From assembly GCA_024398965.1 (NCBI GenBank), contig JAKSIF010000001.1, forward strand, positions 1 through 64,000: 64,000 nucleotides of DNA, in the 5' to 3' direction. Source of the DNA: Fibrobacter sp. GTDB taxonomy: Bacteria > Fibrobacterota > Fibrobacteria > Fibrobacterales > Fibrobacteraceae. Shown one piece after another: positions 1 to 64,000 of this stretch; the first letter of the stretch is position 1; every line of letters begins with the position of its first letter. Made by a program: the position numbers and the translations under genes. The notes beneath the pieces are model-generated. The model searched no databases, was not told the DNA's origin, and saw nothing but the letters and a program-made list of their open reading frames with translations.

Positions 1-54
1 CATTACGCAGTTTTATCCTAACTTTAAACTGTCCAACTTTTTGGGGTCAGTTCA
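1..54 (-). mobile_element. Terminal end of an IS3-family-like insertion sequence (partial)
   Basis: Read on the minus strand, the first 54 bases begin TGAACTGACCCC then AAAAAGTTGGACA, which resembles the terminal inverted repeats of IS3-family elements (IS150-type ends, from memory). A minus-strand ATG lies exactly at 3..1, where the first transposase frame of such an element would start, so the element would extend leftwards out of the window. The presumed end falls about 47 bp beyond the stop codon of the CorA gene, so that gene is not disrupted. No transposase sequence is visible, so this rests on the terminus alone. Confidence 0.45.
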
Positions 55-101
55 CATCGCCGAGACTTTTTCTTTTGCCTTTCTAGCAGCAAATTCAAGC
101 G

Positions 102-1037
102 CTACTTCTTTCGGCCCCAAATGGCCATGAACACAAGCACGGAAAGTACGCACATGGCAATGATAATCCAGAACGCCAAGTCGCTACCACCACTGGCGTC
201 TCCATTCATACCGAACGGCAGGCGAACGTTCATACCGAACAAGCTTGCGAAGAACGTCGGGAGAGAAATAGAAATGGTCACCACCGTCAGGTTCTTCATC
301 AACGTGTTCACGTTATTGCTGATGACACTAGCACGGGCATCCATCATGGATGTCAAAATGTTTGCGTAGATTTCAGCCTGTTGGAGACTCTGGCGATTTT
401 CAATGACGATATCATCCAGCAGTTCTCGTTCGGCTTCAGTCCAGTTCAAGCTACGGCCAATCTGCAATTTCTTGAGCAAGGTATCGTTACTATTAAGGGA
501 ACTGACGTAGTAGATCAAGCCCTTGTTCAAGCTAAACATGGAAAGCAGGTACTTGTTTTCCAGAGAAGTACGCAGTTTCTGTTCCAGTTCATCGTTGATG
601 CGATTGATAATCTTCAGGTGTTCGTTAAAGTGATAGATGGCGTAGCTCAGCACCTTAAGTACGAAGGTGTTCAAGCTGTCTATCTTGGAGAAGCGCTTTT
701 CATCGGTAATAGGAATGTCGGAGTCCGTCAGGAGCAGCACCCAGTCCTTGAAGATGAAGATACCGAAGGATTCTACACGGAACTGGAAATTGTCCGCCGC
801 AGAATAGTTCTTGGGCTTCTTAAACACGATGGTGGTAAAGTCATCGTCGTATTCTATACGGGAAAGTTCGTCAGAGTCGAATGCAGACGCAATGGTATGC
901 TCAGTGATTTCATATTCCTTAACCAGCACGCTTCGCTGTTCCTGGCTAAGAGAACCCATCATAACGATGTCTGCCACTTCTTCGTTCGGGGCACTAGCGA
1001 GGCGCCCTGATTCGATTTTGTAGTACTTCTTGAGCAT
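102..1037 (-). CDS. CorA-family divalent metal ion transporter
   Basis: A 311-residue inner-membrane channel-type transporter for Mg2+ or related divalent ions. The N-terminal ~240 residues are soluble and rich in charged helices, as in the CorA cytoplasmic funnel. The end has the family pattern: a first membrane helix finishing in FGMN (about residue 270, the CorA GMN signature with F replacing Y) and a second helix just before the basic tail WGRKK. The start is placed at MLKKYYK because AGGGGG lies just upstream; an in-frame ATG 15 codons earlier has no such site. It is downstream of secDF, separated by a terminator. The ion transported cannot be read from sequence. Confidence 0.85.
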   Translation of the reverse strand: MLKKYYKIESGRLASAPNEEVADIVMMGSLSQEQRSVLVKEYEITEHTIASAFDSDELSRIEYDDDFTTIVFKKPKNYSAADNFQFRVESFGIFIFKDWVLLLTDSDIPITDEKRFSKIDSLNTFVLKVLSYAIYHFNEHLKIINRINDELEQKLRTSLENKYLLSMFSLNKGLIYYVSSLNSNDTLLKKLQIGRSLNWTEAERELLDDIVIENRQSLQQAEIYANILTSMMDARASVISNNVNTLMKNLTVVTISISLPTFFASLFGMNVRLPFGMNGDASGGSDLAFWIIIAMCVLSVLVFMAIWGRKK

Positions 1038-1079
1038 AGAGCCCCCTTGATCGAACGGTGGTAAATTTAGTAAATGTCG

Positions 1080-1112
1080 CAAAAGAAAAAGGCCCGGGAG
1101 CAGTCCCGAGCC
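1080..1112 (-). terminator. Rho-independent terminator after secDF
   Basis: On the minus strand GGCTCGGGA-CTGC-TCCCGGGCC forms a strong stem and is followed by TTTTTCTTTT. It ends the secDF transcript before the CorA gene. Confidence 0.85.
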
Positions 1113-1160
1113 ACTTTTCTTTACACGTTTTACCTAGTGTTTACAAAACGTAAACCTCAG

Positions 1161-3788
1161 TTATACACCGCCCTTGAAGCGCTTGGAGTACCAGAGCACG
1201 AAGGGAGAGCAAACGCAGACGGAAGAGTAGGTACCGATCAGAACACCGAACACCATCACGAGACCGAAGTCACGGATAGAGGAACCACCCATCACAGCAA
1301 GCACCAAGCAGACGAACAAGGTGGTGAGAGAGGTGATCACAGTACGGCTGAAGCACTGGTTGATAGAGCTATTCAAAGTCTGGTCAAAGTTGCTGGTGCC
1401 ATAAACGTTGGTGTTTTCACGAACACGGTCGAACACCACGATGGTATCGTTAACAGAGTAACCAATCATGGTCAAGAGGGAAGCGATCAAAGCACCATCG
1501 AAGGAAAGGCCAAAGATGGAGATGAAGCCCAAGGTAATGATGGAGTCGTGGACGAGGCCAACCACTGCACCGATACCGAAGCCAAGGCCCAGCTTACCGA
1601 AGCGGAACCACACATAGAGACCGATGGCGAGCCATGCAAGAATGATAGCCATGATGGCATCGTTACGGAGTTCCTTACCGATGGTCGGACCAACGCTATC
1701 CTTAGCAACGATTTCAACCTTCTGGCCGGCCTTTTCGAAGGCTGCAGCCATCTTGGCTTCGAACTGAACATCGTCGGATGCACGCATGCTAATCTGGTAG
1801 GAGTTAGCAGAAGTTCCACCCAAGGAGCGAACGCGGGTACCGGAGATGCCAGCGTCAGAGAGAGCCTTGGTCAAGTCGTTTTCGTGCTTGCCGTCATCCT
1901 GGTACTGGACAGTATAAACCTGACCACCAGTGAAGTCGATGCTAAAGTCGAAGCCCTTGATTGCAATGGATGCGATACTTGCAACGATAAGAACGAGGGA
2001 GAGCAGTTTGAACTTGCCGCGGTTGGGAACGATTGCAAGGTTTGCATTATTGAGAGCCTTGAAGCCGCCACCGATAGAGAGAGTGGTTGCGTCACGCTTA
2101 GCAAGCTTGAAGTCGAATACAGCGCGGGTAACAGTAAGTGCGCAGAACAAAGAGGTGATAATACCGATCATCAAGGTAAGACCGAAACCCTTAACGGAGC
2201 CGGTACCAATCTTGTAAAGGATGAGAGCGGTAAGAACGGTAGTCAAGTTGGAGTCGAAGATGGCGCTGAATGCGCGTTCGTAACCCTTGGCCACTGCGGC
2301 ACGAGCGGTAAGACCAGACTTGATTTCTTCACGGATACGTTCGTAGATAATAACGTTGGCGTCGAGAGACATACCCAGCACCAGGATGAAGCCTGCGATA
2401 CCAGGGAGAGTCAGGGTAGCGCTGAAGACGGACATCACTGCTGCAGTGACCAAGGTATTGATGATCATACCGAGGCTAGCAATGAAACCGCCGAGACGGT
2501 AGTAACCCACCATGAAGACCAAGCAGAGTACGAGACCGACAGCGCCGGAACCGAAGCCCTGAACAATGTTTTCTTCACCGAGGGTAGCACCCACGTTACG
2601 GCTTTCGATGATCTTCATGGGAGCCTTCAGGGCACCGGCACGAAGCACTACAGCCAAACGATTTGCTTCAGCCATGTCATCGAGACCGGTAATCTGAGCT
2701 TCGCCATTGGGGATACGGTCGCGAATGACCGGAGCAGAGATAACCTGGTTGTCGAGAACGATAGCCATCTGCTTGCCAATGTTTGCGGCAGTTACGGCAG
2801 AGAACTTCTTAGGACCGATACCGGAGAACTTGAGGCTAACAGCGACTTCACCGGCATTGGTACCATCGGAAACACGGTACGGACGAGCGTCAGCCACATC
2901 GTCACCACCCATTTCAGCACGACGCTTCAGGAGGTAGAGACGCTTTGCCTTGATCTTGGAATCGCGCTGGATTGCTTCCAGACCGCTACCAAAGGCGAAG
3001 TTAACGTCGCGAGGAATGAGCTTCTGGACACCTTCAGCTTCAAGAAGCTTCTTGACCTTTTCCACATTTTCTTCAGCGATGAAACCACCGTTACCGAAGT
3101 TCATGTAGTAAGCGGAAAGAGCGGTACCGACTTCGCTTGCCAGTTCGGCGGCTGCAGGAGCGGTTTCCACAACGGAATCCTTAGCCGGTTCAGCGGCAGC
3201 AGTCTTACCAAGGAGTTCGTCGTCAGAAAGAGCCTTGGCGGTATCAGCAGCAGGAGCGGCAGCGGCAGTAGTGTCGGCCACAGCAGAATCGGAAGCTACG
3301 ATATCGGTGGTCTGACGAGTCAGATACTGGTCGATGAGCTGCACAACCTGGAGGAACTTTTCGGATTCAGCCAGGATCTTGAATTCCAGCTTGGCGGTAG
3401 AACCAACCAGGGACTTAGCAGTGGAGTCATCCACACCTGCCAGTTCAACCAAGATACGGTCATCGCCGCTGGGGGAAATCTGCGGTTCAGAAAGACCATA
3501 CTGGTCAACACGGTTACGAATGATTTCAAGGGATTCTTCCTGAATATCCTTGATGTCTTCGTTCTTGAGACCGGACTTGTCGATTTCAAGGGTAATGGAG
3601 GTACCACCAGCAAGGTCCAAACCGAAGTTGATGGACTTTGCACCCATCTTCGGATTTTCCTTGAGGAAGGTCTTCTTTTCTTCACCAGACTTGGAGTGAA
3701 CCTGGATAGAGGGCCATACAGTGTAGGCCGAAAGAATAATGACGAGGAGAATGATAAATTCTCGCATGCCGAATCTGTTCTTGTTCAT
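1161..3788 (-). CDS. secDF: SecD-SecF fusion protein, Sec translocase accessory subunit
   Basis: An 875-residue fusion of SecD and SecF, the RND-type membrane complex that uses the proton gradient to help pull Sec substrates out of SecYEG. The N-terminal helix (residues 10-28) is followed by the SecD signature FGLDLAGGT (about 55-63), a periplasmic domain, and a six-helix bundle. A second hydrophobic start and the SecF signature DFTGGQ (about residue 620) open the SecF half, which contains GYSVNDTIVVFDRVRE. An Ala/Pro/Asp-rich linker (about residues 165-220) in the first periplasmic domain looks like a lineage-specific insert. AAGGGA lies 6 nt before the ATG. Fused SecDF is common in Bacteroidetes and Bacillus. 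It lies 32 bp downstream of the amylase gene. Confidence 0.95.
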   Translation of the reverse strand: MNKNRFGMREFIILLVIILSAYTVWPSIQVHSKSGEEKKTFLKENPKMGAKSINFGLDLAGGTSITLEIDKSGLKNEDIKDIQEESLEIIRNRVDQYGLSEPQISPSGDDRILVELAGVDDSTAKSLVGSTAKLEFKILAESEKFLQVVQLIDQYLTRQTTDIVASDSAVADTTAAAAPAADTAKALSDDELLGKTAAAEPAKDSVVETAPAAAELASEVGTALSAYYMNFGNGGFIAEENVEKVKKLLEAEGVQKLIPRDVNFAFGSGLEAIQRDSKIKAKRLYLLKRRAEMGGDDVADARPYRVSDGTNAGEVAVSLKFSGIGPKKFSAVTAANIGKQMAIVLDNQVISAPVIRDRIPNGEAQITGLDDMAEANRLAVVLRAGALKAPMKIIESRNVGATLGEENIVQGFGSGAVGLVLCLVFMVGYYRLGGFIASLGMIINTLVTAAVMSVFSATLTLPGIAGFILVLGMSLDANVIIYERIREEIKSGLTARAAVAKGYERAFSAIFDSNLTTVLTALILYKIGTGSVKGFGLTLMIGIITSLFCALTVTRAVFDFKLAKRDATTLSIGGGFKALNNANLAIVPNRGKFKLLSLVLIVASIASIAIKGFDFSIDFTGGQVYTVQYQDDGKHENDLTKALSDAGISGTRVRSLGGTSANSYQISMRASDDVQFEAKMAAAFEKAGQKVEIVAKDSVGPTIGKELRNDAIMAIILAWLAIGLYVWFRFGKLGLGFGIGAVVGLVHDSIITLGFISIFGLSFDGALIASLLTMIGYSVNDTIVVFDRVRENTNVYGTSNFDQTLNSSINQCFSRTVITSLTTLFVCLVLAVMGGSSIRDFGLVMVFGVLIGTYSSVCVCSPFVLWYSKRFKGGV

Positions 3789-3820
3789 TTGTTATCCCTT
3801 AATATAAAGGCACTATATAT

Positions 3821-5134
3821 CTAGTTGGGCGCAAAGATAGTAAAACACGGGGAGTGTGTTTCATCGGGAGCGTACACTTTAAGGCAAATAGAAGCCTTAC
3901 CCAGTCTACGTTCAACGGAAAAACCGCCATTATGGGGAATTATGGACATTTCCCCATGCCTCAGAGCCTCGCTGGACTTTCGAAGCGCAACCAACTCACG
4001 AATCCAATCATAAATCGGGTTCTTTTGCAGCGTTTTAAGGTTTTCCCAAGGTATTGTCCGACGATTATCCGGATCCTTGCCTCCCCTAAGGCCCAATTCT
4101 TCGCCATAATAGACGCAAGGGGCGCCCGGCATAAAGAAAAGCAGCGCAAAGGCAAGCCTAATCCTCGCCTCATCGGAGCAAGGCTGGTTCATCATGCGGC
4201 TGGTATCATGACTACCCAGCAAGTTCATGGGAATATCGCCAGCAGGCAACTGTCCCTGATTACTGTAACGGAACTGCGGGAAGGCGCCCTTAAGACGGGA
4301 GCAGAATTCTTCGGTAGAAATCGGATTTTCATCAAAGAGGTAAGCCATTACCGCCTTGCGGAACATATAGTTCATGACGCCATCGAACTGGTCGCCCATA
4401 AGCCAACGGGAAGGTTCGTCCCAAATTTCTCCCACAATGTAGGCTTCCGGATTGACAGTCTTCACGCGGCGGCGGAATTCCTGCCAGAAACTGTCATCAT
4501 CAATTTCATTGGGCACATCCAGGCGCCAGCCATCGATACCGCGCTTCATCCAGAATTCGCCAACGCTGAACAGGAATTCCCTCACATCCGCATTGTCCGT
4601 ATTGAACTTCGGAAGGGCGGGCATCCCCCACCAGCATTCGTAATTGGGCTTTCCAGAGTAGGCACGCAAGGGCCATCCCTTCACATGGAACCAATCCACA
4701 TAGGGCGAGTTCTTGCCCAGTTCCATCAGGCTGTTGAACTGAAAGAACCCGCGAGAGCAGTGATTGAACACACCGTCAAGAATCACTCGAATTCCAAGCC
4801 TGTGGGCCTTCTTGATAAAACGGTCAAAGTCCGCAAGCGTACCGAGAACGGGATCAATCTCAAAGTAGCCCACCGTGTGATAGCGGTGGTTGGAATTGCT
4901 CTTGAAAATCGGGCAAAGGTAGATGGCGTTTACACCAAGGCCAGCGATATACGTTAGTTTGTCTTCAATGCCGGCAAGGTTTCCGCCATACATGTTTTCG
5001 CGGGTCGGCTTGGCAGACCAATCCACAAACTTACCGACCGCCTCGTACCGCGGGGAACGGCAAAAACGGTCAGGAAAAATCTGGTAGAAGACCGCGTCCT
5101 TGACCCAGTCAGGCGCAAAGGATTTCATAGGCAT
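3821..5134 (-). CDS. Alpha-amylase family glycoside hydrolase (GH13)
   Basis: A 437-residue GH13 (beta/alpha)8 enzyme acting on alpha-glucans. Conserved regions are visible: DGVFNH (120-125), GWRLDVPNE with nucleophile D206, GEIWDE with acid/base E236, and LLGSHDT with transition-state stabiliser D310. FKSNSNHRYHT and the lack of a long N-terminal domain fit the neopullulanase/cyclomaltodextrinase-like subgroup. No signal peptide is seen, so it probably acts in the cytoplasm on glycogen-derived dextrins, together with the neighbouring MalQ. Two starts are possible, MPMK (5134) or MK (5128). A terminator hairpin with its T-run ends right at the start codon, which is odd for an operon gene. Exact specificity is not readable. 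Confidence 0.9.
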   Translation of the reverse strand: MPMKSFAPDWVKDAVFYQIFPDRFCRSPRYEAVGKFVDWSAKPTRENMYGGNLAGIEDKLTYIAGLGVNAIYLCPIFKSNSNHRYHTVGYFEIDPVLGTLADFDRFIKKAHRLGIRVILDGVFNHCSRGFFQFNSLMELGKNSPYVDWFHVKGWPLRAYSGKPNYECWWGMPALPKFNTDNADVREFLFSVGEFWMKRGIDGWRLDVPNEIDDDSFWQEFRRRVKTVNPEAYIVGEIWDEPSRWLMGDQFDGVMNYMFRKAVMAYLFDENPISTEEFCSRLKGAFPQFRYSNQGQLPAGDIPMNLLGSHDTSRMMNQPCSDEARIRLAFALLFFMPGAPCVYYGEELGLRGGKDPDNRRTIPWENLKTLQKNPIYDWIRELVALRKSSEALRHGEMSIIPHNGGFSVERRLGKASICLKVYAPDETHSPCFTIFAPN

Positions 5135-5162
5135 AAAAAAAATCCGGGGGTCAAGCCCCCGG
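5135..5162 (-). terminator. Terminator between malQ and the amylase gene
   Basis: CCGGGGG-cttga-CCCCCGG followed by a run of eight T on the minus strand. The T-run abuts the ATG of the amylase gene, so amylase expression needs read-through or a promoter inside malQ. Confidence 0.85.
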
Positions 5163-5167
5163 TACTG

Positions 5168-7141
5168 TTAAATCTTCCAGAGAGGACGACGCTTACGGGC
5201 ATCCACCAGCTTACGGATGTCGGAACCGAGAGATGCGTAATCCATCAGTTCGTCTACGGAGCAAGGCATGCGGTAGCACCAGTTAGCACCGCCTACAGTA
5301 CCCGGAATGTTCACGCGTTCAGCCTCGGGAGCAACCTGGGAAAGGCTTGCAGACAAGGCGAAGAAATCCTGAACAGGGGGAATGCAGAACAGGCTGTTGG
5401 TGGAGAACACATGAGTCAAGATAGTCCTTGCCACAGACGGGGTGATTTCTGCAGGTGCAGATCCCGGCAGGTGAGCGTGAGACCAGTAGAGGTCACGGTC
5501 GAAGTCAGCTTCGTTCCAAAGGCCGCGAAGGCTGGAGGTATCGTGGCAACTGGTAGTGCAAACAGAAAGCCTCGGATATTCATCCATGTCGTAATACGGA
5601 GAATAAGGAACATTCCAGTTACGGGCCCAGCGTTCAATACGCAGAGAAAGAATGTTCAGCTTGTTCAAGACGGTAGGCACGCAGTTAGGCACAGCACCCA
5701 AGTCTTCGGCACAAACCAGCATGTCGGTTTCGTTTGCGAGAACAGACAGGAGCTTGGTTGCATTCTGTTCCCAGAGACCATTCTGGGCATCTTCGTTGCG
5801 CTTGATAATTTCCTGAAGTTTCTTCTGTTCGTATTCCGGCAAGGTGTGAAGCACCGGCTGGTTGTACCAATACCAGAAGGGATAGAAGGTATTCTCGTCA
5901 CCAGAAGGAATGAACACACGATTCCAATAAACCTTCAGCAAGCCATCCTTAGCGGACTGGGGCTCATCAAGAGCGACGATTGCTTTTTCGCAGCTGTATT
6001 CAGGCTTGAGGATGAAACGGTCAAATTCGTTAGGCAGATGCTCGAAGTAAAGGGCAACCAAACGTTCCGTATCATCACCAAGGAATTCGCGAAGCTGATC
6101 CACAGAGCAATTGGGACGGCGCAGATATTCCAAGGTTTCGCGACAGAAGCCTGCTTGTTGGAGTTCACCAAAAGTAATAGGCAGGCAGGGGTTGAAACGG
6201 CCCATAATGCCAGTAACTTCGCACTGGGGAATGGACCAGATACGGAAGAAGCCGAGCACGTGGTCAATGCGGTAAGCATGATAGAACTTGCTGGCTTGAG
6301 CCAGACGACGACGCCACCAGGCAAAATTATCCTGTTCAATAACATCCCAGCGATAAGTGGGGAATCCCCAGTTCTGGCCGCTGTAGCTGAACATGTCAGG
6401 AGGAGCACCGGCACGGTCATCAAGAGAGAAGAACTTACGTTCGGACCATACGTCGGCACTGTCTTCGTTAATAAGAATAGGAATATCACCCTTCAGGCGA
6501 AGACCCATCTTGGAGACTTCAGTAACCGCAGTATTGAACTGCATTTCTGCAACACACTGCATCCATGCCTGGAACAGGCAGTCCTTGGCATACTTCTTCC
6601 AAAGCTTTTCGATGTCGCTTTCAGAAGGATCGCGATGTTCGGACCAATCCTTCCAGCAGGATTCACCGTTCATGGCCTTCAGAGTACAGTAAACACAGTA
6701 GGGCTTAGCCCAGACGTTTTCGTCGATCCAGCGGCTAAGAACCTTGTTCTTCTTGAGGGTTTCGTAACGGTTGTCAAAAATCTTGCGCAATATGGAGCGT
6801 TTCCAAGTGGAGATCTTATAATAGTCGATCTTTCCCAACTTTTCGAATTCAGCCTTACCATCCTGAATTTCTTCTTCGAATTCAGAGGATCCGTTCACCG
6901 ACTGGATGTTGATGAACACAGGGTTCAAGGCAAAAGCACTACGAGCGCTATAAGGACTGGATTCTGCGCCAGTATCGTTGACAGGCAACAACTGGATAAT
7001 GTTCAAATCGCAGAACTGAGCCCAGCGAGCAAAGGGGATCAAGTCCAGGTATTCACCGATACCGATGCTCTGCTTGCTGTAAAGACTGAAAAGAGGAACG
7101 GCTACGCCGCTTTGAAAGAAAGATAAATCACCATATCGCAT
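5168..7141 (-). CDS. malQ: 4-alpha-glucanotransferase (amylomaltase, GH77)
   Basis: A 657-residue GH77 disproportionating enzyme that transfers alpha-1,4-glucan segments between maltooligosaccharides. Family motifs are visible: the N-terminal SGVAVPLFSL...GIGEYLDL, LLPVNDTG and SSPYSARSAFALNP substrate-site segments, KGDIPILI, the nucleophile segment YRIDHVLGFFR (D293) and the acid/base segment VCAEDLGAVP. It is longer than the ~500-residue minimal MalQ; the extra residues are spread through the 90-200 region. There is no signal peptide. No Shine-Dalgarno is seen; TTGTTG-N17-TATGCT ends just before the ATG, so the mRNA may have almost no leader. It pairs functionally with the adjacent GH13 amylase in glycogen/maltodextrin turnover. 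Confidence 0.93.
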   Translation of the reverse strand: MRYGDLSFFQSGVAVPLFSLYSKQSIGIGEYLDLIPFARWAQFCDLNIIQLLPVNDTGAESSPYSARSAFALNPVFINIQSVNGSSEFEEEIQDGKAEFEKLGKIDYYKISTWKRSILRKIFDNRYETLKKNKVLSRWIDENVWAKPYCVYCTLKAMNGESCWKDWSEHRDPSESDIEKLWKKYAKDCLFQAWMQCVAEMQFNTAVTEVSKMGLRLKGDIPILINEDSADVWSERKFFSLDDRAGAPPDMFSYSGQNWGFPTYRWDVIEQDNFAWWRRRLAQASKFYHAYRIDHVLGFFRIWSIPQCEVTGIMGRFNPCLPITFGELQQAGFCRETLEYLRRPNCSVDQLREFLGDDTERLVALYFEHLPNEFDRFILKPEYSCEKAIVALDEPQSAKDGLLKVYWNRVFIPSGDENTFYPFWYWYNQPVLHTLPEYEQKKLQEIIKRNEDAQNGLWEQNATKLLSVLANETDMLVCAEDLGAVPNCVPTVLNKLNILSLRIERWARNWNVPYSPYYDMDEYPRLSVCTTSCHDTSSLRGLWNEADFDRDLYWSHAHLPGSAPAEITPSVARTILTHVFSTNSLFCIPPVQDFFALSASLSQVAPEAERVNIPGTVGGANWCYRMPCSVDELMDYASLGSDIRKLVDARKRRPLWKI

Positions 7142-7264
7142 GGCGAAAAAGTAGCATAATTTGCGACATTTAGGACAACAAATGTTTTATTTGGCCGCGT
7201 ATATCCCCCGTTCTCCACAGATATGAGACCTACATCACGGTCAACACCTTTATATATTTAGGCT

Positions 7265-7447
7265 ATGAGTTACGAATGTCGAAACCTTAGAGGAACCTTT
7301 TGCGTAAAGCGAAACATAGAATGCGACCCCGGCGCCAAGGGTTGCGTGTTAAGAGGACGCTTCGTATTCCCCTTTAGCGAGTCCGCCCAGGGCAAGGGCA
7401 GCGCCCAACCCGCCAACAAAAGGCAACAACTTTTCAAGGAAAAGTAA
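7265..7447 (+). CDS. Small cysteine-containing protein of unknown function
   Basis: A 60-residue ORF I do not recognise. It has four cysteines spaced C5-x7-C13-x6-C20-x6-C27, which might bind a metal, and a basic polar C-terminal tail. Support for it being a gene: TATATTTAGG lies only 6 nt before the ATG (promoter placed for leaderless transcription) and an intrinsic terminator follows within 10 nt of the stop codon. It stands alone between malQ and the AlkD gene. It could still be a chance ORF; comparison with other Fibrobacter genomes would settle that. Confidence 0.5.
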   Translation: MSYECRNLRGTFCVKRNIECDPGAKGCVLRGRFVFPFSESAQGKGSAQPANKRQQLFKEK

Positions 7448-7453
7448 CTCAGC

Positions 7454-7486
7454 AAAAAAAGCCGAGACCATCAAGTCCCGGCTTTT
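7454..7486 (+). terminator. Intrinsic terminator after the small ORF
   Basis: AAAGCCG...CGGCTTTT stem with a loop of about 14 nt and an internal GA/TC pair, followed by T-rich sequence. Confidence 0.75.
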
Positions 7487-7501
7487 AAATTTTTCTTTGC
7501 C

Positions 7502-7544
7502 GCGTATATGTAATACGTAAGGGCGTGAGTGACGATGTTATGCG
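7502..7544 (+). repeat. 43-bp direct repeat, copy 1
   Basis: Begins GCGTATATGTAATACGT and ends GACGATGTTATGCG. It matches the copy at 7615-7657 at 41 of 43 positions. It starts with a small stem (CGTAT-atgta-ATACG). Confidence 0.85.
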
Positions 7545-7614
7545 CCTGCGTAAATTCGCGTCTCCAAAAATTTAATCAAGTATTACCAAGCAGAACAAGG
7601 AACGAACGCCCGTA

Positions 7615-7657
7615 GCGTATATGTAATACGTGAGGGCGTAAGTGACGATGTTATGCG
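7615..7657 (+). repeat. 43-bp direct repeat, copy 2
   Basis: Near-identical second copy 113 bp from the first; only two A/G changes. It lies just past the 3' end of the AlkD-type gene. Confidence 0.85.
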
Positions 7658-7672
7658 ACGGTAAGACGCAGA

Positions 7673-8335
7673 TTAAATCATTCGAAGAATTTCTTGAGTA
7701 GTCTGCTCCGCAAAGGTATTATCTTGTACGAAACGGCGCACTTCCTGAGGATTGATGCGAGCGTATTCGGACAAGGCACGACCAATACCGTTACGGATAT
7801 AATAGTCGTCATCCTTGGCGCAGGTCAGGCAGAACTGACGGAGCAAAGGCCAATCGGTGCGATCCTTGTACTGAATCTGGAAAATGATAGCACTGCGACG
7901 AACCCACACATTGGGGTCACGAATCCAAGATGCAATCTTAGTACGAAGGGCCGGCAGACGGAGAGCCAGGTCGCCAAGAATACAGGCAGCCAAGGTATCT
8001 ACCGTATCGCGCCAGGCACGGGTCTTGATAAGCTTCTTGAGGAAGGACAAATGCTGACCGCCCAAAAGACCGCGATGACGGAACAAGTAGTCGCAAGCGG
8101 CATACTGGATTTCACGATAGGGCTGTGTCCACATGTCTTCGACACGGGCAACCAATTCGTCGCCATCCTTAGGGGGGTTCTTGTCAAACAAAGGATAAGT
8201 CACTTCACGGCGAGGAACCAGTCGAATTCCAAGGAAGTCGAACTGCTCTCTAGCCTTCTTAGCCATTTCATGTGCTTCCTCCTCATTGGAGATCGCACGG
8301 AGCGCAAGTAATATGTCTTGTGTAAAACGAAGCAT
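7673..8335 (-). CDS. DNA alkylation repair glycosylase, AlkD-like (HEAT-like repeats)
   Basis: A 220-residue all-helical protein of the AlkC/AlkD superfamily, which excises N3- and N7-alkylated purines without base flipping. TRAWRDTVDTLAACILG matches the AlkD helix that carries the key W and D, and DPNVWVRRSAIIFQIQYK matches the helix with the catalytic-site arginine. The C-terminal RNGIGRALSEYARINPQEVRRFV is also typical. Length agrees with the family (about 220-240). No Shine-Dalgarno is visible; TATTTTTGG sits 7 nt before the ATG, pointing to leaderless translation. It is transcribed alone, followed by the 43-bp repeats. Confidence 0.9.
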   Translation of the reverse strand: MLRFTQDILLALRAISNEEEAHEMAKKAREQFDFLGIRLVPRREVTYPLFDKNPPKDGDELVARVEDMWTQPYREIQYAACDYLFRHRGLLGGQHLSFLKKLIKTRAWRDTVDTLAACILGDLALRLPALRTKIASWIRDPNVWVRRSAIIFQIQYKDRTDWPLLRQFCLTCAKDDDYYIRNGIGRALSEYARINPQEVRRFVQDNTFAEQTTQEILRMI

Positions 8336-8341
8336 TGTGTG

Positions 8342-8350
8342 CCAAAAATA
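8342..8350 (-). promoter_or_regulatory. TAnnWTTGG promoter element of the AlkD-type gene
   Basis: TATTTTTGG on the minus strand, 7 nt before the start codon; fits the consensus shared by other promoters in this window. Confidence 0.55.
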
Positions 8351-8448
8351 ACCCTAAAAGAATTTTTTTTCTAGACCTTGACAAACACTTTTTTTCATTT
8401 TTTTTGAAGGCCGACACATTTTTTACATCAAAAAAACAATTTTTACTC

Positions 8449-8652
8449 TTGACAAATGAGAGTTTCCCCTTATAGGAGCAGCCCTCAGCCCCACAAACCC
8501 AAACAAATTAATAAGAAAGTTTGATAAAAAAAGAAATAGGAGGGAGCCTGGGGCCGCGCTCATATATCACAACGGCGGGGTGGGAGTCTGGGGGCGGGGC
8601 GGCAGCCCCGCATCCAGAAACAAAAAGACCTCTCAAACGAGAGGTCTTTTTG
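8449..8652 (+). ncRNA. Candidate non-coding transcript with G-quadruplex motif
   Basis: This fills most of the 330-bp gap between the AlkD gene and tRNA-Cys. TTGACA (8449-8454), 16 nt, TATAGG (8471-8476) make a plus-strand promoter-like site. The hairpin at 8622-8652 could end the transcript. No convincing ORF lies between. The middle holds a G-rich tract (8577-8599) with four G-runs, GGGG-T-GGG-AGTCT-GGGGG-C-GGGG, and a perfect stem GCGGGGC-ggca-GCCCCGC (8594-8611). Promoter and product are predictions only. Confidence 0.3.
8622..8652 (-). terminator. Bidirectional terminator downstream of tRNA-Cys
   Basis: AAAAAGACCTCTC-gttt-GAGAGGTCTTTTT: a 13-bp symmetrical stem with T-runs on both sides. 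It ends the tRNA-Cys transcript and could also end a plus-strand transcript. Confidence 0.85.
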
Positions 8653-8665
8653 TTTTACTTTTTAG

Positions 8666-8738
8666 AGGCAACGATCAGACTCGAACTGATGAATAAGAGT
8701 TTTGCAGACTCGCCCCTTACCAACTTGGGTACGTCGCC
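8666..8738 (-). tRNA. tRNA-Cys (anticodon GCA)
   Basis: A 73-nt cloverleaf: acceptor GGCGACG/CGTTGCC, anticodon arm CGAGT-CTGCAAA-ACTCT, T-loop TTCGAGT, and U73, the cysteine discriminator base. CCA is not encoded. Confidence 0.95.
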
Positions 8739-8751
8739 AAAAGTGAGACAC

Positions 8752-8780
8752 AATATAGGTAAACATCCTCATTATTTCAA
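8752..8780 (-). promoter_or_regulatory. Promoter of tRNA-Cys
   Basis: TTGAAA-N17-TATATT(GTG) on the minus strand, ending 13 nt before the tRNA 5' end. Confidence 0.7.
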
Positions 8781-8824
8781 GGGGATTTCCTTCAAAAAAC
8801 GATATTTTTTATTTTTTCATCGTC

Positions 8825-9358
8825 ATGTCCAGCAATTTAAAGACAAGGTTCCTAGCCAAACTGGCCGCATGGTGGATGCGCAGCCTGCGAATACGGGTCA
8901 CGTTCCCCCAGGATTTCCGACCAGGCATTCTTGGCCTATGGCATCAGGACCTCCTTGCCAGTGTCGCCACGTTCAAGAACCAAGGCGTACACATCCTGGT
9001 TTCGGAATCCGGCGATGGCGAATTTCTGACCATTGCCGCCCAGGACCTAGGCTACAAGGTCTCCCGAGGCTCCGACACCCACGGCGCCACCAACGTAAGA
9101 CACCTGCTAACCTCCCTAAAGCAAGATGTTTTTGCGGGAATGGCGCTAGACGGCCCTAAGGGGCCCGCCCGACAGGTAAAGCCTGGTTCCATCTGGCTAT
9201 CCAAGTCCAGCGACCGCCCCCTTTGGCATATACAGCCCAAGTACGGCGCCCACATAAGGCTTAAAACCTGGGATAACTTTATCATCCCGTTGCCACTGTC
9301 ATCTATTGACGTTCAAATTAATTATCTTTGCACCGAAAATACAACGCTACCAAAGTGA
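8825..9358 (+). CDS. DUF374 family lysophospholipid acyltransferase-like protein
   Basis: A 177-residue protein of the DUF374 group in the LpxL/PlsC-like acyltransferase clan, likely acting at the inner membrane on lipid A or phospholipid. Visible hallmarks: GLWHQDLL (His/Asp catalytic-type motif), LVSESGDGEFLTIAAQDLGYKVSRGS, and the signature MALDGPKGPARQVKPGSIWLSKSS. It is at the short end for the family (often about 200 residues) because the C-terminus stops soon after the last conserved strand. There is no clear Shine-Dalgarno. It is followed by the exonuclease gene after 26 bp, on the same strand. The acyl donor and acceptor are unknown. Confidence 0.8.
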   Translation: MSSNLKTRFLAKLAAWWMRSLRIRVTFPQDFRPGILGLWHQDLLASVATFKNQGVHILVSESGDGEFLTIAAQDLGYKVSRGSDTHGATNVRHLLTSLKQDVFAGMALDGPKGPARQVKPGSIWLSKSSDRPLWHIQPKYGAHIRLKTWDNFIIPLPLSSIDVQINYLCTENTTLPK

Positions 9359-9384
9359 TGTAACTTATAAAAAGGAAAATCACC

Positions 9385-10032
9385 GTGATCTTATTACCTC
9401 CGAAATTTGTGGCCTTCGACCTTGAAACTACAGGCCTCAACAACCAGAAAGACGAAATCATTGAAATCGGTGCAGTCAAGTTCACCGTCGAAGTAAAGGC
9501 CGGCAAGGTCGTCCCCAAGCTGGAGAAGGAATTCCAGACCTTCGTCAAGCCCAACATGATGATTCCCGCCGAAGCATCCAGCGTAAACCACATTTACGAC
9601 AAGGACGTTCAAGACGCTCCGGCCGTCGGCGACGCCATCAAGGCATTCACCGCCTTCTGCGGACAGTCCTCCATCCTGATTGCGCACAACGCAAACTTTG
9701 ACGCCAGCTTTTTACGCGTCGCCTACCAGAAGAATCCGCAAATCATCCCCGGCAACCCGGTTGTCGACAGCCTTGCCATCGCCAAGGCCATCCTTCCCGA
9801 GGCAAGTTCCCACAAGTTGGGTATTCTCGCCAAGATGTTTGAACGCCGTGGCGAAATCGGCATGAAGATCGAGTCCGACAAGGCTCACCGCGCCGTCTAC
9901 GACTGCGAAATGCTGATGGAAGTCTTTGTCGCCCTGCTCCGCCGCCGCTTCAAGGAAAAGGACTGGGAAATGGCAGAAATCATGAAGAACATGGAAAAGT
10001 ACAAGGGTACCGCCCAGTTCTTGAACAAGTAA
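9385..10032 (+). CDS. DEDDh 3'-5' exonuclease, DnaQ-like
   Basis: A 215-residue single-domain exonuclease of the DNA polymerase III epsilon type. The DEDDh residues are in order: FDLETTGL (D, E) at the N-terminus, HNANFDASFLR (D) near residue 100, and HRAVYDCE (H, D) near residue 170. It starts with GTG, supported by AAAGGAAA 7 nt upstream. Its size is close to the catalytic core of proofreading epsilon but it lacks the polymerase-binding tail, so it could serve as a proofreader in trans or as a repair nuclease. A terminator follows 26 nt after the stop codon. Confidence 0.88.
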   Translation: MILLPPKFVAFDLETTGLNNQKDEIIEIGAVKFTVEVKAGKVVPKLEKEFQTFVKPNMMIPAEASSVNHIYDKDVQDAPAVGDAIKAFTAFCGQSSILIAHNANFDASFLRVAYQKNPQIIPGNPVVDSLAIAKAILPEASSHKLGILAKMFERRGEIGMKIESDKAHRAVYDCEMLMEVFVALLRRRFKEKDWEMAEIMKNMEKYKGTAQFLNK

Positions 10033-10057
10033 CGAATCGCTACATTCATGTTTTCAT

Positions 10058-10086
10058 AAAAAAAGCCCGAGTTCATCGGGCTTTTT
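10058..10086 (+). terminator. Intrinsic terminator after the exonuclease gene
   Basis: AAAAAAGCCCGA-gttca-TCGGGCTTTTTC: an AGCCCGA/TCGGGCT stem followed by a T-run. Confidence 0.85.
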
Positions 10087-10216
10087 CACATTATTGACAG
10101 GGTTGCAAGCCACTAGTTCAACCGACGCAATCCCAGAAAATACGCGGGCTACGACAGAATCACCGCTAAGCGTAAGAAAACCTATCAACAAAATGTAAAC
10201 AATCGTTTAAATACAG

Positions 10217-10264
10217 AAAAGACCACCTAGCGGAGGTTAATTCCGTTAGGCGGACTTTTTAAAG
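10217..10264 (-). terminator. Terminator of rpmB (bidirectional stem)
   Basis: On the minus strand AAAAGTCCGCCTAACGGA pairs with TCCGCTAGGTGGTCTTTT around a 7-nt loop, with T-runs on both sides. Confidence 0.75.
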
Positions 10265-10285
10265 TCTAAACTCTACAAGATAGAA

Positions 10286-10507
10286 TTAGATGCCGAGTTC
10301 GCGAGCAACAGCCTGGATACCGCGCTTATTGATGGTGCGGAGACCAGCGTTGGAGATGCGAAGGGTGACCCAGCGGTCTTCTTCGGGGATGTAGAAGCGC
10401 TTCTTCTGAAGGTTCGGCAGCTGCTTCATCAACTTCTTGCGGTTAGAGTGGGAAACCATGTTGCCCACGAGACCGGCTTTGCCGGTAACTTCACAAATGC
10501 GGCTCAT
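10286..10507 (-). CDS. rpmB: 50S ribosomal protein L28
   Basis: A 73-residue large-subunit protein. MSRICEVTGKAG...GNMVSHSNRK is the conserved L28 start and WVTLRISNAGLRTINKRGI the conserved end. The length is close to the usual 60-80 residues. GGAG lies 7 nt before the ATG. It is a single-gene transcript: promoter TTGACG-N17-TAAAATTGG upstream and a terminator downstream. The first cysteine pair of zinc-binding L28 forms is not visible. Confidence 0.97.
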   Translation of the reverse strand: MSRICEVTGKAGLVGNMVSHSNRKKLMKQLPNLQKKRFYIPEEDRWVTLRISNAGLRTINKRGIQAVARELGI

Positions 10508-10535
10508 AATAAAACTCCGTTGTTTATAACGAGAA

Positions 10536-10567
10536 CCAATTTTAGAAAAACTTTAGGTTTTCGTCAA
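10536..10567 (-). promoter_or_regulatory. Promoter of rpmB
   Basis: TTGACG-N17-TAAAATTGG on the minus strand, about 30 nt before the start codon. Confidence 0.7.
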
Positions 10568-10577
10568 GGTGAAAAAG

Positions 10578-11510
10578 TTAATCTTGTAGGGCCTTTGGCA
10601 GGTTAAACTTGGTAGATTCCACCAATTTTACGAAATTTTCGATTTCTACGCCCTCAAATTTCGATTTTATCCAGTCCACAACCTCCTGAACCAGCACCTC
10701 AGGAGCGCTCGCGCCACTGGAAATACCCACCACATTGTGGCCATTAAACCATTCCGGCTCAAGGTCTTCCACCGAACCAATCAAGTGGCTGGGGATACCC
10801 TGTTCCAGACCCAATTCCATAAGACGGCTGGAATTGGAAGAATTCTTGGCGCCAACAACCAGAAGGACGTCCACCATGGAGCAAAGATCCAGCACTGCGG
10901 CCTGGCGGTTGCCAGTCGCATAGCACAGGTCTCCTGCATCGGGCCCGATGATGTCCGGGAATCTGGCCTTGAGAGCTTTGATAATTTCGCGGGTTTCTGC
11001 AACAGACAGCGTCGTCTGGGTGATGTAGGCCAGTTCCTTATCTGCGGGAACCTGCACAGAAGCAACGTCAGACTCGTTGCGAACCAAAGAGATGGCGCCC
11101 TCGGGAAGCTGCCCCAGGGTACCGATCACTTCGGCGTGACCGGCATGGCCAATCATGATGATATGACGGCCCGCATTATAGTGACGCTTAGCGCTGTAGT
11201 GAACCTTGAGAACCAGCGGGCAGCTGGCGTCCAGCACCTGGAGACCGCGCTTTTCTGCATCTGCATAGACGGCCTCCGCCGCACCATGAGCCGAGAAAAT
11301 CACAACGGATCCGGCGGGGACTTCGTCCAGTTCGTCCACAAAGACAACGCCCTTGCTTCTCAGGGTGTCAACGACGAACTTGTTATGGACGATTTCGTGA
11401 CGGACGTAAATAGGCGTCCCGAATTTTTCAATGGCCTTTTCCACCACGTGGATCGCACGATCCACTCCGGCGCAAAAGCCGCGGGGGGTTGCAAGAATTA
11501 CTTTCTTCAT
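10578..11510 (-). CDS. ispH: 4-hydroxy-3-methylbut-2-enyl diphosphate reductase
   Basis: A 310-residue 4Fe-4S enzyme making IPP and DMAPP in the last step of the MEP isoprenoid pathway. The three cluster cysteines are present: C13 in ATPRGFCAGVDRA, C97 in DASCPLVLKVH, and C196 in LCYATGNRQ. Catalytic E127 is in GHAEVIGT, and NSSNSSRL is also visible. Small deviations (LKVH for TKVH, TGNR for TTNR) do not touch the cluster ligands. The start MKKVILATPRG is chosen because its ATG overlaps the waaA stop (ATGA). It is the last gene of the ABC-ICMT-waaA-ispH operon. Confidence 0.95.
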   Translation of the reverse strand: MKKVILATPRGFCAGVDRAIHVVEKAIEKFGTPIYVRHEIVHNKFVVDTLRSKGVVFVDELDEVPAGSVVIFSAHGAAEAVYADAEKRGLQVLDASCPLVLKVHYSAKRHYNAGRHIIMIGHAGHAEVIGTLGQLPEGAISLVRNESDVASVQVPADKELAYITQTTLSVAETREIIKALKARFPDIIGPDAGDLCYATGNRQAAVLDLCSMVDVLLVVGAKNSSNSSRLMELGLEQGIPSHLIGSVEDLEPEWFNGHNVVGISSGASAPEVLVQEVVDWIKSKFEGVEIENFVKLVESTKFNLPKALQD

Positions 11511-12760
11511 TTTAGCAAGTCCTCCAGGAACACCAGCAACTGCTGGTAGGAATTCAAAATCTTCGTCTTTTCGGAATCCAGGCATTCCCGAATCCGATCT
11601 TCGGCTGGTAAATCTAGATTTTCAAAATCACTTGCGGATTGAACCTGGGCCACAACACCCTTGCATACCAGCTCATTTACGGCATCTTCATGCCCATTGG
11701 CATAAGGGCCCACGCAAGTCGGGACCAGGGCTCGCAAAGGCTCCCAGAAATCATGAATTCCGGGACGGGCGCAGAAGGAGCCCCCGACAACCGCCAGGGA
11801 GCTTCTTTCCAAGACCTGGGAAGTCAAGCCGAACTGATTTATCAAGGCCACCGCACCGGGACGAACCTCAGGCCAGTCCAGCACCTTGGCATTTATGGAT
11901 TTTAGCTCATGACGGAAAAGTTCCACTTCCTCAAGCCGACGAGGCATAAGCACCACAGAACGTTCCCGCAGTTTGCAGTAGCGGAGAATGTCAATCAAGG
12001 ACTCCCACTCCTCGAAATGAACCGACAGGAACGCCACATCCACATCATTCTTTGCAGGCGAGCCAGAGGCGGTATCATCCGAGCCCTCCTTCGCCCAAGG
12101 CAAGAGCTTCCAGTCGCCGCCCACCACAGGAGCAAAGCTCTTTCGATCAACCATATCCATTAGGCGTTCGCGGTCTCCACCAGTCTGCATGCAGGCAAAA
12201 CCAACGGATGCAAAATCCATCCCCGGAAGGGACCTGCGATAGCGACCCGAAACGAGGGCTACCGACGGTCGAACCGCCGTGCGGGACATAATGGAAAGAT
12301 ACCCCGGCCAAAGTTCATTTTCTGCAAGAATCAGCGCGACGGGCCGAACATTCCGCATAAAGTTGGACATGGCCGCAGGCACATCCGCTGGGGCAAGAGC
12401 CACTTCCACAAGGCCCTTTCCTGCATCTTCTAGGTAAGGAAGTACCTCCACCTTTTGTGTTGTCAGCAGGATTCTTGGACAGTTCTTCAGGTCCTGTTTC
12501 AAGAAACGGGCCAAATTCAGTAGCATCTTGCATTCGCCAAGACTTGCACCATGCAGCCAAAGATGGGGCCCCTGGTTAGACTCAAGGACCCAAGGGCCAT
12601 TCAACCGATCGGTCACATGGAACTTGCGATCCAGAGGTTTTAATCTGGTCGACGCCTTAGCGGCCGTACCCGCAAGCCGGCCTGCCATGTTAAAAACGAC
12701 GGGCGCGACACGGGATGTTTTCAGCCGAACAATCAATTTATCCTTTAACTCAGATAGCAT
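11507..12760 (-). CDS. waaA: 3-deoxy-D-manno-octulosonic acid (Kdo) transferase
   Basis: A 417-residue GT30 enzyme adding Kdo to lipid IVA at the cytoplasmic face of the inner membrane, so this cell makes LPS. The family motifs LHGASLGE (catalytic Glu) and ALILAENELWPGYL are clear, and a glycosyltransferase-B C-terminal half follows, with LVPTCVGPYANGHEDAVNELV. The N-terminus is shorter than in E. coli and has little of the usual membrane anchor. The start MLSELKD follows the preceding stop codon by 2 nt; an upstream in-frame start would overlap that gene. The stop overlaps the ispH start by 4 nt. Confidence 0.9.
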   Translation of the reverse strand: MLSELKDKLIVRLKTSRVAPVVFNMAGRLAGTAAKASTRLKPLDRKFHVTDRLNGPWVLESNQGPHLWLHGASLGECKMLLNLARFLKQDLKNCPRILLTTQKVEVLPYLEDAGKGLVEVALAPADVPAAMSNFMRNVRPVALILAENELWPGYLSIMSRTAVRPSVALVSGRYRRSLPGMDFASVGFACMQTGGDRERLMDMVDRKSFAPVVGGDWKLLPWAKEGSDDTASGSPAKNDVDVAFLSVHFEEWESLIDILRYCKLRERSVVLMPRRLEEVELFRHELKSINAKVLDWPEVRPGAVALINQFGLTSQVLERSSLAVVGGSFCARPGIHDFWEPLRALVPTCVGPYANGHEDAVNELVCKGVVAQVQSASDFENLDLPAEDRIRECLDSEKTKILNSYQQLLVFLEDLLK

Positions 12761-12762
12761 CG

Positions 12763-13416
12763 TTACACCAGCTTTCGAAGGACGATAATGAAAATACAGA
12801 AGAGAAGCCAAAGCCAGGTGCTGGCGTCGGCCTTGAAGGCCGCCTCGAAGGAACGAGGCCTAAATTCCACGGAGGCAGAACTTTCTTTTTTCGCCCCTGG
12901 AGATTGGGACAGACGCGGGAAAAAAGCGGGAGTCTTCTTTGCCCACTTGCGCCAAACATCACCAAAACGTTGTTCTAGATAACGGTCTTCCATCCTGGAC
13001 AGAAGGATTTCGAATACGACAAGAACCAGCACAGGCAAGGCGGCGACAGGCGTAAAGCCAAGATGCAATAGCATTAAGGAATAGGCGACGCCCGTATTGG
13101 AAACGTAAAGAGGATGGCGGATTCTGGAGTACACGCCGTCCATGACTAGGCGGTCAGCATCGTGAGCGTAGCCCCGGGTGTGTTCCCCGATGGAGCGACG
13201 GGCCTGAACTCGCAAGACAACGGAAGACAAAAAAACAGCAGCCGGAATCAACACTCCGAAGAAAATGTCGTCGTTAAAGAGGGCGCCTGGATGTTCCAAA
13301 ATGCGGGATGCGTTCGTCCGAGGCAGCGGCGCAGCAGGCATAGCAAGGACAGCAATCCCAAGGGCAGCAAGAATCCAACCGCGGTAGGCGTAGAGTTTAC
13401 TCAAAATGAACCTCAT
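12763..13416 (-). CDS. Integral membrane methyltransferase, ICMT/PEMT-like
   Basis: A 217-residue multi-helix membrane protein of the isoprenylcysteine carboxyl methyltransferase / phospholipid methyltransferase group. The C-terminal core has the SAM-site pattern GVYSRIRHPLYVSNTG and, after two helices, the RMEDRYLEQRFGDVWRKWAKKTPAFFP motif with its conserved E and W. About four membrane helices are visible. The bacterial substrate is unknown; prenylated proteins are not expected, so a lipid or small isoprenoid is more likely. It overlaps the ABC gene by 20 nt and lies 2 nt before waaA, so it is translated with them. Confidence 0.8.
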   Translation of the reverse strand: MRFILSKLYAYRGWILAALGIAVLAMPAAPLPRTNASRILEHPGALFNDDIFFGVLIPAAVFLSSVVLRVQARRSIGEHTRGYAHDADRLVMDGVYSRIRHPLYVSNTGVAYSLMLLHLGFTPVAALPVLVLVVFEILLSRMEDRYLEQRFGDVWRKWAKKTPAFFPRLSQSPGAKKESSASVEFRPRSFEAAFKADASTWLWLLFCIFIIVLRKLV

Positions 13417-14959
13417 TGAATCGGGCTGTCAGGCCTGGCGAAAGGACGTCGTGACTAACGACAACAACCCACTTGCCCAGCTGTTCGGCTCCATCAAGGA
13501 ACGCAGCAAGAAGCGGTTCACGGTCAGCAAGAGCAATGGACGCGAAAGGCTCATCCAGAAGAATTATTTTGGACGATGAGGCTAAGGACCAGAGCAACGC
13601 CACACGGGAGCGTTCACCGCCAGAAAGCCCCGACTTGTCCAAGAGCGGAAGGACATTGGCAAACTGGGCGAAGGATTGCACCGGCTTATTTTCTGCGGAA
13701 CCGGCGGCTGTCGCCAAAAATTTTTTCAACATCCGCCTGGGAGGAAGTTCCAAATCCTGCGCCACAAAGAAAACATCACGGAACACAGCGCCCTCGGATC
13801 CATCCCAAAGTTCCAGGCCAGCAAGCAACCGAAGAAGCGTTGACTTGCCTACCCCATTCCGGCCGCGAACAAGCACCGGTTTTTCACGGTTCCAGGCTAT
13901 GTTCAAATTTTCAAAAACAGGATGGTCGGAACCGTCATATCGGAACGAACCTTTTGACACCAGTTCAAAACAAGGATTCGTCGCAGGATCCGATTTGCTT
14001 GCCGAACTTTCCCCCGAAACACGGGTTTCAAGTTTTTCAAAATCCTCAAGAACATGAATAGCGCTGACCGCAGACCTAAACTGAGGCATAACACGGGCGC
14101 ATTCCTTCACAGGCTTATAACTAAGTAGAACTGCAGAACAAAACAGGACAAGCCCCGAGCCGTCCATCCATCCCTTCGAAATCAGAATGGAGCAGAAGGC
14201 AAGAACCAAAACCATGGCCACCACGGATACGGATTCTGTCACAAGGGAAAGACTGTTTTTCTTAACGGAGTTGCTCGCCCCATGATCACGAAGGTGCCGT
14301 ACCTGCGTCAGCAATTCCTGGGACATCTGGGAACGTTCATCCTTAGAGCTCCACTGGCGGAACAAACGACGGGCAAGAAGCAAATCTCCTCGGAATTCAG
14401 AGCGGTCACGCAGCAGGGATTCTTCTACAGGGCCCAGCTTGTGCAACTTTCGTTGCAGCACGGCAACCACAGGAACAACAATAACGAAAAGAAAAACCGT
14501 CAACTGCCACGATATGTACAGAAGGACCGGCAAAAACACAGCCAGTTGCAACACTGCCTGGACAGCCTGAAATAGGACCGAACCGTTATTTTGCAAAACC
14601 AGGACGGATTCGTAGGCAGACTCTACCTGACGCTCCCCCGACCTTGTATGAAAGTTCCTGGGATGTAGCAGCCGAAGGCGATGCAGAAACCAAGCCATGA
14701 CTCGAGATCCTGCCGTAAAGACCCAACCTTCAGACACGCGAATCTTTGCAGAAAGAAAACAAAGACGCAGGGCGGTAAGCGCAAGCATAAGAACAACCCA
14801 GGTCCACAAGGGGAAATTTTCCTGGCCGGACAGAATTCCCATGAACTGACGAATTCCCCAAAGTACGGCAGCGTCTGCCCCGCTAGCCAACAAAGCTAGG
14901 GGCAAAAAACGCAAAATTCCGCCTAAAAGGGATTTTTTCAGCCATTTACACAGGAACAT
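13397..14959 (-). CDS. ABC exporter, fused permease and ATPase
   Basis: About 520 residues: an N-terminal six-helix exporter-type membrane domain and a C-terminal ATPase. The ATPase has Walker A VRGRNGVGKSTLL, signature LSGGERSRVALLWSLA, Walker B KIILLDEP and the switch VVSHD. It is somewhat shorter than the usual ~580 residues because the ATPase is compact. The substrate is unknown; the operon with waaA and a membrane methyltransferase suggests an envelope lipid or precursor. The start is uncertain: ATG at 14959 lacks a Shine-Dalgarno, and an in-frame TTG at 15007 lies inside the divergent tRNA-Glu promoter. Confidence 0.85.
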   Translation of the reverse strand: MFLCKWLKKSLLGGILRFLPLALLASGADAAVLWGIRQFMGILSGQENFPLWTWVVLMLALTALRLCFLSAKIRVSEGWVFTAGSRVMAWFLHRLRLLHPRNFHTRSGERQVESAYESVLVLQNNGSVLFQAVQAVLQLAVFLPVLLYISWQLTVFLFVIVVPVVAVLQRKLHKLGPVEESLLRDRSEFRGDLLLARRLFRQWSSKDERSQMSQELLTQVRHLRDHGASNSVKKNSLSLVTESVSVVAMVLVLAFCSILISKGWMDGSGLVLFCSAVLLSYKPVKECARVMPQFRSAVSAIHVLEDFEKLETRVSGESSASKSDPATNPCFELVSKGSFRYDGSDHPVFENLNIAWNREKPVLVRGRNGVGKSTLLRLLAGLELWDGSEGAVFRDVFFVAQDLELPPRRMLKKFLATAAGSAENKPVQSFAQFANVLPLLDKSGLSGGERSRVALLWSLASSSKIILLDEPFASIALADREPLLAAFLDGAEQLGKWVVVVSHDVLSPGLTARFNEVHFE

Positions 14960-14993
14960 CAGGGCAAATGTAATTTTTTTTGATTCAGCCCCC

Positions 14994-15024
14994 TTTACAG
15001 AAATCAATTCCTTACCTATATTTG
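14994..15024 (+). promoter_or_regulatory. Promoter of the tRNA-Glu pair
   Basis: TTTACA-N17-TATATTTGG, ending 12 nt before the first tRNA-Glu. Confidence 0.7.
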
Positions 15025-15036
15025 GCCTACCTAAAC

Positions 15037-15109
15037 GCCTCCATCGTCTAGTGGCCCAGGACTCGGGATTTTCATTCCCGCAACAGCGGTTCGAAACCGC
15101 TTGGAGGTA
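15037..15109 (+). tRNA. tRNA-Glu (anticodon TTC), copy 1
   Basis: A 73-nt cloverleaf: anticodon arm CGGGA-TTTTCAT-TCCCG, T-arm GCGGT-TCGAA-ACCGC, acceptor GCCTCCA/TGGAGGT with a G1-U72 wobble, and A73. Confidence 0.95.
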
Positions 15110-15185
15110 TTAAGTAACTTAGAGTTGGTCGTTTGCAGTCTCGTCTGGGCGATGAAACGAGATCAAAGCTAGGTTTAAAACATAC

Positions 15186-15258
15186 GCCTCCATCGTCTAG
15201 TGGCCCAGGACTCGGGATTTTCATTCCCGCAACAGCGGTTCGAAACCGCTTGGAGGTA
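15186..15258 (+). tRNA. tRNA-Glu (anticodon TTC), copy 2
   Basis: Identical to copy 1, 76 nt downstream; the spacer has no promoter-like site, so the two are probably cotranscribed. Confidence 0.95.
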
Positions 15259-15260
15259 TA

Positions 15261-15291
15261 AAAAGGCTCAGTCGAAAGACTGAGCTTTTTT
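15261..15291 (+). terminator. Terminator of the tRNA-Glu operon
   Basis: AAAAGGCTCAGTC-gaaa-GACTGAGCTTTTTT: a GCTCAGTC/GACTGAGC stem with a T-run. Confidence 0.9.
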
Positions 15292-15368
15292 ATTAACCGC
15301 GTCAAAAGGTTGAAAAAGAGGAATCCGAAAGGGTTCCGCTTTTATTTACAACAAAACATGCCGCAAGA

Positions 15369-15423
15369 CAAAGTTCTTTGTTATTCAACGAATAACTACA
15401 TTGTATCCTATTAGGAGGATACA
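15369..15423 (+). promoter_or_regulatory. Leader hairpins masking the C25 gene start
   Basis: Three successive perfect hairpins end at the start codon: CAAAG-tt-CTTTG (15369-15380), GTTATTC-aac-GAATAAC (15380-15396) and TGTATCC-tattagga-GGATACA (15402-15423). The last stem pairs part of the strong AGGAGG site and the A of the ATG. Confidence 0.5.
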
Positions 15424-17882
15424 TGAAACAGTCTTTTACCACAATTCTGTTACTTTTCATATTCAGCCAACTCTGTTTCGCAGCAGGTTCAGAAAAAAGG
15501 CGCGTGGACATCTACGTCGACGAAGACCTATACAAAGACGCTGAAGTCCTGGACGCCATAAAAAATTACGCAGGCATCGTCGAAACGAACCACAACGTCG
15601 CAATCGACATCAAGTCATTCCCCGCAGCCCTAGTCCTCAACAACAACCTCCAGTTTGAACAAAACAGCACCGCCGAAGAACTGAAGGGAGAAATCAAGAA
15701 ATCCTGGCAGAAGGAAGACGCCCTCCCCCTAGCAGGAGCAATCCTTATCGGCAATCTCCCCTATGCTGAAATGGAATACTTCGTCCGAGAATCCGACGGC
15801 TATCCAGCACAATCCCTAGACGAATCCATCATGCGCTATCAGGTCTGGACAACAGATTTGTTTTACATGGATCTAGACGGCGAATGGAAAGATGAAATCA
15901 CAGGCGTCAATTGCGGTCACGAGCAGCCTTGTTCCAGAATTACCGCCGGCAGCAACGGCATTTACGACAGGCATTATAGCAAGAGCGGCGTTCTTGGTAC
16001 AGACGATTTCGAAATCTGGGTCACCCGAGTTAATCCCTACGGCGAAGCCCGAAAGCAATCCAACTTTGGATGGCAACAGCAACTCCAGAATTACACAACC
16101 GAGTATTTCCCTGAAGTAAAGGCCATGACCCTGCGCTGGCTTGACAAAGCTTACAAGCAACAGACAAAGACCACGCCCCGCTCCGACAAGGTGCTGTTTT
16201 CCTATTCTAGCCACAGCACCCTACGAGATAGCGACTTTCCCGTCATGAACTTCATTAGGGATTTTTCAAATCTTTACAACAGGACCGACATCATAGCCCA
16301 GTCCACCAAGGAACCTTACCTCCAGTCCATTACCGAAGATTATGACTGGTCCTTATTCATGGGACACGGCGCCGCAAAATTCATCAATAACGGAGCATCC
16401 ATAACCGACTTTGACGAGCCACTCACAGTCAATGCACGATTCTTCTATTTCGTTGCATGCAACACCATGCGTACGGTTAGCGAAGACGGCCTTTCCTACG
16501 ACAGAGCCTTTGGATATGACCATATCTTTAGGACGTTGGATGGAGGCGTCACTGCTTTTGGATACACAAAGAATTCCGGTGGATACCAGGATGACGAATC
16601 CTTCTACAGCCACTTAAGTGAGGACCTGGTCGGCGATGCCTTCCTCAAATGGGTAAACCATAGAACCCTGGTATTTGACAAATCTAGATATCCACAGGAA
16701 GTGTACGACTGGTTTTACGCAGCTTCCCTTATTGGCGACCCCTTTATCAAAATAGAGGCCAAGCACAAAGATGCGAAATTGGATTCCGTTCCGCAAAACG
16801 TCGCCATTTACGCGACCAACGATATACATATTGGAGGAACCTGTTACGATCTGTCTCAGGGACCCAAAGGTAGATGCAGTATCGTTAACGACAATAACGA
16901 CACAGAATCAATGTTCGCCACCCACATCTGGGGAGACGCAGACGTGGGGTCAATCTATGTCCGCGAAGGATTCATGCTGGACGACAACGCGAAAGTCAAG
17001 AACGTTTCCATTTACAACACCTACCGAGAAGCAGACCTTTTCGTAAAAGACTCCGCCCAATACGACGTGATATCCTTTATTGCCCCCCAAAGTTGGAATC
17101 CCGAAATCAATCAAGAGGAACCGATAAAAGATTTCTCCGTATTCAATTGCTTTAGTGAAACTGTGGATAGCGTATACACACTCACCGATGGGGAATGCAT
17201 CCACGACCTTGTAGTCAATCCCAAAGGAAAGGTTATTTTCCCCTCTGGAAAATTCTATGTAGGAACACTAAACATGAAGGAAGATTCCGGTTATAAACTT
17301 GAAAACGAAGACCAGCCCTCCATACTCCATGTAGGACGTCTCATTGGTTGGAACGGAGAGTACGCCGGATCCGATTACGAAAATGCGGCAAGCAACTTCA
17401 AGCTCGTTCTTCACAACACCACAGGAACCATCCACCTTGAAAATAATTTCATCGGTTCCATATATGCGCCCCAGGCCACCCTTAACTTTATCCAGAAAAC
17501 GAACAACTACGGAACATACTACGCAAGAGATATTTCTCTCCACGAAAACGCAGCCATCTACTTTGTGCCACCTAGTCCGGCCTTAGATTCTCTCAACAAG
17601 GAAAAGAACGTGATTACCACAATCAACGGAAGTCACGCGCTCGGCGATCACAAGATTACCGCATTCAACAAGAATACTATCAGCTTCATCGCCAATAAAA
17701 CGGGAACGTACAAGGTCCAGGTCATGAGCGTTGACGGAAGCACAGTGGCTTCACTTGACGTAAACGCCCATATAGGAATCAACAACGTCAGCTGGAATAT
17801 AAGAAATGCGGCCAAGGGACGCTACTTCGTAAGCGTCAAGCAGGGAGACTTTTCCGACAGCCGGATATTTACCTTGAAGTAA
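15423..17882 (+). CDS. Secreted gingipain-like (C25-type) cysteine peptidase with T9SS-like C-terminal domain
   Basis: An 819-residue exported protein. A signal peptide (residues 1-20, ending CFA) precedes a clan CD caspase-fold domain: ILIGNLPYAE, TTDLFYMDLDGEW (the acidic C25 region), LFMGHGAAKF with candidate catalytic H315, and FYFVACNT with candidate C346, closing with LIGDPFIKIE near 455. The middle (about 470-740) is a repetitive beta-rich region with no domain I can name. The last ~70 residues (YKVQVMSVDGS...GRYFVSVKQG) resemble type IX secretion sorting domains, which also export gingipains in Porphyromonas. Substrate specificity is unknown. AGGAGG precedes the ATG but lies in a hairpin. 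Confidence 0.78.
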   Translation: MKQSFTTILLLFIFSQLCFAAGSEKRRVDIYVDEDLYKDAEVLDAIKNYAGIVETNHNVAIDIKSFPAALVLNNNLQFEQNSTAEELKGEIKKSWQKEDALPLAGAILIGNLPYAEMEYFVRESDGYPAQSLDESIMRYQVWTTDLFYMDLDGEWKDEITGVNCGHEQPCSRITAGSNGIYDRHYSKSGVLGTDDFEIWVTRVNPYGEARKQSNFGWQQQLQNYTTEYFPEVKAMTLRWLDKAYKQQTKTTPRSDKVLFSYSSHSTLRDSDFPVMNFIRDFSNLYNRTDIIAQSTKEPYLQSITEDYDWSLFMGHGAAKFINNGASITDFDEPLTVNARFFYFVACNTMRTVSEDGLSYDRAFGYDHIFRTLDGGVTAFGYTKNSGGYQDDESFYSHLSEDLVGDAFLKWVNHRTLVFDKSRYPQEVYDWFYAASLIGDPFIKIEAKHKDAKLDSVPQNVAIYATNDIHIGGTCYDLSQGPKGRCSIVNDNNDTESMFATHIWGDADVGSIYVREGFMLDDNAKVKNVSIYNTYREADLFVKDSAQYDVISFIAPQSWNPEINQEEPIKDFSVFNCFSETVDSVYTLTDGECIHDLVVNPKGKVIFPSGKFYVGTLNMKEDSGYKLENEDQPSILHVGRLIGWNGEYAGSDYENAASNFKLVLHNTTGTIHLENNFIGSIYAPQATLNFIQKTNNYGTYYARDISLHENAAIYFVPPSPALDSLNKEKNVITTINGSHALGDHKITAFNKNTISFIANKTGTYKVQVMSVDGSTVASLDVNAHIGINNVSWNIRNAAKGRYFVSVKQGDFSDSRIFTLK

Positions 17883-17883
17883 A

Positions 17884-17919
17884 AAAAACGGGCGCCCTCT
17901 CGGGCGTCCATTTTTTTTC
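17884..17919 (+). terminator. Terminator after the C25-like peptidase gene
   Basis: GGGCGCCC-tctc-GGGCGTCC followed by ATTTTTTTT; the stem has one G-U wobble. Confidence 0.85.
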
Positions 17920-17921
17920 AA

Positions 17922-18005
17922 GGAGGGTGAGGGATTCGAACCCTCGGTCCTGTGACAGACTCCGGATTTCGAGACCGGCCCAATCGACCACTCTGGCAAC
18001 CCTCC
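17922..18005 (-). tRNA. tRNA-Ser (anticodon CGA)
   Basis: An 84-nt tRNA with a long variable arm. Acceptor GGAGGGT/ACCCTCC, anticodon loop CTCGAAA with U33 and CGA at 34-36, intact T-loop GGG-TTCGAAT-CCC. A U-U mismatch closes the anticodon loop (31-39). Confidence 0.93.
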
Positions 18006-18014
18006 GAGTTTGAC

Positions 18015-18045
18015 CCAATTTAGTATAATATTTTCTGATTGTCTA
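18015..18045 (-). promoter_or_regulatory. Promoter of tRNA-Ser(CGA)
   Basis: TAGACA-N17-TAAATTGG on the minus strand, 9 nt before the tRNA 5' end. Confidence 0.55.
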
Positions 18046-18077
18046 TTTATCCAATCTCTTTTCGCAGCTTTGCTGCG

Positions 18078-18261
18078 AGGAGGGTGAGGGATTGACAAAG
18101 CTTTCACTTCGTTTCAAGCTTTGCCCTTCGGGTCCGGCCGTTGCCCGGATCTCAAAACTTGCATGTTCGCCTTCGGCTCTCGCAAGTTTTGTCGAACCCT
18201 CGGTCCTGTGGCAGACGACCGATTTTGTGACCGGCCCAATCGACCACTCTGGCAACCCGAC
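18078..18261 (-). pseudogene. tRNA-Ser-like locus interrupted in the T-loop
   Basis: The minus strand repeats most of the intact tRNA-Ser next door: GTTGCCAGAGTGGTCGATTG, a variable arm, and GACCGAGGGTTCG up to base 57. After a 99-bp insert it resumes exactly at base 58 with AATCCCTCACCCTCCT. No base is lost or duplicated relative to the intact copy. The anticodon arm is broken: position 33 is A, not U, and the stem has mismatches. The 5' acceptor strand (GTCGGGT) no longer matches the 3' strand at two positions. The promoter has a good TTGACC but a weak GACATTG box. A pseudogene is most likely; a non-decoding tRNA-like RNA cannot be excluded. Confidence 0.7.
18094..18192 (-). repeat. 99-bp hairpin element inserted in the tRNA-Ser T-loop
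   Basis: Almost entirely self-complementary. On the plus strand: CAAAGCTT/AAGCTTTG (18096-18123), CCC-ttc-GGG (18124-18132), CCGG/CCGG (18134-18148) and CAAAACTTGC/GCAAGTTTTG (18153-18191), the last enclosing GCC-ttc-GGC. Read on the minus strand several loops are C-GAA-G, a very stable triloop. The ends are inverted repeats (ACAAAnCTT), as in a miniature palindromic element. Confidence 0.75.
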
Positions 18262-18285
18262 CAGTTTTGCGCAATGTCGTAAATA

Positions 18286-18312
18286 CAAAAAGGAAGGTCA
18301 ACAGACCTTCCT
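18286..18312 (-). terminator. Terminator of the rbs operon
   Basis: GGAAGGTC-tgtt-GACCTTCC followed by TTTTT on the minus strand, about 55 nt after the rbsK stop codon. Confidence 0.8.
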
Positions 18313-18367
18313 CTTCAACAGATTTATTCATTCGACCCCTCGCGAACGAAGGGTGGCGCACTTCATT

Positions 18368-19258
18368 TTAGCTATTGGCCAGAGCTTCTTCCACTTCCTT
18401 GCGGAGGGGAATGGAAGGCACGGCGCCGGGGCGGCTTACTGCAATGGCTGAAGCGCGGGCACTCATGCGAAGAGCCTGAGCAACGGGCATGCCTTCTGCG
18501 AGACCTGCCAAGAAGTACCCGGTGAAGGTATCGCCGGCGGCAGTGGTATCCACAGCCTTCACGGGGAAGATGGGCTGGAACACCTTTTCGTCGCCATCGC
18601 TATACACTGCACCGTCCTTACCCAGGGTAAGCACAATGCGAGCCTTGGGGAAACGCTTGCGCATTTCAGCCAGGATTTCGTCGGGATCCGTCTTGCCGGT
18701 AACCTGATTGCCTTCTACCTCGTTCAGCAGGAAGATGCTGATCTTGGTCATGTCCACCGCATCCAACTTTTCGTTGAAGGGAGACGGATTCAAGGCAATC
18801 TGCATTCCCTTTTCAAAAGCCTTGTCCACAATGTAGGGCAGCATATTCACTTCGTTCTGCAGCAACAGAATGTCGCCTGCGTCAAAGTGGCTAAGCACGT
18901 CGTCCACATATTCCTGAGTTAGGCGCTGGTTTGCACCACCGTACAGCAGAATGCTATTCTGGGCGTTCTTGTCAATCTGAATGATGGTGTGACCGGTCTG
19001 GTCATCCACCTTGGCAATGTATTCGCCGTGAACGCCGTATTCCTTACAGGCATCCAGGAAAGGCTGGCCATCTTCCCCAATCATACCGCCCTGATAAACT
19101 TCCACACCAGCCTTGGCCAAAGCCACAGACTGGTTCATGCCCTTGCCGCCAAGATAATGCTTGACAGCGCCGGTAGCTTCCGTTTCGCCAGGAAGGATAA
19201 TGTGGTCCACGCTATAGACGTGGTCAAGATTCATGGAACCAATGTTTAGAACTTTCAT
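18368..19258 (-). CDS. rbsK: Ribokinase (PfkB family)
   Basis: A 296-residue sugar kinase that phosphorylates ribose at O5 after import. PfkB signatures are present: GGKGMNQSVALAKAG near the N-terminus and DTTAAGDTFTGYFLAGL with the catalytic Asp near residue 245. The start MKVLNIGS follows GGCGGCG. It is the last gene of a five-gene rbsDACBK set; substrate assignment relies on that context because PfkB kinases are hard to tell apart. The rbsB stop lies 10 bp upstream. Confidence 0.9.
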   Translation of the reverse strand: MKVLNIGSMNLDHVYSVDHIILPGETEATGAVKHYLGGKGMNQSVALAKAGVEVYQGGMIGEDGQPFLDACKEYGVHGEYIAKVDDQTGHTIIQIDKNAQNSILLYGGANQRLTQEYVDDVLSHFDAGDILLLQNEVNMLPYIVDKAFEKGMQIALNPSPFNEKLDAVDMTKISIFLLNEVEGNQVTGKTDPDEILAEMRKRFPKARIVLTLGKDGAVYSDGDEKVFQPIFPVKAVDTTAAGDTFTGYFLAGLAEGMPVAQALRMSARASAIAVSRPGAVPSIPLRKEVEEALANS

Positions 19259-19268
19259 GACGCCGCCT

Positions 19269-20201
19269 TTACTTGCCTGCATTTTCTGCAGTGACCAAGG
19301 TAACCTTTACCGGAATGTTCTTTGCAACGGTCTTGCCGTTACCCAATTCGGCTGCAGTCTTAACAGCAGTTTCACCAATCAAGCCGGGCTGCTGAGCGAT
19401 AGTTGCAGCCATGCGGCCAGCCTTGATTGCTTCCACAGCGTCGTCGGTGGCGTCAAAACCAACCACCATGACCTTCTTGCCGGCACCGCTGCTGGCTTCT
19501 ACTGCGCCAAGAGCCATTTCGTCGTTGGCAGCAAAGACGGCTGCGATGTTGCCTCTGGCCTGGAGCATATTTTCCATAACGCTCATGCCTTCGGTACGGT
19601 TGAAGTTTGCAGTCTGGGAAGCAACAACTTTAAGCTTCTTGTCGGCAATGTTGTGGAATCCCTTACCGCGGTCAATGGCAGCAGAAGAACCCATAGTGCC
19701 CTGAAGTTCGGCGGTGATAACGCCTTCGCCCAGCTTATCTACAATGTACTGGGTTGCAAGTTCTGCACCGGCAACATTATCGGAAGCAATCTGGCAATCC
19801 ACTTCCACGCCGTTGATGGCACGGTCCACGCTGATGACCTTCACGCCCTTGGCCATGGCAGCCTTTACGGCACCGGTCAAGGCATCGGAATCTACGGCGT
19901 TCACAATCAACACGCTTACATTCTTGCTGACCAAGTCTTCGATGTCACTAACCTGCTTGGAAACGTTGTCGCCAGCGTCAACCACGGTGAGCTTTGCATT
20001 CAAATCACCGGCAGCCTTCTTGGCTCCTTCAACAAGAGTAACAAAGAAGGGATTGTTCAGAGTGGAAATGGACAAGCCAATGGAACCTGTAGATTCAGCC
20101 TTCTTGGAAGCTGTTTTTTCTTCACCGTCAATGACAATGGCGCAGGCAGAAAAAACCAAAGCCATCAAGGAAGCGAAAAGTAAAGCAATCATTCTTTTCA
20201 T
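19269..20201 (-). CDS. rbsB: Ribose ABC transporter substrate-binding lipoprotein
   Basis: A 310-residue periplasmic-binding protein of the sugar (type I) family. The signal peptide ends in LVFSAC, a lipobox, so it is predicted to be a lipoprotein rather than a free periplasmic protein. SIGLSISTLNNPFFVTLVEGAKKAA, GVKVISVDRAI and AVFAANDEMALGAVEA are typical RbsB segments that contact ribose. AAGGAG precedes the ATG. It is cotranscribed with rbsC (13 bp upstream) and rbsK. Confidence 0.93.
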   Translation of the reverse strand: MKRMIALLFASLMALVFSACAIVIDGEEKTASKKAESTGSIGLSISTLNNPFFVTLVEGAKKAAGDLNAKLTVVDAGDNVSKQVSDIEDLVSKNVSVLIVNAVDSDALTGAVKAAMAKGVKVISVDRAINGVEVDCQIASDNVAGAELATQYIVDKLGEGVITAELQGTMGSSAAIDRGKGFHNIADKKLKVVASQTANFNRTEGMSVMENMLQARGNIAAVFAANDEMALGAVEASSGAGKKVMVVGFDATDDAVEAIKAGRMAATIAQQPGLIGETAVKTAAELGNGKTVAKNIPVKVTLVTAENAGK

Positions 20202-20214
20202 AGTTCAAATCTCC

Positions 20215-21189
20215 TTATCTCTTACGGTCAGCAAGCACTGCAACCAAGATCACCACGGCCTTGACCACGCTCTGGTAGTAAGACGTGACACCCAAAATAT
20301 TCAAGCCATTGTTCAGCACGGCGATAATCAAGACGCCTGCAATGGTGCCTGCGATACGTCCGCGGCCACCGTTCATACTGGTACCGCCAAGGGCTACAGC
20401 AGCAATGGCATCCAGTTCGTAACCGCTACCCATAATGGGCTGGGCAGAGTCCACACGGCTAATCATGATAAGGCCAGCCATGGCGCTGAGGAAACCAGAA
20501 ATCGCATAGACGCTCATCTTGACGCGGTCAATGTTCACGCCAGACAATGCGGCGCACTTGGCGTTAGAACCGGTGGCGTAAAGACGGCGACCGAAAGTAG
20601 TATGCTTCAGCATAAAGTACATGATGCCAAAAACAACCACCAGGATTACAATAGGAATAGGAATCTTGAAATCCGGCGCAAAGGTGAAGATGAAATTACC
20701 CTTACCCATGGCCTTGAACAAGACGCTATCGCCAGAACTTTCTGCCAAACGAGAAATTGGCTTACCATCAGTAATAATCATGGCAAGGCCGCGATATGCT
20801 GTCATGGTAATCAAGGTGGCAATGAAGGGCTGCAAACGGCCCTTGGTCACCAAGAGGCCACTGATCAAGCCAAGGGCAACGCCCACCAGCAATGCCACAG
20901 GAACGGCAACAATTACCGGAACACCATGGCCAATCATCTCGGCGCAGACAATGGCGCTCAAGGCAAAAGTGGAGCCCACAGAAAGGTCAATGCCGCCGCT
21001 AAGAATCACGCAGGTCATACCGAAGGCAATCAAACCGTTAAAGGATGCCTGACGCAGCAAGTTCAAGAAGTTGCCCGGCTGGCGGAATTCAGGGCTGATG
21101 GAGCTGATAATGACAACCAGAATAAGGAGTGCAATGAACACGCCGTATTCCGATAAAAATGCACCAATACTTTTGTTTTCCTTTTTCAT
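20215..21189 (-). CDS. rbsC: Ribose ABC transporter permease
   Basis: A 324-residue polytopic membrane subunit. The RbsC pattern is evident: FNGLIAFGMTCVILSGGIDLSVGSTFALSAI, YAISGFLSAMAGLIMISRVDSAQP and ELDAIAAVALGGTSMNGGRGRIAGTIAGVL. It forms the channel through which RbsA drives ribose import. Its ATG overlaps the rbsA stop codon by one base (TAATG), with AGGAGG inside the end of rbsA. Confidence 0.95.
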   Translation of the reverse strand: MKKENKSIGAFLSEYGVFIALLILVVIISSISPEFRQPGNFLNLLRQASFNGLIAFGMTCVILSGGIDLSVGSTFALSAIVCAEMIGHGVPVIVAVPVALLVGVALGLISGLLVTKGRLQPFIATLITMTAYRGLAMIITDGKPISRLAESSGDSVLFKAMGKGNFIFTFAPDFKIPIPIVILVVVFGIMYFMLKHTTFGRRLYATGSNAKCAALSGVNIDRVKMSVYAISGFLSAMAGLIMISRVDSAQPIMGSGYELDAIAAVALGGTSMNGGRGRIAGTIAGVLIIAVLNNGLNILGVTSYYQSVVKAVVILVAVLADRKR

Positions 21190-22673
21190 TAGAGAGATCC
21201 TCCTGTAGCAAGAGTCATAATTTTTTCCTGATCAGCGTCGGCACCGTTGATGATGCCCGTAACATGTCCTTCGTGGACCACCATAATACGGTCGCTCATG
21301 CCCAACACTTCGGGCAGTTCAGAGGACACCATGATAACGGCAACACCCTTGGCGGCCATATCATTGATCACGTTATAAATTTCCTTTTTAGCGCCAATAT
21401 CCACGCCGCGGGTAGGTTCATCCAGAATCAGAATCTTGGGATCGGTATAGATCCACTTGGCAAGAACCACCTTCTGCTGGTTACCACCGCTAAGATTGCC
21501 GCATTCATGGTGAGGGCCGAAGCAACGGATACGGAACTCTTCGATACCGCGCTTTACAAGGCTTGCCTGCTTTTCTGCCTGGAGCACGCCCTTCTTGGAG
21601 ACGATTCCCAAGTTGGTCAGTTCAATGTTTTCGGCAATGCTTTTTTCCAGCAGCAGGCCTTCGGTCTTGCGGTCTTCGGTAATGAAACCGATGCCAGCTT
21701 CGATGGCCTGACGGGGATTGCGAATGTAAACTTCCTTGCCCTCGATGAAGATCTTGCCCTTTACGAGAGGCAGATTTCCAAAGATGGAATGCATGATTTC
21801 GGTACGGCCGGCGCCCATAAGGCCAGACACGCCCAGTACTTCACCGGCGCGAACATTAAAGCTTACATCGCGGAAAAGCTTTTCGTGGGTAAGGCCCTCT
21901 ACACGAAGCACCTCGCCGCCGATGGCGTTATTGCGCTTGGGGTAGCGTTCACCAATTTCACGGCCGATCATCATCTTCACCACGTCATCCATGGTGATGT
22001 CCTTGATGAACTTGGTATCGATGTAGGTACCGTCGCGAAGGATGGTAATGCGGTCGCAAAGTTCAAAGATTTCTTCCATGCGGTGGGAGACGTAAACGAT
22101 GGATACGCCCTTCTTGCGCAGGGAATTGATCACCTCGAAAAGAACCTCGGTTTCGCTCTGGGTAAGGGCTGCCGTAGGTTCGTCCATAATCAGGACCTTG
22201 GCATCCACCATCAGGGCCTTACAGATTTCAACCATCTGCTGCTGGCCCACGGACAGGTCACTCATGACGGCGTCTACGGGAATATGAACACCCATGCGGT
22301 CCATGATTTCCTGGGCCTTGGCGCGCATGGCCTTCTTGTCACAGACGCCAAAGCGGTTGGTAATTTCCTTACCCATAAAGAGGTTTTCTTCTACGGTAAG
22401 GTCGAACAAAACGTTCAGTTCCTGATAAATAAAAACGATACCGGCTTCTTCCGCTTCCTTGGGACTATGGTAAATAACTTCCTTACCATCCACATTCACG
22501 GTTCCGGAATCGCGGGTGTACACGCCCGTGAGGATCTTCATCAGCGTAGACTTGCCTGCGCCATTTTCACCCATCAAGGCGTGGATTTCACCGTCCTTCA
22601 GATTGAACGCGGCGTCTTTTAACACCTGGTTCGTTCCAAAGGACTTGTTAATGCCTTTCATTTCAACATGCAT
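21189..22673 (-). CDS. rbsA: Ribose ABC transporter ATP-binding protein (two ATPase domains)
   Basis: A 494-residue sugar-import ATPase with tandem cassettes. The N-terminal cassette has Walker A GENGAGKST, signature LSVGQQQMVEI and Walker B LIMDEPTAALT. The C-terminal cassette has signature LSGGNQQKVVLAKW and ILDEPTRGVDIGAK but a degenerate Walker A (GLMGAGRTEI), as in all RbsA/MglA proteins. A Shine-Dalgarno (AGGA) precedes the ATG by 7 nt. Confidence 0.95.
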   Translation of the reverse strand: MHVEMKGINKSFGTNQVLKDAAFNLKDGEIHALMGENGAGKSTLMKILTGVYTRDSGTVNVDGKEVIYHSPKEAEEAGIVFIYQELNVLFDLTVEENLFMGKEITNRFGVCDKKAMRAKAQEIMDRMGVHIPVDAVMSDLSVGQQQMVEICKALMVDAKVLIMDEPTAALTQSETEVLFEVINSLRKKGVSIVYVSHRMEEIFELCDRITILRDGTYIDTKFIKDITMDDVVKMMIGREIGERYPKRNNAIGGEVLRVEGLTHEKLFRDVSFNVRAGEVLGVSGLMGAGRTEIMHSIFGNLPLVKGKIFIEGKEVYIRNPRQAIEAGIGFITEDRKTEGLLLEKSIAENIELTNLGIVSKKGVLQAEKQASLVKRGIEEFRIRCFGPHHECGNLSGGNQQKVVLAKWIYTDPKILILDEPTRGVDIGAKKEIYNVINDMAAKGVAVIMVSSELPEVLGMSDRIMVVHEGHVTGIINGADADQEKIMTLATGGSL

Positions 22674-22693
22674 AGAGTATTCCTATCCTCCGA

Positions 22694-23092
22694 TCAGGCA
22701 AAAATGCAGCCGGCCTGCAAAATAACATTGGCATAGGGGGTAGTTTCGCCGGTGCGAATTACAGCCTTGCAGGTCTCTGTGCGGGCCTTCAATTCTGCGT
22801 GGGGAACATATTCCACTTCCACGCCCGGTAGCAGCTGCAAAACCTGGCTTTCCACCTGGGGATTCTTGGTCTTGATTTCTTCGGCCAAGACGATTTTTTC
22901 CACCTTCATATCCTTCACCACTTCGGTCAAGGTCTGCATAAAGGTGGGTACGCCAAATGCCAGGGCCAGGTCAATACGTTCAGTTTCGTCGGGAATGGGC
23001 AGGCCACAGTCGCCAATGCAAATGCAGTCCATATGGCCCAAATAACCTAGAACTCTGGAAATTTCACTATTTAGAATACCATTTCGTTTCAT
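22694..23092 (-). CDS. rbsD: D-ribose pyranase
   Basis: A 132-residue enzyme that converts beta-pyranose to furanose ribose so that RbsK can use it. The catalytic His is H20 in GHMDCICIGDCGLPIP, with the conserved D28, and the C-terminal TGETTPYANVILQAG is typical. The start MKRNGILN is supported by alignment with the family and AAGG upstream. It is the first gene of the operon, with a ~90-nt leader after a TAGAATTG box. No ribose repressor gene is nearby. Confidence 0.93.
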   Translation of the reverse strand: MKRNGILNSEISRVLGYLGHMDCICIGDCGLPIPDETERIDLALAFGVPTFMQTLTEVVKDMKVEKIVLAEEIKTKNPQVESQVLQLLPGVEVEYVPHAELKARTETCKAVIRTGETTPYANVILQAGCIFA

Positions 23093-23435
23093 TGTACTTA
23101 ACCTTCTTACCCTCACTTTTTGTGTATTTTCTTGCCGTTTTCTTTGATTTTATGCAAAAAACGAAAGAAACAGATTATTTTCCAAACAATTCTAATATAA
23201 GGCAATCTCTGTAAAAAGGTCAGGAGCGATTATTCCATGTTGGAATATGCATTTAATAACCTTTGATTTCGGGGCATGAATTTCTAACTTTGTGCCCACA
23301 TTTGAGTTAGGTGACCTAACGAACTTCAGGTTTTTTGAGTGCGAGTGCACTTCGGGGCTTATTTAAACGCTTTTTGGCGACGAGATGACGCGGCATGGGC
23401 CGCAGATGAAGTTTACGGGTCCCCGAAGGTGATTT
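23093..23435. other. Divergent regulatory region between rbsD and the helicase gene
   Basis: 343 bp without a gene. Minus-strand box TAGAATTG (23187-23194) probably drives rbsD. Plus-strand TAACTTTG (23285-23292) would start the helicase transcript with a leader of about 140 nt. Two perfect dyads lie here: ATTCCA-tgt-TGGAAT (23232-23246) and GTTAGGT-g-ACCTAAC (23306-23320). The second sits just past the predicted helicase start point and could be an operator. Confidence 0.45.
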
Positions 23436-25874
23436 ATGAAGAATCCTGAAATGCAGGGTGCGGAAGATCGCATCCCCGAAGAGACCATTGACCCCAAATC
23501 CAAAATTGCCCGCGAAGCTGATGCCTTCTTGGCAGCCATTGTTGGCGGCGCAGACGAAGATGAGGCTGACGAAGCAGCATTCCTGGCGGTAAATCCGGAC
23601 GGCATTGTCATTGACGACGATTGCAATATCGTAAAGGCTGGTGCAGAAGCCAAAGCTACTGTCGGCGAAGCTATCGAATTTGTAGACGAAAATTCTACGG
23701 AAGAACAACCCGCAGAAGACAAAGCCGACTTTATAGAAACCGAGAAAAAGGAATCTGCCGAGGAATCCGCAATCAAGGAAATCATCGAAGACGCATCCGA
23801 CGTTGACGAGAACGATGACGACAGTGACGACGCAGAAGACGGCGACGAGGCACTGGTAACTTTTGAAGATCTGGACTTGGCCCCCGAAGTTCTTGAAGCT
23901 ATCGGCGCCATGAATTACGTGACCCCCTCCCCCATTCAGGCCAAGGCTATTCCCGCATTGCTCCAGGGCGGAAACCTGCTAGGCACAGCACAAACCGGAA
24001 CAGGCAAGACTGCAGCATTCTCCTTGCCGTTGCTGACCCGCCTGGAATTTAACGGTCACGAAACTTCCATGCTGGTCTTGACGCCCACACGCGAATTGGC
24101 CATCCAGGTGGCAGAAGCCATCCAGCAGTTCGCAGCAAAGATGCCCAAGGTCCATGTGGTTCCCGTTTACGGTGGCCAGGATATCGCAGTGCAGATCCGC
24201 GCCCTGAAGCGCCAGGCAAACATCATTGTGGCTACTCCGGGCCGTCTCATCGACCACATCAACCGCGGTACCATTACCTTGAGCGGCGTAAAGGCAATCG
24301 TTCTTGACGAAGCCGACGAAATGCTGGACATGGGATTCGAAGAGGACGTAGAAACCATCCTGAAGGAAATTCCAGCAGACGCTCAGCGAGCCCTCTTCAG
24401 CGCCACCATGCCCAAGAAGGTGAAGGCCATCATCGACAAGTACCTGGGCGAATACGAAGAAGCCTGCATCGAAGGCAAGACCACCACGGTGGAAAACATC
24501 CGCCAGCGTTACCTGATGGTAAAGAACGAGCACAAGGTTGAAGCCCTGGCCCGCGTTCTAGAAGGTGAAGAATTTGACGGTGTCTTGATTTTCGTACGCA
24601 CTAAGCAGAATACTACCGAAGTGGCTGAAAAGTTGGAAAGCCGCGGTTTCAACGTGGCCCCGCTGAACGGAGACCTGGCACAGTCCATGCGAGAACGTAC
24701 CATCAACCGTTTGAAGATGGGTAAGCTTGACATTGTCGTTGCAACCGACGTGGCCGCCCGCGGTATCGACGTGGACCGCATTTCCCTGGTAGTGAACTAC
24801 GACATTCCTTTCGACACCGAATCCTACGTACACCGCATTGGACGTACAGGTCGTGCAGGCCGCAGCGGCGATGCAATTCTCTTCATCACTCCCCGCGAAA
24901 AGCGCATGCTGAAGATTATCGAACGTGCCACCCGCCAGCCCATCGACATGATGGATATGCCCACCGGCGAAGTCATTAGCGCCAAGCGCGTGGCCGCCTT
25001 CAAGGAAAAGGTGAACAGCGTCTTGAGCTACGGCGAACTGGACAAGTTCAAGACCTTGGTCCGCGAAATGGTGGAAGCCGGATGCAACAAGACCAACGGG
25101 GTCTTGAACGAAGACGGTTCCGTTACCGAAATTACCGCAGAAGACGTTGCCGCAGCAATCATCAAGATGTATCAGAAGAAGCAGCCCCTGTTCCCGGAAT
25201 TGCAGCCGCTGGACGCCCCCCGCGAAGCACGCCGCGAAAGGGAACGCGCAGAACGAGGCGAACGCTCCGGCAAGGAAAGGGGAGGTCGTGACTTTATCGG
25301 TACGGTATCCAAGGAACGCAAGGAAGGTTCCAACGGCGTCGAAGAAGGCTACCTCCGTTATTACCTTGGCGTAGGCCGCGTCGACCGCGTTACCCCGAAG
25401 GATATTGTAGGCGCCATCGCGGGCGAAGCAAACATCAGCAGCAGCAACATCGGACGCATCAAGCTGTTCGACAAGTTCAGTACTGTAGAATTGCCGGAAG
25501 CTGTCCCCCAGGACGTGCTGGATATTCTGGCAGGCATTACCATCCGCGGTAACGACGCCCGCTTCCGCCTGATGACAGACGAACCTCCTACTGGCCCTGC
25601 CCCGGGAACTCGCCCCCGTGAAGGACGCAGTTTCCATCGCGAAGGCCGAGGCGGATTTGGCCGCGGCAATCGTGAAGAACGTCGTGGCGGTTTCCGCAAG
25701 GATCGCGATTTCGGCGGGCGTGACGGCGGACGCGAAGAACGCGGAATCTTCGGGAAAAATCGTGAAGAACGTCGCCGCGAAAAGTTCGGCGAAAAGCCTT
25801 TCCGCAAGGACCACGACGAACGGGATTTTGGCGACAAGCCCTTCCGCAAGACCCGCCGCTTCGGAAGACATTAA
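23436..25874 (+). CDS. DEAD-box RNA helicase, DeaD/CsdA-like, with acidic N-terminus
   Basis: An 812-residue ATP-dependent RNA helicase for ribosome assembly, RNA decay or cold growth. An unusual ~140-residue acidic extension precedes the core. The core has FEDLDLAPEVL...PSPIQAKAIP (Q motif), AQTGTGKT (185-192), PTRELA, TPGRLIDH, LDEADEML, SATMP and HRIGRTGRAGR. A DbpA-type RNA-binding domain follows (RVTPKDIVGAIAGEANI...), then a ~100-residue tail rich in Arg, Gly, Phe and Lys that resembles RGG low-complexity regions. AAGGTG lies upstream of the ATG. The long leader with dyads recalls cold-shock helicase mRNAs. Confidence 0.93.
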   Translation: MKNPEMQGAEDRIPEETIDPKSKIAREADAFLAAIVGGADEDEADEAAFLAVNPDGIVIDDDCNIVKAGAEAKATVGEAIEFVDENSTEEQPAEDKADFIETEKKESAEESAIKEIIEDASDVDENDDDSDDAEDGDEALVTFEDLDLAPEVLEAIGAMNYVTPSPIQAKAIPALLQGGNLLGTAQTGTGKTAAFSLPLLTRLEFNGHETSMLVLTPTRELAIQVAEAIQQFAAKMPKVHVVPVYGGQDIAVQIRALKRQANIIVATPGRLIDHINRGTITLSGVKAIVLDEADEMLDMGFEEDVETILKEIPADAQRALFSATMPKKVKAIIDKYLGEYEEACIEGKTTTVENIRQRYLMVKNEHKVEALARVLEGEEFDGVLIFVRTKQNTTEVAEKLESRGFNVAPLNGDLAQSMRERTINRLKMGKLDIVVATDVAARGIDVDRISLVVNYDIPFDTESYVHRIGRTGRAGRSGDAILFITPREKRMLKIIERATRQPIDMMDMPTGEVISAKRVAAFKEKVNSVLSYGELDKFKTLVREMVEAGCNKTNGVLNEDGSVTEITAEDVAAAIIKMYQKKQPLFPELQPLDAPREARRERERAERGERSGKERGGRDFIGTVSKERKEGSNGVEEGYLRYYLGVGRVDRVTPKDIVGAIAGEANISSSNIGRIKLFDKFSTVELPEAVPQDVLDILAGITIRGNDARFRLMTDEPPTGPAPGTRPREGRSFHREGRGGFGRGNREERRGGFRKDRDFGGRDGGREERGIFGKNREERRREKFGEKPFRKDHDERDFGDKPFRKTRRFGRH

Positions 25875-25919
25875 AAATTCGCAAAAAACATCCGTCAGAA
25901 ATTCTCAATTGGATAATTT

Positions 25920-27173
25920 TTACTGCAAATAGTAACGGCTCGCCCAAAGGCGTGCCGTTTTTTCATAAGCAGGAAGGACTCCCACATCAAGGACTCCCGA
26001 AATAATATTCCTTGCAAGTTCGGATACATAAATTCGCGAATCATCTACATAACTCACAGGATCCAAAGCAACCTTACGGGCTATAATCAAACACAGCCCT
26101 TTTCCAAGGTTCACGTTTTTTCGATTGGACTGATTTAAAGTTTCCCCATATTTACTGAAAATCGCTTCAGCAGCCTTAAGTCCATCCAATAGATCCTGAA
26201 CATACGAGATTTCCTTTGTAAGCGATTTTACACCAAGCTGCTTGATATTTTTCGAAAATAGTGTCGTAGACCGCACTCCGTACAGAAACTTTCCTTCTTG
26301 AAACTTTTCAAGTTTCTTAAGATCTTCATCAAATTCGCCACCGGTTGAAAATTCGGACAAAAGTTGCATTGTTCTCATAAAATCCCCGCAATCCTTTTCC
26401 GCCACAATAAATTCCATCCACGCAAAGAACTCCTCCCACGTGGTTGGATTCAAACAAGGATAGAGGTTATAACCGGATTGTTCGATTCTGAACTTTTCTG
26501 TATAATTCAACAGGTCCCAAATAAGCTTGAAACGCGAATATCTACCAAAATCCCTGGGTTCCCTATAAAGAGCAGGATTCCAACTACGGTCAAAATCACA
26601 AAACAACTTGACTTGAGTGTCAAAAACAATGGTAAAGGCATAACTCCCATTTTTCAATTGAGCTGTTTCAGTAACGCAAATGCTATCAAAGTCCACAAAA
26701 TGATCTACACGAAATCTTTCGAGTGATTCGTCTCTTGAAATAAATCGAGGTATGACTACCCACGTTTCAAGCAGTGCAACAGCCGCTCGTTGAAGATTTT
26801 CTTTAGAACGTTCAAGATAAGATTCATCGGACCTCACATGGATTACATTATTCGGAACAACAACGGTTTCACCCTTCAGAAGCGAAATCCATTTAGGATG
26901 TTCCGCGGCAGAAAAACGTTCCTTATGAAAATTTTCCAGAACAAGGCGCAGTTCCTGAAACCCGAAATAGTCCCGAAAGCCATCCTTGTATTTCATCTTT
27001 AGCAGGCTATCTTTTATCTCTGGATTTGAAAGCTGCTTTCGTTTCATCACTTTATCGTGGGTCCAAAAATTAGAAGCAATATGACCGCCTGACAATACAG
27101 AAAGATTCTTTGAAGTCAACCCAAGGAAACTTTCCAATTCCAAAAAATATTCATCACGCACAATTGCCGCCAT
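25920..27173 (-). CDS. Protein of unknown function, 417 residues
   Basis: I do not recognise this protein. It has no signal peptide or membrane helix, is rich in aromatic and charged residues, and seems to be a soluble, mainly helical protein. Repeated F-W-D motifs (VDHFVDFDSI, FCDFDRSWNPALYREPRDFGRY) give no clear family. AAGGA lies 7 nt before the ATG. The gene is more AT-rich and uses less biased codons than the flanking helicase, which hints at acquisition by transfer. It converges with the helicase gene and diverges from the NERD gene across about 90 bp. Confidence 0.75.
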   Translation of the reverse strand: MAAIVRDEYFLELESFLGLTSKNLSVLSGGHIASNFWTHDKVMKRKQLSNPEIKDSLLKMKYKDGFRDYFGFQELRLVLENFHKERFSAAEHPKWISLLKGETVVVPNNVIHVRSDESYLERSKENLQRAAVALLETWVVIPRFISRDESLERFRVDHFVDFDSICVTETAQLKNGSYAFTIVFDTQVKLFCDFDRSWNPALYREPRDFGRYSRFKLIWDLLNYTEKFRIEQSGYNLYPCLNPTTWEEFFAWMEFIVAEKDCGDFMRTMQLLSEFSTGGEFDEDLKKLEKFQEGKFLYGVRSTTLFSKNIKQLGVKSLTKEISYVQDLLDGLKAAEAIFSKYGETLNQSNRKNVNLGKGLCLIIARKVALDPVSYVDDSRIYVSELARNIISGVLDVGVLPAYEKTARLWASRYYLQ

Positions 27174-27264
27174 AGCAAGTTCCTTGCAAAAAATTCATAC
27201 ATTATCCACACCATATATCGTTGAGAAGTATGCACTCTGTCTAATTATTTCTTATACTTTTCCC

Positions 27265-28014
27265 ATGATTTCGACCATCGTCACATTGCTAGCCATAATC
27301 CTGCTGCTGGCATTCGCCTTTTTCAAGACAAAGGCCGCCAAGCCTAAGGCAGGGCAATTCCATAATGATGGTCGCCGCAAGACGTTTAAGGATTTTCAGG
27401 ACCAGCTTGAAAACGACCCTAACGGAATCTATGGCGAAGCGGTCCTTGCCAAGACCGTAGCAGGCATTTGCAGTAAGGACGGACGCAAGTTCGTACTGAT
27501 GAAGAATCTGTACATTCCAAGCCGTGGCGGTACTACCGAAATAGACTCGCTGCTTTTGCATCAGTCCGGAATCTACGTTCTGGAAAGCAAGAATATCTCC
27601 GGCGAAATTTCTGGAGGTATCGACGACGAACGTTGGCACCAGCGCATGAACGCCCGCATCGAGCACACCTTCCACAACCCCATTCAGCAAAACGCCGGAC
27701 ACATTCGGGCTCTACAGCATTTCCTTAAAGAGAATTATTCCCGCGCGCAGCTCAACATAGACGATCTCCCCATTTTTTCTGCCATCGTTTTCAGTGACCG
27801 ATGCGCCCTGAAGCACATTCCTGTTCAAGGCGAAAACTGGATTATCCTTCATATGTTTCAATTGCAGGATAGGCTCGCAAATCTTATAAAGAAACAAAGG
27901 ACCATTTTCAGCACAGGACAACTCGAAGATCTTTATTGGAAATTGGAGCCCTGCACAAAGGTCAGCGACAAGGTGAAGGCCGAACACTTGAAATACATAA
28001 AGACTGCTCATTAA
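27265..28014 (+). CDS. NERD domain protein, membrane-anchored
   Basis: A 249-residue protein with one N-terminal membrane helix (residues 2-18) and a nuclease-related domain (NERD). GIYGEAVLAKTVAGI, LYIPSRGGTTEIDSLLLHQSGIYVLESKNISGEISG contain the E, D and E-x-K residues of the PD-(D/E)xK-like fold. The C-terminal ~100 residues are an unassigned extension. NERD proteins are thought to process nucleic acid; some are linked to mobile elements or defence, but the function here is unproven. The start is placed at MISTIVTLL; TACTTTTC lies immediately upstream and no Shine-Dalgarno is seen. Confidence 0.82.
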   Translation: MISTIVTLLAIILLLAFAFFKTKAAKPKAGQFHNDGRRKTFKDFQDQLENDPNGIYGEAVLAKTVAGICSKDGRKFVLMKNLYIPSRGGTTEIDSLLLHQSGIYVLESKNISGEISGGIDDERWHQRMNARIEHTFHNPIQQNAGHIRALQHFLKENYSRAQLNIDDLPIFSAIVFSDRCALKHIPVQGENWIILHMFQLQDRLANLIKKQRTIFSTGQLEDLYWKLEPCTKVSDKVKAEHLKYIKTAH

Positions 28015-28079
28015 TAAAATCATATTTTATAAAAATTGCGGCAATATCCTTGCTATATTTTCGCCGAGAGATTTTTTAT

Positions 28080-29351
28080 ATGAAGCAGATTATTAAAGAG
28101 ACAAAGCTTTCTAACGGCGTCGTGGTCATGACCGACTACATGCCTCACGCTTATTCCGTTACCGTTGGCGCATGGATTCCTCGCGGAAGCCGCCACGAAG
28201 CCAGGGGAGAATTTGGTCTCAGTCATTTTTACGAACATCTGGTTTTCAAGGGAACCGAGAACCGTACCGCTCTTGAGATCGCCCGTTCCATCGAAGACCG
28301 CGGCGGAAATCTGGAAGCCTACACCACCCGCCAGGAAACAGGTTTCTATGCCAATGTGGAAAGCGGTGATTTAGCCCTTGCCATAGACGTTATCGCCGAC
28401 ATGCTCATGAATCCGCTCTTCGAAAAGAAGGAGATGGAAAAGGAACGTAAGGTCATTATCGAGGAAGTCCACAGCTACGATGACATTCCCGAAGAAATCG
28501 TTGGCGACGTCTTTAATGCCATTCATTTTAAAGGTTGCGGCATCGCCCACTCCATTACCGGCACCGTCAAGGAAGTAAAGGAACTGACCCACAAGCAGAT
28601 GCTCGCCTACCGCGACCAGGTCATTAACGAATTGCCGATTTACGTTTGTGCGGCGGGCAAGGTGAATCACGACGCCCTGGTAGAACTTTGTATGCAAAAG
28701 TTCGCCCGCAAAAAATCCGGCGGCATCGCCCCTGCAAACATCTACAAGTCAAACCAGAGCGTCAAGGTGGTGCAAAAGCAGGACATCACCCAGTCCAACC
28801 TTTTCTGGGGCATGAGTTTCGACAAGAATCTCATCGACGAAAGGGGCCGTTGCGCTTTAAGCATTTTTAACGTAGCCATGGGCGCGGGCATGGCCAGCAG
28901 ACTTTTTCAGAAGATCCGTGAAGACAAGGGTCTAGCCTACTCTGTCTATTCTACCGCAGACATCTACCGCGACTGCATCGACTGGGGTGTGGCTTTAGCT
29001 ACGGAGCCTCACCAGCTGAAGATGGCTCTGGACCTTTCTGTGAAGGAGACCAAGAACTTCCTGAAAAAGGGTTTCATGAAGGATGAACTGGAACGCACCA
29101 AGGCCAACATCCTGGGCGGAATGCATCTGGGCGCAGACAATCCCGAGAAGCGGGCCATCCGTATGGCGGAACACATCCTGCACTTGGGGCAGTTCTTTAC
29201 CATGGACCATTCTGAAAAAATTATCCGCAGCTTAACAGCCGATGAAGTAACCTCGCTCGTGAACGACCTGTTTGCAAAGGCAAAGTTCTCCGCCGCCGTG
29301 GTAGAACCAAAGAGCAAGAAGAAAACGGAACTGTCCATCGACTTCTTTTAA
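28080..29351 (+). CDS. M16 family zinc metallopeptidase (insulinase/processing-peptidase type)
   Basis: A 423-residue peptidase. The inverted zinc motif HFYEH (49-53) is present, with the third ligand Glu in the downstream ERKVIIEEVHS segment. The C-terminal half has the inactive-domain pattern MASRLFQKIREDKGLAYSVYS. Length fits bacterial one-chain M16B enzymes. No signal peptide is seen, so it is probably cytoplasmic, degrading short peptides. The start is placed at MKQIIKETKLS after GAGAG; a TATATTTT box lies ~20 nt upstream. Confidence 0.92.
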   Translation: MKQIIKETKLSNGVVVMTDYMPHAYSVTVGAWIPRGSRHEARGEFGLSHFYEHLVFKGTENRTALEIARSIEDRGGNLEAYTTRQETGFYANVESGDLALAIDVIADMLMNPLFEKKEMEKERKVIIEEVHSYDDIPEEIVGDVFNAIHFKGCGIAHSITGTVKEVKELTHKQMLAYRDQVINELPIYVCAAGKVNHDALVELCMQKFARKKSGGIAPANIYKSNQSVKVVQKQDITQSNLFWGMSFDKNLIDERGRCALSIFNVAMGAGMASRLFQKIREDKGLAYSVYSTADIYRDCIDWGVALATEPHQLKMALDLSVKETKNFLKKGFMKDELERTKANILGGMHLGADNPEKRAIRMAEHILHLGQFFTMDHSEKIIRSLTADEVTSLVNDLFAKAKFSAAVVEPKSKKKTELSIDFF

Positions 29352-29424
29352 AGACGGATGCACTTCGGCAAACTCCGCGGACTTTTTGGACAAGTTCAGC
29401 GGACTTTTTTGCAACGCTTTAAAT

Positions 29425-29604
29425 AAAGCTCTGCTGGATAAGTGTTTGCATGGCGCCTAAGCTGCGAAATTACTGTAAAAATGCTTGTGAAACGAACCGA
29501 CAGGGCAGGTTATAAGTTACATTTGTGCAGTAATAATACAGTAGGCCAACGGGCTTACAAATTACAACTTATTTGCTAAGCGCATGTTTACGTCTAGCAG
29601 AGCT
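29425..29604 (+). repeat. Imperfect palindromic repeat, copy 1
   Basis: About 180 bp with perfect 9-bp terminal inverted repeats (AGCTCTGCT...AGCAGAGCT). It shares both ends and a ~45-bp block (ATTACTGTAA...ATGCTTGTGAAACG) with the copy at 30594-30767, while the interior differs. The left flank GCTTTAAATAAAGC looks like the right end of a further copy. Confidence 0.7.
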
Positions 29605-29902
29605 ATGAAAAAAATACTTTTATTGATTATTTTTTTCGGCTTTTTGCAAATGCTCTTTCATTGGAACAAATCAGAAATAATTTGATGAAAAATGTAATTT
29701 CTAGGGATTCTGTTGAAATGCGAATCCGGACTTCAGTTTCTTCACCTATGTTGAGTGGAAAGCAGAATGCCTATATTTATATGGTACGAAAGGGAAATTC
29801 TAAAATTTACAATTTTGATGGTGGAGATTCTTTTCGCAATATGGTGATTTCATTAATAGTCTTGAGAAAAGACTAGGCAATTCTTTATTGGCAACTTTTT
29901 AA
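29605..29902 (+). pseudogene. Frameshifted small secreted-protein gene
   Basis: A signal-peptide-like start MKKILLLIIFFGFLQ (29605 on) runs into an early stop, but shifting frame near the T-run at about 29650 continues as NALSLEQIRNNLMKNVISR (ALS would be a good cleavage site) to about 29840. A second shift continues as GDFINSLEKRLGNSLLATF to the stop at 29902. Joined, this would be a ~95-residue exported protein of unknown function. Two frameshifts argue for decay rather than a single sequencing error. It sits directly after repeat copy 1. Confidence 0.5.
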
Positions 29903-29913
29903 ATAGGTAAAAA

Positions 29914-30588
29914 ATGAAAAAAATTAATTTCATACCTTTGTTACTTGCAGGCCTGGAATTAATGACCGCTTGCACAGACTCATCCTCCAGTTTCGATGCA
30001 TCTGAAGTATGTCCAGAAAGCGGGCGTGGAACATTCCAAGATGTTCGAGATGGTCAAGTGTATAAATACATCACCATTGGCGATAGAGTGTGGATGGACC
30101 AAAACCTGAATTACCCAGCGGAAACTAGCACTTGCTATGATGAACAGCAAAGCAATTGCGATATCTATGGAAGGCTGTATTCTGTACAGTATATGAACAC
30201 CAAGCAAAAAAACTATGGAACGTTTAATCCAGATATTATTGATTCCATTTGCCCCAATGGATGGCGCGTTCCCACCTTGGCTGAATGGAATGAAATCGTT
30301 GATCAAATGGATGGTCTCAAACATTTCAAAAATAGCGAATGTATGGAAGTTTCTTTATTTGGCGGAATGGCTTATGTTAAAGAAAACCCAAGTACAGGCG
30401 AACCCATAGGGTACATTTTTCACGATTTGGGAAGATATAGACAATGGATTACTTCAACATACGATTTGTATGGAAGTATGAAGTTGTTTGATGTTGATTT
30501 AACCAACAAAGAAGAAAAAAATACTATATCCACATCCAATGGTTACTATTCCCTTCGCTGTATAAAAAAAGAAGACTGGGAGCTATGA
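29914..30588 (+). CDS. FISUMP domain lipoprotein (Fibrobacter succinogenes major paralogous domain)
   Basis: A 224-residue surface or periplasmic lipoprotein: signal peptide with lipobox LMTAC, a short Ser-rich linker, then one FISUMP (TIGR02145) domain. Hallmarks are visible: FQDVRDGQVYKYITIGDRVWMDQNLNY, CDIYGRLYSV, ICPNGWRVPTLAEWNEI and GYYSLRCIKKE. The family is greatly expanded in Fibrobacter; its role is not established. AGG precedes the ATG by 5 nt. The gene and the preceding pseudogene lie between the two palindromic repeats and are AT-richer than the surroundings. Confidence 0.9.
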   Translation: MKKINFIPLLLAGLELMTACTDSSSSFDASEVCPESGRGTFQDVRDGQVYKYITIGDRVWMDQNLNYPAETSTCYDEQQSNCDIYGRLYSVQYMNTKQKNYGTFNPDIIDSICPNGWRVPTLAEWNEIVDQMDGLKHFKNSECMEVSLFGGMAYVKENPSTGEPIGYIFHDLGRYRQWITSTYDLYGSMKLFDVDLTNKEEKNTISTSNGYYSLRCIKKEDWEL

Positions 30589-30593
30589 AATGA

Positions 30594-30767
30594 AAAGCTC
30601 TGCTGATCATTGGCATACACTGCAGAATTACTGTAATTATGCTTGTGAAACGTAACGGACCAGCAGTCTTTGTACAGTCAAAAGAAACCGCAGCCTTTAA
30701 ACTACGATTTATTAGTTTTGTCTTCAGATTTTTTTGCTATGCGCGCGTTTATGCCTAACATAGCTTT
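30594..30767 (+). repeat. Imperfect palindromic repeat, copy 2
   Basis: Starts AAAGCTCTGCTG and ends with CATAGCTTT; related to copy 1 at both ends (3' ends TTTGCTA.GCGC..GTTTA.G.CTA.CA.AGCT) and in the ATGCTTGTGAAACG block. Confidence 0.7.
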
Positions 30768-30771
30768 AAAT

Positions 30772-30800
30772 AAAAAATACCCCGCTCCGAGGAGTGGGGT
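30772..30800 (-). terminator. Terminator of the infC-rpmI-rplT operon
   Basis: ACCCCACTCC pairs with GGAGCGGGGT on the minus strand, followed by ATTTTTTATTT. Confidence 0.75.
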
Positions 30801-30849
30801 AAATTTCTCGCGTTAGATGAAGCTAAGCGAATTTAGACTTGCGTCTAAA

Positions 30850-31200
30850 TTATGCAGCCTTCACAGTTTCCACGACCTTGGCAAATGCAGAAGGATCTGC
30901 AACAGCCATATCAGCGAGAACCTTACGGTTCATCTTGATGTTAGCCTTGGAGAGCTTGTAAATGAACTGGCTATAGCTGATGCCGTATTCACGGACTGCA
31001 GCGTTGAGACGAGTGATCCACAGAGAGCGGAAGTCACCCTTCTTGTCGCGGCGGTGTGCGTAGGCATACTGACCAGCGTGAGCAACTGCGTCGATAGCAA
31101 GACGAATGTTGGACTTGCGACGACCGTAGAAGCCCTTAGCGGCCTTGAGGATATTTTTGCGGCGTTCGCGGGAAGGAACTCTGGATTTTGCGCGTGGCAT
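30850..31200 (-). CDS. rplT: 50S ribosomal protein L20
   Basis: A 116-residue primary 23S rRNA-binding assembly protein. [30 protein letters not shown] is the conserved basic extension, and [29 protein letters not shown] is typical of the globular half. Length is normal. It is the last gene of infC-rpmI-rplT; in many bacteria L20 represses this operon, but no L20-binding leader is evident here. Confidence 0.98.
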
Positions 31201-31211
31201 TCTTACACTCC

Positions 31212-31409
31212 TTATGCTACTACAAGCAGACGCTTGACGTGATACATGTCGACCTTCTTAATGAGAGCGCCCTTACGCAGGTTACGCTTACGCTTAGTGG
31301 TCATCTTGGTTTGAATGTGGCGCATACCAGCGCGCTTGAACTTGACGTGGCCAGAGCCGGTCAGGCGGAAGCGCTTCTTGGAACCGCTATGAGTTTTCAT
31401 CTTAGGCAT
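31212..31409 (-). CDS. rpmI: 50S ribosomal protein L35
   Basis: A 65-residue basic protein: [23 protein letters not shown] is the standard start and [19 protein letters not shown] the end. It lies between infC and rplT, 11 bp before rplT. Confidence 0.98.
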
Positions 31410-31432
31410 TTTTACCTCGTTAGGTTATTAAG

Positions 31433-32065
31433 TTAAGCCTCACCTGCTGCCATGGGCTCGGTTACGGGCTTCGGTGCATCCTGCTGAGCAGCCTGGGGCT
31501 TCTTAGCGGTGCCTGCACCACGTTTAGGACCATAGATAGAAAGCATAGTATTGCCTTCGACTCTGGAGTCCATTTCAAGGTCGCCAAAGGCGGCCAAGTC
31601 TTCTTTTGCACGTTCCATAAGGCGCTTGCCATAGTCCATGTGGGCCATTTCACGACCGCGGAACTGCATAATAAGCTTTACCTTCATTCCATCCTGAAGG
31701 AACTCACCAGCCTGCTTGATGCGGTACTGGTAGTCGTTTTCAGCAGTCTTCGGGTGCATCTTGATTTCCTTAAGCTTCACCACGTGCTGCTTGGCCTTTG
31801 CGGCCTTAGCCTTCTTGATCTGTTCGAACTTGTACTTGCCGTAGTTGATGATCTTACATACGGGAGGCTTTGCGTTGGGAGACACTTCCACCAGGTCCAG
31901 TCCGGCGTCCTTAGCCATCTGGAGAGCCTTTGCAGTCTCGATAATGATGGCTTCGCCTTCATCCTTCACAAGACGGATAGGGCTGATACGAATATCTTCG
32001 TTGATACGGGTGCCGTCGCTCTGACGGTTGGGCATTTGACGGCCGCGGGGTGGTTGTAACGCCAA
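31433..32065 (-). CDS. infC: Translation initiation factor IF-3
   Basis: A 210-residue factor that prevents subunit joining and proofreads start codons. INEDIRISPIRLVKDEGE and GLDLVEVSPNAKPPVCKIINYGKYKFEQ mark the N-domain, and IKMHPKTAENDYQYRIKQAGEFLQDGMKVK and FRGREMAHMDYG the C-domain. An Ala/Pro/Gln-rich tail of ~30 residues is extra. The start is TTG, supported by AGGA 7 nt upstream; a rare start codon fits the usual IF-3 autocontrol. Promoter TTGGAC-N17-TATCTTTGG lies about 40 nt upstream. Confidence 0.96.
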   Translation of the reverse strand: MALQPPRGRQMPNRQSDGTRINEDIRISPIRLVKDEGEAIIIETAKALQMAKDAGLDLVEVSPNAKPPVCKIINYGKYKFEQIKKAKAAKAKQHVVKLKEIKMHPKTAENDYQYRIKQAGEFLQDGMKVKLIMQFRGREMAHMDYGKRLMERAKEDLAAFGDLEMDSRVEGNTMLSIYGPKRGAGTAKKPQAAQQDAPKPVTEPMAAGEA

Positions 32066-32099
32066 GTTAAGTTCCTCAGGATAAATTGTTTAATGTGAC

Positions 32100-32131
32100 C
32101 CAAAGATAGCAAGTTTTAGAAAAAAGTCCAA
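32100..32131 (-). promoter_or_regulatory. Promoter of infC-rpmI-rplT
   Basis: TTGGAC-N17-TATCTTTGG on the minus strand. Confidence 0.65.
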
Positions 32132-32150
32132 TATCTTTTCAAGGAACCCC

Positions 32151-32181
32151 TTTAAAAATAGACGTTTTTTTGTATAATTGG
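32151..32181 (+). promoter_or_regulatory. Promoter of tRNA-Gly
   Basis: TTTAAA-N16-TATAATTGG, 8 nt before the tRNA; divergent from the infC promoter. Confidence 0.65.
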
Positions 32182-32189
32182 GGTACAAT

Positions 32190-32261
32190 GCGGCGGTAGC
32201 TCAATGGTAGAGCTTTAGCCTTCCAAGCTAATGGTTGCCGGTTCGATCCCGGTCCGCCGCT
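32190..32261 (+). tRNA. tRNA-Gly (anticodon TCC)
   Basis: A 72-nt cloverleaf: acceptor GCGGCGG/CCGCCGC, anticodon arm TTAGC-CTTCCAA-GCTAA, T-arm GCCGG-TTCGATC-CCGGT, U73. Confidence 0.95.
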
Positions 32262-32264
32262 TTT

Positions 32265-32300
32265 ACAAAAAGGTTCCTTCCTTCCGGAAGGGACCTTTTT
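32265..32300 (+). terminator. Terminator after tRNA-Gly
   Basis: AAAAAGGTTCCTTCC-ttcc-GGAAGGGACCTTTTTT: a long stem followed by a T-run. Confidence 0.9.
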
Positions 32301-32302
32301 TG

Positions 32303-32436
32303 CACCCTCCCCCAACCCCCTCCTCAAAGGAGGGGGCTTTTCGCAGGCACACTCCCCCAACTACTCCCCAAAGGAGAGGCTTTTTGCAGGCACACTCCCC
32401 AATCCCTCCTCAAAGGAGGGGGCTTTTCGCTGTTTT
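32303..32436 (+). repeat. Three tandem ~44-bp terminator-like repeats
   Basis: Imperfect units starting at about 32303, 32348 and 32391, each with CTCCTCAAAGGAG-type stem and CTTTT tail (stems CCCCCTCC-tcaaa-GGAGGGGG in the first and similar in the others), joined by CGCAGGCACA. They look like stacked intrinsic terminators between tRNA-Gly and the methyltransferase gene. Confidence 0.8.
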
Positions 32437-32468
32437 GGGGCACTCTTTAATAATGGATGGGGTTTTTC

Positions 32469-32476
32469 TAAATTTG
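32469..32476 (+). promoter_or_regulatory. TAnnWTTG element of the TrmA-like gene
   Basis: TAAATTTG, 33 nt before the start codon; the short leader contains GGAGG. Confidence 0.45.
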
Positions 32477-32509
32477 TGGGTGTAAAAATTCTGCCCCACG
32501 GAGGCACAC

Positions 32510-33670
32510 ATGTTTTTTGAACAGGCCATTGCAAACTGCGTTCCCAACTACACCCGCGAAGCGGATTCCGCCCACGGCGAATCCCTCGCCATGTTCGACT
32601 ACAAGGACGAACTGAAGATCAAGAACCAGGCCATCAAGGAATTCTGGGAAGTGAACCGCCTTGCAGGCAACCCCCAGAACGTTATCGCAAGCCCCATGCC
32701 CCGCGGTTACCGCACCACCAGCAAGCGTCGTGTGGCCATGGTCCCGGGCAACCTGCAGTTCGACCGCCAGGATTCCATGCTGGAGCCCGAAGAACACAAC
32801 AAGATCTACAACCTGCTGTTCGAGAAACTGATTACGCCGGCATACAAGCCCCTGGCCTACGCATTGAACTGGATCATCATCCGTGGCACCTACCGCTACC
32901 GCGTGGTCATCTTCAACATCAAGAAGATTGACGCCACCATCGTCCGCAAGCTGAAACAGATTTCCGAAGTTCTGCAGAAGAGCGAACTGAACGTGACCGC
33001 AGCCCACGCCTACGTAGACACCACGGAATCCGACTACTACCTGGAAGCCAAGCGTCCTACCGAAGGCCTCAACTTCAAGCAGCTTTACGGCCCCCGCGAA
33101 ATGTCCTTGGACCTGGGTCACTTCCGTCTGAAGTATCCGGTAACGGGCTTCAGCCAGATCAACGAAAGCCAGATTCACAACCTGATCAAGGCCGCCAGCC
33201 GCATGATGAGCCTTTCCAAGGAAGACAAGTTCCTGGACCTGTACTGCGGTTACGGCCTGTTCAGCTTTGCGTTGGGCGAAGCTGCCAAGAGCGTACTTGG
33301 TGTGGAATGGGAAGGTCCGTCCATCGAAAGCGCAAAGGCCAGCGCCAAGTTCCTGAAAAAGAACTACCGATTCGTCGCAGGCAAGATCGACGAGGAGTTC
33401 GTACAGTTGCGTCTGCCCAAGCCGACTCCAGGCGAACCCGAAAAGATTCTGCTGGATCCGCCCCGCAAGGGCTGCGAACCGGGCGTCATCCATGCCCTTG
33501 CCATGCGCAAGCCGGTCCGTGTCTGCCACGTTTTCTGCGGCACCGACGAAATCCCCGCCGCCCTCAAGGAATGGGAACGCTATGGTTACCGTGTCCGTGA
33601 AGTGCAGCCTCTGGACTTGTTCCCCGGCACCCCGCATCTTGAAACCATCGTGATGCTGGAGAAGAAGTAG
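32510..33670 (+). CDS. RNA m5U methyltransferase, TrmA-like
   Basis: A 386-residue SAM-dependent enzyme of the TrmA/RlmC/RlmD family that makes 5-methyluridine in tRNA or rRNA. FSQINESQIHNLI, the SAM motif FLDLYCGYGLFSFALG, LLDPPRKGCEPGVI and the segment VCHVFCGTDEIP in the place of the catalytic-Cys motif are visible. The usual SCNPxT around the nucleophile is replaced by FCGTDE; the Cys itself is kept. No N-terminal TRAM domain and no 4Fe-4S cysteine cluster are seen, closer to TrmA than to RlmD. GGAGG lies upstream of the ATG. Confidence 0.85.
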   Translation: MFFEQAIANCVPNYTREADSAHGESLAMFDYKDELKIKNQAIKEFWEVNRLAGNPQNVIASPMPRGYRTTSKRRVAMVPGNLQFDRQDSMLEPEEHNKIYNLLFEKLITPAYKPLAYALNWIIIRGTYRYRVVIFNIKKIDATIVRKLKQISEVLQKSELNVTAAHAYVDTTESDYYLEAKRPTEGLNFKQLYGPREMSLDLGHFRLKYPVTGFSQINESQIHNLIKAASRMMSLSKEDKFLDLYCGYGLFSFALGEAAKSVLGVEWEGPSIESAKASAKFLKKNYRFVAGKIDEEFVQLRLPKPTPGEPEKILLDPPRKGCEPGVIHALAMRKPVRVCHVFCGTDEIPAALKEWERYGYRVREVQPLDLFPGTPHLETIVMLEKK

Positions 33671-33770
33671 ATCGTTAATTATGAGTTATGAATTACGAGG
33701 TACGAGATTTTTCCTATAAAGCTCCATCCAGCTTCTTAATTCATACTTTATAATTCATAGTTAGGTCCGC
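33671..33770. repeat. AT-rich intergenic palindrome
   Basis: Imperfect inverted repeat ATTATgAGTTATGAATTA versus ATTATaAAGTATGAATTA around a ~40-nt centre, filling the space between the methyltransferase and MFS genes. Confidence 0.6.
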
Positions 33771-35009
33771 ATGTCTACAGCGCCTCAATCACACATCTCC
33801 ATCGCAGAATCCCGCCCCGCACTTTGGACCCGTCCCTTTGTGACCTGCGCCGCCGCGAACTTCCTGCTGTTCTTCAGTTTTTATCAGCTGCTGCCAGTGC
33901 TGCCGCTGTACATCTTTGAAAAATTTCAGACAGACAATGCCACCGCGGGCATCATCATCTCGCTGTACACCATCGGGGCCCTTTGCTGCAGACCCTTCGC
34001 CGGATTTTTGGTAGACACCCTCAGCAGAAAGCCTCTTTACTTCTGGACGTTTTTTGCATTCACCCTCTGCTTTATCGGCTACTGGGCATTAGGGTTTTTG
34101 CCCTTGCTTGCGGTTGTCCGCTTTATGCACGGAGTATTCTTCGGGATTTCTACAACGGCAAGCAATACGGTAGCCATCGACGCTCTTCCCAGCAGTCGCC
34201 GCGGCGAAGGCATTGGCTATTTTGGCATCAGCGTGAACCTGGCGTTTGCCACCGGCCCCATGACAGGCATGTTCCTCTACGAAGGCCTGGGAAGTAACGT
34301 GGTATTCGCCATCTCCATCGCGCTATGCGTCATTGGGCTTATCCTGGTGAAGACGCTGCCCGTAAAGCCCCGCCCGAAAGTTGCGCACCCGCCTCTTTCT
34401 CTGGATAGATTTTTCCTGACCAAGGCAATTCCCCAGTTTGCAAACTTCATCTTCGTCGGTTTCGCCTACGGCCCCGTCACCAACTACATCGCTCTCTATG
34501 CCAAAGAACTGGGCATCGGCGGAAGCGGTTGGTTCTACGCCCTAATTGCAGCAGGCCTTATCATAAACCGAGTTTCAACAGGGCGCCTAATTGACCGTGG
34601 TTGGCTTACTCGCCTGGTAGGTATCGGCATGACTTTAAATTGTTTCGCCTACTTGACTTTGACCTACTGCGGCGAACTGGGAACAATACTGCCCGGCGGT
34701 CCCGCGGTTCCATTCTTTGCTGCAGCCTTTATGATCGGCACAAGCTTGGGCTTAATCTTCCCGGGTTACCAGACCATGTGTGTAAACCTCGCAAGGCACG
34801 ACCAGCGAGGCACTGCCAACAGCACTTATCTGAGCGGGTGGGACATCGGCATTGGCGCAGGAATTTTGGCGGGCGGATCCATGGCACAGCACTTCGGCAT
34901 GCACCAGCAAGTCTTTTTAGCATGCGCCGCCGCACTTGTCATCGCTGATATTATGTATTTAAGCTATACTAGCAAGCATTATCACAAGAACAAACTGGAA
35001 GGGAACTAA
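33771..35009 (+). CDS. Major facilitator superfamily transporter
   Basis: A 412-residue inner-membrane protein with twelve predicted helices. The loop 2-3 motif appears as GFLVDTLSRKPL, and loop 4 as SSRRGEGIGYFGISVNLAFATGPMTG, typical of drug/sugar efflux-type MFS proteins. AGG precedes the ATG. The substrate is unknown. The MBL-fold lipoprotein gene starts 3 nt after its stop, so the two are cotranscribed. Confidence 0.9.
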   Translation: MSTAPQSHISIAESRPALWTRPFVTCAAANFLLFFSFYQLLPVLPLYIFEKFQTDNATAGIIISLYTIGALCCRPFAGFLVDTLSRKPLYFWTFFAFTLCFIGYWALGFLPLLAVVRFMHGVFFGISTTASNTVAIDALPSSRRGEGIGYFGISVNLAFATGPMTGMFLYEGLGSNVVFAISIALCVIGLILVKTLPVKPRPKVAHPPLSLDRFFLTKAIPQFANFIFVGFAYGPVTNYIALYAKELGIGGSGWFYALIAAGLIINRVSTGRLIDRGWLTRLVGIGMTLNCFAYLTLTYCGELGTILPGGPAVPFFAAAFMIGTSLGLIFPGYQTMCVNLARHDQRGTANSTYLSGWDIGIGAGILAGGSMAQHFGMHQQVFLACAAALVIADIMYLSYTSKHYHKNKLEGN

Positions 35010-35012
35010 AGC

Positions 35013-35909
35013 ATGAAAAACAGCATTTTCAAGTCCGTATTGGCCCTAGGCTCCGCAGGCCTAATCTTCGCTTTGAACGCCTGCGAAAAACAAGAAATGA
35101 CCAAACAGGAAAGCACAGATGTCGCCAAGACCGAAGCAAGCATTTCTACTGACGAAAATGCAAGCGCAGTCACCAAGACCATCACCCTGGCCGACGGCGC
35201 CTCCATCACCTGGATCCAGGACAACATGGGCGAAAAGCTGAACCCTCGCGACTTGTTCAGCGACGCCAGTGATTCCCTCTACAATTCCTTAAACTTGCCA
35301 AATGGCATTCCCGCTTCTGTCAGCACCTACCTGCTGAACGCCGACGGCGAATACGTTCTCTTTGACGCAGGTCTTGGCGCCTTCGGTGGACAGATGCTCG
35401 CCCATCTGAACGAACTGGGCGTTAACCCCGACGACGTCAAGAAGGTTTACCTGACCCACCTGCACGTGGACCACATCAATGGGCTCGTTAGCAAGACCGA
35501 CGCAGGATTTGAAAAAGTTTTCAAGAACGCCGATGTGTACGTCGGTCAAGTGGAAAAGGACGCCTGGATGAATATGGAAAAGAATGACTTGCAAAAGGCA
35601 ATCCTTGGAGTCTACAACGACAAGTTGAAACTCTTCGCCTTTGGCGATACCTTGCCGCATAATGTGATTGCCCTGGATGCCGTGGGCCACACTCCGGGCC
35701 ACACTGTTTTCCAAAAGGGCGAAATGTTGGTAATTGGCGACTTGATGCACGGATACGCCCTCCAGATTGACCATCCGGAAATCAACTCCAACTACGATAT
35801 GGACAAGGCAAAGTCCATCGAATCCCGCAAGAAGATTCTCGCCTACGCCAAGGAACACAACCTGACCATGGCCGGCATGCACCTGCCTCCTCCGGGATTC
35901 GTGAAGTAA
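35013..35909 (+). CDS. Metallo-beta-lactamase-fold hydrolase, lipoprotein
   Basis: A 298-residue exported hydrolase. The signal peptide ends in the lipobox ALNAC. Metal ligands of the MBL fold are in order: THLHVDHI (HxHxDH), GHTPGHT, GDLMHG and a C-terminal GMHLPPPG His. The overall pattern is like the lactonase / quorum-quenching and related periplasmic MBL proteins, but substrate cannot be told. GGAAGG precedes the ATG. Coupled to the MFS gene, which suggests that the hydrolase and transporter act on related compounds. Confidence 0.9.
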   Translation: MKNSIFKSVLALGSAGLIFALNACEKQEMTKQESTDVAKTEASISTDENASAVTKTITLADGASITWIQDNMGEKLNPRDLFSDASDSLYNSLNLPNGIPASVSTYLLNADGEYVLFDAGLGAFGGQMLAHLNELGVNPDDVKKVYLTHLHVDHINGLVSKTDAGFEKVFKNADVYVGQVEKDAWMNMEKNDLQKAILGVYNDKLKLFAFGDTLPHNVIALDAVGHTPGHTVFQKGEMLVIGDLMHGYALQIDHPEINSNYDMDKAKSIESRKKILAYAKEHNLTMAGMHLPPPGFVK

Positions 35910-35912
35910 CAC

Positions 35913-37484
35913 TTATTCACATGTTCCGTAAGCACCAAATTTTACGATAGAAAAGGTTCCCTTAGTGCCACCTTTTCCGTAGAATTGAAAGTAAACTCCG
36001 ACAAGATTTTCTGCAGCCAACGCGGACGACACTTCAACTGGTCCCCAGCCGGCTTGTTTAAACACAGTCCAAGGCAAATTTGCCAGGACGAGTTTTTCTG
36101 ATGCAGGTAATTTAAAATCCGGCAAGTCCCATCCAGATTCATCCGCAAAGGCGTTACGCATTCGAACTGTCATAGGCTGAGAGGATTGGTATACAACACA
36201 AACGCCAAGCCAATCGGTCGCATCGAAAACAGTGTCTGCAGAATAAATTCCCATTTGCACATAACCGCAGCCTTCGCAACCATCCCAGCCAGAGGCTATC
36301 GTATACGAACCGCACATTCCCTTGCAAGAGTCATATACATCATGCGTCAAAAGTGTCAAATCTTCATAAGACTCGCCATTCACATTTACTATAGAAATTT
36401 CGCCACCCTGATTCTTGTCAGTCTGGACATACCACTGTACGTCACGTTGTTGATAACTCCAGGCATCAAATCCTAAGCCTATTTTTCCAAGCAGAGGTTC
36501 ATTAAAGTCAAATAAAAGAGCTTCAGGCGAACTTGGCGACTCATGAACCTTCTTCCAATCACCATTGATGCAATGATATCGAAGACCGAAATTCAAGCTC
36601 AGCGGATTTGAAACGAGTCCAGTATCATTTTCATTTTCCGTTCCACAATTACCAAGTCCATAATTCATCCACCAATAATTTTTCACATACTTTTCAAATG
36701 GCGGAACGAACTTATCGGCACTCCATTGTTCCACATTGGAACGAATACTAGCCAAATCAGCAGATTCCGACCAATCCGCAATATTTGCCTTTATAGAATC
36801 ATCATCCCATGTTCCAGTGTTTGATATGGAGTGGGATATTCTCATCAGTAGCTCAGTCAGTTCCCCCTCGCTACGATTCCCCTGCAGCAAGACTGAAACC
36901 GCAAGAAGTACGGCAGCATCATTTCCTTTTTCAAAAATGTTTAGATCTTCAAAAAATCCACTTTCCGTTTTTATTTCAAAAATAGAAAGGATTTCATTCT
37001 CAACCTTTTCCTTCGCCTCTCTAAAATCAACTCCTTCAGAAAGAAGATCAAAAATTCTGTCATATTCCAAATGAGTCAAAATATTCAAATTAACATTATC
37101 ACGCTGTTCTAAATCAGAAATCGCATAAAGAGTAATGGGGCCAGAAGATACAAGTCCAGAGACCTCGTTTCGATAATAGCCATTCGTTTCAAGCCATGCA
37201 TAACGAGATTTCAACTGAACATTCTTAATACAGAATTCACCCAAATCACTTTCAATTTTTCCATTGAACAGCCGTCCGGTTTGAGTAAAATTCGACTCAA
37301 GTTCATACAATTTCACAGAAGAACCAACAACAAAAGGACCCTTCTGAGAGACTCCCGCTATGTTTTTATCAATAACGGCTACACCCTGATCTTCAGTAAT
37401 TCCGCCAGCAGTCTTATCATCCTTCGAACAAGAGCACAGGAAAAACGAACACAGGAGAAAAAAGAAAAAAAGACAACTTTTCAT
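35913..37484 (-). CDS. Lipoprotein with C-terminal domain shared with the collagen-like lipoprotein
   Basis: A 523-residue lipoprotein (lipobox FFLCSC). An early ~70-residue beta domain (VSQKGPFVVGSSVKLYEL...GEFCIKNVQL) resembles carboxypeptidase-regulatory-like folds; residues ~120-270 are helical. The last ~190 residues (GFDAWSYQQRD...CKGMCGSYTI...DWLGVCVVYQSS...LVGVYFQFYGKGGTKGTFSIVKFGAYGTC) closely match the C-terminus of the lipoprotein at 38386 and look like a galactose-binding-like (CBM) beta-sandwich, probably disulfide-bonded. Likely cell-surface. It starts 6 nt after the TIGR02147 gene. Function unknown. Confidence 0.8.
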   Translation of the reverse strand: MKSCLFFFFLLCSFFLCSCSKDDKTAGGITEDQGVAVIDKNIAGVSQKGPFVVGSSVKLYELESNFTQTGRLFNGKIESDLGEFCIKNVQLKSRYAWLETNGYYRNEVSGLVSSGPITLYAISDLEQRDNVNLNILTHLEYDRIFDLLSEGVDFREAKEKVENEILSIFEIKTESGFFEDLNIFEKGNDAAVLLAVSVLLQGNRSEGELTELLMRISHSISNTGTWDDDSIKANIADWSESADLASIRSNVEQWSADKFVPPFEKYVKNYWWMNYGLGNCGTENENDTGLVSNPLSLNFGLRYHCINGDWKKVHESPSSPEALLFDFNEPLLGKIGLGFDAWSYQQRDVQWYVQTDKNQGGEISIVNVNGESYEDLTLLTHDVYDSCKGMCGSYTIASGWDGCEGCGYVQMGIYSADTVFDATDWLGVCVVYQSSQPMTVRMRNAFADESGWDLPDFKLPASEKLVLANLPWTVFKQAGWGPVEVSSALAAENLVGVYFQFYGKGGTKGTFSIVKFGAYGTCE

Positions 37485-37490
37485 GTTAAA

Positions 37491-38312
37491 TTACAATTTC
37501 TTGGAAAGGGGAAATAACTGCAAATTAAGGCGATACACTCGTTCAACTTTAGATTTATCCTCAGAAACAATCGAAATAATCTTCTTGCGAAAATCTACAA
37601 GTTCCTCAACAATTTTAAGATATTGCTTTTCCGATATACCCATTGTAAGGCCTGAAATATTCCGTTCATCAGAAGGAATGTTCACTATAGCATCTTCCGC
37701 GAATTTCGCCATGTCTTGCTGCATTTTTGTTGCTGCAATCGGCATCATCTCACGATTTATCATTGATATGACTTTTTTTGTTTCTACATACGCTCCATTT
37801 TTCTTTTTCTGTAGCAAACCAATTCTTTCAAGAAACTGCAGAGTATGCTCTACATCTGCAACGGAAATTGCAGGGATGCACGCCTCGGCAATATCTGAAG
37901 TTTTCGCATTGGTCATAGCCGAGGCGATTTCGCGAATAACAGGATTTTTCCACGATTCGAAATAATTAAAAGCATCATCTTTCAGGTTAACTGACGAGAA
38001 CTCCCGTATAAACGCAACAACCTGTTCGAAATATCTCTGACGAAGTCCCTCTGTTTTAGCATGAGCAAAATTTACAAGCAAGCTAAAATAGGGAATTTCA
38101 TAGCCCTTCAACTCCATAACCACAACAATTTTGTCTACTGCGGAAGAATTCAGGTTATACTTGCCATCACATATCTGTTTTAAATAAACCGGATTTTTAA
38201 ATCCTACTTTTTCAGAAAAAGAACGCCATGTAAAACCAGAACGTTCTTTTCGTTCCTTATAGAAATCCAGAATATATTTTCGGTAATCTAAATATTCTAC
38301 AATAGGGCGCAT
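37491..38312 (-). CDS. TIGR02147 family protein (Fibrobacter-specific, putative HTH regulator)
   Basis: A 273-residue member of the second-largest paralogous family in Fibrobacter. It opens with DYRKYILDFYKERKERSGFTWRSFSEKVGFKNPVYLKQICDGKYNLN, which resembles an XRE-type helix-turn-helix, then has WKNPVIREI, a second winged-helix-like segment (ADVEHTLQFLERIGLLQKKKNGAY) and the conserved end RVYRLNLQLFPLSK. These features suggest a transcription factor, though this is not proven. It lies between two lipoprotein genes that share a domain, and 6 nt before the second. Confidence 0.88.
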   Translation of the reverse strand: MRPIVEYLDYRKYILDFYKERKERSGFTWRSFSEKVGFKNPVYLKQICDGKYNLNSSAVDKIVVVMELKGYEIPYFSLLVNFAHAKTEGLRQRYFEQVVAFIREFSSVNLKDDAFNYFESWKNPVIREIASAMTNAKTSDIAEACIPAISVADVEHTLQFLERIGLLQKKKNGAYVETKKVISMINREMMPIAATKMQQDMAKFAEDAIVNIPSDERNISGLTMGISEKQYLKIVEELVDFRKKIISIVSEDKSKVERVYRLNLQLFPLSKKL

Positions 38313-38385
38313 AAATAAAATGTAAATAAAAAAGAAAAGGGGGGGAGTAAAAATCCACCCTTTCCCGTCCTATGTTAAATGTAAA

Positions 38386-39666
38386 TTAATCACAAGTTCC
38401 ATAGGCACCAACCTTGGAAATATTGAATTCACCAGTTTCGCCATTTGATCCGTAGAATTGGAAGGCTACGGAAGTTAACTTTTTCAGGATTTCTGATTTT
38501 GTGACCTGAACAGGACCATAATGGACGCCTCCATCAGGGAATACCGCCCAAGGAACATTCACTACCGTTTTTGTCTCGGAGGCAGGCAATCTATAGGTAG
38601 GACGGTCCCACGCCATCAAATCATTATAGGTGGATTCAAGATTAACATCAAAAGCTCTTGTTGATGTATATTCTACGCACACACCCAACCAACTTGTCGC
38701 ATTCAAGGATTCCACACCATTCTTTGCTGCAACATCAAAGGCGATACCGACATAGGCACAACCAGCACCTTCATTTACATCGCCGCACCCATTGACACCG
38801 CCATCGCCAAATTTCATTGTGCCACATACGCCCTTACAATCAACAAATTCAGTAGACGGAATCAAAACATTTTCTGCGTAGATTTTTCCGTTAATTTTTC
38901 CTATGGAGTTGCCATCCTGTGCAACATCCGAGTAATAAGCAACATCCATGTCGGAACTCAGGTAATCCCAAGCATCAAAGCCAGAACCACGCTGACCTAG
39001 CAAGAAAGCGTTGTAATCATCAAGGGAAGTAACAGCATCTTTGCCGTCTTTACCATCTACGCCATCTTTGCCGTCCTTACCATTGACACCATTGGTTCCA
39101 TCTTTACCGTTGACGCCATCTTTTCCGTCAATTCCGTCAACGCCGTCCTTACCGTCAACGCCATCCTTGCCATCAACACCGTTGACACCGTCTTTACCGT
39201 CTACACCATCCTTGCCATCAACACCGTTGACGCCGTCTTTACCGTCTACACCATCCTTGCCATCAACACCGTTGACACCGTCTTTACCATCTACACCATC
39301 CTTACCATCAACACCGTTGACACCGTCTTTACCATCTACACCATCCTTACCATTGACTAGAGTTCCTACGACTTCGCCGCCACAGGATACTACAATAGAG
39401 CCTTCTTCAGATACGGAGGCGGAGCAACTTGTTCCATCTTTTCCGTCTATACCGTCCTTACCGTCAGTACCGTTGACACCGTCCTTGCCATCAACGCCAT
39501 CTTTTCCATCAACACCGTTGACGCCGTCCTTACCATCAATACCGGCAACGCCATCCTTGCCATCGGCACCAGCAACACCATCAGCGCCATCGCCAAGGCA
39601 ACCACTCATCATAAAAGAGAGAGCTACCGCAGAAATTGTTGCACTCATAAGTTTTAAATTTTTCAT
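38386..39666 (-). CDS. Collagen-like lipoprotein with C-terminal beta domain
   Basis: A 426-residue lipoprotein (lipobox MMSGC, C23). Residues 25-79 and 106-211 are uninterrupted Gly-x-y collagen triplets dominated by GKDGVDG and GVN; the two blocks are split by a small Cys-containing insert (CSASVSEEGSIVVSCGG). The C-terminal ~190 residues are the same domain as in the lipoprotein at 35913. Bacterial collagen-like stalks usually trimerise and project a head domain from the surface, here possibly a ligand-binding beta-sandwich. AAGGAG precedes the ATG, partly inside a strong hairpin. The DNA of the second block repeats in 45-bp units. Confidence 0.88.
   Translation of the reverse strand: MKNLKLMSATISAVALSFMMSGCLGDGADGVAGADGKDGVAGIDGKDGVNGVDGKDGVDGKDGVNGTDGKDGIDGKDGTSCSASVSEEGSIVVSCGGEVVGTLVNGKDGVDGKDGVNGVDGKDGVDGKDGVNGVDGKDGVDGKDGVNGVDGKDGVDGKDGVNGVDGKDGVDGKDGVDGIDGKDGVNGKDGTNGVNGKDGKDGVDGKDGKDAVTSLDDYNAFLLGQRGSGFDAWDYLSSDMDVAYYSDVAQDGNSIGKINGKIYAENVLIPSTEFVDCKGVCGTMKFGDGGVNGCGDVNEGAGCAYVGIAFDVAAKNGVESLNATSWLGVCVEYTSTRAFDVNLESTYNDLMAWDRPTYRLPASETKTVVNVPWAVFPDGGVHYGPVQVTKSEILKKLTSVAFQFYGSNGETGEFNISKVGAYGTCD
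39034..39594 (-). repeat. Tandem coding repeats of the collagen-like region
   Basis: Gly-x-y coding DNA; between about 39160 and 39350 it consists of four nearly identical 45-bp units (15 residues each), prone to length change by slippage or recombination. Confidence 0.85.
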
Positions 39667-39674
39667 AGGAACTC

Positions 39675-39715
39675 CTTTGTGATTATTTCGTTTTTCACGA
39701 AATTAATTCACAAAG
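39675..39715 (-). promoter_or_regulatory. Hairpin in the leader of the collagen-like gene
   Basis: On the minus strand CTTTGTGA...TCACAAAG (8 bp) encloses ATTTCGT-gaaaa-ACGAAAT (7 bp). The final AAAG of the stem is the start of the AAAGGAG ribosome-binding site, so the hairpin could control translation. Confidence 0.5.
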
Positions 39716-39830
39716 AAAACTTTTACAATATAACGAGTCGTTTTTTCTATTTCAGCCTTCACCTTTTACACATAGCAATACAAGTCAAAAAGGAAAAGCA
39801 ATACAAACTTACTTCAACTAAACTTTTTTC

Positions 39831-39838
39831 TACCTTTG
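39831..39838 (+). promoter_or_regulatory. TAnnWTTG element of the Nudix gene
   Basis: TACCTTTG only 5 nt before the ATG, predicting a leaderless transcript. Confidence 0.5.
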
Positions 39839-39843
39839 CATAC

Positions 39844-40443
39844 ATGAAACCTTGGAAACTTCTGGACACCGAATATCTGGTAAACGCCCCCTGGCTTAAG
39901 GTTGCCAAGGAAAAGTGCGAACTGCCAAACGGAAAAGTCATTGATGATTTTTACACCTTGTGGCAGCCGGACTGGGTTCTGATTCTTGCCCGCACCGCAG
40001 AAGGCAAGTGGGTTATGACGGAACAATACCGTCACGGCACTGGAAAAATCGCCCTGGAATTTCCCGCAGGAATCATTGACAAGGACGAGACTCCGGAACA
40101 GGCTGCAGTGAGAGAACTGCAGGAAGAATGCGGATATAAATTAGACGAGAGATTATCTACCGAGTGTCATCCTGAGCGAAATGCCGCAGGCATGGAGTCG
40201 AAGGATCTAGCACCGGCCTATCTCGGAGCCTACCCTGTCAATCCGGATCGTCATCGCGGTAAGTTCCATGTGGTGTTCATTGACGGAGTAGTCCGCGCCG
40301 GCGAGACTAGTTTCGACGAAACCGAAGAAATCGAGTCTACCGAAATGACCGACGAAGAACTGCAGGCAAAGATGCTTGACGGTACCTTCAGTCACCCGCT
40401 GCAAATGGCGGGTTACTTCAAGTGGAAACTTAGCCAGAAGTGA
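39844..40443 (+). CDS. Nudix hydrolase with an in-frame repeat insert
   Basis: A 199-residue pyrophosphohydrolase, ADP-ribose/nucleoside-diphosphate-sugar type. The Nudix box GIIDKDETPEQAAVRELQEECGY is complete (G-x5-E-x7-REL-x-EE-x-G). About 10 residues later the stretch TECHPERNAAGMESKDL is encoded by TGTCATCCTGAGCG...AGTCGAAGGATCTAG, which looks like a copy of the dispersed TCATCCTGAGCG-type repeat found in many genomes, read in frame; family members have a short loop here. The start at 39844 is preceded by TACCTTTG and no Shine-Dalgarno. The stop overlaps the next gene (GTGA). Confidence 0.88.
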   Translation: MKPWKLLDTEYLVNAPWLKVAKEKCELPNGKVIDDFYTLWQPDWVLILARTAEGKWVMTEQYRHGTGKIALEFPAGIIDKDETPEQAAVRELQEECGYKLDERLSTECHPERNAAGMESKDLAPAYLGAYPVNPDRHRGKFHVVFIDGVVRAGETSFDETEEIESTEMTDEELQAKMLDGTFSHPLQMAGYFKWKLSQK

Positions 40444-41561
40444 GTAACGCGTTTGTAGAACAGCCCCGCCGCCCTATTCAAACTCCAATCCTCGTCTTGG
40501 GTTTGAACGGCGTTCCAGGTTACGCCCTCTTCAGGCATTTCAACAGGCTGTTTGGCGGAACCGACGAAAGCGATGGCACCAGCGGAACTATTCATCCGGC
40601 GAAGCGCCATCCCGATACACCCGCGCCCCTCATCGGCATACGCCCTATTAAACACCCCTGTGTTTTTGGCCAGGACGTTGTCGCCATCGACGCGGAAGAC
40701 ACTGCAGGCCTTACCCGACTTTTCGAGAAGCACAAGTTCAAGACGGTGATTGACGCCAGCGGAAACTGCGCGCTGAAAGCCTGCGAGTGCGATACGCCCA
40801 GAAGCTACCTGCTGAACTGTTCCCAAGGAGTAGACGCCGCCCAGCTGGCTGCAGACTACAACTGCGTCTTCGTGCGAATTTCAACGGACATGGTGTGGAG
40901 CGGCAGCGAAGAAACCGCCCACCTTCGCCCCTACAAGGACGATACGCCCAAGGACCCAATCCATAATTACGGCAAGCACCAGCTGGAAGCGGAAATGGAA
41001 ATTCAGCGGATCAAGCCAGACGCAGTCATGTTGCGAGTGCCCCTACCTATGGATTACGCTCCCGGCGGATGCGCCGGCGCCATCGACTGGATCAGCTACC
41101 GTTTTAGACCAGGCCGCCCAGCAACGCTTTATACCGATGAATACCGCAGGCCCATTTACGGCGGCGATATGTGCCGCGTGGTCCAATACATTCTGGAGCA
41201 TGAATTTCCCGCAGGCATCTACAACTGCGGCGGCCCACGACGCGTAACCCTCTATAACGCAGGCCAGCTGGTAAACGCCATCGGCGGCTACCCTCCAGAA
41301 CTGCTCCACGGTTGCCCGCGAATTGAAGCCGGCCCCCTGCCCCCGCGAGTAGGCGACCTGGACATCGACAGCAGCAAGCTCTACAGCCTGCTTCCGCCAA
41401 ACTTTATTCGTCCCTGGCCCTTTGACGACGCCATTGTCCCAACAAGCAGAGACTGGCACAAGTTTTTCGGACGCAACGAAACGGATAAACACAAGGTAGG
41501 CAGCGAAGAAGCCATCTACAGGCTTCTAGTTCTTGGGGAAACACTAACCCCTCATTCGTAA
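40440..41561 (+). CDS. RmlD-like NAD(P)-dependent sugar nucleotide reductase
   Basis: A 373-residue protein of the dTDP-4-dehydrorhamnose reductase (RmlD) substrate-binding family, an extended SDR. ILVLGLNGVPGYALF is the nucleotide-binding turn, RISTDMVWSG matches the STDYVFDG active-site segment (with Asp-Met-Val-Trp), and YGKHQLEAE carries the catalytic Y-x3-K. YNCGGPRRVTLY and a terminal extension follow. The N-terminus before the Rossmann turn has ~15 extra residues and the region after it a ~35-residue insert. GTG start overlaps the Nudix stop by 4 nt. Probably envelope-sugar synthesis; exact substrate unknown. Confidence 0.8.
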   Translation: MSNAFVEQPRRPIQTPILVLGLNGVPGYALFRHFNRLFGGTDESDGTSGTIHPAKRHPDTPAPLIGIRPIKHPCVFGQDVVAIDAEDTAGLTRLFEKHKFKTVIDASGNCALKACECDTPRSYLLNCSQGVDAAQLAADYNCVFVRISTDMVWSGSEETAHLRPYKDDTPKDPIHNYGKHQLEAEMEIQRIKPDAVMLRVPLPMDYAPGGCAGAIDWISYRFRPGRPATLYTDEYRRPIYGGDMCRVVQYILEHEFPAGIYNCGGPRRVTLYNAGQLVNAIGGYPPELLHGCPRIEAGPLPPRVGDLDIDSSKLYSLLPPNFIRPWPFDDAIVPTSRDWHKFFGRNETDKHKVGSEEAIYRLLVLGETLTPHS

Positions 41562-43397
41562 AAATTCCAGGAATTCATTGACTGGCAGGGGCTTCGAGAA
41601 GTAGAAACCCTGAATGTAGTCCACACCGGCTTCCACAAGAGCATCAAGTTCTTCCTTGGTTTCAATTCCCTCGGATACAACAGACAGGCCCATATCATGA
41701 GCCATCCTCACCACAGAATAAACCACGTTCTTAGCCTTGTCCGACTTAAAGAAAGCCTTTGTCAAATCATAGTCCATTTTCACAATGGAAACCGGCATGT
41801 CCACTATGTACATCAGGTTGGACTCACCCTTGCCAAAGTCATCCAAGGAAAAACAGCAACCTTTATCAATAAGTTTTTCCATATTGGACAAGAAAATTTC
41901 TTTCGTCTTAAGGGTTGCCGTTTCTGTAATTTCCAGATTAATGCACCTGGGATCAACCTTGTACTTATCCATCACCTTAGAAAGGCTTTCCGCCAAATTT
42001 TCCTGTTCGCACTGGAATACAGATAGATTTATTTCCACATACCCAATGCCAAGTTCCTGCATTTTTCCTGTAGCAATAAATTCACAGGTTTTCTCAAAGA
42101 TGCGTTCACCAAGAGGCACTATGCTTCCTGTTTTTTCCGCTACAGGTATAAACAAACCTGGAGAAACCAGATGTCCCTTTGGCGTTCTAATACGCACCAA
42201 TGCTTCTGCAGAAACAAAGCTCTCGGAACGAACTCCATAAATCGGTTGCAGGAAAACTTCCACGCGATCCTCCTTCAAAGCAAGGAGAATTTCATCTTGC
42301 ATTTTATCCTGCATCAAAAAAGAATCCAGGACATCCGCAGAAACCTCATAATCCAAAGTTGCTCCGCGTTTTTTGAACCGTTCAAACAGATAATGGGCAA
42401 AAGGCACCACCTTCTGTGGAAAACCAACATCAAGAGCATTCGCGCAGCAGATAATCTGCGTTCTTTTTGAGTATTCTGAATCCTTTTTAAAAGAGATTTG
42501 AATCCACTTGACAACAGCTTCGTAAAGCTTTTCCTTTTCCGTTATGAGGAGAAACTCCGGGCCGATTAACTTAAAGAGATATATTTCCTTCTGCAGCACA
42601 GGACGGCGAAGAATCTGTTCTATAAGTATCTTCAAATTCGCCTTGTCCTGGTCAACGGAGAACAGGACCATATAGAATTTTTTCTGTCGTTCAAAAAGCT
42701 GGCCTAGATAAAGTTCTAGGGCATAGCCATTGAAACAGCCAAGTTCTCGTACAAAATTTCCGTCTTGATTTTCAAGCGTTGCGTAAAGAATAAGTACGCC
42801 AAGGGATGCAGCGAATCCGACCAATAAAAGTTCAGCATCAAGGAACTGGAAAACTGCGGACGCAAACCAAATACAAACCCAAATCATAAAGACAGTCAAT
42901 CGCCGCGGCAAGATTTTCTTGCGTTGGAAAATTGCTACAGCAACAATAACTATAAAGTCAATGCCACAGAATAAGTAGGCAAGCAAGGCCCCAGGACCCT
43001 CAGTATAGGCAATACGTCCTTCGGAATGAATATACAGGGGTGCAAAAAAAATCACCAAGGATTCTACGGTCTTTAGCGCCATAATCATCCTTGCGTATCG
43101 ACGGTGTTTACCTTCTCCAAGGACATCATAAAGCAGATACAGGAGCGCAGTGCAAACCTCAAACACAAGCAAAACGATATAGGTTTTGCAAACGCCAATT
43201 ACCAATAAGCTTGGAAGAGATTCCTGATATTTGATGCAGACGATGGATGCGATGTCCATGCTCAGGAGGAACGTTGCGAACAAGAGCATGTTCTTAAACA
43301 GCTGGGCGCCATAAAGGTTCAACTGTTTCTTGGTCGAAAATAGCACCCAAAGCAATATGCAGATTACCAGTCCGCAAAATTGACATTCAACATTCAT
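41544..43397 (-). CDS. Membrane EAL-domain cyclic-di-GMP phosphodiesterase with degenerate GGDEF
   Basis: A 617-residue protein: about seven membrane helices (1-215), a GGDEF-like region in which the active-site motif is replaced by LIGPEFLLI (so no cyclase activity is expected), and a C-terminal EAL domain. The EAL catalytic set is complete: SAEALVRI, EINLS, LEITET, DDFGKGESNL, VKMD, SEGIET and QGFYFSKPLP. It should hydrolyse c-di-GMP and so influence adhesion or exopolysaccharide. The N-terminal helices may sense a membrane signal. The 3' end overlaps the 3' end of the preceding plus-strand gene by 18 nt (convergent). Confidence 0.9.
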   Translation of the reverse strand: MNVECQFCGLVICILLWVLFSTKKQLNLYGAQLFKNMLLFATFLLSMDIASIVCIKYQESLPSLLVIGVCKTYIVLLVFEVCTALLYLLYDVLGEGKHRRYARMIMALKTVESLVIFFAPLYIHSEGRIAYTEGPGALLAYLFCGIDFIVIVAVAIFQRKKILPRRLTVFMIWVCIWFASAVFQFLDAELLLVGFAASLGVLILYATLENQDGNFVRELGCFNGYALELYLGQLFERQKKFYMVLFSVDQDKANLKILIEQILRRPVLQKEIYLFKLIGPEFLLITEKEKLYEAVVKWIQISFKKDSEYSKRTQIICCANALDVGFPQKVVPFAHYLFERFKKRGATLDYEVSADVLDSFLMQDKMQDEILLALKEDRVEVFLQPIYGVRSESFVSAEALVRIRTPKGHLVSPGLFIPVAEKTGSIVPLGERIFEKTCEFIATGKMQELGIGYVEINLSVFQCEQENLAESLSKVMDKYKVDPRCINLEITETATLKTKEIFLSNMEKLIDKGCCFSLDDFGKGESNLMYIVDMPVSIVKMDYDLTKAFFKSDKAKNVVYSVVRMAHDMGLSVVSEGIETKEELDALVEAGVDYIQGFYFSKPLPVNEFLEFLRMRG

Positions 43398-43415
43398 AAC
43401 AAAACCACATCCAAG

Positions 43416-44213
43416 CTAACAACAAGCTAGAAATTTTCGATGCAGTTGTTTGTCACCATACTTATCTTCAGCCCCTTCAACAAGTTCGTCCGGTCTATAT
43501 CCAGTACGAATTTGCAATAAGCGGACCGATTTTTCATGTTCATCGTAACTAAAGTCTATACGGAACGTCCGGTAGGCCAACACCCCAGTGCATCCCTTTT
43601 CATCAAGGGTGAGGCGACGTCGTGTTCCATCGAGAGCCCCTTCACCAAAGCCGCCTCGACCCAACTGAACATCTGCAAAGCTCATTAGATTAAAGGAACT
43701 GTTTTCAACAATCCATTGATTCTGCACCGCAAATTTTTCCGAGGCGATTACAGTCCATCTTTCGTCATCCTGCTCTTCCACCCACCCAGCCTTTGCATTG
43801 GGGAAAGCATCCGCCATGGGGATGTAAGGCTTAATATCAATAATCGGCGATTCGTTCAGCAGATCCGCTTCATCAACAAAAAGAGACAATCCCTCGATTT
43901 TCAAAAGGCGAACACAGCTTAATCCAATAGGATTGGGGCGATAGGGAGATCGACTTGCGAAAGTGCCGACGCGGTCCTTTCCCTTAGGGGGCACCGGCGG
44001 GCGAGTTGTTGGACGCCAGCCTTCATTTTCATGAAACTGGAACAGCACCCAGATTCGTTCAAAGCCTTCCAAGTCACGAAGGGCCATTTCGAAATTACAG
44101 CCGGCATTCAGAACAATGCGACCGGGATGTCCCGCAAACAAACGCCCCTGACGAGGAGCGTCATACTTGTAAATGGCATCGCCAAAAAAAGTTCCGATAG
44201 GCGTAATTTCCAT
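43416..44213 (-). CDS. trmO: tRNA (adenine(37)-N6)-methyltransferase, TrmO/TsaA family
   Basis: A 265-residue protein of the TsaA/TrmO (VirR-like) family, which methylates N6-threonylcarbamoyladenosine 37 in tRNA-Thr. Visible motifs: PRQGRLFAGHPGRIVLN, LEGFERIWVLFQFHEN, VGTFASRSPYRPNPIGLSCVRL and DIKPYIPMADAFPNA. The C-terminal ~100 residues form the second domain seen in E. coli TrmO. TAATTTTA lies 5 nt before the ATG with no Shine-Dalgarno, so the mRNA may be leaderless. Confidence 0.92.
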   Translation of the reverse strand: MEITPIGTFFGDAIYKYDAPRQGRLFAGHPGRIVLNAGCNFEMALRDLEGFERIWVLFQFHENEGWRPTTRPPVPPKGKDRVGTFASRSPYRPNPIGLSCVRLLKIEGLSLFVDEADLLNESPIIDIKPYIPMADAFPNAKAGWVEEQDDERWTVIASEKFAVQNQWIVENSSFNLMSFADVQLGRGGFGEGALDGTRRRLTLDEKGCTGVLAYRTFRIDFSYDEHEKSVRLLQIRTGYRPDELVEGAEDKYGDKQLHRKFLACC

Positions 44214-44349
44214 AACGATAAAATTAGTGTCTTTTTAAATACGATACAGCGTGTATCATATTCAAAAACATTCTTTAAGTAAAACTAGCTTTTTTTCACG
44301 CCCAGTAAGGATTCTTCTTGAAAAACCGACTTTTTTAATAATCCCAACC

Positions 44350-44357
44350 TATATTTG
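44350..44357 (+). promoter_or_regulatory. TAnnWTTG element of the lipoprotein-TIGR02147 pair
   Basis: TATATTTG, 28 nt before the lipoprotein start; the short leader carries AGAGG. Confidence 0.5.
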
Positions 44358-44385
44358 TGGTAAGAACCATAAAACAGAGGATACT

Positions 44386-45159
44386 ATGAACAACAGAATA
44401 TTGCATTTAGTCCTTCTAACATCTCTTACGATGTGGGCTTGTTCTGATGAAAATTCCACAAGCGGCATTTCTATTGAGCCCAATACTACGGCAGAAATAT
44501 CTTCTAGTTCAGAAGGGGTTCCATCAAGTTCCTCTTTCTCTGACTCAACCAATACAAATACACAAGCATTTATTGACAGCACCCTAAACGCATTCAGTCT
44601 TATACAGCACAGTAACGACAACAACAATGATCCAAGTGAAGTGCCAGTACCAGTGACAGACTATGGTTTATCTAGCAAAAAAGAAATTTTCTACTCCTAC
44701 TCCTCAAAAAACGGACTATGCACCGTCTTTATTGATAGAGATGATATGGCTGTTCAAAAATTCAAGGACATAAAGCCAGGAATCAACGTCACCAAAGAAA
44801 CCAAACTTATCAGGAAACATGAGGATAATCTTTTCATAGTTGATCTTTTGTACGCTTCATTCAGCAACTTTTCGAGCAATTCGGAAAATTTGATTTGCAA
44901 AACAGAAAACGAATCATATTTGAGTCAATGTCAAAATGACGATTGCCATGTAAAAATTCTCGATTCAGATTGCAATTCTACACAAATTGTATTCGTAAAA
45001 GAAATATCCGCTACAACAACCTTGGATGAAATCGCATCCTTGTGGAAGAGCGAATGCGAAGACTACGCTTCAACTCTTCCCGAAGAAGAAAAGACACCAG
45101 GAGAATCCTGCCGGATGGAAGAAAACGGTGAAACAGTTTGTGGTCCCACCTCCAAGTAA
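44386..45159 (+). CDS. Lipoprotein of unknown function
   Basis: A 257-residue lipoprotein: signal peptide with lipobox TMWAC, a Ser/Thr/Asn-rich linker (residues 25-75), then a compact domain with six or more Cys (CTVFIDRDD, ICKTENESYLSQCQNDDCHVKILDSDC) that probably forms disulfides. I recognise no family. AGAGG precedes the ATG. The next gene, a TIGR02147 member, begins 2 nt after its stop. The GC content is below that of neighbouring housekeeping genes. Confidence 0.8.
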   Translation: MNNRILHLVLLTSLTMWACSDENSTSGISIEPNTTAEISSSSEGVPSSSSFSDSTNTNTQAFIDSTLNAFSLIQHSNDNNNDPSEVPVPVTDYGLSSKKEIFYSYSSKNGLCTVFIDRDDMAVQKFKDIKPGINVTKETKLIRKHEDNLFIVDLLYASFSNFSSNSENLICKTENESYLSQCQNDDCHVKILDSDCNSTQIVFVKEISATTTLDEIASLWKSECEDYASTLPEEEKTPGESCRMEENGETVCGPTSK

Positions 45160-45161
45160 AT

Positions 45162-45977
45162 ATGAAAAGCATTCTCTATTACAAAGATTATCACAAATAC
45201 ATGCAAGATTACTACAACGAGCGGAAACTTCATTCCGCTTTTTCTTGGCGTGAATTTTCTTCAATCGCAGGATTTTCATCACCAGTTTACATGAAACTTG
45301 TTTGTGAAGGCAAAAATCGTTTAAGCAAATCGAGAATGGGCCAGGTCGCCGACGCACTCAACTTACATGGATACGAGAAAGAATTCTTTGAACAAATGGT
45401 CATCTATGATGGAGCGAAAAAAGAATCCACAAAAAATTCCGCACTACGTAAAATGCAAGACATCATCAGTGAACATGAAATACGAATCGTCCCTGGTGGA
45501 GCATTCGAATATTACAGTGGCTGGGAAAACCCCGTATTACGAGAACTAGTTCCAATGATGCCAGGCGCATCACCAAAAGAAATTGCAAACGCATGTAACG
45601 AAGATGTTTCACCAGAGGAGGTTTCAAGAGTATTAGCCTTTTTAACAAAGCACGGCTTTTTAAAGAAAAATCAGAATGGCATTTTTGAACAAACTGAAAA
45701 AATCGTCATAGGTTCAAAAGAAGAACTACCATTAGCCATTCGTGCAATGCACAAAGAAATGGCTCAAATTGCGGCTAATGCAATTGAAAAATATAAGCCT
45801 GAAGAAAGGCACTTTGTTGGCGCAACTATGGGAATCGATGAAAAATCCTATAGAAAAATCACAAGGGAAATTGAAAGATTTTGTAAAAGAATTGCAGTCA
45901 TCTCCGACAAATGCGAAAACGTTAATCAAGTATACAGACTGAACGTTCAACTTTTTCCCATGTCAAAAAAAATCTAA
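45162..45977 (+). CDS. TIGR02147 family protein (Fibrobacter-specific, putative HTH regulator)
   Basis: A 271-residue paralogue of the protein at 37491. The same architecture is visible: YYKDYHKYMQDYYNERKLHSAFSWREFSSIAGFSSPVYMKLVCEGKNRLS (HTH-like), GWENPVLRELV, a second DNA-binding-like segment (EEVSRVLAFLTKHGFLKKNQNG) and the end QVYRLNVQLFPMSK. The ATG at 45162 is used because it follows the lipoprotein stop by 2 nt and matches the paralogue's start; translation is likely coupled. It probably regulates the adjacent lipoprotein or responds to it, but this is inference. Confidence 0.88.
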   Translation: MKSILYYKDYHKYMQDYYNERKLHSAFSWREFSSIAGFSSPVYMKLVCEGKNRLSKSRMGQVADALNLHGYEKEFFEQMVIYDGAKKESTKNSALRKMQDIISEHEIRIVPGGAFEYYSGWENPVLRELVPMMPGASPKEIANACNEDVSPEEVSRVLAFLTKHGFLKKNQNGIFEQTEKIVIGSKEELPLAIRAMHKEMAQIAANAIEKYKPEERHFVGATMGIDEKSYRKITREIERFCKRIAVISDKCENVNQVYRLNVQLFPMSKKI

Positions 45978-45987
45978 CTGTTTTTTC

Positions 45988-45995
45988 TATTATTG
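45988..45995 (+). promoter_or_regulatory. TAnnWTTG element of the TAXI-gltS operon
   Basis: TATTATTG, 30 nt before the TAXI gene start; GGAG follows in the leader. Confidence 0.45.
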
Positions 45996-46025
45996 CACTA
46001 GTCCCTATTCCACTGGAGTTTTCCA

Positions 46026-46985
46026 ATGAAACCATCGACTTTTGCATTCAAGGCAATCACCGCAGCCATTTTAGCAACGGCAACTCTTTTCCTTAGTGCC
46101 TGCAACACCGACGAACAAAGCATCCGTTTCGGTTCTGGCAACAAGGGCGGTCTTTACGACACCTACGCAAACTCTTTTGCAGAAAAGATGAATGCTACTG
46201 ACAAGGGTTTTAAAATCCAGGTCAAGAACACCGCAGGTTCCCATGCCAACATCCGCCTTATGGAAGAAGGCTTCATCGATCTGGGCATTGTCCAGGCCGA
46301 CATTCTGCAAGACTACCTGATGCGCAGCCGCATGGTTTCCGCCATTTCCGCAGTGGCTGGACTTTATACCGAATCTATTCAAATCGTAGTTTCCGCCGAT
46401 TCTGAAATCCACTCCGTTGCCGATTTGCAAAATCGTCGCGTTTCCGTCGGCGAAGAAGAATCCGGCGTGTTGCGTAATGCAGAAATCATCCTGGAAGCCT
46501 ACGGCATTACCTTTGATAAAATCCAGAAGGAAAATCTCAACTTTAAGGATGCGGCAGCAGCCCTTAAGGATGGAAAAATCGACGCCTTCTTCTGTACCGC
46601 CGGCATTCCTACGCCCTCCATCAGCGATCTGGCAAGCGCAAAGAATATTCGCATCATTTCTCTGGACGCGTCCGACATGACCCGCATCATGAATCTCCAT
46701 CCGGAACTTACCGTAAGCGAAATCCCTGCAGGCACCTACGTCGGCCAGGATTCCGCAATTCACACTCTTGGAGCAAAGGCGGTCCTTGTTGCAAGCCAAC
46801 TGGTTGACAACGCCGTCATCGAAAAGATTGCAGCAGAAGTCTACGCCGTCGGATCTCAACAGACATCCAACATTCCCGTAGGTTTCCACCCTGGCGCAGC
46901 AGCATTCTTCAAGACCAAGAATATAACAGTCAACGTAGCAGCACCTCTGCCTGGCCGCGGCCCCATTCCCTCTACTGGCGACTAA
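46026..46985 (+). CDS. TAXI-type solute-binding lipoprotein
   Basis: A 319-residue binding protein of the TRAP-associated extracytoplasmic immunogenic (TAXI) family. The lipobox LFLSAC makes it a lipoprotein. FGSGNKGGLYDTYANSFAEKM, NTAGSHANIRLMEEGFIDLGIVQADIL, SVGEEESGVLRNAEIILEAYGI and GKIDAFFCTAGIPTPSI are characteristic; known members bind glutamate or other dicarboxylate-like ligands. No TRAP membrane subunit is nearby. Instead gltS starts 9 nt after its stop, so the two form an operon. GGAG precedes the ATG. Confidence 0.9.
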   Translation: MKPSTFAFKAITAAILATATLFLSACNTDEQSIRFGSGNKGGLYDTYANSFAEKMNATDKGFKIQVKNTAGSHANIRLMEEGFIDLGIVQADILQDYLMRSRMVSAISAVAGLYTESIQIVVSADSEIHSVADLQNRRVSVGEEESGVLRNAEIILEAYGITFDKIQKENLNFKDAAAALKDGKIDAFFCTAGIPTPSISDLASAKNIRIISLDASDMTRIMNLHPELTVSEIPAGTYVGQDSAIHTLGAKAVLVASQLVDNAVIEKIAAEVYAVGSQQTSNIPVGFHPGAAAFFKTKNITVNVAAPLPGRGPIPSTGD

Positions 46986-46994
46986 GGAGACACG

Positions 46995-48185
46995 ATGTAC
47001 AAGCTTTCTTTAGACATGTACCAGACTTTGGCCTTGGCCGTTGTGGTTCTTGTATTTGGCGCAAACCTCAAGAAGCAAGTCAAGGTTCTGGAAAAATTCT
47101 GCATTCCCTCCCCTGTGGTGGGCGGCATCGTTTTTGCGTGCCTTTCATGCATTCTTTATAAGCTGAATATTCTTGAATTTTCCTTTGACGAGACTTTGAA
47201 ATCCATCTGCATGATGGTATTCTTCACCTCTGTGGGATTCAACGCCAACCTGAAAATTCTAAAGAGCGGCGGCATTAACCTAGTGCTGTTGCTGGCGTGC
47301 ATCTGCGTTCTCATCCTTTGCCAGAACGGTCTTGCCGTAGCCCTCGCCAAGGCGCTTCACGTGAGCCCCCTGGTAGGACTTTCCGCAGGCTCCATCTCCA
47401 TGGTGGGCGGCCACGGTACTGCAGGCGCCTTCGGCCCCGTCCTTGAAGACTTCGGCATGGAAGGAGCCACCACCCTCTGCACCGCAGCGGCCACCTTCGG
47501 CCTTGTGGCAGGTTCCCTCATGGGTGGCCCTCTGGGTCGCAAGCTAATTCTCAAGAGAGACCTTCTGAAGTCCGCCAAGACCGAACTTAAAGAAGAACTG
47601 AAAGAGGAACAGAGCAAGTACCGCCGTTCCGCCCAGCGTTACTCCACTGCCGCATTCCAGCTGGCCGTTGCCATGGGCCTCGGTACGTTAGTATCTATGT
47701 TACTTTCAAAGACAGGCATGACTTTCCCCTCCTATATTGGAGCCATGATTGTCGCCGCCATCATGCGAAACGTCTGCGAATACAGCAGCAAGTATGAAGT
47801 CCACATGGGTGAAATCAAGGACGTAGGCGGCATCTGTCTTTCCCTCTTCCTTGGCATCGCCATGATCACCTTGAAGCTTTGGCAGTTGGCATCCCTGGCG
47901 CTCCCCCTGGTTGTACTTCTCTGCGCCCAGACCTTGCTCATGTTCCTGTTCGCCTACTTCGTAGTGTTCAACGTCATGGGCCGTGACTACGACGCTGCAG
48001 TCCTTTCCGCTGGCGTTTGCGGCTTTGGCATGGGAGCAACGCCCAACGCCATGGCCAACATGCAGGCCATTACCAACAAGTTCGCCCCGGCCGTAAAGCC
48101 CTATCTGTTGGTACCCATCGTAGGAAGCATGTTCGCAGACTTCATTAACAGCCTCTGCATTACATTCTTCATCAACCAGTTTTAA
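46995..48185 (+). CDS. gltS: Sodium/glutamate symporter
   Basis: A 396-residue GltS (ESS family) carrier with about ten helices in two inverted halves. The two pore motifs are clear: LSAGSISMVGGHGTAGAFGPVLEDFG in the first half and GVCGFGMGATPNAMANMQAIT in the second, plus PSPVVGGIVFA near the N-terminus. It takes up glutamate with Na+. AAGGAG precedes the ATG by 5 nt. The central loop (KSAKTELKEELKEEQSKYRR) is charged. Its tight linkage to a TAXI binding protein is unusual, since GltS normally works without one. Confidence 0.94.
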   Translation: MYKLSLDMYQTLALAVVVLVFGANLKKQVKVLEKFCIPSPVVGGIVFACLSCILYKLNILEFSFDETLKSICMMVFFTSVGFNANLKILKSGGINLVLLLACICVLILCQNGLAVALAKALHVSPLVGLSAGSISMVGGHGTAGAFGPVLEDFGMEGATTLCTAAATFGLVAGSLMGGPLGRKLILKRDLLKSAKTELKEELKEEQSKYRRSAQRYSTAAFQLAVAMGLGTLVSMLLSKTGMTFPSYIGAMIVAAIMRNVCEYSSKYEVHMGEIKDVGGICLSLFLGIAMITLKLWQLASLALPLVVLLCAQTLLMFLFAYFVVFNVMGRDYDAAVLSAGVCGFGMGATPNAMANMQAITNKFAPAVKPYLLVPIVGSMFADFINSLCITFFINQF

Positions 48186-48199
48186 TTAGCGTAAAGGAT

Positions 48200-48242
48200 A
48201 AAGTTTAAAGGATAAAGGTCTATTCTTTACACTTTAAACTTT
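48200..48242. repeat. Intergenic palindrome between gltS and prfA
   Basis: Perfect 11-bp arms AAAGTTTAAAG/CTTTAAACTTT enclosing a second stem TAAAG/CTTTA. It is not followed by a T-run, so it is not a standard terminator. Confidence 0.7.
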
Positions 48243-48261
48243 CCGCTATCTCCTATTTTTC

Positions 48262-48269
48262 TACATTTG
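48262..48269 (+). promoter_or_regulatory. TAnnWTTG element of prfA
   Basis: TACATTTG, 6 nt before the ATG, with no Shine-Dalgarno: predicted leaderless mRNA. Confidence 0.5.
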
Positions 48270-48275
48270 CACGCG

Positions 48276-49343
48276 ATGAAAGATAAAGCACGTAAACTCA
48301 TTGAAAAGTACGAAGAACTGGAATCCGAATTGGGTAATCCCGATGTCCTCGGTGACCAGGCTCGTTATAACAAGATTCACAAGCAGTACAAGGGTATCGA
48401 AAAGGCCGTCATCAAGGCCAAGGAATACCTGCAGATGCTTAACGACCAGGAAGAATGGAAGATGGCACTGGGCGATTCCGACCCGGAAATGGTTGCAATG
48501 GCAAAGTCCGAGCTTTCCACCATCGAAAAGGCTCTTCCCGGCTTGACCGATGAATTGCAGATTCTCATGGTTCCCAAGGATCCTTGGGACTTCCGTAACG
48601 CTACCATCGAAATCCGTGGCGGTACCGGCGGTGACGAATCCGCTTTGTTCGCAGGCGACCTTTTCCGCATGTACCGTGCCTACTGCGAAAAGATGGGCTG
48701 GAAGATTACCATCCAGGATCTGAGTGAAGGTACCGTGGGCGGTTACAAGGAAATTCGCGCCTACATCGAAGGCGATAGCGTTTACGGCACCTTGAAGTTT
48801 GAAAGTGGCGTACACCGCGTGCAGCGCGTTCCTGAAACCGAAACCCAGGGCCGCGTACACACCTCCGCCGCAACCGTTGCAATCCTCCCGGAAGCTGAAG
48901 AAGTGGACGTGGAAATCCGCGAAGCAGACATCCACATGGACACTTACCGTTCCAGTGGCGCTGGCGGTCAGTACATCAACAAGACCGACTCCGCAGTCCG
49001 CTTGACCCATATTCCTACAGGCGTTGTGGTTAGCTGCCAGACAGAACGTTCCCAGCTCCAGAACCGTTTGCACGCTATGGAAATGCTCCGTTCCAAGATC
49101 TTGGACGAAGTCATCGCCAAGAAGGAACGTGAGGAAGCCGCCAGCCGTAAGGCCCTCGTTGGTACCGGCGACCGTTCCGCTAAGATCCGTACTTACAACT
49201 ACCCCCAGAACCGCGTTACCGATCACCGCATCGGTCTCACTCTGTACAACCTGGACCAGGTTGTAACAGGCGACCTTCAGGAAGTCATCAACGGCCTCCA
49301 GATGGCAAACGCACAGGAGAAGCTGGGCAAGTTCCAGGCATAA
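48276..49343 (+). CDS. prfA: Peptide chain release factor 1
   Basis: A 355-residue class I release factor for UAA/UAG. The codon-recognition tripeptide region reads [14 protein letters not shown] (PxT type, so RF1 rather than RF2), and the catalytic loop [20 protein letters not shown] has the GGQ that is methylated by PrmC. The start is placed at [10 protein letters not shown]; an in-frame TTG 9 nt upstream lies inside the TACATTTG promoter box. prmC follows after 30 bp. Confidence 0.97.
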
Positions 49344-49373
49344 TCTGAACTGCAGGTAAGGAAGGCGCGCGTT

Positions 49374-50312
49374 ATGGCAAACCCGCAAAATGCTCCCATG
49401 ACGGTTCTTGAAATCTTGAACCGTACCAAGGTCTTCTTCGAAAAGAAGGGCGTTCCTGACCCGCTACTGGACGCACAGTACATCATTAGCCATGGACTGA
49501 AGATGAAGAGCCGTATGGATCTTTATCTGAATTTCGAAAAGCCCCTGACTCCTGCCGAGCTGGACGAACTCCGTCCTATGGTGGCACGTCGAGCCAACCG
49601 CGAGCCTCTGCAGCACATCATTGGCGACACAAGCTTCCGTGGCTTTATCATCAAGTGCGACCCCCGCGCGCTGATTCCCCGTCCCGAAACCGAGATGCTG
49701 GTGGATATGGCTCGCGACCGCCTTAAGGAACTATGCAGTTCCCGCGGCGACGCCGAAGACGCATCCTGCTTTGTTGTTGAAATCGGTACAGGCTCCGGCT
49801 GCATTTCCATCGCTACCGCTAAGGAAATTGCAAACGCCAAGGTTCTGGCCTGCGACATTTCTGACGACGCCCTGAGCCTCGCCAAGGAGAACGCAGCCGC
49901 CAACGAACTCGCCGCACCACAGTTGAACTTTGCCAAGGGCGACCTCCTGAACGCAGTTACCGCGGAGGCGTTAACCGCCGCAGGTCTCGCTGCAGACCAG
50001 AAGATTGACAGCCTTATCGCAAACCTGCCCTACATCCCGGACTCCGAAAAAGAAAAGCTCCAGCCCGAGGTAGCAAACTTCGACCCGGCCCTAGCCCTCT
50101 TTGGCGGCGCCGACGGTCTCGACCTGGTCCGCAAGCTTTTACAGCAGACAGAAGGCCGCATGAATTCCGGAGCATCCATCCTGTTGGAAATCGGTTCCGA
50201 GCAGGGCGTTATGCTGGAAGCAGAAGCAGCCAACTATCCCTGGCTTACCTTTACCGGAATCCACAAGGACTACTGCGGCAACGTGCGCTTTGTAAGCTAC
50301 AAGGCAAAGTAA
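49374..50312 (+). CDS. prmC: Release factor glutamine methyltransferase
   Basis: A 312-residue HemK-type enzyme that methylates the GGQ glutamine of release factors. The helical N-domain is followed by LIPRPETEMLVD, the SAM motif VVEIGTGSGCISIATAKE, and DSLIANLPYIPDSEKEKLQPEVANFDP. The active-site NPPY reads NLPY here, which is unusual. It sits directly after its substrate gene prfA, the common arrangement. Confidence 0.93.
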   Translation: MANPQNAPMTVLEILNRTKVFFEKKGVPDPLLDAQYIISHGLKMKSRMDLYLNFEKPLTPAELDELRPMVARRANREPLQHIIGDTSFRGFIIKCDPRALIPRPETEMLVDMARDRLKELCSSRGDAEDASCFVVEIGTGSGCISIATAKEIANAKVLACDISDDALSLAKENAAANELAAPQLNFAKGDLLNAVTAEALTAAGLAADQKIDSLIANLPYIPDSEKEKLQPEVANFDPALALFGGADGLDLVRKLLQQTEGRMNSGASILLEIGSEQGVMLEAEAANYPWLTFTGIHKDYCGNVRFVSYKAK

Positions 50313-50354
50313 CCTCGCGACAATTCCTGCCACGAGAGTCTTTCACAAATTCTG

Positions 50355-50582
50355 TTACACTACATTGAGAGCGCCGAGAACATAGGTCTCGCTTTCGCCC
50401 ATGCGATAGAACGGGAGCAGGTCCTCGTCATCAAGAGAAATATCCAGCCCGGACAATTGAATCTGCTGGTCGATGCGACGTTTGAATGCATTGAACCCGG
50501 AATGGGTGTTCCAAAGATTGGATTCTACAACTTCAACTTCGTTATCGTTATTACGGCGACGGGCATTCATCTTGCTTCTCAT
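50355..50582 (-). CDS. Small protein of unknown function, 75 residues
   Basis: Not recognised. A basic, polar N-terminus (MRSKMNARRRNND) is followed by an acidic C-terminal half (LDISLDDEDLLPFYRMGESETYVLG). No signal peptide or membrane helix. It is likely real: GAGGAAAAGAT sits directly before the ATG and a TATATTTG box lies about 75 nt upstream. It converges with prmC. Confidence 0.65.
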   Translation of the reverse strand: MRSKMNARRRNNDNEVEVVESNLWNTHSGFNAFKRRIDQQIQLSGLDISLDDEDLLPFYRMGESETYVLGALNVV

Positions 50583-50656
50583 ATCTTTTCCTCAAGACAC
50601 CCTACTGTATTACGGAGCTAAAACAAGCTTTAGTTCTTAAGTGTCTTTCTGAGCAG

Positions 50657-50664
50657 CAAATATA
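50657..50664 (-). promoter_or_regulatory. TAnnWTTG element of the 75-residue protein gene
   Basis: TATATTTG on the minus strand; predicts a leader of about 70 nt. Confidence 0.45.
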
Positions 50665-50741
50665 AAAAAGCAGAATGTCAAATTGTGACATTCCGTATAT
50701 TTCCCAAATTTTCTTTTTCCAACCAAGTCTCTTTATAAAAC

Positions 50742-51185
50742 TTATTCGACAACAGTCGCAGTCACCTTGGCATGTCCAACCTTGTCAAGGCCGATCTTTT
50801 TCCCCGCAGCAACACTAAGGTCGAGGATTCTAGTTCCCACATAGGGGCCACGGTCATTCACTCGTACCTCGACGCTTTCGCCATTATCCTCGCGGACAAC
50901 CTTCAGCTTGGTACCGAAAGGCAGTGTCTTATGGGCGCAAGTATAATCATTCTGGTTAAAGATTTCACCACTGGCGGTCAACTTGCCATGAAAACCCGGG
51001 CCGTAGTAGCTGGCATCCCCGGAGATTTTGGTTCCTATTTCAGCCTTTTCCTTGGATGCATAGTGCTTGCCCGGAAAACGGACATAACCCTTGCGGGCTG
51101 CAATAGAGGCACTTCCGGCACATCCCTCAAGCACCAATGACGTCATTAAAAGAAAGATTAAAACGAAGCCCTTGCCGCGCAACAT
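50742..51185 (-). CDS. RlpA-like lipoprotein (septal ring / peptidoglycan glycan hydrolase)
   Basis: A 147-residue lipoprotein (lipobox VLEGC) with a double-psi beta-barrel. ASYYGPGFHGKLTASGEIFN, AHKTLPFGTKLKV and VRVNDRGPYVGTRILDLSVAAGKKIGL are the RlpA signatures, including the catalytic-type Asp. There is no C-terminal SPOR domain, so septal targeting by denuded glycans is not expected. It probably cleaves or binds peptidoglycan. AAGG precedes the ATG by 7 nt. Last gene of the sigma-TPR-TPR-RlpA operon. Confidence 0.9.
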   Translation of the reverse strand: MLRGKGFVLIFLLMTSLVLEGCAGSASIAARKGYVRFPGKHYASKEKAEIGTKISGDASYYGPGFHGKLTASGEIFNQNDYTCAHKTLPFGTKLKVVREDNGESVEVRVNDRGPYVGTRILDLSVAAGKKIGLDKVGHAKVTATVVE

Positions 51186-51194
51186 CGTAGAGCC

Positions 51195-53108
51195 TTACTC
51201 GAAATCATACATGCTGTTGTATGTATTTTCAAGAATTTCTTCTTCTGCGTTCTTGACTTCAGCCTTCTTTTCCTCGGGCTTCTTATTCAAGGTTTCGTAA
51301 TATTGAGCAGAAAGCTTATTGATATGCTCTTCGCTAGTTTTGGCACGTTTGCGGAGACGTTCCAAGTCCTTATCGGAAATGGTCAAGCGAGTGTTCATCA
51401 TCTTGGCGGCCTGGATACCCCAAGGAGTCTGACCATATTTTTCCTTCAAGGTCTTATAGGTAATGAGAGTGCTATCCAGCCGTTCCGGATTCATCTGGAA
51501 GTAAATAGCCTTCATATACAAGGCCTGTATGCCGGCCTGGGTTTCAGGATATTCCTGGTAAAGGCTGTCGAAGGCAACAAAGGCGCGGGCGTAGGCTGAA
51601 TCCACCAGATCCATCTTATCCAGAGGAATCTCGGTTGCTATAGTCCAGAGGCTTTCCGCAGCAAGGTAACGATCCTTGGCCAAGTCCTCCTTGGTCTTCA
51701 AGGTCACGCGCATGCCCAAGTTAGCCTGAGCCTGCTTTCCGTATTCCGTATCCGGGTACTTTTCGATAATCTCCTTATAGATTTCCTCGGCGGCATCGGG
51801 ATCGTGCATAAATTCGTCGTATATAAAGGCCTTGGCGTAAGTGGCTCGAAGAACCTTAAGGCTATCGCCAGAATCATTGATTACCACGTCAAGACGTTTT
51901 ACAGCACTATCAACTTCATCCAGCTTGAACAGGAACAATTCCGCAATCTGGAATTCAGTTCCAAAGAAATTATCGACATTGGGAATGGAATCCAGCTTAC
52001 GGTCCTGATCGTTCTGGTTGCGCATGGCTATCAGGCGTTGGAGCGCATCACGACGCTCTCGGCTCTGCTGAGCCCATTCGCAAATGGAACGAGATATGTA
52101 GCTGCTATCATAATAGATAACGGCCTTATCATAATCCAAGGTTTTGTGCTGTTCGTAATCACCAAGGTTAAAGTAGCTGCGAGAAGCGTAAAGAGTTCGA
52201 GGATACTCCGTATTCACCTTCTGCAAGATGATGAATGCATCCGGATAACGGCCTGCCATCAAGGTGATTTCACCGATACGAACCAAGTACTCGGGCTGTT
52301 TCTGTTCAAACTCCGGTTCCTTGTACAGAGCCTTGTACTCGTCGGCAGCCTGCAGGTATTCTTGACGATTAACAAGGCATTCGGCAGCCTGTTCTCCTGC
52401 GGACTGGCGTTCGCGAGTGTTCAAGAGCTTGATTTCTTCGGCAGTAAAATGCTCGCGGGCCTTATCCCAGTTTTCCTTCTTGTAGTACAGCCCGGCAAGT
52501 CTGAAATGAGCCTTGCCCCTCATAAAGGGAGTTCCCGACGTATCGGCAAGAACCGCTTCCAGGGAAGCGATTGCCTGATCCGGGAATTCAGCCTGTTCAT
52601 CCAGCAACGACAAAAGGTTCAGACCCTGGAAATAGTAAGGGTGCTCCTTACTGGAAATCACAGGTTCCAGGGCGAATCGGCTGATGTTGTATTCATGATT
52701 CTTGTAAAGGCAGTAAGCTCGCTGATACTCGACCGCGGGCATGGAATCATGGTCAGAGAAGTAACGTTCAAATTCGTCGTACTTGGTAATGGCCTTGCCC
52801 CATTCCTGCTTGTGACGGAAAGATTCGCCAATCAGGAAAACCGCCTCGGCGGTACGTTTCTTGTTCTTGGGAAAACGTTCCAGAACACGGGAGCCTTTTT
52901 CAATAACCTTGTCGTACTTTTGCCTTTCTTCTGCGCTAGGAAAGGAATTGTCCGCTTCGGGCACGCTATCCATGCGAGCCTCTCGCATTTCCCCAGCCTG
53001 GTCATAAAGTCGTTCCGCATTGAACATGTGGTTCAGATAGGCGCAGCAGGTACAGCCTTCAAAGAAGAAGGCCACCAATGCCAGCGCTATAAAACGGAAC
53101 TTACACAT
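51195..53108 (-). CDS. TPR-repeat lipoprotein
   Basis: A 637-residue lipoprotein (lipobox FFEGC) made largely of tetratricopeptide-like helical pairs, for example PDQAIASLEAVLADTSGTPFMRGKAHFRL, YPDAFIILQKVNTEYPRTLYASRSYFNLG and DAAEEIYKEIIEKYPDTEYGKQAQANLG. The repeats resemble those of BamD/YbgF-type outer-membrane assembly lipoproteins, but the protein is more than twice as long, so this is a scaffold rather than a BamD orthologue. The C-terminus is a charged coiled-coil-like tail (PEEKKAEVKNAEEE). ATG at 53108 is preferred over an in-frame TTG 6 nt upstream. Confidence 0.85.
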   Translation of the reverse strand: MCKFRFIALALVAFFFEGCTCCAYLNHMFNAERLYDQAGEMREARMDSVPEADNSFPSAEERQKYDKVIEKGSRVLERFPKNKKRTAEAVFLIGESFRHKQEWGKAITKYDEFERYFSDHDSMPAVEYQRAYCLYKNHEYNISRFALEPVISSKEHPYYFQGLNLLSLLDEQAEFPDQAIASLEAVLADTSGTPFMRGKAHFRLAGLYYKKENWDKAREHFTAEEIKLLNTRERQSAGEQAAECLVNRQEYLQAADEYKALYKEPEFEQKQPEYLVRIGEITLMAGRYPDAFIILQKVNTEYPRTLYASRSYFNLGDYEQHKTLDYDKAVIYYDSSYISRSICEWAQQSRERRDALQRLIAMRNQNDQDRKLDSIPNVDNFFGTEFQIAELFLFKLDEVDSAVKRLDVVINDSGDSLKVLRATYAKAFIYDEFMHDPDAAEEIYKEIIEKYPDTEYGKQAQANLGMRVTLKTKEDLAKDRYLAAESLWTIATEIPLDKMDLVDSAYARAFVAFDSLYQEYPETQAGIQALYMKAIYFQMNPERLDSTLITYKTLKEKYGQTPWGIQAAKMMNTRLTISDKDLERLRKRAKTSEEHINKLSAQYYETLNKKPEEKKAEVKNAEEEILENTYNSMYDFE

Positions 53109-53135
53109 ATTCAAAAAGATACAAAATTGAGCTTG

Positions 53136-54860
53136 TTAATATTGGTTCAAGTAAGTCACGTAATCGCAAAGCTTAAGCCCAGGCGGAAGTACAGACTTGT
53201 CAAAGCGAATCATTCGGACTTCTGCAGGCTTGCCAACCACACGGGCAAGCATTTCAAAGTTGTCCTGGGTTTCCCATACGGCAGCGTCGATTACAAGACC
53301 ATCTCCGCAATCCGTTTCGCCAGTGCTGTTTCCAATGCCGGAAATTCGGGAATTCTGCTTCAACAGACGGGTAAATACTTCGGGAGCAATTCCCAAATGG
53401 TTGGAATTAGAGGAAGAATCCACCACCACAACGTGAACTTCACGGAAATGATTCTGAGCGTCAAACACCACCGTGTAGGTATGCATATAAGGAGCGTTAA
53501 AGAAGGTTTCCTGCCATACATTGTTGGAAACAGGCTTGAAGTTTCCTATGGAGTACTTCTTGAAGAATTCCTTGGGAGTGGCACCATAACGAACCAGGTA
53601 ATGGCCAAGCATGGTACTGAAGTCATGGGTCGTCGACGGCCCCATGGAACCGCGTAAACTGTCTACCGCACGATTCAGGTTGGCGGCAAGTCCGTCATTT
53701 GCCACAGGACGGGCCGGGCGAGAAACGATGGTTTCCTGGATTCGCTGTTGGATTTCAGGATAGCTGGCATCGGCCTTCTGGATTTCGGAGAACTGCAGGC
53801 GTGCGCGGTCGAACTGGCGTCCCTTCAGGTAAGCTCGGCCCAAGGCTTCACGAAGCGGGAGGTTCTCGGGATAACGTTCCACAAGCGGTTCCAGGATATC
53901 ACATGCAACCTGAGCCCTGTCCTGCGGAGACATGGAGGAACCAGCACCAGGAACAGGCGGCTTCTTTTCGCCCAAGGTGGCAACCGCCTCGCGGGCAGCC
54001 GCATAATCCGGACGGAAAGCAAGAATCCTCTGGTAGATCTTTTCTGCGATTTCGTAATTTCCCTGGTATTCACTCAAGAAGCCCTGCAGCAAAAGAAGCT
54101 TGGCATCCACAGGATATTGCGTCAAGGCATACTCTACAATAGCGGAACAGCTATCAAGCAAACCGGTCTGATGGAAAATTTCCGCAAGCAGTTCATAAGC
54201 CTTTGGCGAATCACCATTGGACAAGCTAATTGCAGCGCGAACTTCCTTCGAAGCCTCATCGTTGCGGGAATTTTTCAGCAAAAGTTCTGCGTACCAAAGC
54301 CTGGCCTCGTAGAGGGCAGGAGCCTTTTCAGAGGAAATGCGAGCCAATTCAAGAGCCGCAGTTTCGTTGCCGGCCATGAACAGATTTCGACTTTCAAGAT
54401 AGGCAGAAATTCCGGAACCCGGGAAGCGCCCCTGAAGTTTTCCGGTGAGGAGAGTCAGACGATCCTTCTGAAGTTCATTCAGGGATTCCGTCTCGCCGAT
54501 TTCAAACAAAGTATTAACCGTACCCCAAAGAGAGGGCAATAGATCGGGGTAGAGAACCACGACGCCATCGTAGATTTCATAGGCAGAACCATAGGCTCCA
54601 CTACGGGACAATTCTGTAGCCCTACGCAGTTCCGTCTGAACCTGGATTGGCATGCCGCCTTTCTCGGATTCCAGGTCCGGGCTGTCACCGCGGAACAAGG
54701 TCGAACCTGCCGGCAAGCCATAGGGAACCCCTGGCAGCACTACTTTTGCCGGTCCATAAATATCATAAGCGCGCCAACCAGCCAAAGCCAGTAGCGCACC
54801 ACAACATAATGTCAAAAAGAGGTACGCGGCCTTACGAGCCGCAGCCGTTGAATTTGCCAT
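53136..54860 (-). CDS. Membrane-anchored TPR protein
   Basis: A 574-residue protein with one N-terminal membrane helix (AYLFLTLCCGALLALAGW), then tetratricopeptide repeats from about residue 75 to 370 (GNYEIAEKIYQRILAFRPDYAAAREA and others), and a C-terminal ~180-residue beta domain (HDFSTMLGHYLVRYGATPKEFFKKYS...) that I do not recognise. It is probably periplasmic and anchored in the inner membrane. Its ATG overlaps the sigma-factor stop codon by one base (TAATG), so translation is coupled. Confidence 0.83.
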   Translation of the reverse strand: MANSTAAARKAAYLFLTLCCGALLALAGWRAYDIYGPAKVVLPGVPYGLPAGSTLFRGDSPDLESEKGGMPIQVQTELRRATELSRSGAYGSAYEIYDGVVVLYPDLLPSLWGTVNTLFEIGETESLNELQKDRLTLLTGKLQGRFPGSGISAYLESRNLFMAGNETAALELARISSEKAPALYEARLWYAELLLKNSRNDEASKEVRAAISLSNGDSPKAYELLAEIFHQTGLLDSCSAIVEYALTQYPVDAKLLLLQGFLSEYQGNYEIAEKIYQRILAFRPDYAAAREAVATLGEKKPPVPGAGSSMSPQDRAQVACDILEPLVERYPENLPLREALGRAYLKGRQFDRARLQFSEIQKADASYPEIQQRIQETIVSRPARPVANDGLAANLNRAVDSLRGSMGPSTTHDFSTMLGHYLVRYGATPKEFFKKYSIGNFKPVSNNVWQETFFNAPYMHTYTVVFDAQNHFREVHVVVVDSSSNSNHLGIAPEVFTRLLKQNSRISGIGNSTGETDCGDGLVIDAAVWETQDNFEMLARVVGKPAEVRMIRFDKSVLPPGLKLCDYVTYLNQY

Positions 54861-55711
54861 TAATCTTCCAAAAAGTCAGCCAGTTTTTCTTTATGTTCCT
54901 TGCTCTTCTGCAAACGGCGCAAGGTCTTGTTCTTGATTTGACGGACACGTTCACGGCTAAGCTTGAGGTCTTCGCCAATATCCTTAAGGGTTGTATCCTC
55001 GACGGTATCAAGACCGTAGAACATACGCAGGATTTCCTCTTCACGCTGAGGCAGGGAGGACAAGGTCTCCTGGATAAGCTTCTTGCGTTCTTCCCTTTCC
55101 ATGTCCTCGTCCTGGTTGCCTTCGGAACCAAGAACGTCCATAAGGGTGCTTACAGATTCGCTACTGCTAGAGACGGTGGCGCTATCGCCAATGGGAGCGT
55201 CCAAGGAAATATCCACGATCTTTTCCATGACTTCCACGATGTCTCGTTCGTAGGGAGCAAATTCGTCCATGGCGATGGTCTTGTCGTAATCGCCATCGTT
55301 TTGCATAAGGGCACGCTTAAAGCGATTTACCAAAGCAAGCTTGTTAGGCGGAATACGGACCGCGCCCACCTGTTCAAACAAGGCCTTCTGGATAGACTGG
55401 CGAATCCACCACACGGCGTAAGAGATGAACTTCACATCCTTGTCCATGTCAAAACGCTTGGCGGCCTTGAACAAGCCAAGGTTACCCTCGTTAATCAAGT
55501 CAAGAAGGGAAAGTCCGCGGCCCTGGTACTTGCGGGCAACGCTTACCACGAAGCGGAGGTTACCACGGATCAGGCGCTGAAGAGCAGACTTACGAATTTC
55601 CTCTGTAGCTCCGGTCTTGATAATGGTCAAGAGAGCCGACTCCTCCTGAGGAGTCAGTGTCGGGAACCTATTCAAGTCTCGAAAGTATAGTGCTTCGTTT
55701 GCGTCACTCAT
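54860..55711 (-). CDS. rpoD: RNA polymerase primary-type sigma factor (short RpoD)
   Basis: A 283-residue sigma-70 protein. It contains region 1.2 (ALYFRDLNRFPTLTPQEE), region 2 with GNLRFVVSVARKYQGRGLSLLDLINEGNLGL and KFISYAVWWIRQSIQKAL, region 3, and region 4 with LPQREEEILRMFYGLD and DIGEDLKLSRERVRQIKNKTLRRL. Region 1.1 and the non-conserved region are missing, as in Bacteroidetes primary sigma factors, and the -10-contacting region 2.4 agrees with a housekeeping role. This fits the TAnnWTTG promoters seen in the window. Start MSDANEA is placed after AGGTG. Confidence 0.85.
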   Translation of the reverse strand: MSDANEALYFRDLNRFPTLTPQEESALLTIIKTGATEEIRKSALQRLIRGNLRFVVSVARKYQGRGLSLLDLINEGNLGLFKAAKRFDMDKDVKFISYAVWWIRQSIQKALFEQVGAVRIPPNKLALVNRFKRALMQNDGDYDKTIAMDEFAPYERDIVEVMEKIVDISLDAPIGDSATVSSSSESVSTLMDVLGSEGNQDEDMEREERKKLIQETLSSLPQREEEILRMFYGLDTVEDTTLKDIGEDLKLSRERVRQIKNKTLRRLQKSKEHKEKLADFLED

Positions 55712-55766
55712 AAAAATGCACACCTAATCTCAAATACTATCCGTTTATTTGCTCAAATATGGCTTT

Positions 55767-56063
55767 TTATGCAGATTTCGTCAAATCCTTAAGTTTCTCA
55801 TAGGGGTAAATTCCCGAACTATGACCATCACTAAAGGTAATACCAGCTGCATAGCGGCCAACAGATTGAATCTTCACCAAGGCGATATCCGCAGGGACTG
55901 TGGAATCATCAAGGATCTTAACGCCGGAATGTTCATCAACACAAAGGGCGCAGGGGCAAGCACAGCGAAGGGTTCTGATATCGCAGGCGCCGCGGGAACC
56001 ATCGTTCCATTCAAAGCCAAGCTTGCCATCTTCCGTTCTAAAGATTTTCTTAGGTTGAAGCAT
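55767..56063 (-). CDS. DUF971 family protein
   Basis: A 98-residue protein with the DUF971 (gamma-butyrobetaine hydroxylase N-terminal-like) fold: GKLGFEWNDGSRGACDIRTLRCACPCALCVDE and YAAGITFSDGHSSGIYPYEKL. Four clustered Cys (C-A-C-P-C-A-L-C) might bind metal. DUF971 genes are often next to mrp, as here, and have been linked to Fe-S cluster handling. AGGAGG precedes the ATG; the mrp stop is 8 bp upstream. Confidence 0.88.
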   Translation of the reverse strand: MLQPKKIFRTEDGKLGFEWNDGSRGACDIRTLRCACPCALCVDEHSGVKILDDSTVPADIALVKIQSVGRYAAGITFSDGHSSGIYPYEKLKDLTKSA

Positions 56064-56071
56064 AGATCCTC

Positions 56072-57199
56072 CTAGACCTTTTCCACCGGCAAGGCATCGA
56101 ATTCGTAGTTGTAGTTCTTGAGCACGCCCTCATCCTCGTGGTCAAAGATGGAGACGGTGCGGACCATGGCATCTGCAGCCTGCATAAAGGCCTTGGCTGA
56201 CTCAGAGTTGGGATTGCTGAGCACCGCAGGTGTGCCGGTGTCGCCGCAGTCGGCAACGGCAGGTTCCAGGGGAACCTTTGCAATCAGCGGAACGCCCCAC
56301 TTTTCAGCAATCTTTTCACCGCCGCCCTGGCGGAAAATGTAGTGAGGCTTGTTGCACTGGTCGCAGATAAAGTAGCTCATGTTTTCGACGATACCGATTA
56401 CGGGAACTCCCACGTTATCGAACATGGCGATACCCTTGCGGCAGTCGGCCAAGGCAACTTCCTGAGGAGTGGTAACCACAACCGCACCAGCCATGGGGCA
56501 GTTCTGGGTCAAGGTCAGCTGGATGTCGCCTGTTCCTGGAGGAAAGTCCACCAACAGGTAGTCAAGCTTGCCCCAACGTACATGATGGATAAAGTGCTGG
56601 ATCATCTGGCTCACCATGGGGCCGCGCCAGATGGTCGCCTTGTCGGAATCGGCAAACATGCACATGGAAACAATGCTTACGCCGCCCTTGGCTTCCACAG
56701 GAGCGATGGTATTATCGTCAAAGACTTCGGGTGCCTTGTCAATACCGAACATGAGGCCCATGCTGGGGCCATAAATGTCCGCATCCAAAATTCCGACCCT
56801 GGCCCCAGACAAACTTAAGGCCATGGCCAAGTTTGCGGTGACTGTGGACTTACCCACGCCACCCTTTCCGCTAGCCACAGCCACCACATGGGCCACTTCG
56901 CCGATGTGGGAATTCTGAGGTGCATGGGCAGCGGAATTACCCGTTGCAGAACCGCCTTCCTTGGCAGTGAAAGTCACGTTGACTTCGGTTGCGCCCATAG
57001 CCTTCACAATGGCAATGCACTGGTCCTTGAACTGGTCGCGGATAGGGCAAGTAGGCGTAGTGAGACGCAGGTCGAAACTGACCTTTGTACCTTCAATCTT
57101 CAGGTTCTGCACAAAGTCCAGTTCCACAATATTCTTGTGAAGATCCGGATCCTGCACGGCGCAAAGCGCTTTTAAGATGTTTTTTTCGTCAAGAATCAT
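56072..57199 (-). CDS. mrp: Mrp/ApbC-type Fe-S cluster carrier ATPase
   Basis: A 375-residue P-loop scaffold that carries 4Fe-4S clusters. The N-terminal ~90 residues are a DUF59/MIP18-like domain (ILKALCAVQDPDLHKNIVELDFVQNL); the ATPase core has the deviant Walker A ASGKGGVGKST, DADIYGPS and VDFPPGTGD; the cluster-binding pair is C-D-Q-C before NKPHYIFRQGGG. The start MILDEKN is used; a TTG 9 nt upstream is possible. It is cotranscribed with the DUF971 gene. Confidence 0.95.
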   Translation of the reverse strand: MILDEKNILKALCAVQDPDLHKNIVELDFVQNLKIEGTKVSFDLRLTTPTCPIRDQFKDQCIAIVKAMGATEVNVTFTAKEGGSATGNSAAHAPQNSHIGEVAHVVAVASGKGGVGKSTVTANLAMALSLSGARVGILDADIYGPSMGLMFGIDKAPEVFDDNTIAPVEAKGGVSIVSMCMFADSDKATIWRGPMVSQMIQHFIHHVRWGKLDYLLVDFPPGTGDIQLTLTQNCPMAGAVVVTTPQEVALADCRKGIAMFDNVGVPVIGIVENMSYFICDQCNKPHYIFRQGGGEKIAEKWGVPLIAKVPLEPAVADCGDTGTPAVLSNPNSESAKAFMQAADAMVRTVSIFDHEDEGVLKNYNYEFDALPVEKV

Positions 57200-57208
57200 G
57201 ATGTCCAA

Positions 57209-57333
57209 AAATTAAAGATTAAGAATTAAAAATTAAGAATGAAGACAAAGGAGCCTTCGGCTCAATCTTAAACAAGCGGCGAGCCGCAACCATTTACATT
57301 TTTCATCTTTCATTCTTCATTTTTCATCATCAA
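57209..57333. repeat. AT-rich intergenic palindrome with GC hairpins
   Basis: AT-rich arms (AAAAATTAAGAATGAAGA and, inverted, AAAAATGAAGAATGAAAGA) enclose GAGCC-ttc-GGCTC and GCGGC-ga-GCCGC. It separates the ModF-like gene from mrp and has no open frame. Confidence 0.6.
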
Positions 57334-58743
57334 TTATCCATTAAGTGAAAACTTCGGCATCCTCAATAAGTGCGTCATGCAGGGCGGCCATTCCTCTTCG
57401 TAATGACTTACCAGAATAATGGTTGTTTCCGTGGAAAGAAGCTGAAGCAAGTGGAACAGCTTTTCGCGGTATTCACCCTTCAATCCCTGAGACGGTTCAT
57501 CCAGCAAAAGGACCTTGGGCGGGCGAATTGCAGCACGAGCCATCAGCACCAAGCGTTTGTCGATGGGAGACAAGGATCGGACATTCAGGTTCACATCCTC
57601 GAAGCCCAGATAGTTCAACCATTCGCGAGCCTTGGCCTTTTCTTCCCAAGTAGGATTGTCAGCCTTGCAAAGGTTTGGCGTAAAACCAGTAAGAAGAACT
57701 TCAAGAATACTCAAGTCCTCGCGATACTGCAAGGCTAGTTCCGGAGAGAAGAATCCAAGTTTGGCCTTGTGATCCCAGATGTTGAGACCGTGGCCCGGGC
57801 GTTCCCCCAGGAGGGTAATGTCATTATTGTAAATCTGCGGATGGTCCGCCGTAAGCATTCCCATGAGGGTACTCTTACCGGCACCATTCTCGCCCATCAC
57901 AGCCCAGTGTTCGCCCTTACGAACAGTCCAGTTCAAATTCTTGATAACGTCAGTTTCGCCAAAGCGAACATTGATGTTCTTCAATGAGAAAAGCTCTTCG
58001 CCATCAGATTCAGACTTGAATTCAGCCGCAATGTAGGATTTACCGGCCTTCAGGTCCACCACTTCATAATCCTTCAATTCCTTCTTGGTGAACTTGGGCT
58101 GGGCTGCCACTTCAGGCAACTTTCCTTCGTACTGGGTAAAGGTCTTATCCGCATATACAAAGGCAGGAATTTCCGGCAGCAGTTCGTCTTCGCGGGCAAG
58201 GCGTACGGCAATCTTCAGCCCCGGGCGTTTTGCCAAGTCTGCAACACGGCCAGCCAAGTGGGCGCGATATTCGGGATCGAGACCGCCAAATAAATCGTTA
58301 AAGTAGACCCATTCCGGATTTTCCATCCACATGCGGGCCAAAAGCACGCGACGCAATTCGCCGTTAGAAAGACTCAGCAACTTGCGATCCAAAATACCTT
58401 CCGCAAGATCTGCAATCTTCAATGCTTCTTCCAGCTTTTCAGGATCCGTTTCCGGCCAGGCCATGTCGTCAATATAGCGGTCCGTCTGCAAAAAGAACTT
58501 CTTGTTCAAAAGCAGGTTTCGAACCAAAGGGGCCTCGGAATCACCCAAGCTAATAAAGCGCTGCTGGAAGAACGGAGCCAAGGCCTGCTGGATCTTACGC
58601 TGCATGGCCTCCGACATGGTGGAGACATTCTTCTGCTGATTCAAGAAATGAGTAATGACCCGGTCAAGATCCTCGCCCTCGGTGCTGAAAATCTGCACCT
58701 GCGGGAACTTCTCGATCAAAGCCTCAAAACGTTTAAATTCCAT
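57334..58743 (-). CDS. ModF-like ABC ATPase with two nucleotide-binding domains
   Basis: A 469-residue soluble protein with tandem ABC cassettes like ModF/YlmA-type ATPases. The first half lacks a recognisable Walker A but keeps LSNGELRRVLLARMWMENPEWVYFNDLFGGL. The second has Walker A GENGAGKSTLM, a diverged signature LSPIDKRLVLMARA, Walker B VLLLDEPSQGL and VSHYEEE. No permease is encoded nearby, so it may be a cytosolic regulator rather than a transporter. TACATTTGG lies 5 nt before the ATG, with no Shine-Dalgarno. Confidence 0.82.
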   Translation of the reverse strand: MEFKRFEALIEKFPQVQIFSTEGEDLDRVITHFLNQQKNVSTMSEAMQRKIQQALAPFFQQRFISLGDSEAPLVRNLLLNKKFFLQTDRYIDDMAWPETDPEKLEEALKIADLAEGILDRKLLSLSNGELRRVLLARMWMENPEWVYFNDLFGGLDPEYRAHLAGRVADLAKRPGLKIAVRLAREDELLPEIPAFVYADKTFTQYEGKLPEVAAQPKFTKKELKDYEVVDLKAGKSYIAAEFKSESDGEELFSLKNINVRFGETDVIKNLNWTVRKGEHWAVMGENGAGKSTLMGMLTADHPQIYNNDITLLGERPGHGLNIWDHKAKLGFFSPELALQYREDLSILEVLLTGFTPNLCKADNPTWEEKAKAREWLNYLGFEDVNLNVRSLSPIDKRLVLMARAAIRPPKVLLLDEPSQGLKGEYREKLFHLLQLLSTETTIILVSHYEEEWPPCMTHLLRMPKFSLNG

Positions 58744-58747
58744 GGCG

Positions 58748-58756
58748 CCAAATGTA
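58748..58756 (-). promoter_or_regulatory. TAnnWTTGG element of the ModF-like gene
   Basis: TACATTTGG on the minus strand, 4-5 nt before the ATG: predicted leaderless mRNA. Confidence 0.5.
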
Positions 58757-58781
58757 GAAAAATTTCATTTCGCCTACCACG

Positions 58782-58813
58782 AAAAAACTCCCGGCGAATC
58801 CGCCAGGAGTTTT
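58782..58813 (-). terminator. Terminator downstream of the CE1 esterase gene
   Basis: AAAACTCCTGGCG-gatt-CGCCGGGAGTTTTTT on the minus strand, about 140 nt after the esterase stop codon. Confidence 0.8.
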
Positions 58814-58827
58814 ACATCGAGAGAATT

Positions 58828-58945
58828 TTTCCAGTCGAATCACGCGAATGAACTTCGTGAGCCACAAGCGACTTGTATTAACAAGTCGTGGTGGCGAGAG
58901 CTTTGCTCAGCCGCAGGTTCTAAGCCCGCGTTTAGAGCAAAGCGG
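58828..58945. repeat. Hairpin cluster 3' of the CE1 esterase gene
   Basis: Three adjacent hairpins: CAC..GAA/TTCGTG, CCAC..GCGACTTGT-atta-ACAAGTCG..GTGG, and GGC..GAGC-ttt-GCTC.GCC. They lie in the esterase 3' untranslated region. The style resembles the insert in the tRNA-Ser locus, but the sequences are not clearly related. Confidence 0.55.
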
Positions 58946-58950
58946 TCATA

Positions 58951-60432
58951 TTAGAACTGGGTGAAGAATTCCCATGTTACCTGAGGTACCCAGGACTTGG
59001 TCTGGCCAGGATCCTTGTGGTCCCAGATATGGCCACCGTTCTGAGTACACCACTTCACAGGGAAGCGTTCATCCACAGTCTTGTAGTCATAGCAGAGATG
59101 AGGACCGGAGCCCTTGTATTCTTCGGCCTGTTCGCCGCTGGCATCCGTAAAGTTCGGGCCATTGTGCTTGAGGGCTGTGTTACGTGCTGCACGACCAAGG
59201 TCCGGACGGCACAGGTCGTCCTGCAGGCCAAGCACACCCATCCAGGCAATGGACTTGCCGGAGTGAGGCGGAACATAAATGTTGATTTCAGCCGTTTCGT
59301 AAGCTGCTACACCACGAAGCACATGCTGATGGTCGCGGGAAAGGCCGTTGGTGAACATGGAGCCATAGCTGAAGCCGGCGGAGAACACGCGGGAAGAGTC
59401 AATGCAGAGATTGCTCTGGAGATCAGCCAAAAGTTCATCGAAGAGGATGTAGTCATCCTGAGCCCAGGGAGCCTGATTGCCGTTACCCTCGGGAGCCACA
59501 AAGATAGTGGTCTTTTCTGTGTCCAGAGGCTTCATGCCATAGTAGCCTTCCTGCTGAACGCCACCTGCCCAGCCGCCCATGCAGTGCATACCGAACACAA
59601 GGCGATAAGGCTTGTTGTTGTCGTAGTTGTCGGGAATGTCGATTCGGATGGTTCGCTTACCCTTGCTCCACTGGAAATCATAGCTACCAGACTTCACGCG
59701 GTTCCAGGTCTTGCCGCAACCGCGGGTAGGAACGGGAGCATTGCCCTTGGCCCAGCCAAAGTCAAACTGTTCTTCAACACCGGCAGCCTTTTCCAAGGTC
59801 AGTTCCACGTTGGTATCCAGATTGGCAAGGGCTACATTCAAGGTGTCGAAGCCATCAGCCACCACCTGGAGATTTCCGCCGGCAGCATCCTTCTTCAAGG
59901 CGTGTACAACAGGGTTGCCGTAGGAAGCGCCATAAGTGCCACGAGCAGTAAACTTCATATTCTGAATGGCATTGCCCATCTTGACTCGGGCAAAGTAAGT
60001 TCCTTCAGCCTTTACAAAACCGCGGAGATCTACAGAGCCGGAACCGTAAAGATTCTTGTCCATGACGCGAAAACCCATGGCATCAAAAATCTGCACTTCT
60101 ACAGGGCCCGAACTTGCCTGGGAAAAAGAAAGAACGCCATTATTGACACCCACGTAACCCGGGTTCACAACATTACGGATTGCTGCAGGATCAGTAGGCT
60201 GTGAGGGATCACTAGGTTCATCCACAGGATCTGTATTCATGGGCTTATCGCGAAGCGTAAAGCTACCAACGCCATCGGTACTTGTAGAATATTCAGTACC
60301 GACCAATTTGACGGAAGCCCCCTTGACAGCCTTGCCCTTGGTATCGGACACAGAACCTGTCAAAACAAATGCATTTGCGCCTACAGCCAAAGCTGTTGCC
60401 AGGCCAAAGGTAGCCAAACCAAACAGTCTCAT
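58951..60432 (-). CDS. Secreted CE1-type esterase (feruloyl/acetyl-xylan esterase-like)
   Basis: A 493-residue exported esterase. The signal peptide (1-21, ending ANA) is followed by a short carboxypeptidase-regulatory-like beta domain (VLTGSVSDTKGKAVKGASVKL), a Pro/Asp linker, a Fibrobacter-type module (GPVEVQIFDAMGFRV...GTYFARVKMG) that resembles a T9SS C-terminal domain although it is internal, and the catalytic domain from about residue 225. The latter has IRIDIPDNYDNNKPYRLVFGMHCMGG, nucleophile motif GFSYGSM, LGLQDD and NGGHIWDHKD (catalytic His). Likely removes ferulate or acetyl groups from plant xylan. GGAG precedes the ATG. Confidence 0.88.
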   Translation of the reverse strand: MRLFGLATFGLATALAVGANAFVLTGSVSDTKGKAVKGASVKLVGTEYSTSTDGVGSFTLRDKPMNTDPVDEPSDPSQPTDPAAIRNVVNPGYVGVNNGVLSFSQASSGPVEVQIFDAMGFRVMDKNLYGSGSVDLRGFVKAEGTYFARVKMGNAIQNMKFTARGTYGASYGNPVVHALKKDAAGGNLQVVADGFDTLNVALANLDTNVELTLEKAAGVEEQFDFGWAKGNAPVPTRGCGKTWNRVKSGSYDFQWSKGKRTIRIDIPDNYDNNKPYRLVFGMHCMGGWAGGVQQEGYYGMKPLDTEKTTIFVAPEGNGNQAPWAQDDYILFDELLADLQSNLCIDSSRVFSAGFSYGSMFTNGLSRDHQHVLRGVAAYETAEINIYVPPHSGKSIAWMGVLGLQDDLCRPDLGRAARNTALKHNGPNFTDASGEQAEEYKGSGPHLCYDYKTVDERFPVKWCTQNGGHIWDHKDPGQTKSWVPQVTWEFFTQF

Positions 60433-60615
60433 AATATCTCCTTTTTATATGAGAATCCATTCACTCATTTTAAAGATACCTCCAAAACAATTCAAAACAC
60501 ACTGGTCAAAAAGTGATTCCGTGGACAATTAGTCCACACCCAATACAGGAAAATTCCGCATATCCACAGAACTAATCCAAAGCAAAAACCATATTCTTTG
60601 CTATCTTAAAAAACG

Positions 60616-61698
60616 ATGAATGAATTACTGCAAAAAGCAATTGACGGTGCCAAGAGCTCTGATCCGTCAAGATTTCGCCTCAGCCCTGCCGAAGGCCTGG
60701 AAATCCTAAAGAACATTCCCTGGACCCAGGTAGTGGAGGCAGCCGATCAGGTACGACACGCCAAGCTCCCAGGAAACAGGGTGGGCTACACCGCCTTCAG
60801 GATTGTGAACTACACCAACGTCTGCGAAATCACCTGCAGTTTCTGCAGTTTCTGCCGCCCGTACCACAGCCCCGAAGCGTACGTCCTTTCTCTGGACGAA
60901 ATCCGCCAGAAAACCATAGAAGCCAAGGCCAAGGGCGCAGACCAGATCTTTTTGCAGGGAGGCGTCAACAAGGACATCCCTCTTAGCTACTACACCGATG
61001 TACTGAAAATGCTCACCCAGGAAATGGGCGTCACCGTCCGCGGTTTCTCGCCCGTGGAACTGGTCCGTATGGCTGAGTTTAACAACATGGAGCTGGACGA
61101 ACTTCTTGACATTCTCAAGGATGCAGGCCTCAGCTCCGTTCCAGGTGCAGGTGCAGAAATTTTAAGCGACCGTATGCGTCAGATGCTCTCCCCCAAGAAG
61201 CTTACCGCGCAGAAATGGTGCGACACGCTGGCCGCCTGCCACAGGAAGGGCCTTCCCGGCAGCGCCAACATCGTGTTCGGTAGCATCGAAACTCCGGAAG
61301 AAGTCATCGAGCATCTGGAATACGTCCGCAAGACCCAGGACCTGGCCCGAAAAGCCAACGTTGCCGGCTTTAACAGCTTTGTGGTATGGACTTTCCAACC
61401 CCAGACAGACAAGTTCCCCATCCGTCACGTCCAAGGGGATGAGTACCTCAAGCTTTTAGCTCTTTCCCGACTGTACCTGGACAACATCCCCCATATTGAG
61501 GTATCCCTGCTGGGGATGGGGCTATCTTTAGGTGAATTAGGTCTTCATTCCGGCGCCGACGACATCAACAGCATCGTTATTGAAGAAAATGTGCTTACAA
61601 ATCACGGACTCACATCCATCGAACAGGCAGAAACCTTCATCAAAAATGCAGGTTTTGTCCCGTACCGTCGCGATTTGAACTTCACTTGCGACAAATAA
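60616..61698 (+). CDS. mqnC: Cyclic dehypoxanthinyl futalosine synthase (radical SAM)
   Basis: A 360-residue radical SAM enzyme of the MqnC/MqnE/CofH group. The cluster motif is C70-EIT-C74-SF-C77 in NYTNVCEITCSFC. FLQGGVNKDIPLSYYTDVL, GFSPVELVRMA, SVPGAGAEILSDRMR and VVWTFQPQTDKFP follow, closer to MqnC than MqnE. It would close the ring of dehypoxanthine futalosine in the futalosine route to menaquinone. TATCTT ends 8 nt before the ATG and there is no Shine-Dalgarno. MqnE cannot be fully excluded without alignment. Confidence 0.8.
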   Translation: MNELLQKAIDGAKSSDPSRFRLSPAEGLEILKNIPWTQVVEAADQVRHAKLPGNRVGYTAFRIVNYTNVCEITCSFCSFCRPYHSPEAYVLSLDEIRQKTIEAKAKGADQIFLQGGVNKDIPLSYYTDVLKMLTQEMGVTVRGFSPVELVRMAEFNNMELDELLDILKDAGLSSVPGAGAEILSDRMRQMLSPKKLTAQKWCDTLAACHRKGLPGSANIVFGSIETPEEVIEHLEYVRKTQDLARKANVAGFNSFVVWTFQPQTDKFPIRHVQGDEYLKLLALSRLYLDNIPHIEVSLLGMGLSLGELGLHSGADDINSIVIEENVLTNHGLTSIEQAETFIKNAGFVPYRRDLNFTCDK

Positions 61699-61721
61699 TC
61701 CCCAGAATCCTATAAAAACAA

Positions 61722-61752
61722 AAAAAAACGGTCCCCCTCAGGGCCGTTTTTC
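61722..61752. terminator. Bidirectional terminator between mqnC and the 21-residue ORF
   Basis: ACGGTCCC-cctca-GGGCCGT flanked by A-runs and T-runs, so it can end both the mqnC transcript (+) and the small-peptide transcript (-). Confidence 0.85.
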
Positions 61753-61777
61753 GCTTTTTTTTCAAGAAAACTCGCGA

Positions 61778-61843
61778 TTAAGCGTGCTTCTTGTTGTACT
61801 TCTTGATGCTTTTGACCAACAGGGCAGCGAGAATGCAATACAT
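61778..61843 (-). CDS. 21-residue membrane-active-type small protein
   Basis: A very short gene: ATG TAT TGC...GCT TAA encodes MYCILAALLVKSIKKYNKKHA, a hydrophobic N-terminal half (CILAALLV) and a strongly basic C-terminal half. The support is unusually good for its size: AAGGAG lies 5 nt before the ATG, a promoter TTGAAA-N17-TAATATTGG lies ~100 nt upstream, and the bidirectional terminator follows. The composition resembles small membrane peptides, including type I toxins. The leader has several short stems (GACG-aaa-CGTC, GCGA...TCGC). No known family is recognised. Confidence 0.6.
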   Translation of the reverse strand: MYCILAALLVKSIKKYNKKHA

Positions 61844-61948
61844 AGAGACTCCTTCTTTACTCAGTATTACGTTTTTCTTTTTTAGCGACTTTTTATCGCC
61901 GTTTTTTGACGTTTCGTCGTTGATTTTTACACCTTCGATTTAACGGCG

Positions 61949-61980
61949 CCAATATTAACATTTTTTTACTAACGTTTCAA
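61949..61980 (-). promoter_or_regulatory. Promoter of the 21-residue protein gene
   Basis: TTGAAA-N17-TAATATTGG on the minus strand; predicts a ~100-nt structured leader. Confidence 0.65.
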
Positions 61981-62095
61981 GGGAAAAAATGATATAGGGA
62001 ATAAAAATTTTATTTACGAACATTACATTTTCAGGTCGTTTTACCTTTATCGGCAAAATCGCCTTCAATTCCCCATCTACAGCACTAAATTTTGG

Positions 62096-62103
62096 TAATT
62101 TTG
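62096..62103 (+). promoter_or_regulatory. TAnnWTTG element of batD
   Basis: TAATTTTG exactly 5 nt before the ATG with no Shine-Dalgarno. Confidence 0.5.
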
Positions 62104-62108
62104 AGCCT

Positions 62109-63932
62109 ATGAAACGATTTTTGTTTGCATGTCTTAGCTTGGCGATGATTGCGAATGCCCGTCCCTCCCTCCAATTGGACCGGGAGCGTATTGAAGCGGG
62201 CAAGGCCTTTGGATTACAGCTTGTATACCCTCTGCAGGAAATCCCCGAAAACAGGGCCTCCCTGCAGCTCGAACCGCAAAACGGATTCGTCTTCTCGGGT
62301 ATTGACAGTACCGACCAGGTTATCCGTCCCGGATTCGACGACATGTTCGATTCCTTCTTTGGCGGTGGTCGAAACCGCGCCGGCTACAAGGCACGTGTAT
62401 ACACCTTCAAAATGAAGGCTCCCAAGAAAACTGGCCAGATCAACGTGGGCCAAATTTCCTGGGTCATTGACGGGCAACACCATACCATTGCAGGGAACAT
62501 TCCCGTCAACGTTCAGCGCGCCTACTCCGACGACGCCCTGACCGTCTCCCTAAAGCCCAGTAAGACCACCATCTACGAAGGCGAACAGATCTACGTTACC
62601 CTGGGTTTCCACACCTACGAGCATTTCGAAGGCAACCTGCAGGCAACAGACATGAACACCGGCGACGACTTCATCGTCCATCGCAGTGATCTTTCCGAAA
62701 TGAAGTTTGAACCTGTGGAGAACGCCCGCCGCGAACTTCAGGCAAGCGCCAAGTTCGCCTGGCTCTCTCCCACCAAGAGCGGCTCCCTCCAGATTCCGCC
62801 CTTCAAGTTCAAGTACACCAAGAGAGGCGAACCCAAGGTTGTCGAAGAAAGCAAGCAGATGGGCGGCATGTCCTTCTCTAGCCGAAGCGTCAAGCAGGAA
62901 TCCATCGACGCCGAAGCCACCACCCCCACAGTAAAGATTACCGTAAAGCCCCTGCCGGAAGAAGGCAAACCCGCCGATTTCGATCGCATGGTTGGCAACT
63001 ACAGCTTTAGCGCGGAATTCGACAAGACCAACCTGAAGGTAGGCGAAGCCCTGACCCTGAACATCAACATCAAGGGCGACGGCCTTCCCGGTTCCATTAC
63101 AGACCCCAAGCTCCCCGACTTCAGCGATTTCCGCTCGGTACCTCCCGAGACCAACATCAGCAAGAAGATTTCTGGAAGCAAGGTCATTACCACCAAGAGC
63201 ATCAAGGTATTCCTGTATCCCAAGAAAAAGGGAACCTTCACCATTCCAGAAATCAAGTATTCCTGGTTCAACCCTACAAAGAAGAAGTACGAAACTGCAG
63301 TAGCCGGCCCCTGGGATATCGAAGTTGAAAAGGGTGACGCCACTGCCGAGGCCATTTTCCAGTCTCCTGTAGCAAGCAATAACGGCCCAGCCGCCGTTCA
63401 AAAGCAGGAAATCGAGGCCCTGGGTTCCGACATCCGTTTCATCCACAGCATCAAGGGCATTTCCGATAACGCAGCCCCCTACAAGAGCATCCTCTACTGG
63501 ATTCTCTTTGCCGCAGCAATTCCCTTCTACTTTATTGTTACTGTCGCGGTCAAGACCAAGCGCAAGCAGAATAGCAACGCCGCCCTGGTCCGTAAGGGCA
63601 AGGCCAACAAGCAACTGAAGGCACGATTCGCCAACGCCAATGCCGCTCTCCAGAAGGGCGACGCAAAGGCTCTGTTTGCCGCATTGGAAAACGGTCTTGT
63701 AGATTACCTCAGCGACCTCACCAATACAGAATTCAAGGGTATGACCCGTCCCCAGATGAAACAGGAACTTGAATCCAGGGGCGTCAAGGCAGAAACCATC
63801 GCCGCCATCGACAGTTGGCTTGAGAAGTGCGCCTTTGCAAGATTCGCTCCGGTGAACCCCTCCGCAGAGGAACAGAAGCAAATGCTTGCCGATGTGGAAA
63901 AGCTCTGCGAAAACCTTGGAAGTTTGAAATAA
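62109..63932 (+). CDS. batD: BatD family protein
   Basis: A 607-residue envelope protein of the BatD (oxygen-tolerance-associated) family. A signal peptide (1-17, ending ANA) leads into Ig-like beta domains (LQLDRERIEAGKAFGLQLVY; VSLKPSKTTIYEGEQIYVTLGF; FSAEFDKTNLKVGEALTLNINIKGDGLPGSI), then one membrane helix (about 463-482) and a cytoplasmic helical domain. A Gly-rich loop (FFGGGRNRAG) follows the first segment, as in many BatD proteins. In Bat operons BatD is encoded with MoxR, DUF58 and BatABCE; the rest of such an operon probably lies beyond one window edge. Function in envelope stress or aerotolerance is inferred for the family. Confidence 0.88.
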   Translation: MKRFLFACLSLAMIANARPSLQLDRERIEAGKAFGLQLVYPLQEIPENRASLQLEPQNGFVFSGIDSTDQVIRPGFDDMFDSFFGGGRNRAGYKARVYTFKMKAPKKTGQINVGQISWVIDGQHHTIAGNIPVNVQRAYSDDALTVSLKPSKTTIYEGEQIYVTLGFHTYEHFEGNLQATDMNTGDDFIVHRSDLSEMKFEPVENARRELQASAKFAWLSPTKSGSLQIPPFKFKYTKRGEPKVVEESKQMGGMSFSSRSVKQESIDAEATTPTVKITVKPLPEEGKPADFDRMVGNYSFSAEFDKTNLKVGEALTLNINIKGDGLPGSITDPKLPDFSDFRSVPPETNISKKISGSKVITTKSIKVFLYPKKKGTFTIPEIKYSWFNPTKKKYETAVAGPWDIEVEKGDATAEAIFQSPVASNNGPAAVQKQEIEALGSDIRFIHSIKGISDNAAPYKSILYWILFAAAIPFYFIVTVAVKTKRKQNSNAALVRKGKANKQLKARFANANAALQKGDAKALFAALENGLVDYLSDLTNTEFKGMTRPQMKQELESRGVKAETIAAIDSWLEKCAFARFAPVNPSAEEQKQMLADVEKLCENLGSLK

Positions 63933-64000
63933 TCTGGAGTGATCACCTTAGTGTGAAACTAAAGAAAATAGTCGAGATTAGCGAATATGAAGAACGTTCT

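What the first reader, a model, noticed from the sequence alone, without database searches (positions are those of the whole stretch)
18078..18261. tRNA-Ser-like gene split exactly in the T-loop by a 99-bp self-complementary element
Next to an intact tRNA-Ser(CGA) lies a second serine-tRNA-like sequence. A 99-bp insert sits precisely between bases 57 and 58 of the T-loop, without loss or duplication of tRNA bases. The insert is nearly all hairpins, with inverted-repeat ends (ACAAAnCTT) and C-GAA-G triloops on the tRNA strand. The anticodon arm is also altered (A33, mismatched stem) and the acceptor stem has two mismatches, so it is probably not a decoding tRNA. It may be a mobile palindromic element that targets tRNA, a pseudogene relic, or a structured RNA built on a tRNA scaffold.
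Basis: partly seen in the sequence, partly recalled or inferred. Interest (0 to 1): 0.75.

Follow-up and report, generated by a model that had tools for sequence, protein, structure and literature searches.

The report
tRNA split by RtT-type hairpin repeat
Next to a serine tRNA gene lies a decayed copy of that gene whose T-loop holds a cluster of hairpins; it belongs to a little-studied family of repeats (E. coli 'RtT') that sits behind tRNA genes in several bacterial groups, copies parts of its host tRNA, and looks built to fold as DNA rather than RNA.

Summary
In detail: 18078-18261 (- strand) is a tRNA-Ser body split in the T-loop by a 99-bp hairpin cluster. It is not a one-off, an artefact or a dispersed mobile palindrome. 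A covariance model of the insert finds structural relatives in all 29 well-assembled Fibrobacter genomes sampled and in nine genera of the family. In representative loci they sit just behind tRNA-Ser, -Pro and -Gly genes, with flanks copied from that host tRNA. The model also hits all four E. coli RtT repeats (tyrT/tyrV; E 4e-9 to 4e-7), and an exact-pattern scan finds many more at tRNAs in Gammaproteobacteria and other phyla. So this is an outlying RtT-type (RF00391) unit fused to a whole tRNA body. The best explanation is recombination at the T-arm between a tRNA and its downstream unit; the same rearrangement occurred at tRNA-Pro in another species. The window copy has no recognisable promoter, a wrecked anticodon loop and acceptor mismatches: a relic. 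New points: stems covary strongly but nearly without G.U (6 G.T, 5 A.C in 2,098 pairs; 48 and 1 in 1,466 for terminators in the same loci), loops are GNA/GNNA DNA mini-hairpins, and terminators usually precede the unit. Selection or upkeep therefore probably acts on DNA. What the unit does remains inferred.

The parts
18078..18261 (-). tRNA-Ser-like gene split in the T-loop; chimera of a tRNA body and an RtT-type insert
   Evidence: sequence; R1 model hit 18087-18198, 98.4 bits
18192..18261 (-). tRNA-Ser 5' body (acceptor 5' strand, D arm, altered anticodon arm, variable arm, T-arm 5' half ending GAGGGTTCGA)
   Evidence: alignment to intact tRNA-Ser and to the G024 copies
18093..18191 (-). 99-bp insert (three hairpins plus CCC-GAA-GGG mini-hairpin)
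18153..18191 (-). HP1: CAAAACTTGC / GCAAGTTTTG, inner GCC-GAA-GGC flanked by GA/GA
   Evidence: fold; covarying helix in 17 related inserts
18133..18149 (-). HP2: TCCGG / CCGGA
18124..18132 (-). CCC-GAA-GGG GNA-triloop mini-hairpin, the most conserved block of the family
   Evidence: invariant CCC/GGG in the alignment of 17 inserts
18096..18123 (-). HP3: CAAAGCTT / AAGCTTTG around GAAACGAAGTGA
18078..18092 (-). tRNA 3' part: T-arm 3' half and acceptor 3' strand (ATCCCTCACCCTCCT), identical to that of the intact neighbour
17921..18005 (-). intact tRNA-Ser(CGA), the host tRNA
18017..18053 (-). promoter-like hexamers of the intact tRNA, in the spacer behind the split copy; none found in front of the split copy
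17893..17906 (-). terminator-like hairpin of the intact tRNA

Best explanation
The insert is an outlying RtT-type unit: a cluster of GNA/GNNA-loop hairpins held between the two halves of a tRNA T-arm. Normally such units lie 60-90 nt downstream of an intact tRNA as [inverted T-arm]-GNA-[T-arm 5' half]-HP1-HP2-CCCGAAGGG-HP3-[T-arm 3' half + acceptor 3' end], with all tRNA pieces matching the host tRNA (shown). In the window, a tRNA and a unit have been joined at their shared T-arm 5' half (GAGGGTTCGA), giving tRNA body + insert + tRNA 3' end upstream of a second, intact tRNA (inferred from anatomy; tRNA-unit-tRNA-unit arrays and an independent case at tRNA-Pro exist). The product lost its tRNA function and probably its promoter and is decaying. 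The unit's fold is maintained at the DNA level, as ssDNA or a cruciform on the tRNA strand (supported by pair statistics and loop type). The most likely mechanism is a structured DNA repeat that is copied, exchanged and homogenised with its tRNA by recombination or replication template-switching at the self-complementary T-loop TTCGAA (inferred). Whether it serves the cell or only persists is open.
For: Model R1, built from 17 Fibrobacter inserts, finds units in 57 of 61 Fibrobacter genomes (29 of 29 good ones) and in 9 genera of the family, none elsewhere in the phylum sample. It hits all 4 E. coli RtT repeats (E 4e-9 to 4e-7) and 54 sites in a 75-locus set drawn from other bacteria. RF00391 hits Fibrobacter units at up to 37.6 bits. 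60 of 61 inspected hits have a tRNA in the locus, mostly 64-85 nt upstream, and the flanks match that tRNA; the exception is an E 0.42 hit. Outside Fibrobacter the 3' arm matches the host tRNA over 15.2 nt on average vs 8.8 on permutation (max 9.9). Covariation: 114 double changes vs 41.5 shuffled. G.T 6, A.C 5 in 2,098 pairs vs 48 and 1 in 1,466 for terminators in the same loci (p 7e-13 for G.T frequency). GNA triloops 77 of 127 in Fibrobacter, 74 of 146 elsewhere. GNA/GNNA loops make very stable DNA mini-hairpins (PMC4686876). Terminator-like hairpin in front of 45 of 56 Fibrobacter units. Split copies: two in G024 (Ser), one complete in G041 at tRNA-Pro with promoter region and anticodon intact. 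tRNA-unit-tRNA-unit array in the own genome, contig 37.
Against: The window copy alone scores only 15.6 bits with RF00391, and no Fibrobacter unit reaches Rfam's cut-off of 45. E. coli RtT is a described transcript, so an RNA role cannot be excluded. The absence of G.U could reflect template-switch repair of palindromes rather than function. The G.U effect is weaker outside Fibrobacter (7/1,059 vs 31/1,192 with two flanking pairs, 6 vs 20 with three). No intermediate of the proposed deletion was observed. Units are not independent, since genomes are related.
Confidence: 0.7

Rival explanations
1. A functional small RNA of the RtT type: the split tRNA and its relatives are transcribed with or beside the tRNA, trimmed by tRNA-processing enzymes, and act as a structured RNA (sponge, decoy or stringent-response modulator).
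For: E. coli rtT was found as an RNA released from the tyrT transcript and linked to the stringent response; RtT members in Pasteurellaceae were detected as RNAs (PMC2965389; PMC4986893). Stems covary strongly. Some units outside Fibrobacter keep the CCA end.
Against: Almost no G.U pairs while terminators and tRNA stems in the same loci have many. Terminators precede most Fibrobacter units. No promoter-like site before the window copy. Loops such as GCCA/GTCA in E. coli fit DNA GNNA, not RNA GNRA.
Confidence: 0.2
2. A transposable palindromic element (MITE, REP or IS200/605 type) that inserts by a transposase 3' of TTCGA in tRNA T-loops.
For: Exact insertion with no target duplication and hairpin ends; same junction in all units.
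Against: No terminal inverted repeats; no sequence copies elsewhere in the genome; Y1 transposase in only 5 of 25 genomes searched while units are near-universal; stems differ freely between units; flanks include an inverted T-arm and follow the host tRNA.
Confidence: 0.1
3. Attachment-site remnants or decoys of tyrosine-recombinase elements that integrate at tRNA T-loops.
For: The T-loop is a classic integrase crossover region (general knowledge); units duplicate the tRNA 3' end, as attR sites do.
Against: The crossover itself is interrupted by about 100 nt, no integrase was identified or looked for systematically, and simple att duplications would lack the three hairpins.
Confidence: 0.1
4. 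A one-off pseudogene or assembly artefact.
For: The window copy alone looks decayed.
Against: Shared with G024 at about 91% identity, in two tandem copies there, and a parallel case in G041.
Confidence: 0.02

Closest known systems
RtT RNA, Rfam RF00391 (rttR, E. coli tyrT/tyrV repeats; Bosl & Kersten 1991)
   Same: Repeats next to a tRNA; T-arm 5' half GGTTCGA, hairpin cluster with CCCGAAGGG, then AATCC + tRNA 3' end; GATGAGAA left motif; hairpins with GNA/GNNA loops; tandem copies; E. coli also has tRNA-unit-tRNA-units. Reciprocal covariance-model hits.
   Different: Fibrobacter inserts are about 20-25 nt longer with longer HP1 and HP3, score below Rfam's cut-off, sit at Ser, Pro and Gly tRNAs, mostly behind a terminator, and the window copy retains the whole tRNA body 5' of the insert.
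REP/BIME palindromic elements of E. coli
   Same: Intergenic palindromes; a cluster of attenuator candidates similar to rtT was assigned to BIMEs (PMC2965389)
   Different: REPs are dispersed and RAYT-linked; these units are confined to tRNA 3' regions and carry tRNA sequence.
Integron attC sites
   Same: Recombination substrates defined by hairpin structure of one DNA strand (analogy only, from general knowledge)
   Different: No cassette genes and no integrase known for these units; multi-hairpin junction instead of one hairpin; not tested as recombination sites.

Membership tests
RtT (RF00391) | score at or above Rfam's gathering cut-off (45 bits) | tested here: not met
   window copy 15.6 bits, E 4.3; best Fibrobacter unit 37.6 bits
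RtT (RF00391) | statistically significant full-length match to the family model | tested here: inconclusive
   met for relatives of the unit in 14 Fibrobacter genomes (E 1.6e-5 to 0.006 per genome, model 1-130), not for the window copy
RtT (RF00391) | reciprocal detection of E. coli RtT by a model of the new units | tested here: met
   4 of 4 E. coli repeats, E 4e-9 to 4e-7
RtT (RF00391) | repeat next to a tRNA and carrying its 3' end from the T-loop on | tested here: met
RtT (RF00391) | released as a stable RNA | not testable with these tools
   no expression data; terminators in front argue against it in Fibrobacter
tRNA-Ser (functional) | cloverleaf with usable anticodon and acceptor stem | tested here: not met
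   not called by ARAGORN or Rfam; acceptor mismatches, anticodon loop changed
MITE / REP / IS200-605-like element | defined ends with inverted repeats | tested here: not met
   end similarity at chance
MITE / REP / IS200-605-like element | dispersed copies in the genome | tested here: not met
MITE / REP / IS200-605-like element | matching Y1 transposase present | tested here: inconclusive
   two in own genome but absent from most unit-bearing relatives

The most novel reading that the evidence does not exclude
'RtT RNA' is in truth a widespread structured-DNA repeat, specific to tRNA T-arms, that works or propagates as single-stranded or cruciform DNA and exchanges sequence with its host tRNA by T-loop recombination. 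The split tRNA in this window would be a recombination product that records the process.
Probability: 0.35. Interest if true: 0.85.

Novelty: new variant of a known kind. Interest (0 to 1): 0.6.

Why it matters
RtT has been filed as an enterobacterial sRNA curiosity. These results place RtT-type units across one whole family of Fibrobacterota and, by an exact pattern, at tRNAs in Gammaproteobacteria, Zetaproteobacteria and probably other phyla. They show that the units' flanks track the host tRNA, and give a simple statistic (no G.U, GNA/GNNA loops) that points to DNA, not RNA, as the folded molecule. That makes a testable question of why some tRNA genes carry tails of hairpins, and of how sequence moves between them and the tRNA.

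Tried and rejected
Terminal inverted repeats of the insert: at chance. Sequence copies elsewhere in the genome: none. Y1/RAYT transposase as the agent: present in 5 of 25 genomes only. Rfam at gathering cut-off on the window: only ordinary tRNAs; weak Rfam hits to sX4, plastid 3'UTR and microRNA families over tRNA-Ser or its terminator were judged chance or tRNA-derived. Literature searches for a description in Fibrobacter or for tRNA T-loop insertions found none; the library holds open-licence papers only, and the 1991 RtT paper is not held. Viral contigs hold 21 stretches fitting the loose pattern; not followed up.

Full report
OBSERVATION. On the minus strand, 18261-18078 reads as a tRNA-Ser body interrupted in the T-loop. 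The 5' part ends GAGGGTTCGA (18192) and the 3' part begins ATCCCTC (18092); together they give the T-arm of the intact tRNA-Ser(CGA) at 17921-18005. The insert is 99 nt, with a one-base ambiguity at the joint. It holds HP1 (18153-18191), HP2 (18133-18149), CCC-GAA-GGG (18124-18132) and HP3 (18096-18123), and folds much better than shuffles as ssDNA. The tRNA body is damaged: two acceptor mismatches and an anticodon loop CACAAAA in place of CTCGAAA. Promoter-like hexamers are found before the intact tRNA but not before the split copy.

NOT A ONE-OFF. A DNA search of relatives found a 90% identical copy in G024 and weaker matches beside tRNA-Ser in many Fibrobacter genomes. Reading those loci showed a regular unit, usually 64-85 nt downstream of an intact tRNA: an inverted T-arm piece, a GNA-type loop, the T-arm 5' half, HP1, HP2, CCCGNAGGG, HP3, then the T-arm 3' half and acceptor 3' end. 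Units behind tRNA-Pro carry tRNA-Pro arms; units behind tRNA-Ser carry tRNA-Ser arms.

STRUCTURE. An alignment of 17 inserts with a hand-drawn structure shows 114 cells with double compensatory change against 41.5 in shuffles, and 25 of 31 pairs with such changes; sliding the partners destroys this. A covariance model R1 finds units in 57 of 61 Fibrobacter genomes, and in 29 of the 29 that are at least 90% complete with little contamination. In a phylum-wide sample it finds them in 9 genera, all in the same family. The own genome has five hits at E<=0.01: the window copy, one behind tRNA-Pro(TGG), one behind tRNA-Gly(CCC), two behind tRNA-Gly(GCC). Of 61 representative hits examined, 60 have a tRNA in the locus; the exception is a hit with E 0.42. 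Locus L036 was left out of this count because it starts at a contig end. One of the 60 (L097) overlaps the tRNA itself.

RELATION TO RtT. A permissive Rfam scan gave RtT RNA (RF00391) over the full model length for several units, at up to 37.6 bits (cut-off 45). The whole-genome scan gave 15 such matches in 14 of 61 genomes. The window copy itself is not detected significantly. In the other direction, R1 detects all four E. coli RtT repeats at tyrT/tyrV with E 4e-9 to 4e-7. The E. coli unit has the same order of parts: GATGAGAAGCTTCGACCAAGGTTCGA, hairpins, CCCGAAGGG, hairpin, AATCCTTCCCCCACCACCA. Literature on RtT is thin: a transcript from the tyrT operon with a suggested role in the stringent response and a similarity to BIMEs (PMC2965389), and RNAs in Pasteurellaceae next to tRNA-Asn and tRNA-Lys (PMC4986893). 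I therefore call the Fibrobacter units RtT-type, an outlying variant, and do not file the window copy as a formal RF00391 member.

SPREAD. Many titles are Gammaproteobacteria (Marinobacter, Alteromonas, Thioalkalivibrio, Halomonas relatives) or Zetaproteobacteria; single cases come from MAGs labelled Chlamydiae, Verrucomicrobia, Chlorobiota, Kiritimatiellae, Auribacterota and others (contamination possible), and some are plain chance matches. Of 124 non-Fibrobacter matches, 76 have a same-strand tRNA within 300 nt upstream, mostly at 50-90 nt. Their 3' arm agrees with the host tRNA over 15.2 nt on average; permuting hosts gives 8.8 (maximum 9.9 in 1,000). R1 gives 54 matches at E<=0.01 in 75 of these loci. 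RF00391 reaches its cut-off in 3 of 17 loci tried, so the Rfam model covers only part of the group.

DNA OR RNA. If a fold is selected in RNA, G.U pairs are tolerated and A.C mismatches are not; at the DNA level the two are alike. In 91 distinct Fibrobacter units, stems hold 2,098 Watson-Crick pairs and, among mismatches flanked by three pairs on each side, 6 G.T and 5 A.C. Hairpins within 60 nt behind tRNAs of the same loci (mostly terminators) hold 1,466 pairs with 48 G.T and 1 A.C, and tRNA acceptor stems 150 with 11 and 0. The difference in G.T frequency has p 7e-13, and in G.T:A.C ratio p 0.0005. Outside Fibrobacter the effect has the same direction but is weaker: with two flanking pairs 7 G.T in 1,059 against 31 in 1,192, p 0.0004; with three flanking pairs 6 against 20, p 0.017. 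The sequences are related, so the p-values are indicative only. Of the 3-nt loops, 77 of 127 in Fibrobacter and 74 of 146 elsewhere (pattern-imposed loop left out) are GNA on the tRNA strand; 4-nt loops lean to GNNA; E. coli units have GAA, GCA, GAAA, GCCA and GTCA. GNA and GNNA loops with two or more G-C pairs make exceptionally stable DNA mini-hairpins (PMC4686876). A terminator-like hairpin by a strict rule precedes 45 of 56 Fibrobacter units and 27 of 65 others. Together these favour structure kept at the DNA level. They do not show a function, because template switching can perfect palindromes without selection.

HOW THE WINDOW COPY AROSE. tRNA-unit-tRNA-unit arrays exist in E. coli, in the own genome (tRNA-Gly, contig 37) and in G062 (L101). 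A deletion between the T-arm 5' half of a tRNA and that of its downstream unit would leave tRNA body + insert + tRNA 3' end in front of the next tRNA, exactly the window layout. G024 has two such copies in tandem, the outer one truncated. G041 has the same layout at tRNA-Pro(TGG): one complete split copy with the upstream region and anticodon loop of the intact gene, and a truncated outer one. The event has therefore happened at least twice, at different tRNAs. The step itself is inferred.

VERDICT. Observation confirmed; interpretation corrected. It is a decayed tRNA-Ser/RtT-unit chimera, one visible trace of a tRNA-bound family of hairpin repeats whose fold appears to be a matter of DNA. The unit's role is not known; my preferred mechanism (recombination and template-switching at the T-arm, with or without a cellular use) is an inference.

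Noticed in passing
15037-15109 and 15186-15258: Two tRNA-Glu(TTC) genes in tandem with identical Rfam scores; tRNA-Glu pairs also lie near tRNA-Ser in several relatives.
   Followed up: no
L101 (G062) and L103 (G000 contig 37): Repeated tRNA-Gly(GCC) genes, each followed by divergent RtT-type units.
   Followed up: partly
L024, L025, L026, L039 (tRNA-Ser plus terminator): Weak Rfam matches to sX4 (RF02223) span tRNA-Ser and its terminator; the sX4 model may contain a tRNA-Ser.
   Followed up: no
L027, downstream of the unit: Behind the unit of G007 lies a run of short degenerate repeats (GAGAGAGGGTCAGTCTCTCT and the like), apparently decaying acceptor-stem palindromes.
   Followed up: no
Viral contigs L232-L252: 21 IMG/VR contigs contain the loose unit pattern; some could be units carried by phages or misassigned host DNA.
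   Followed up: no
G000 contigs 9 and 32: Two Y1 (REP-type) transposase genes in the own genome, absent from most relatives searched.
   Followed up: partly
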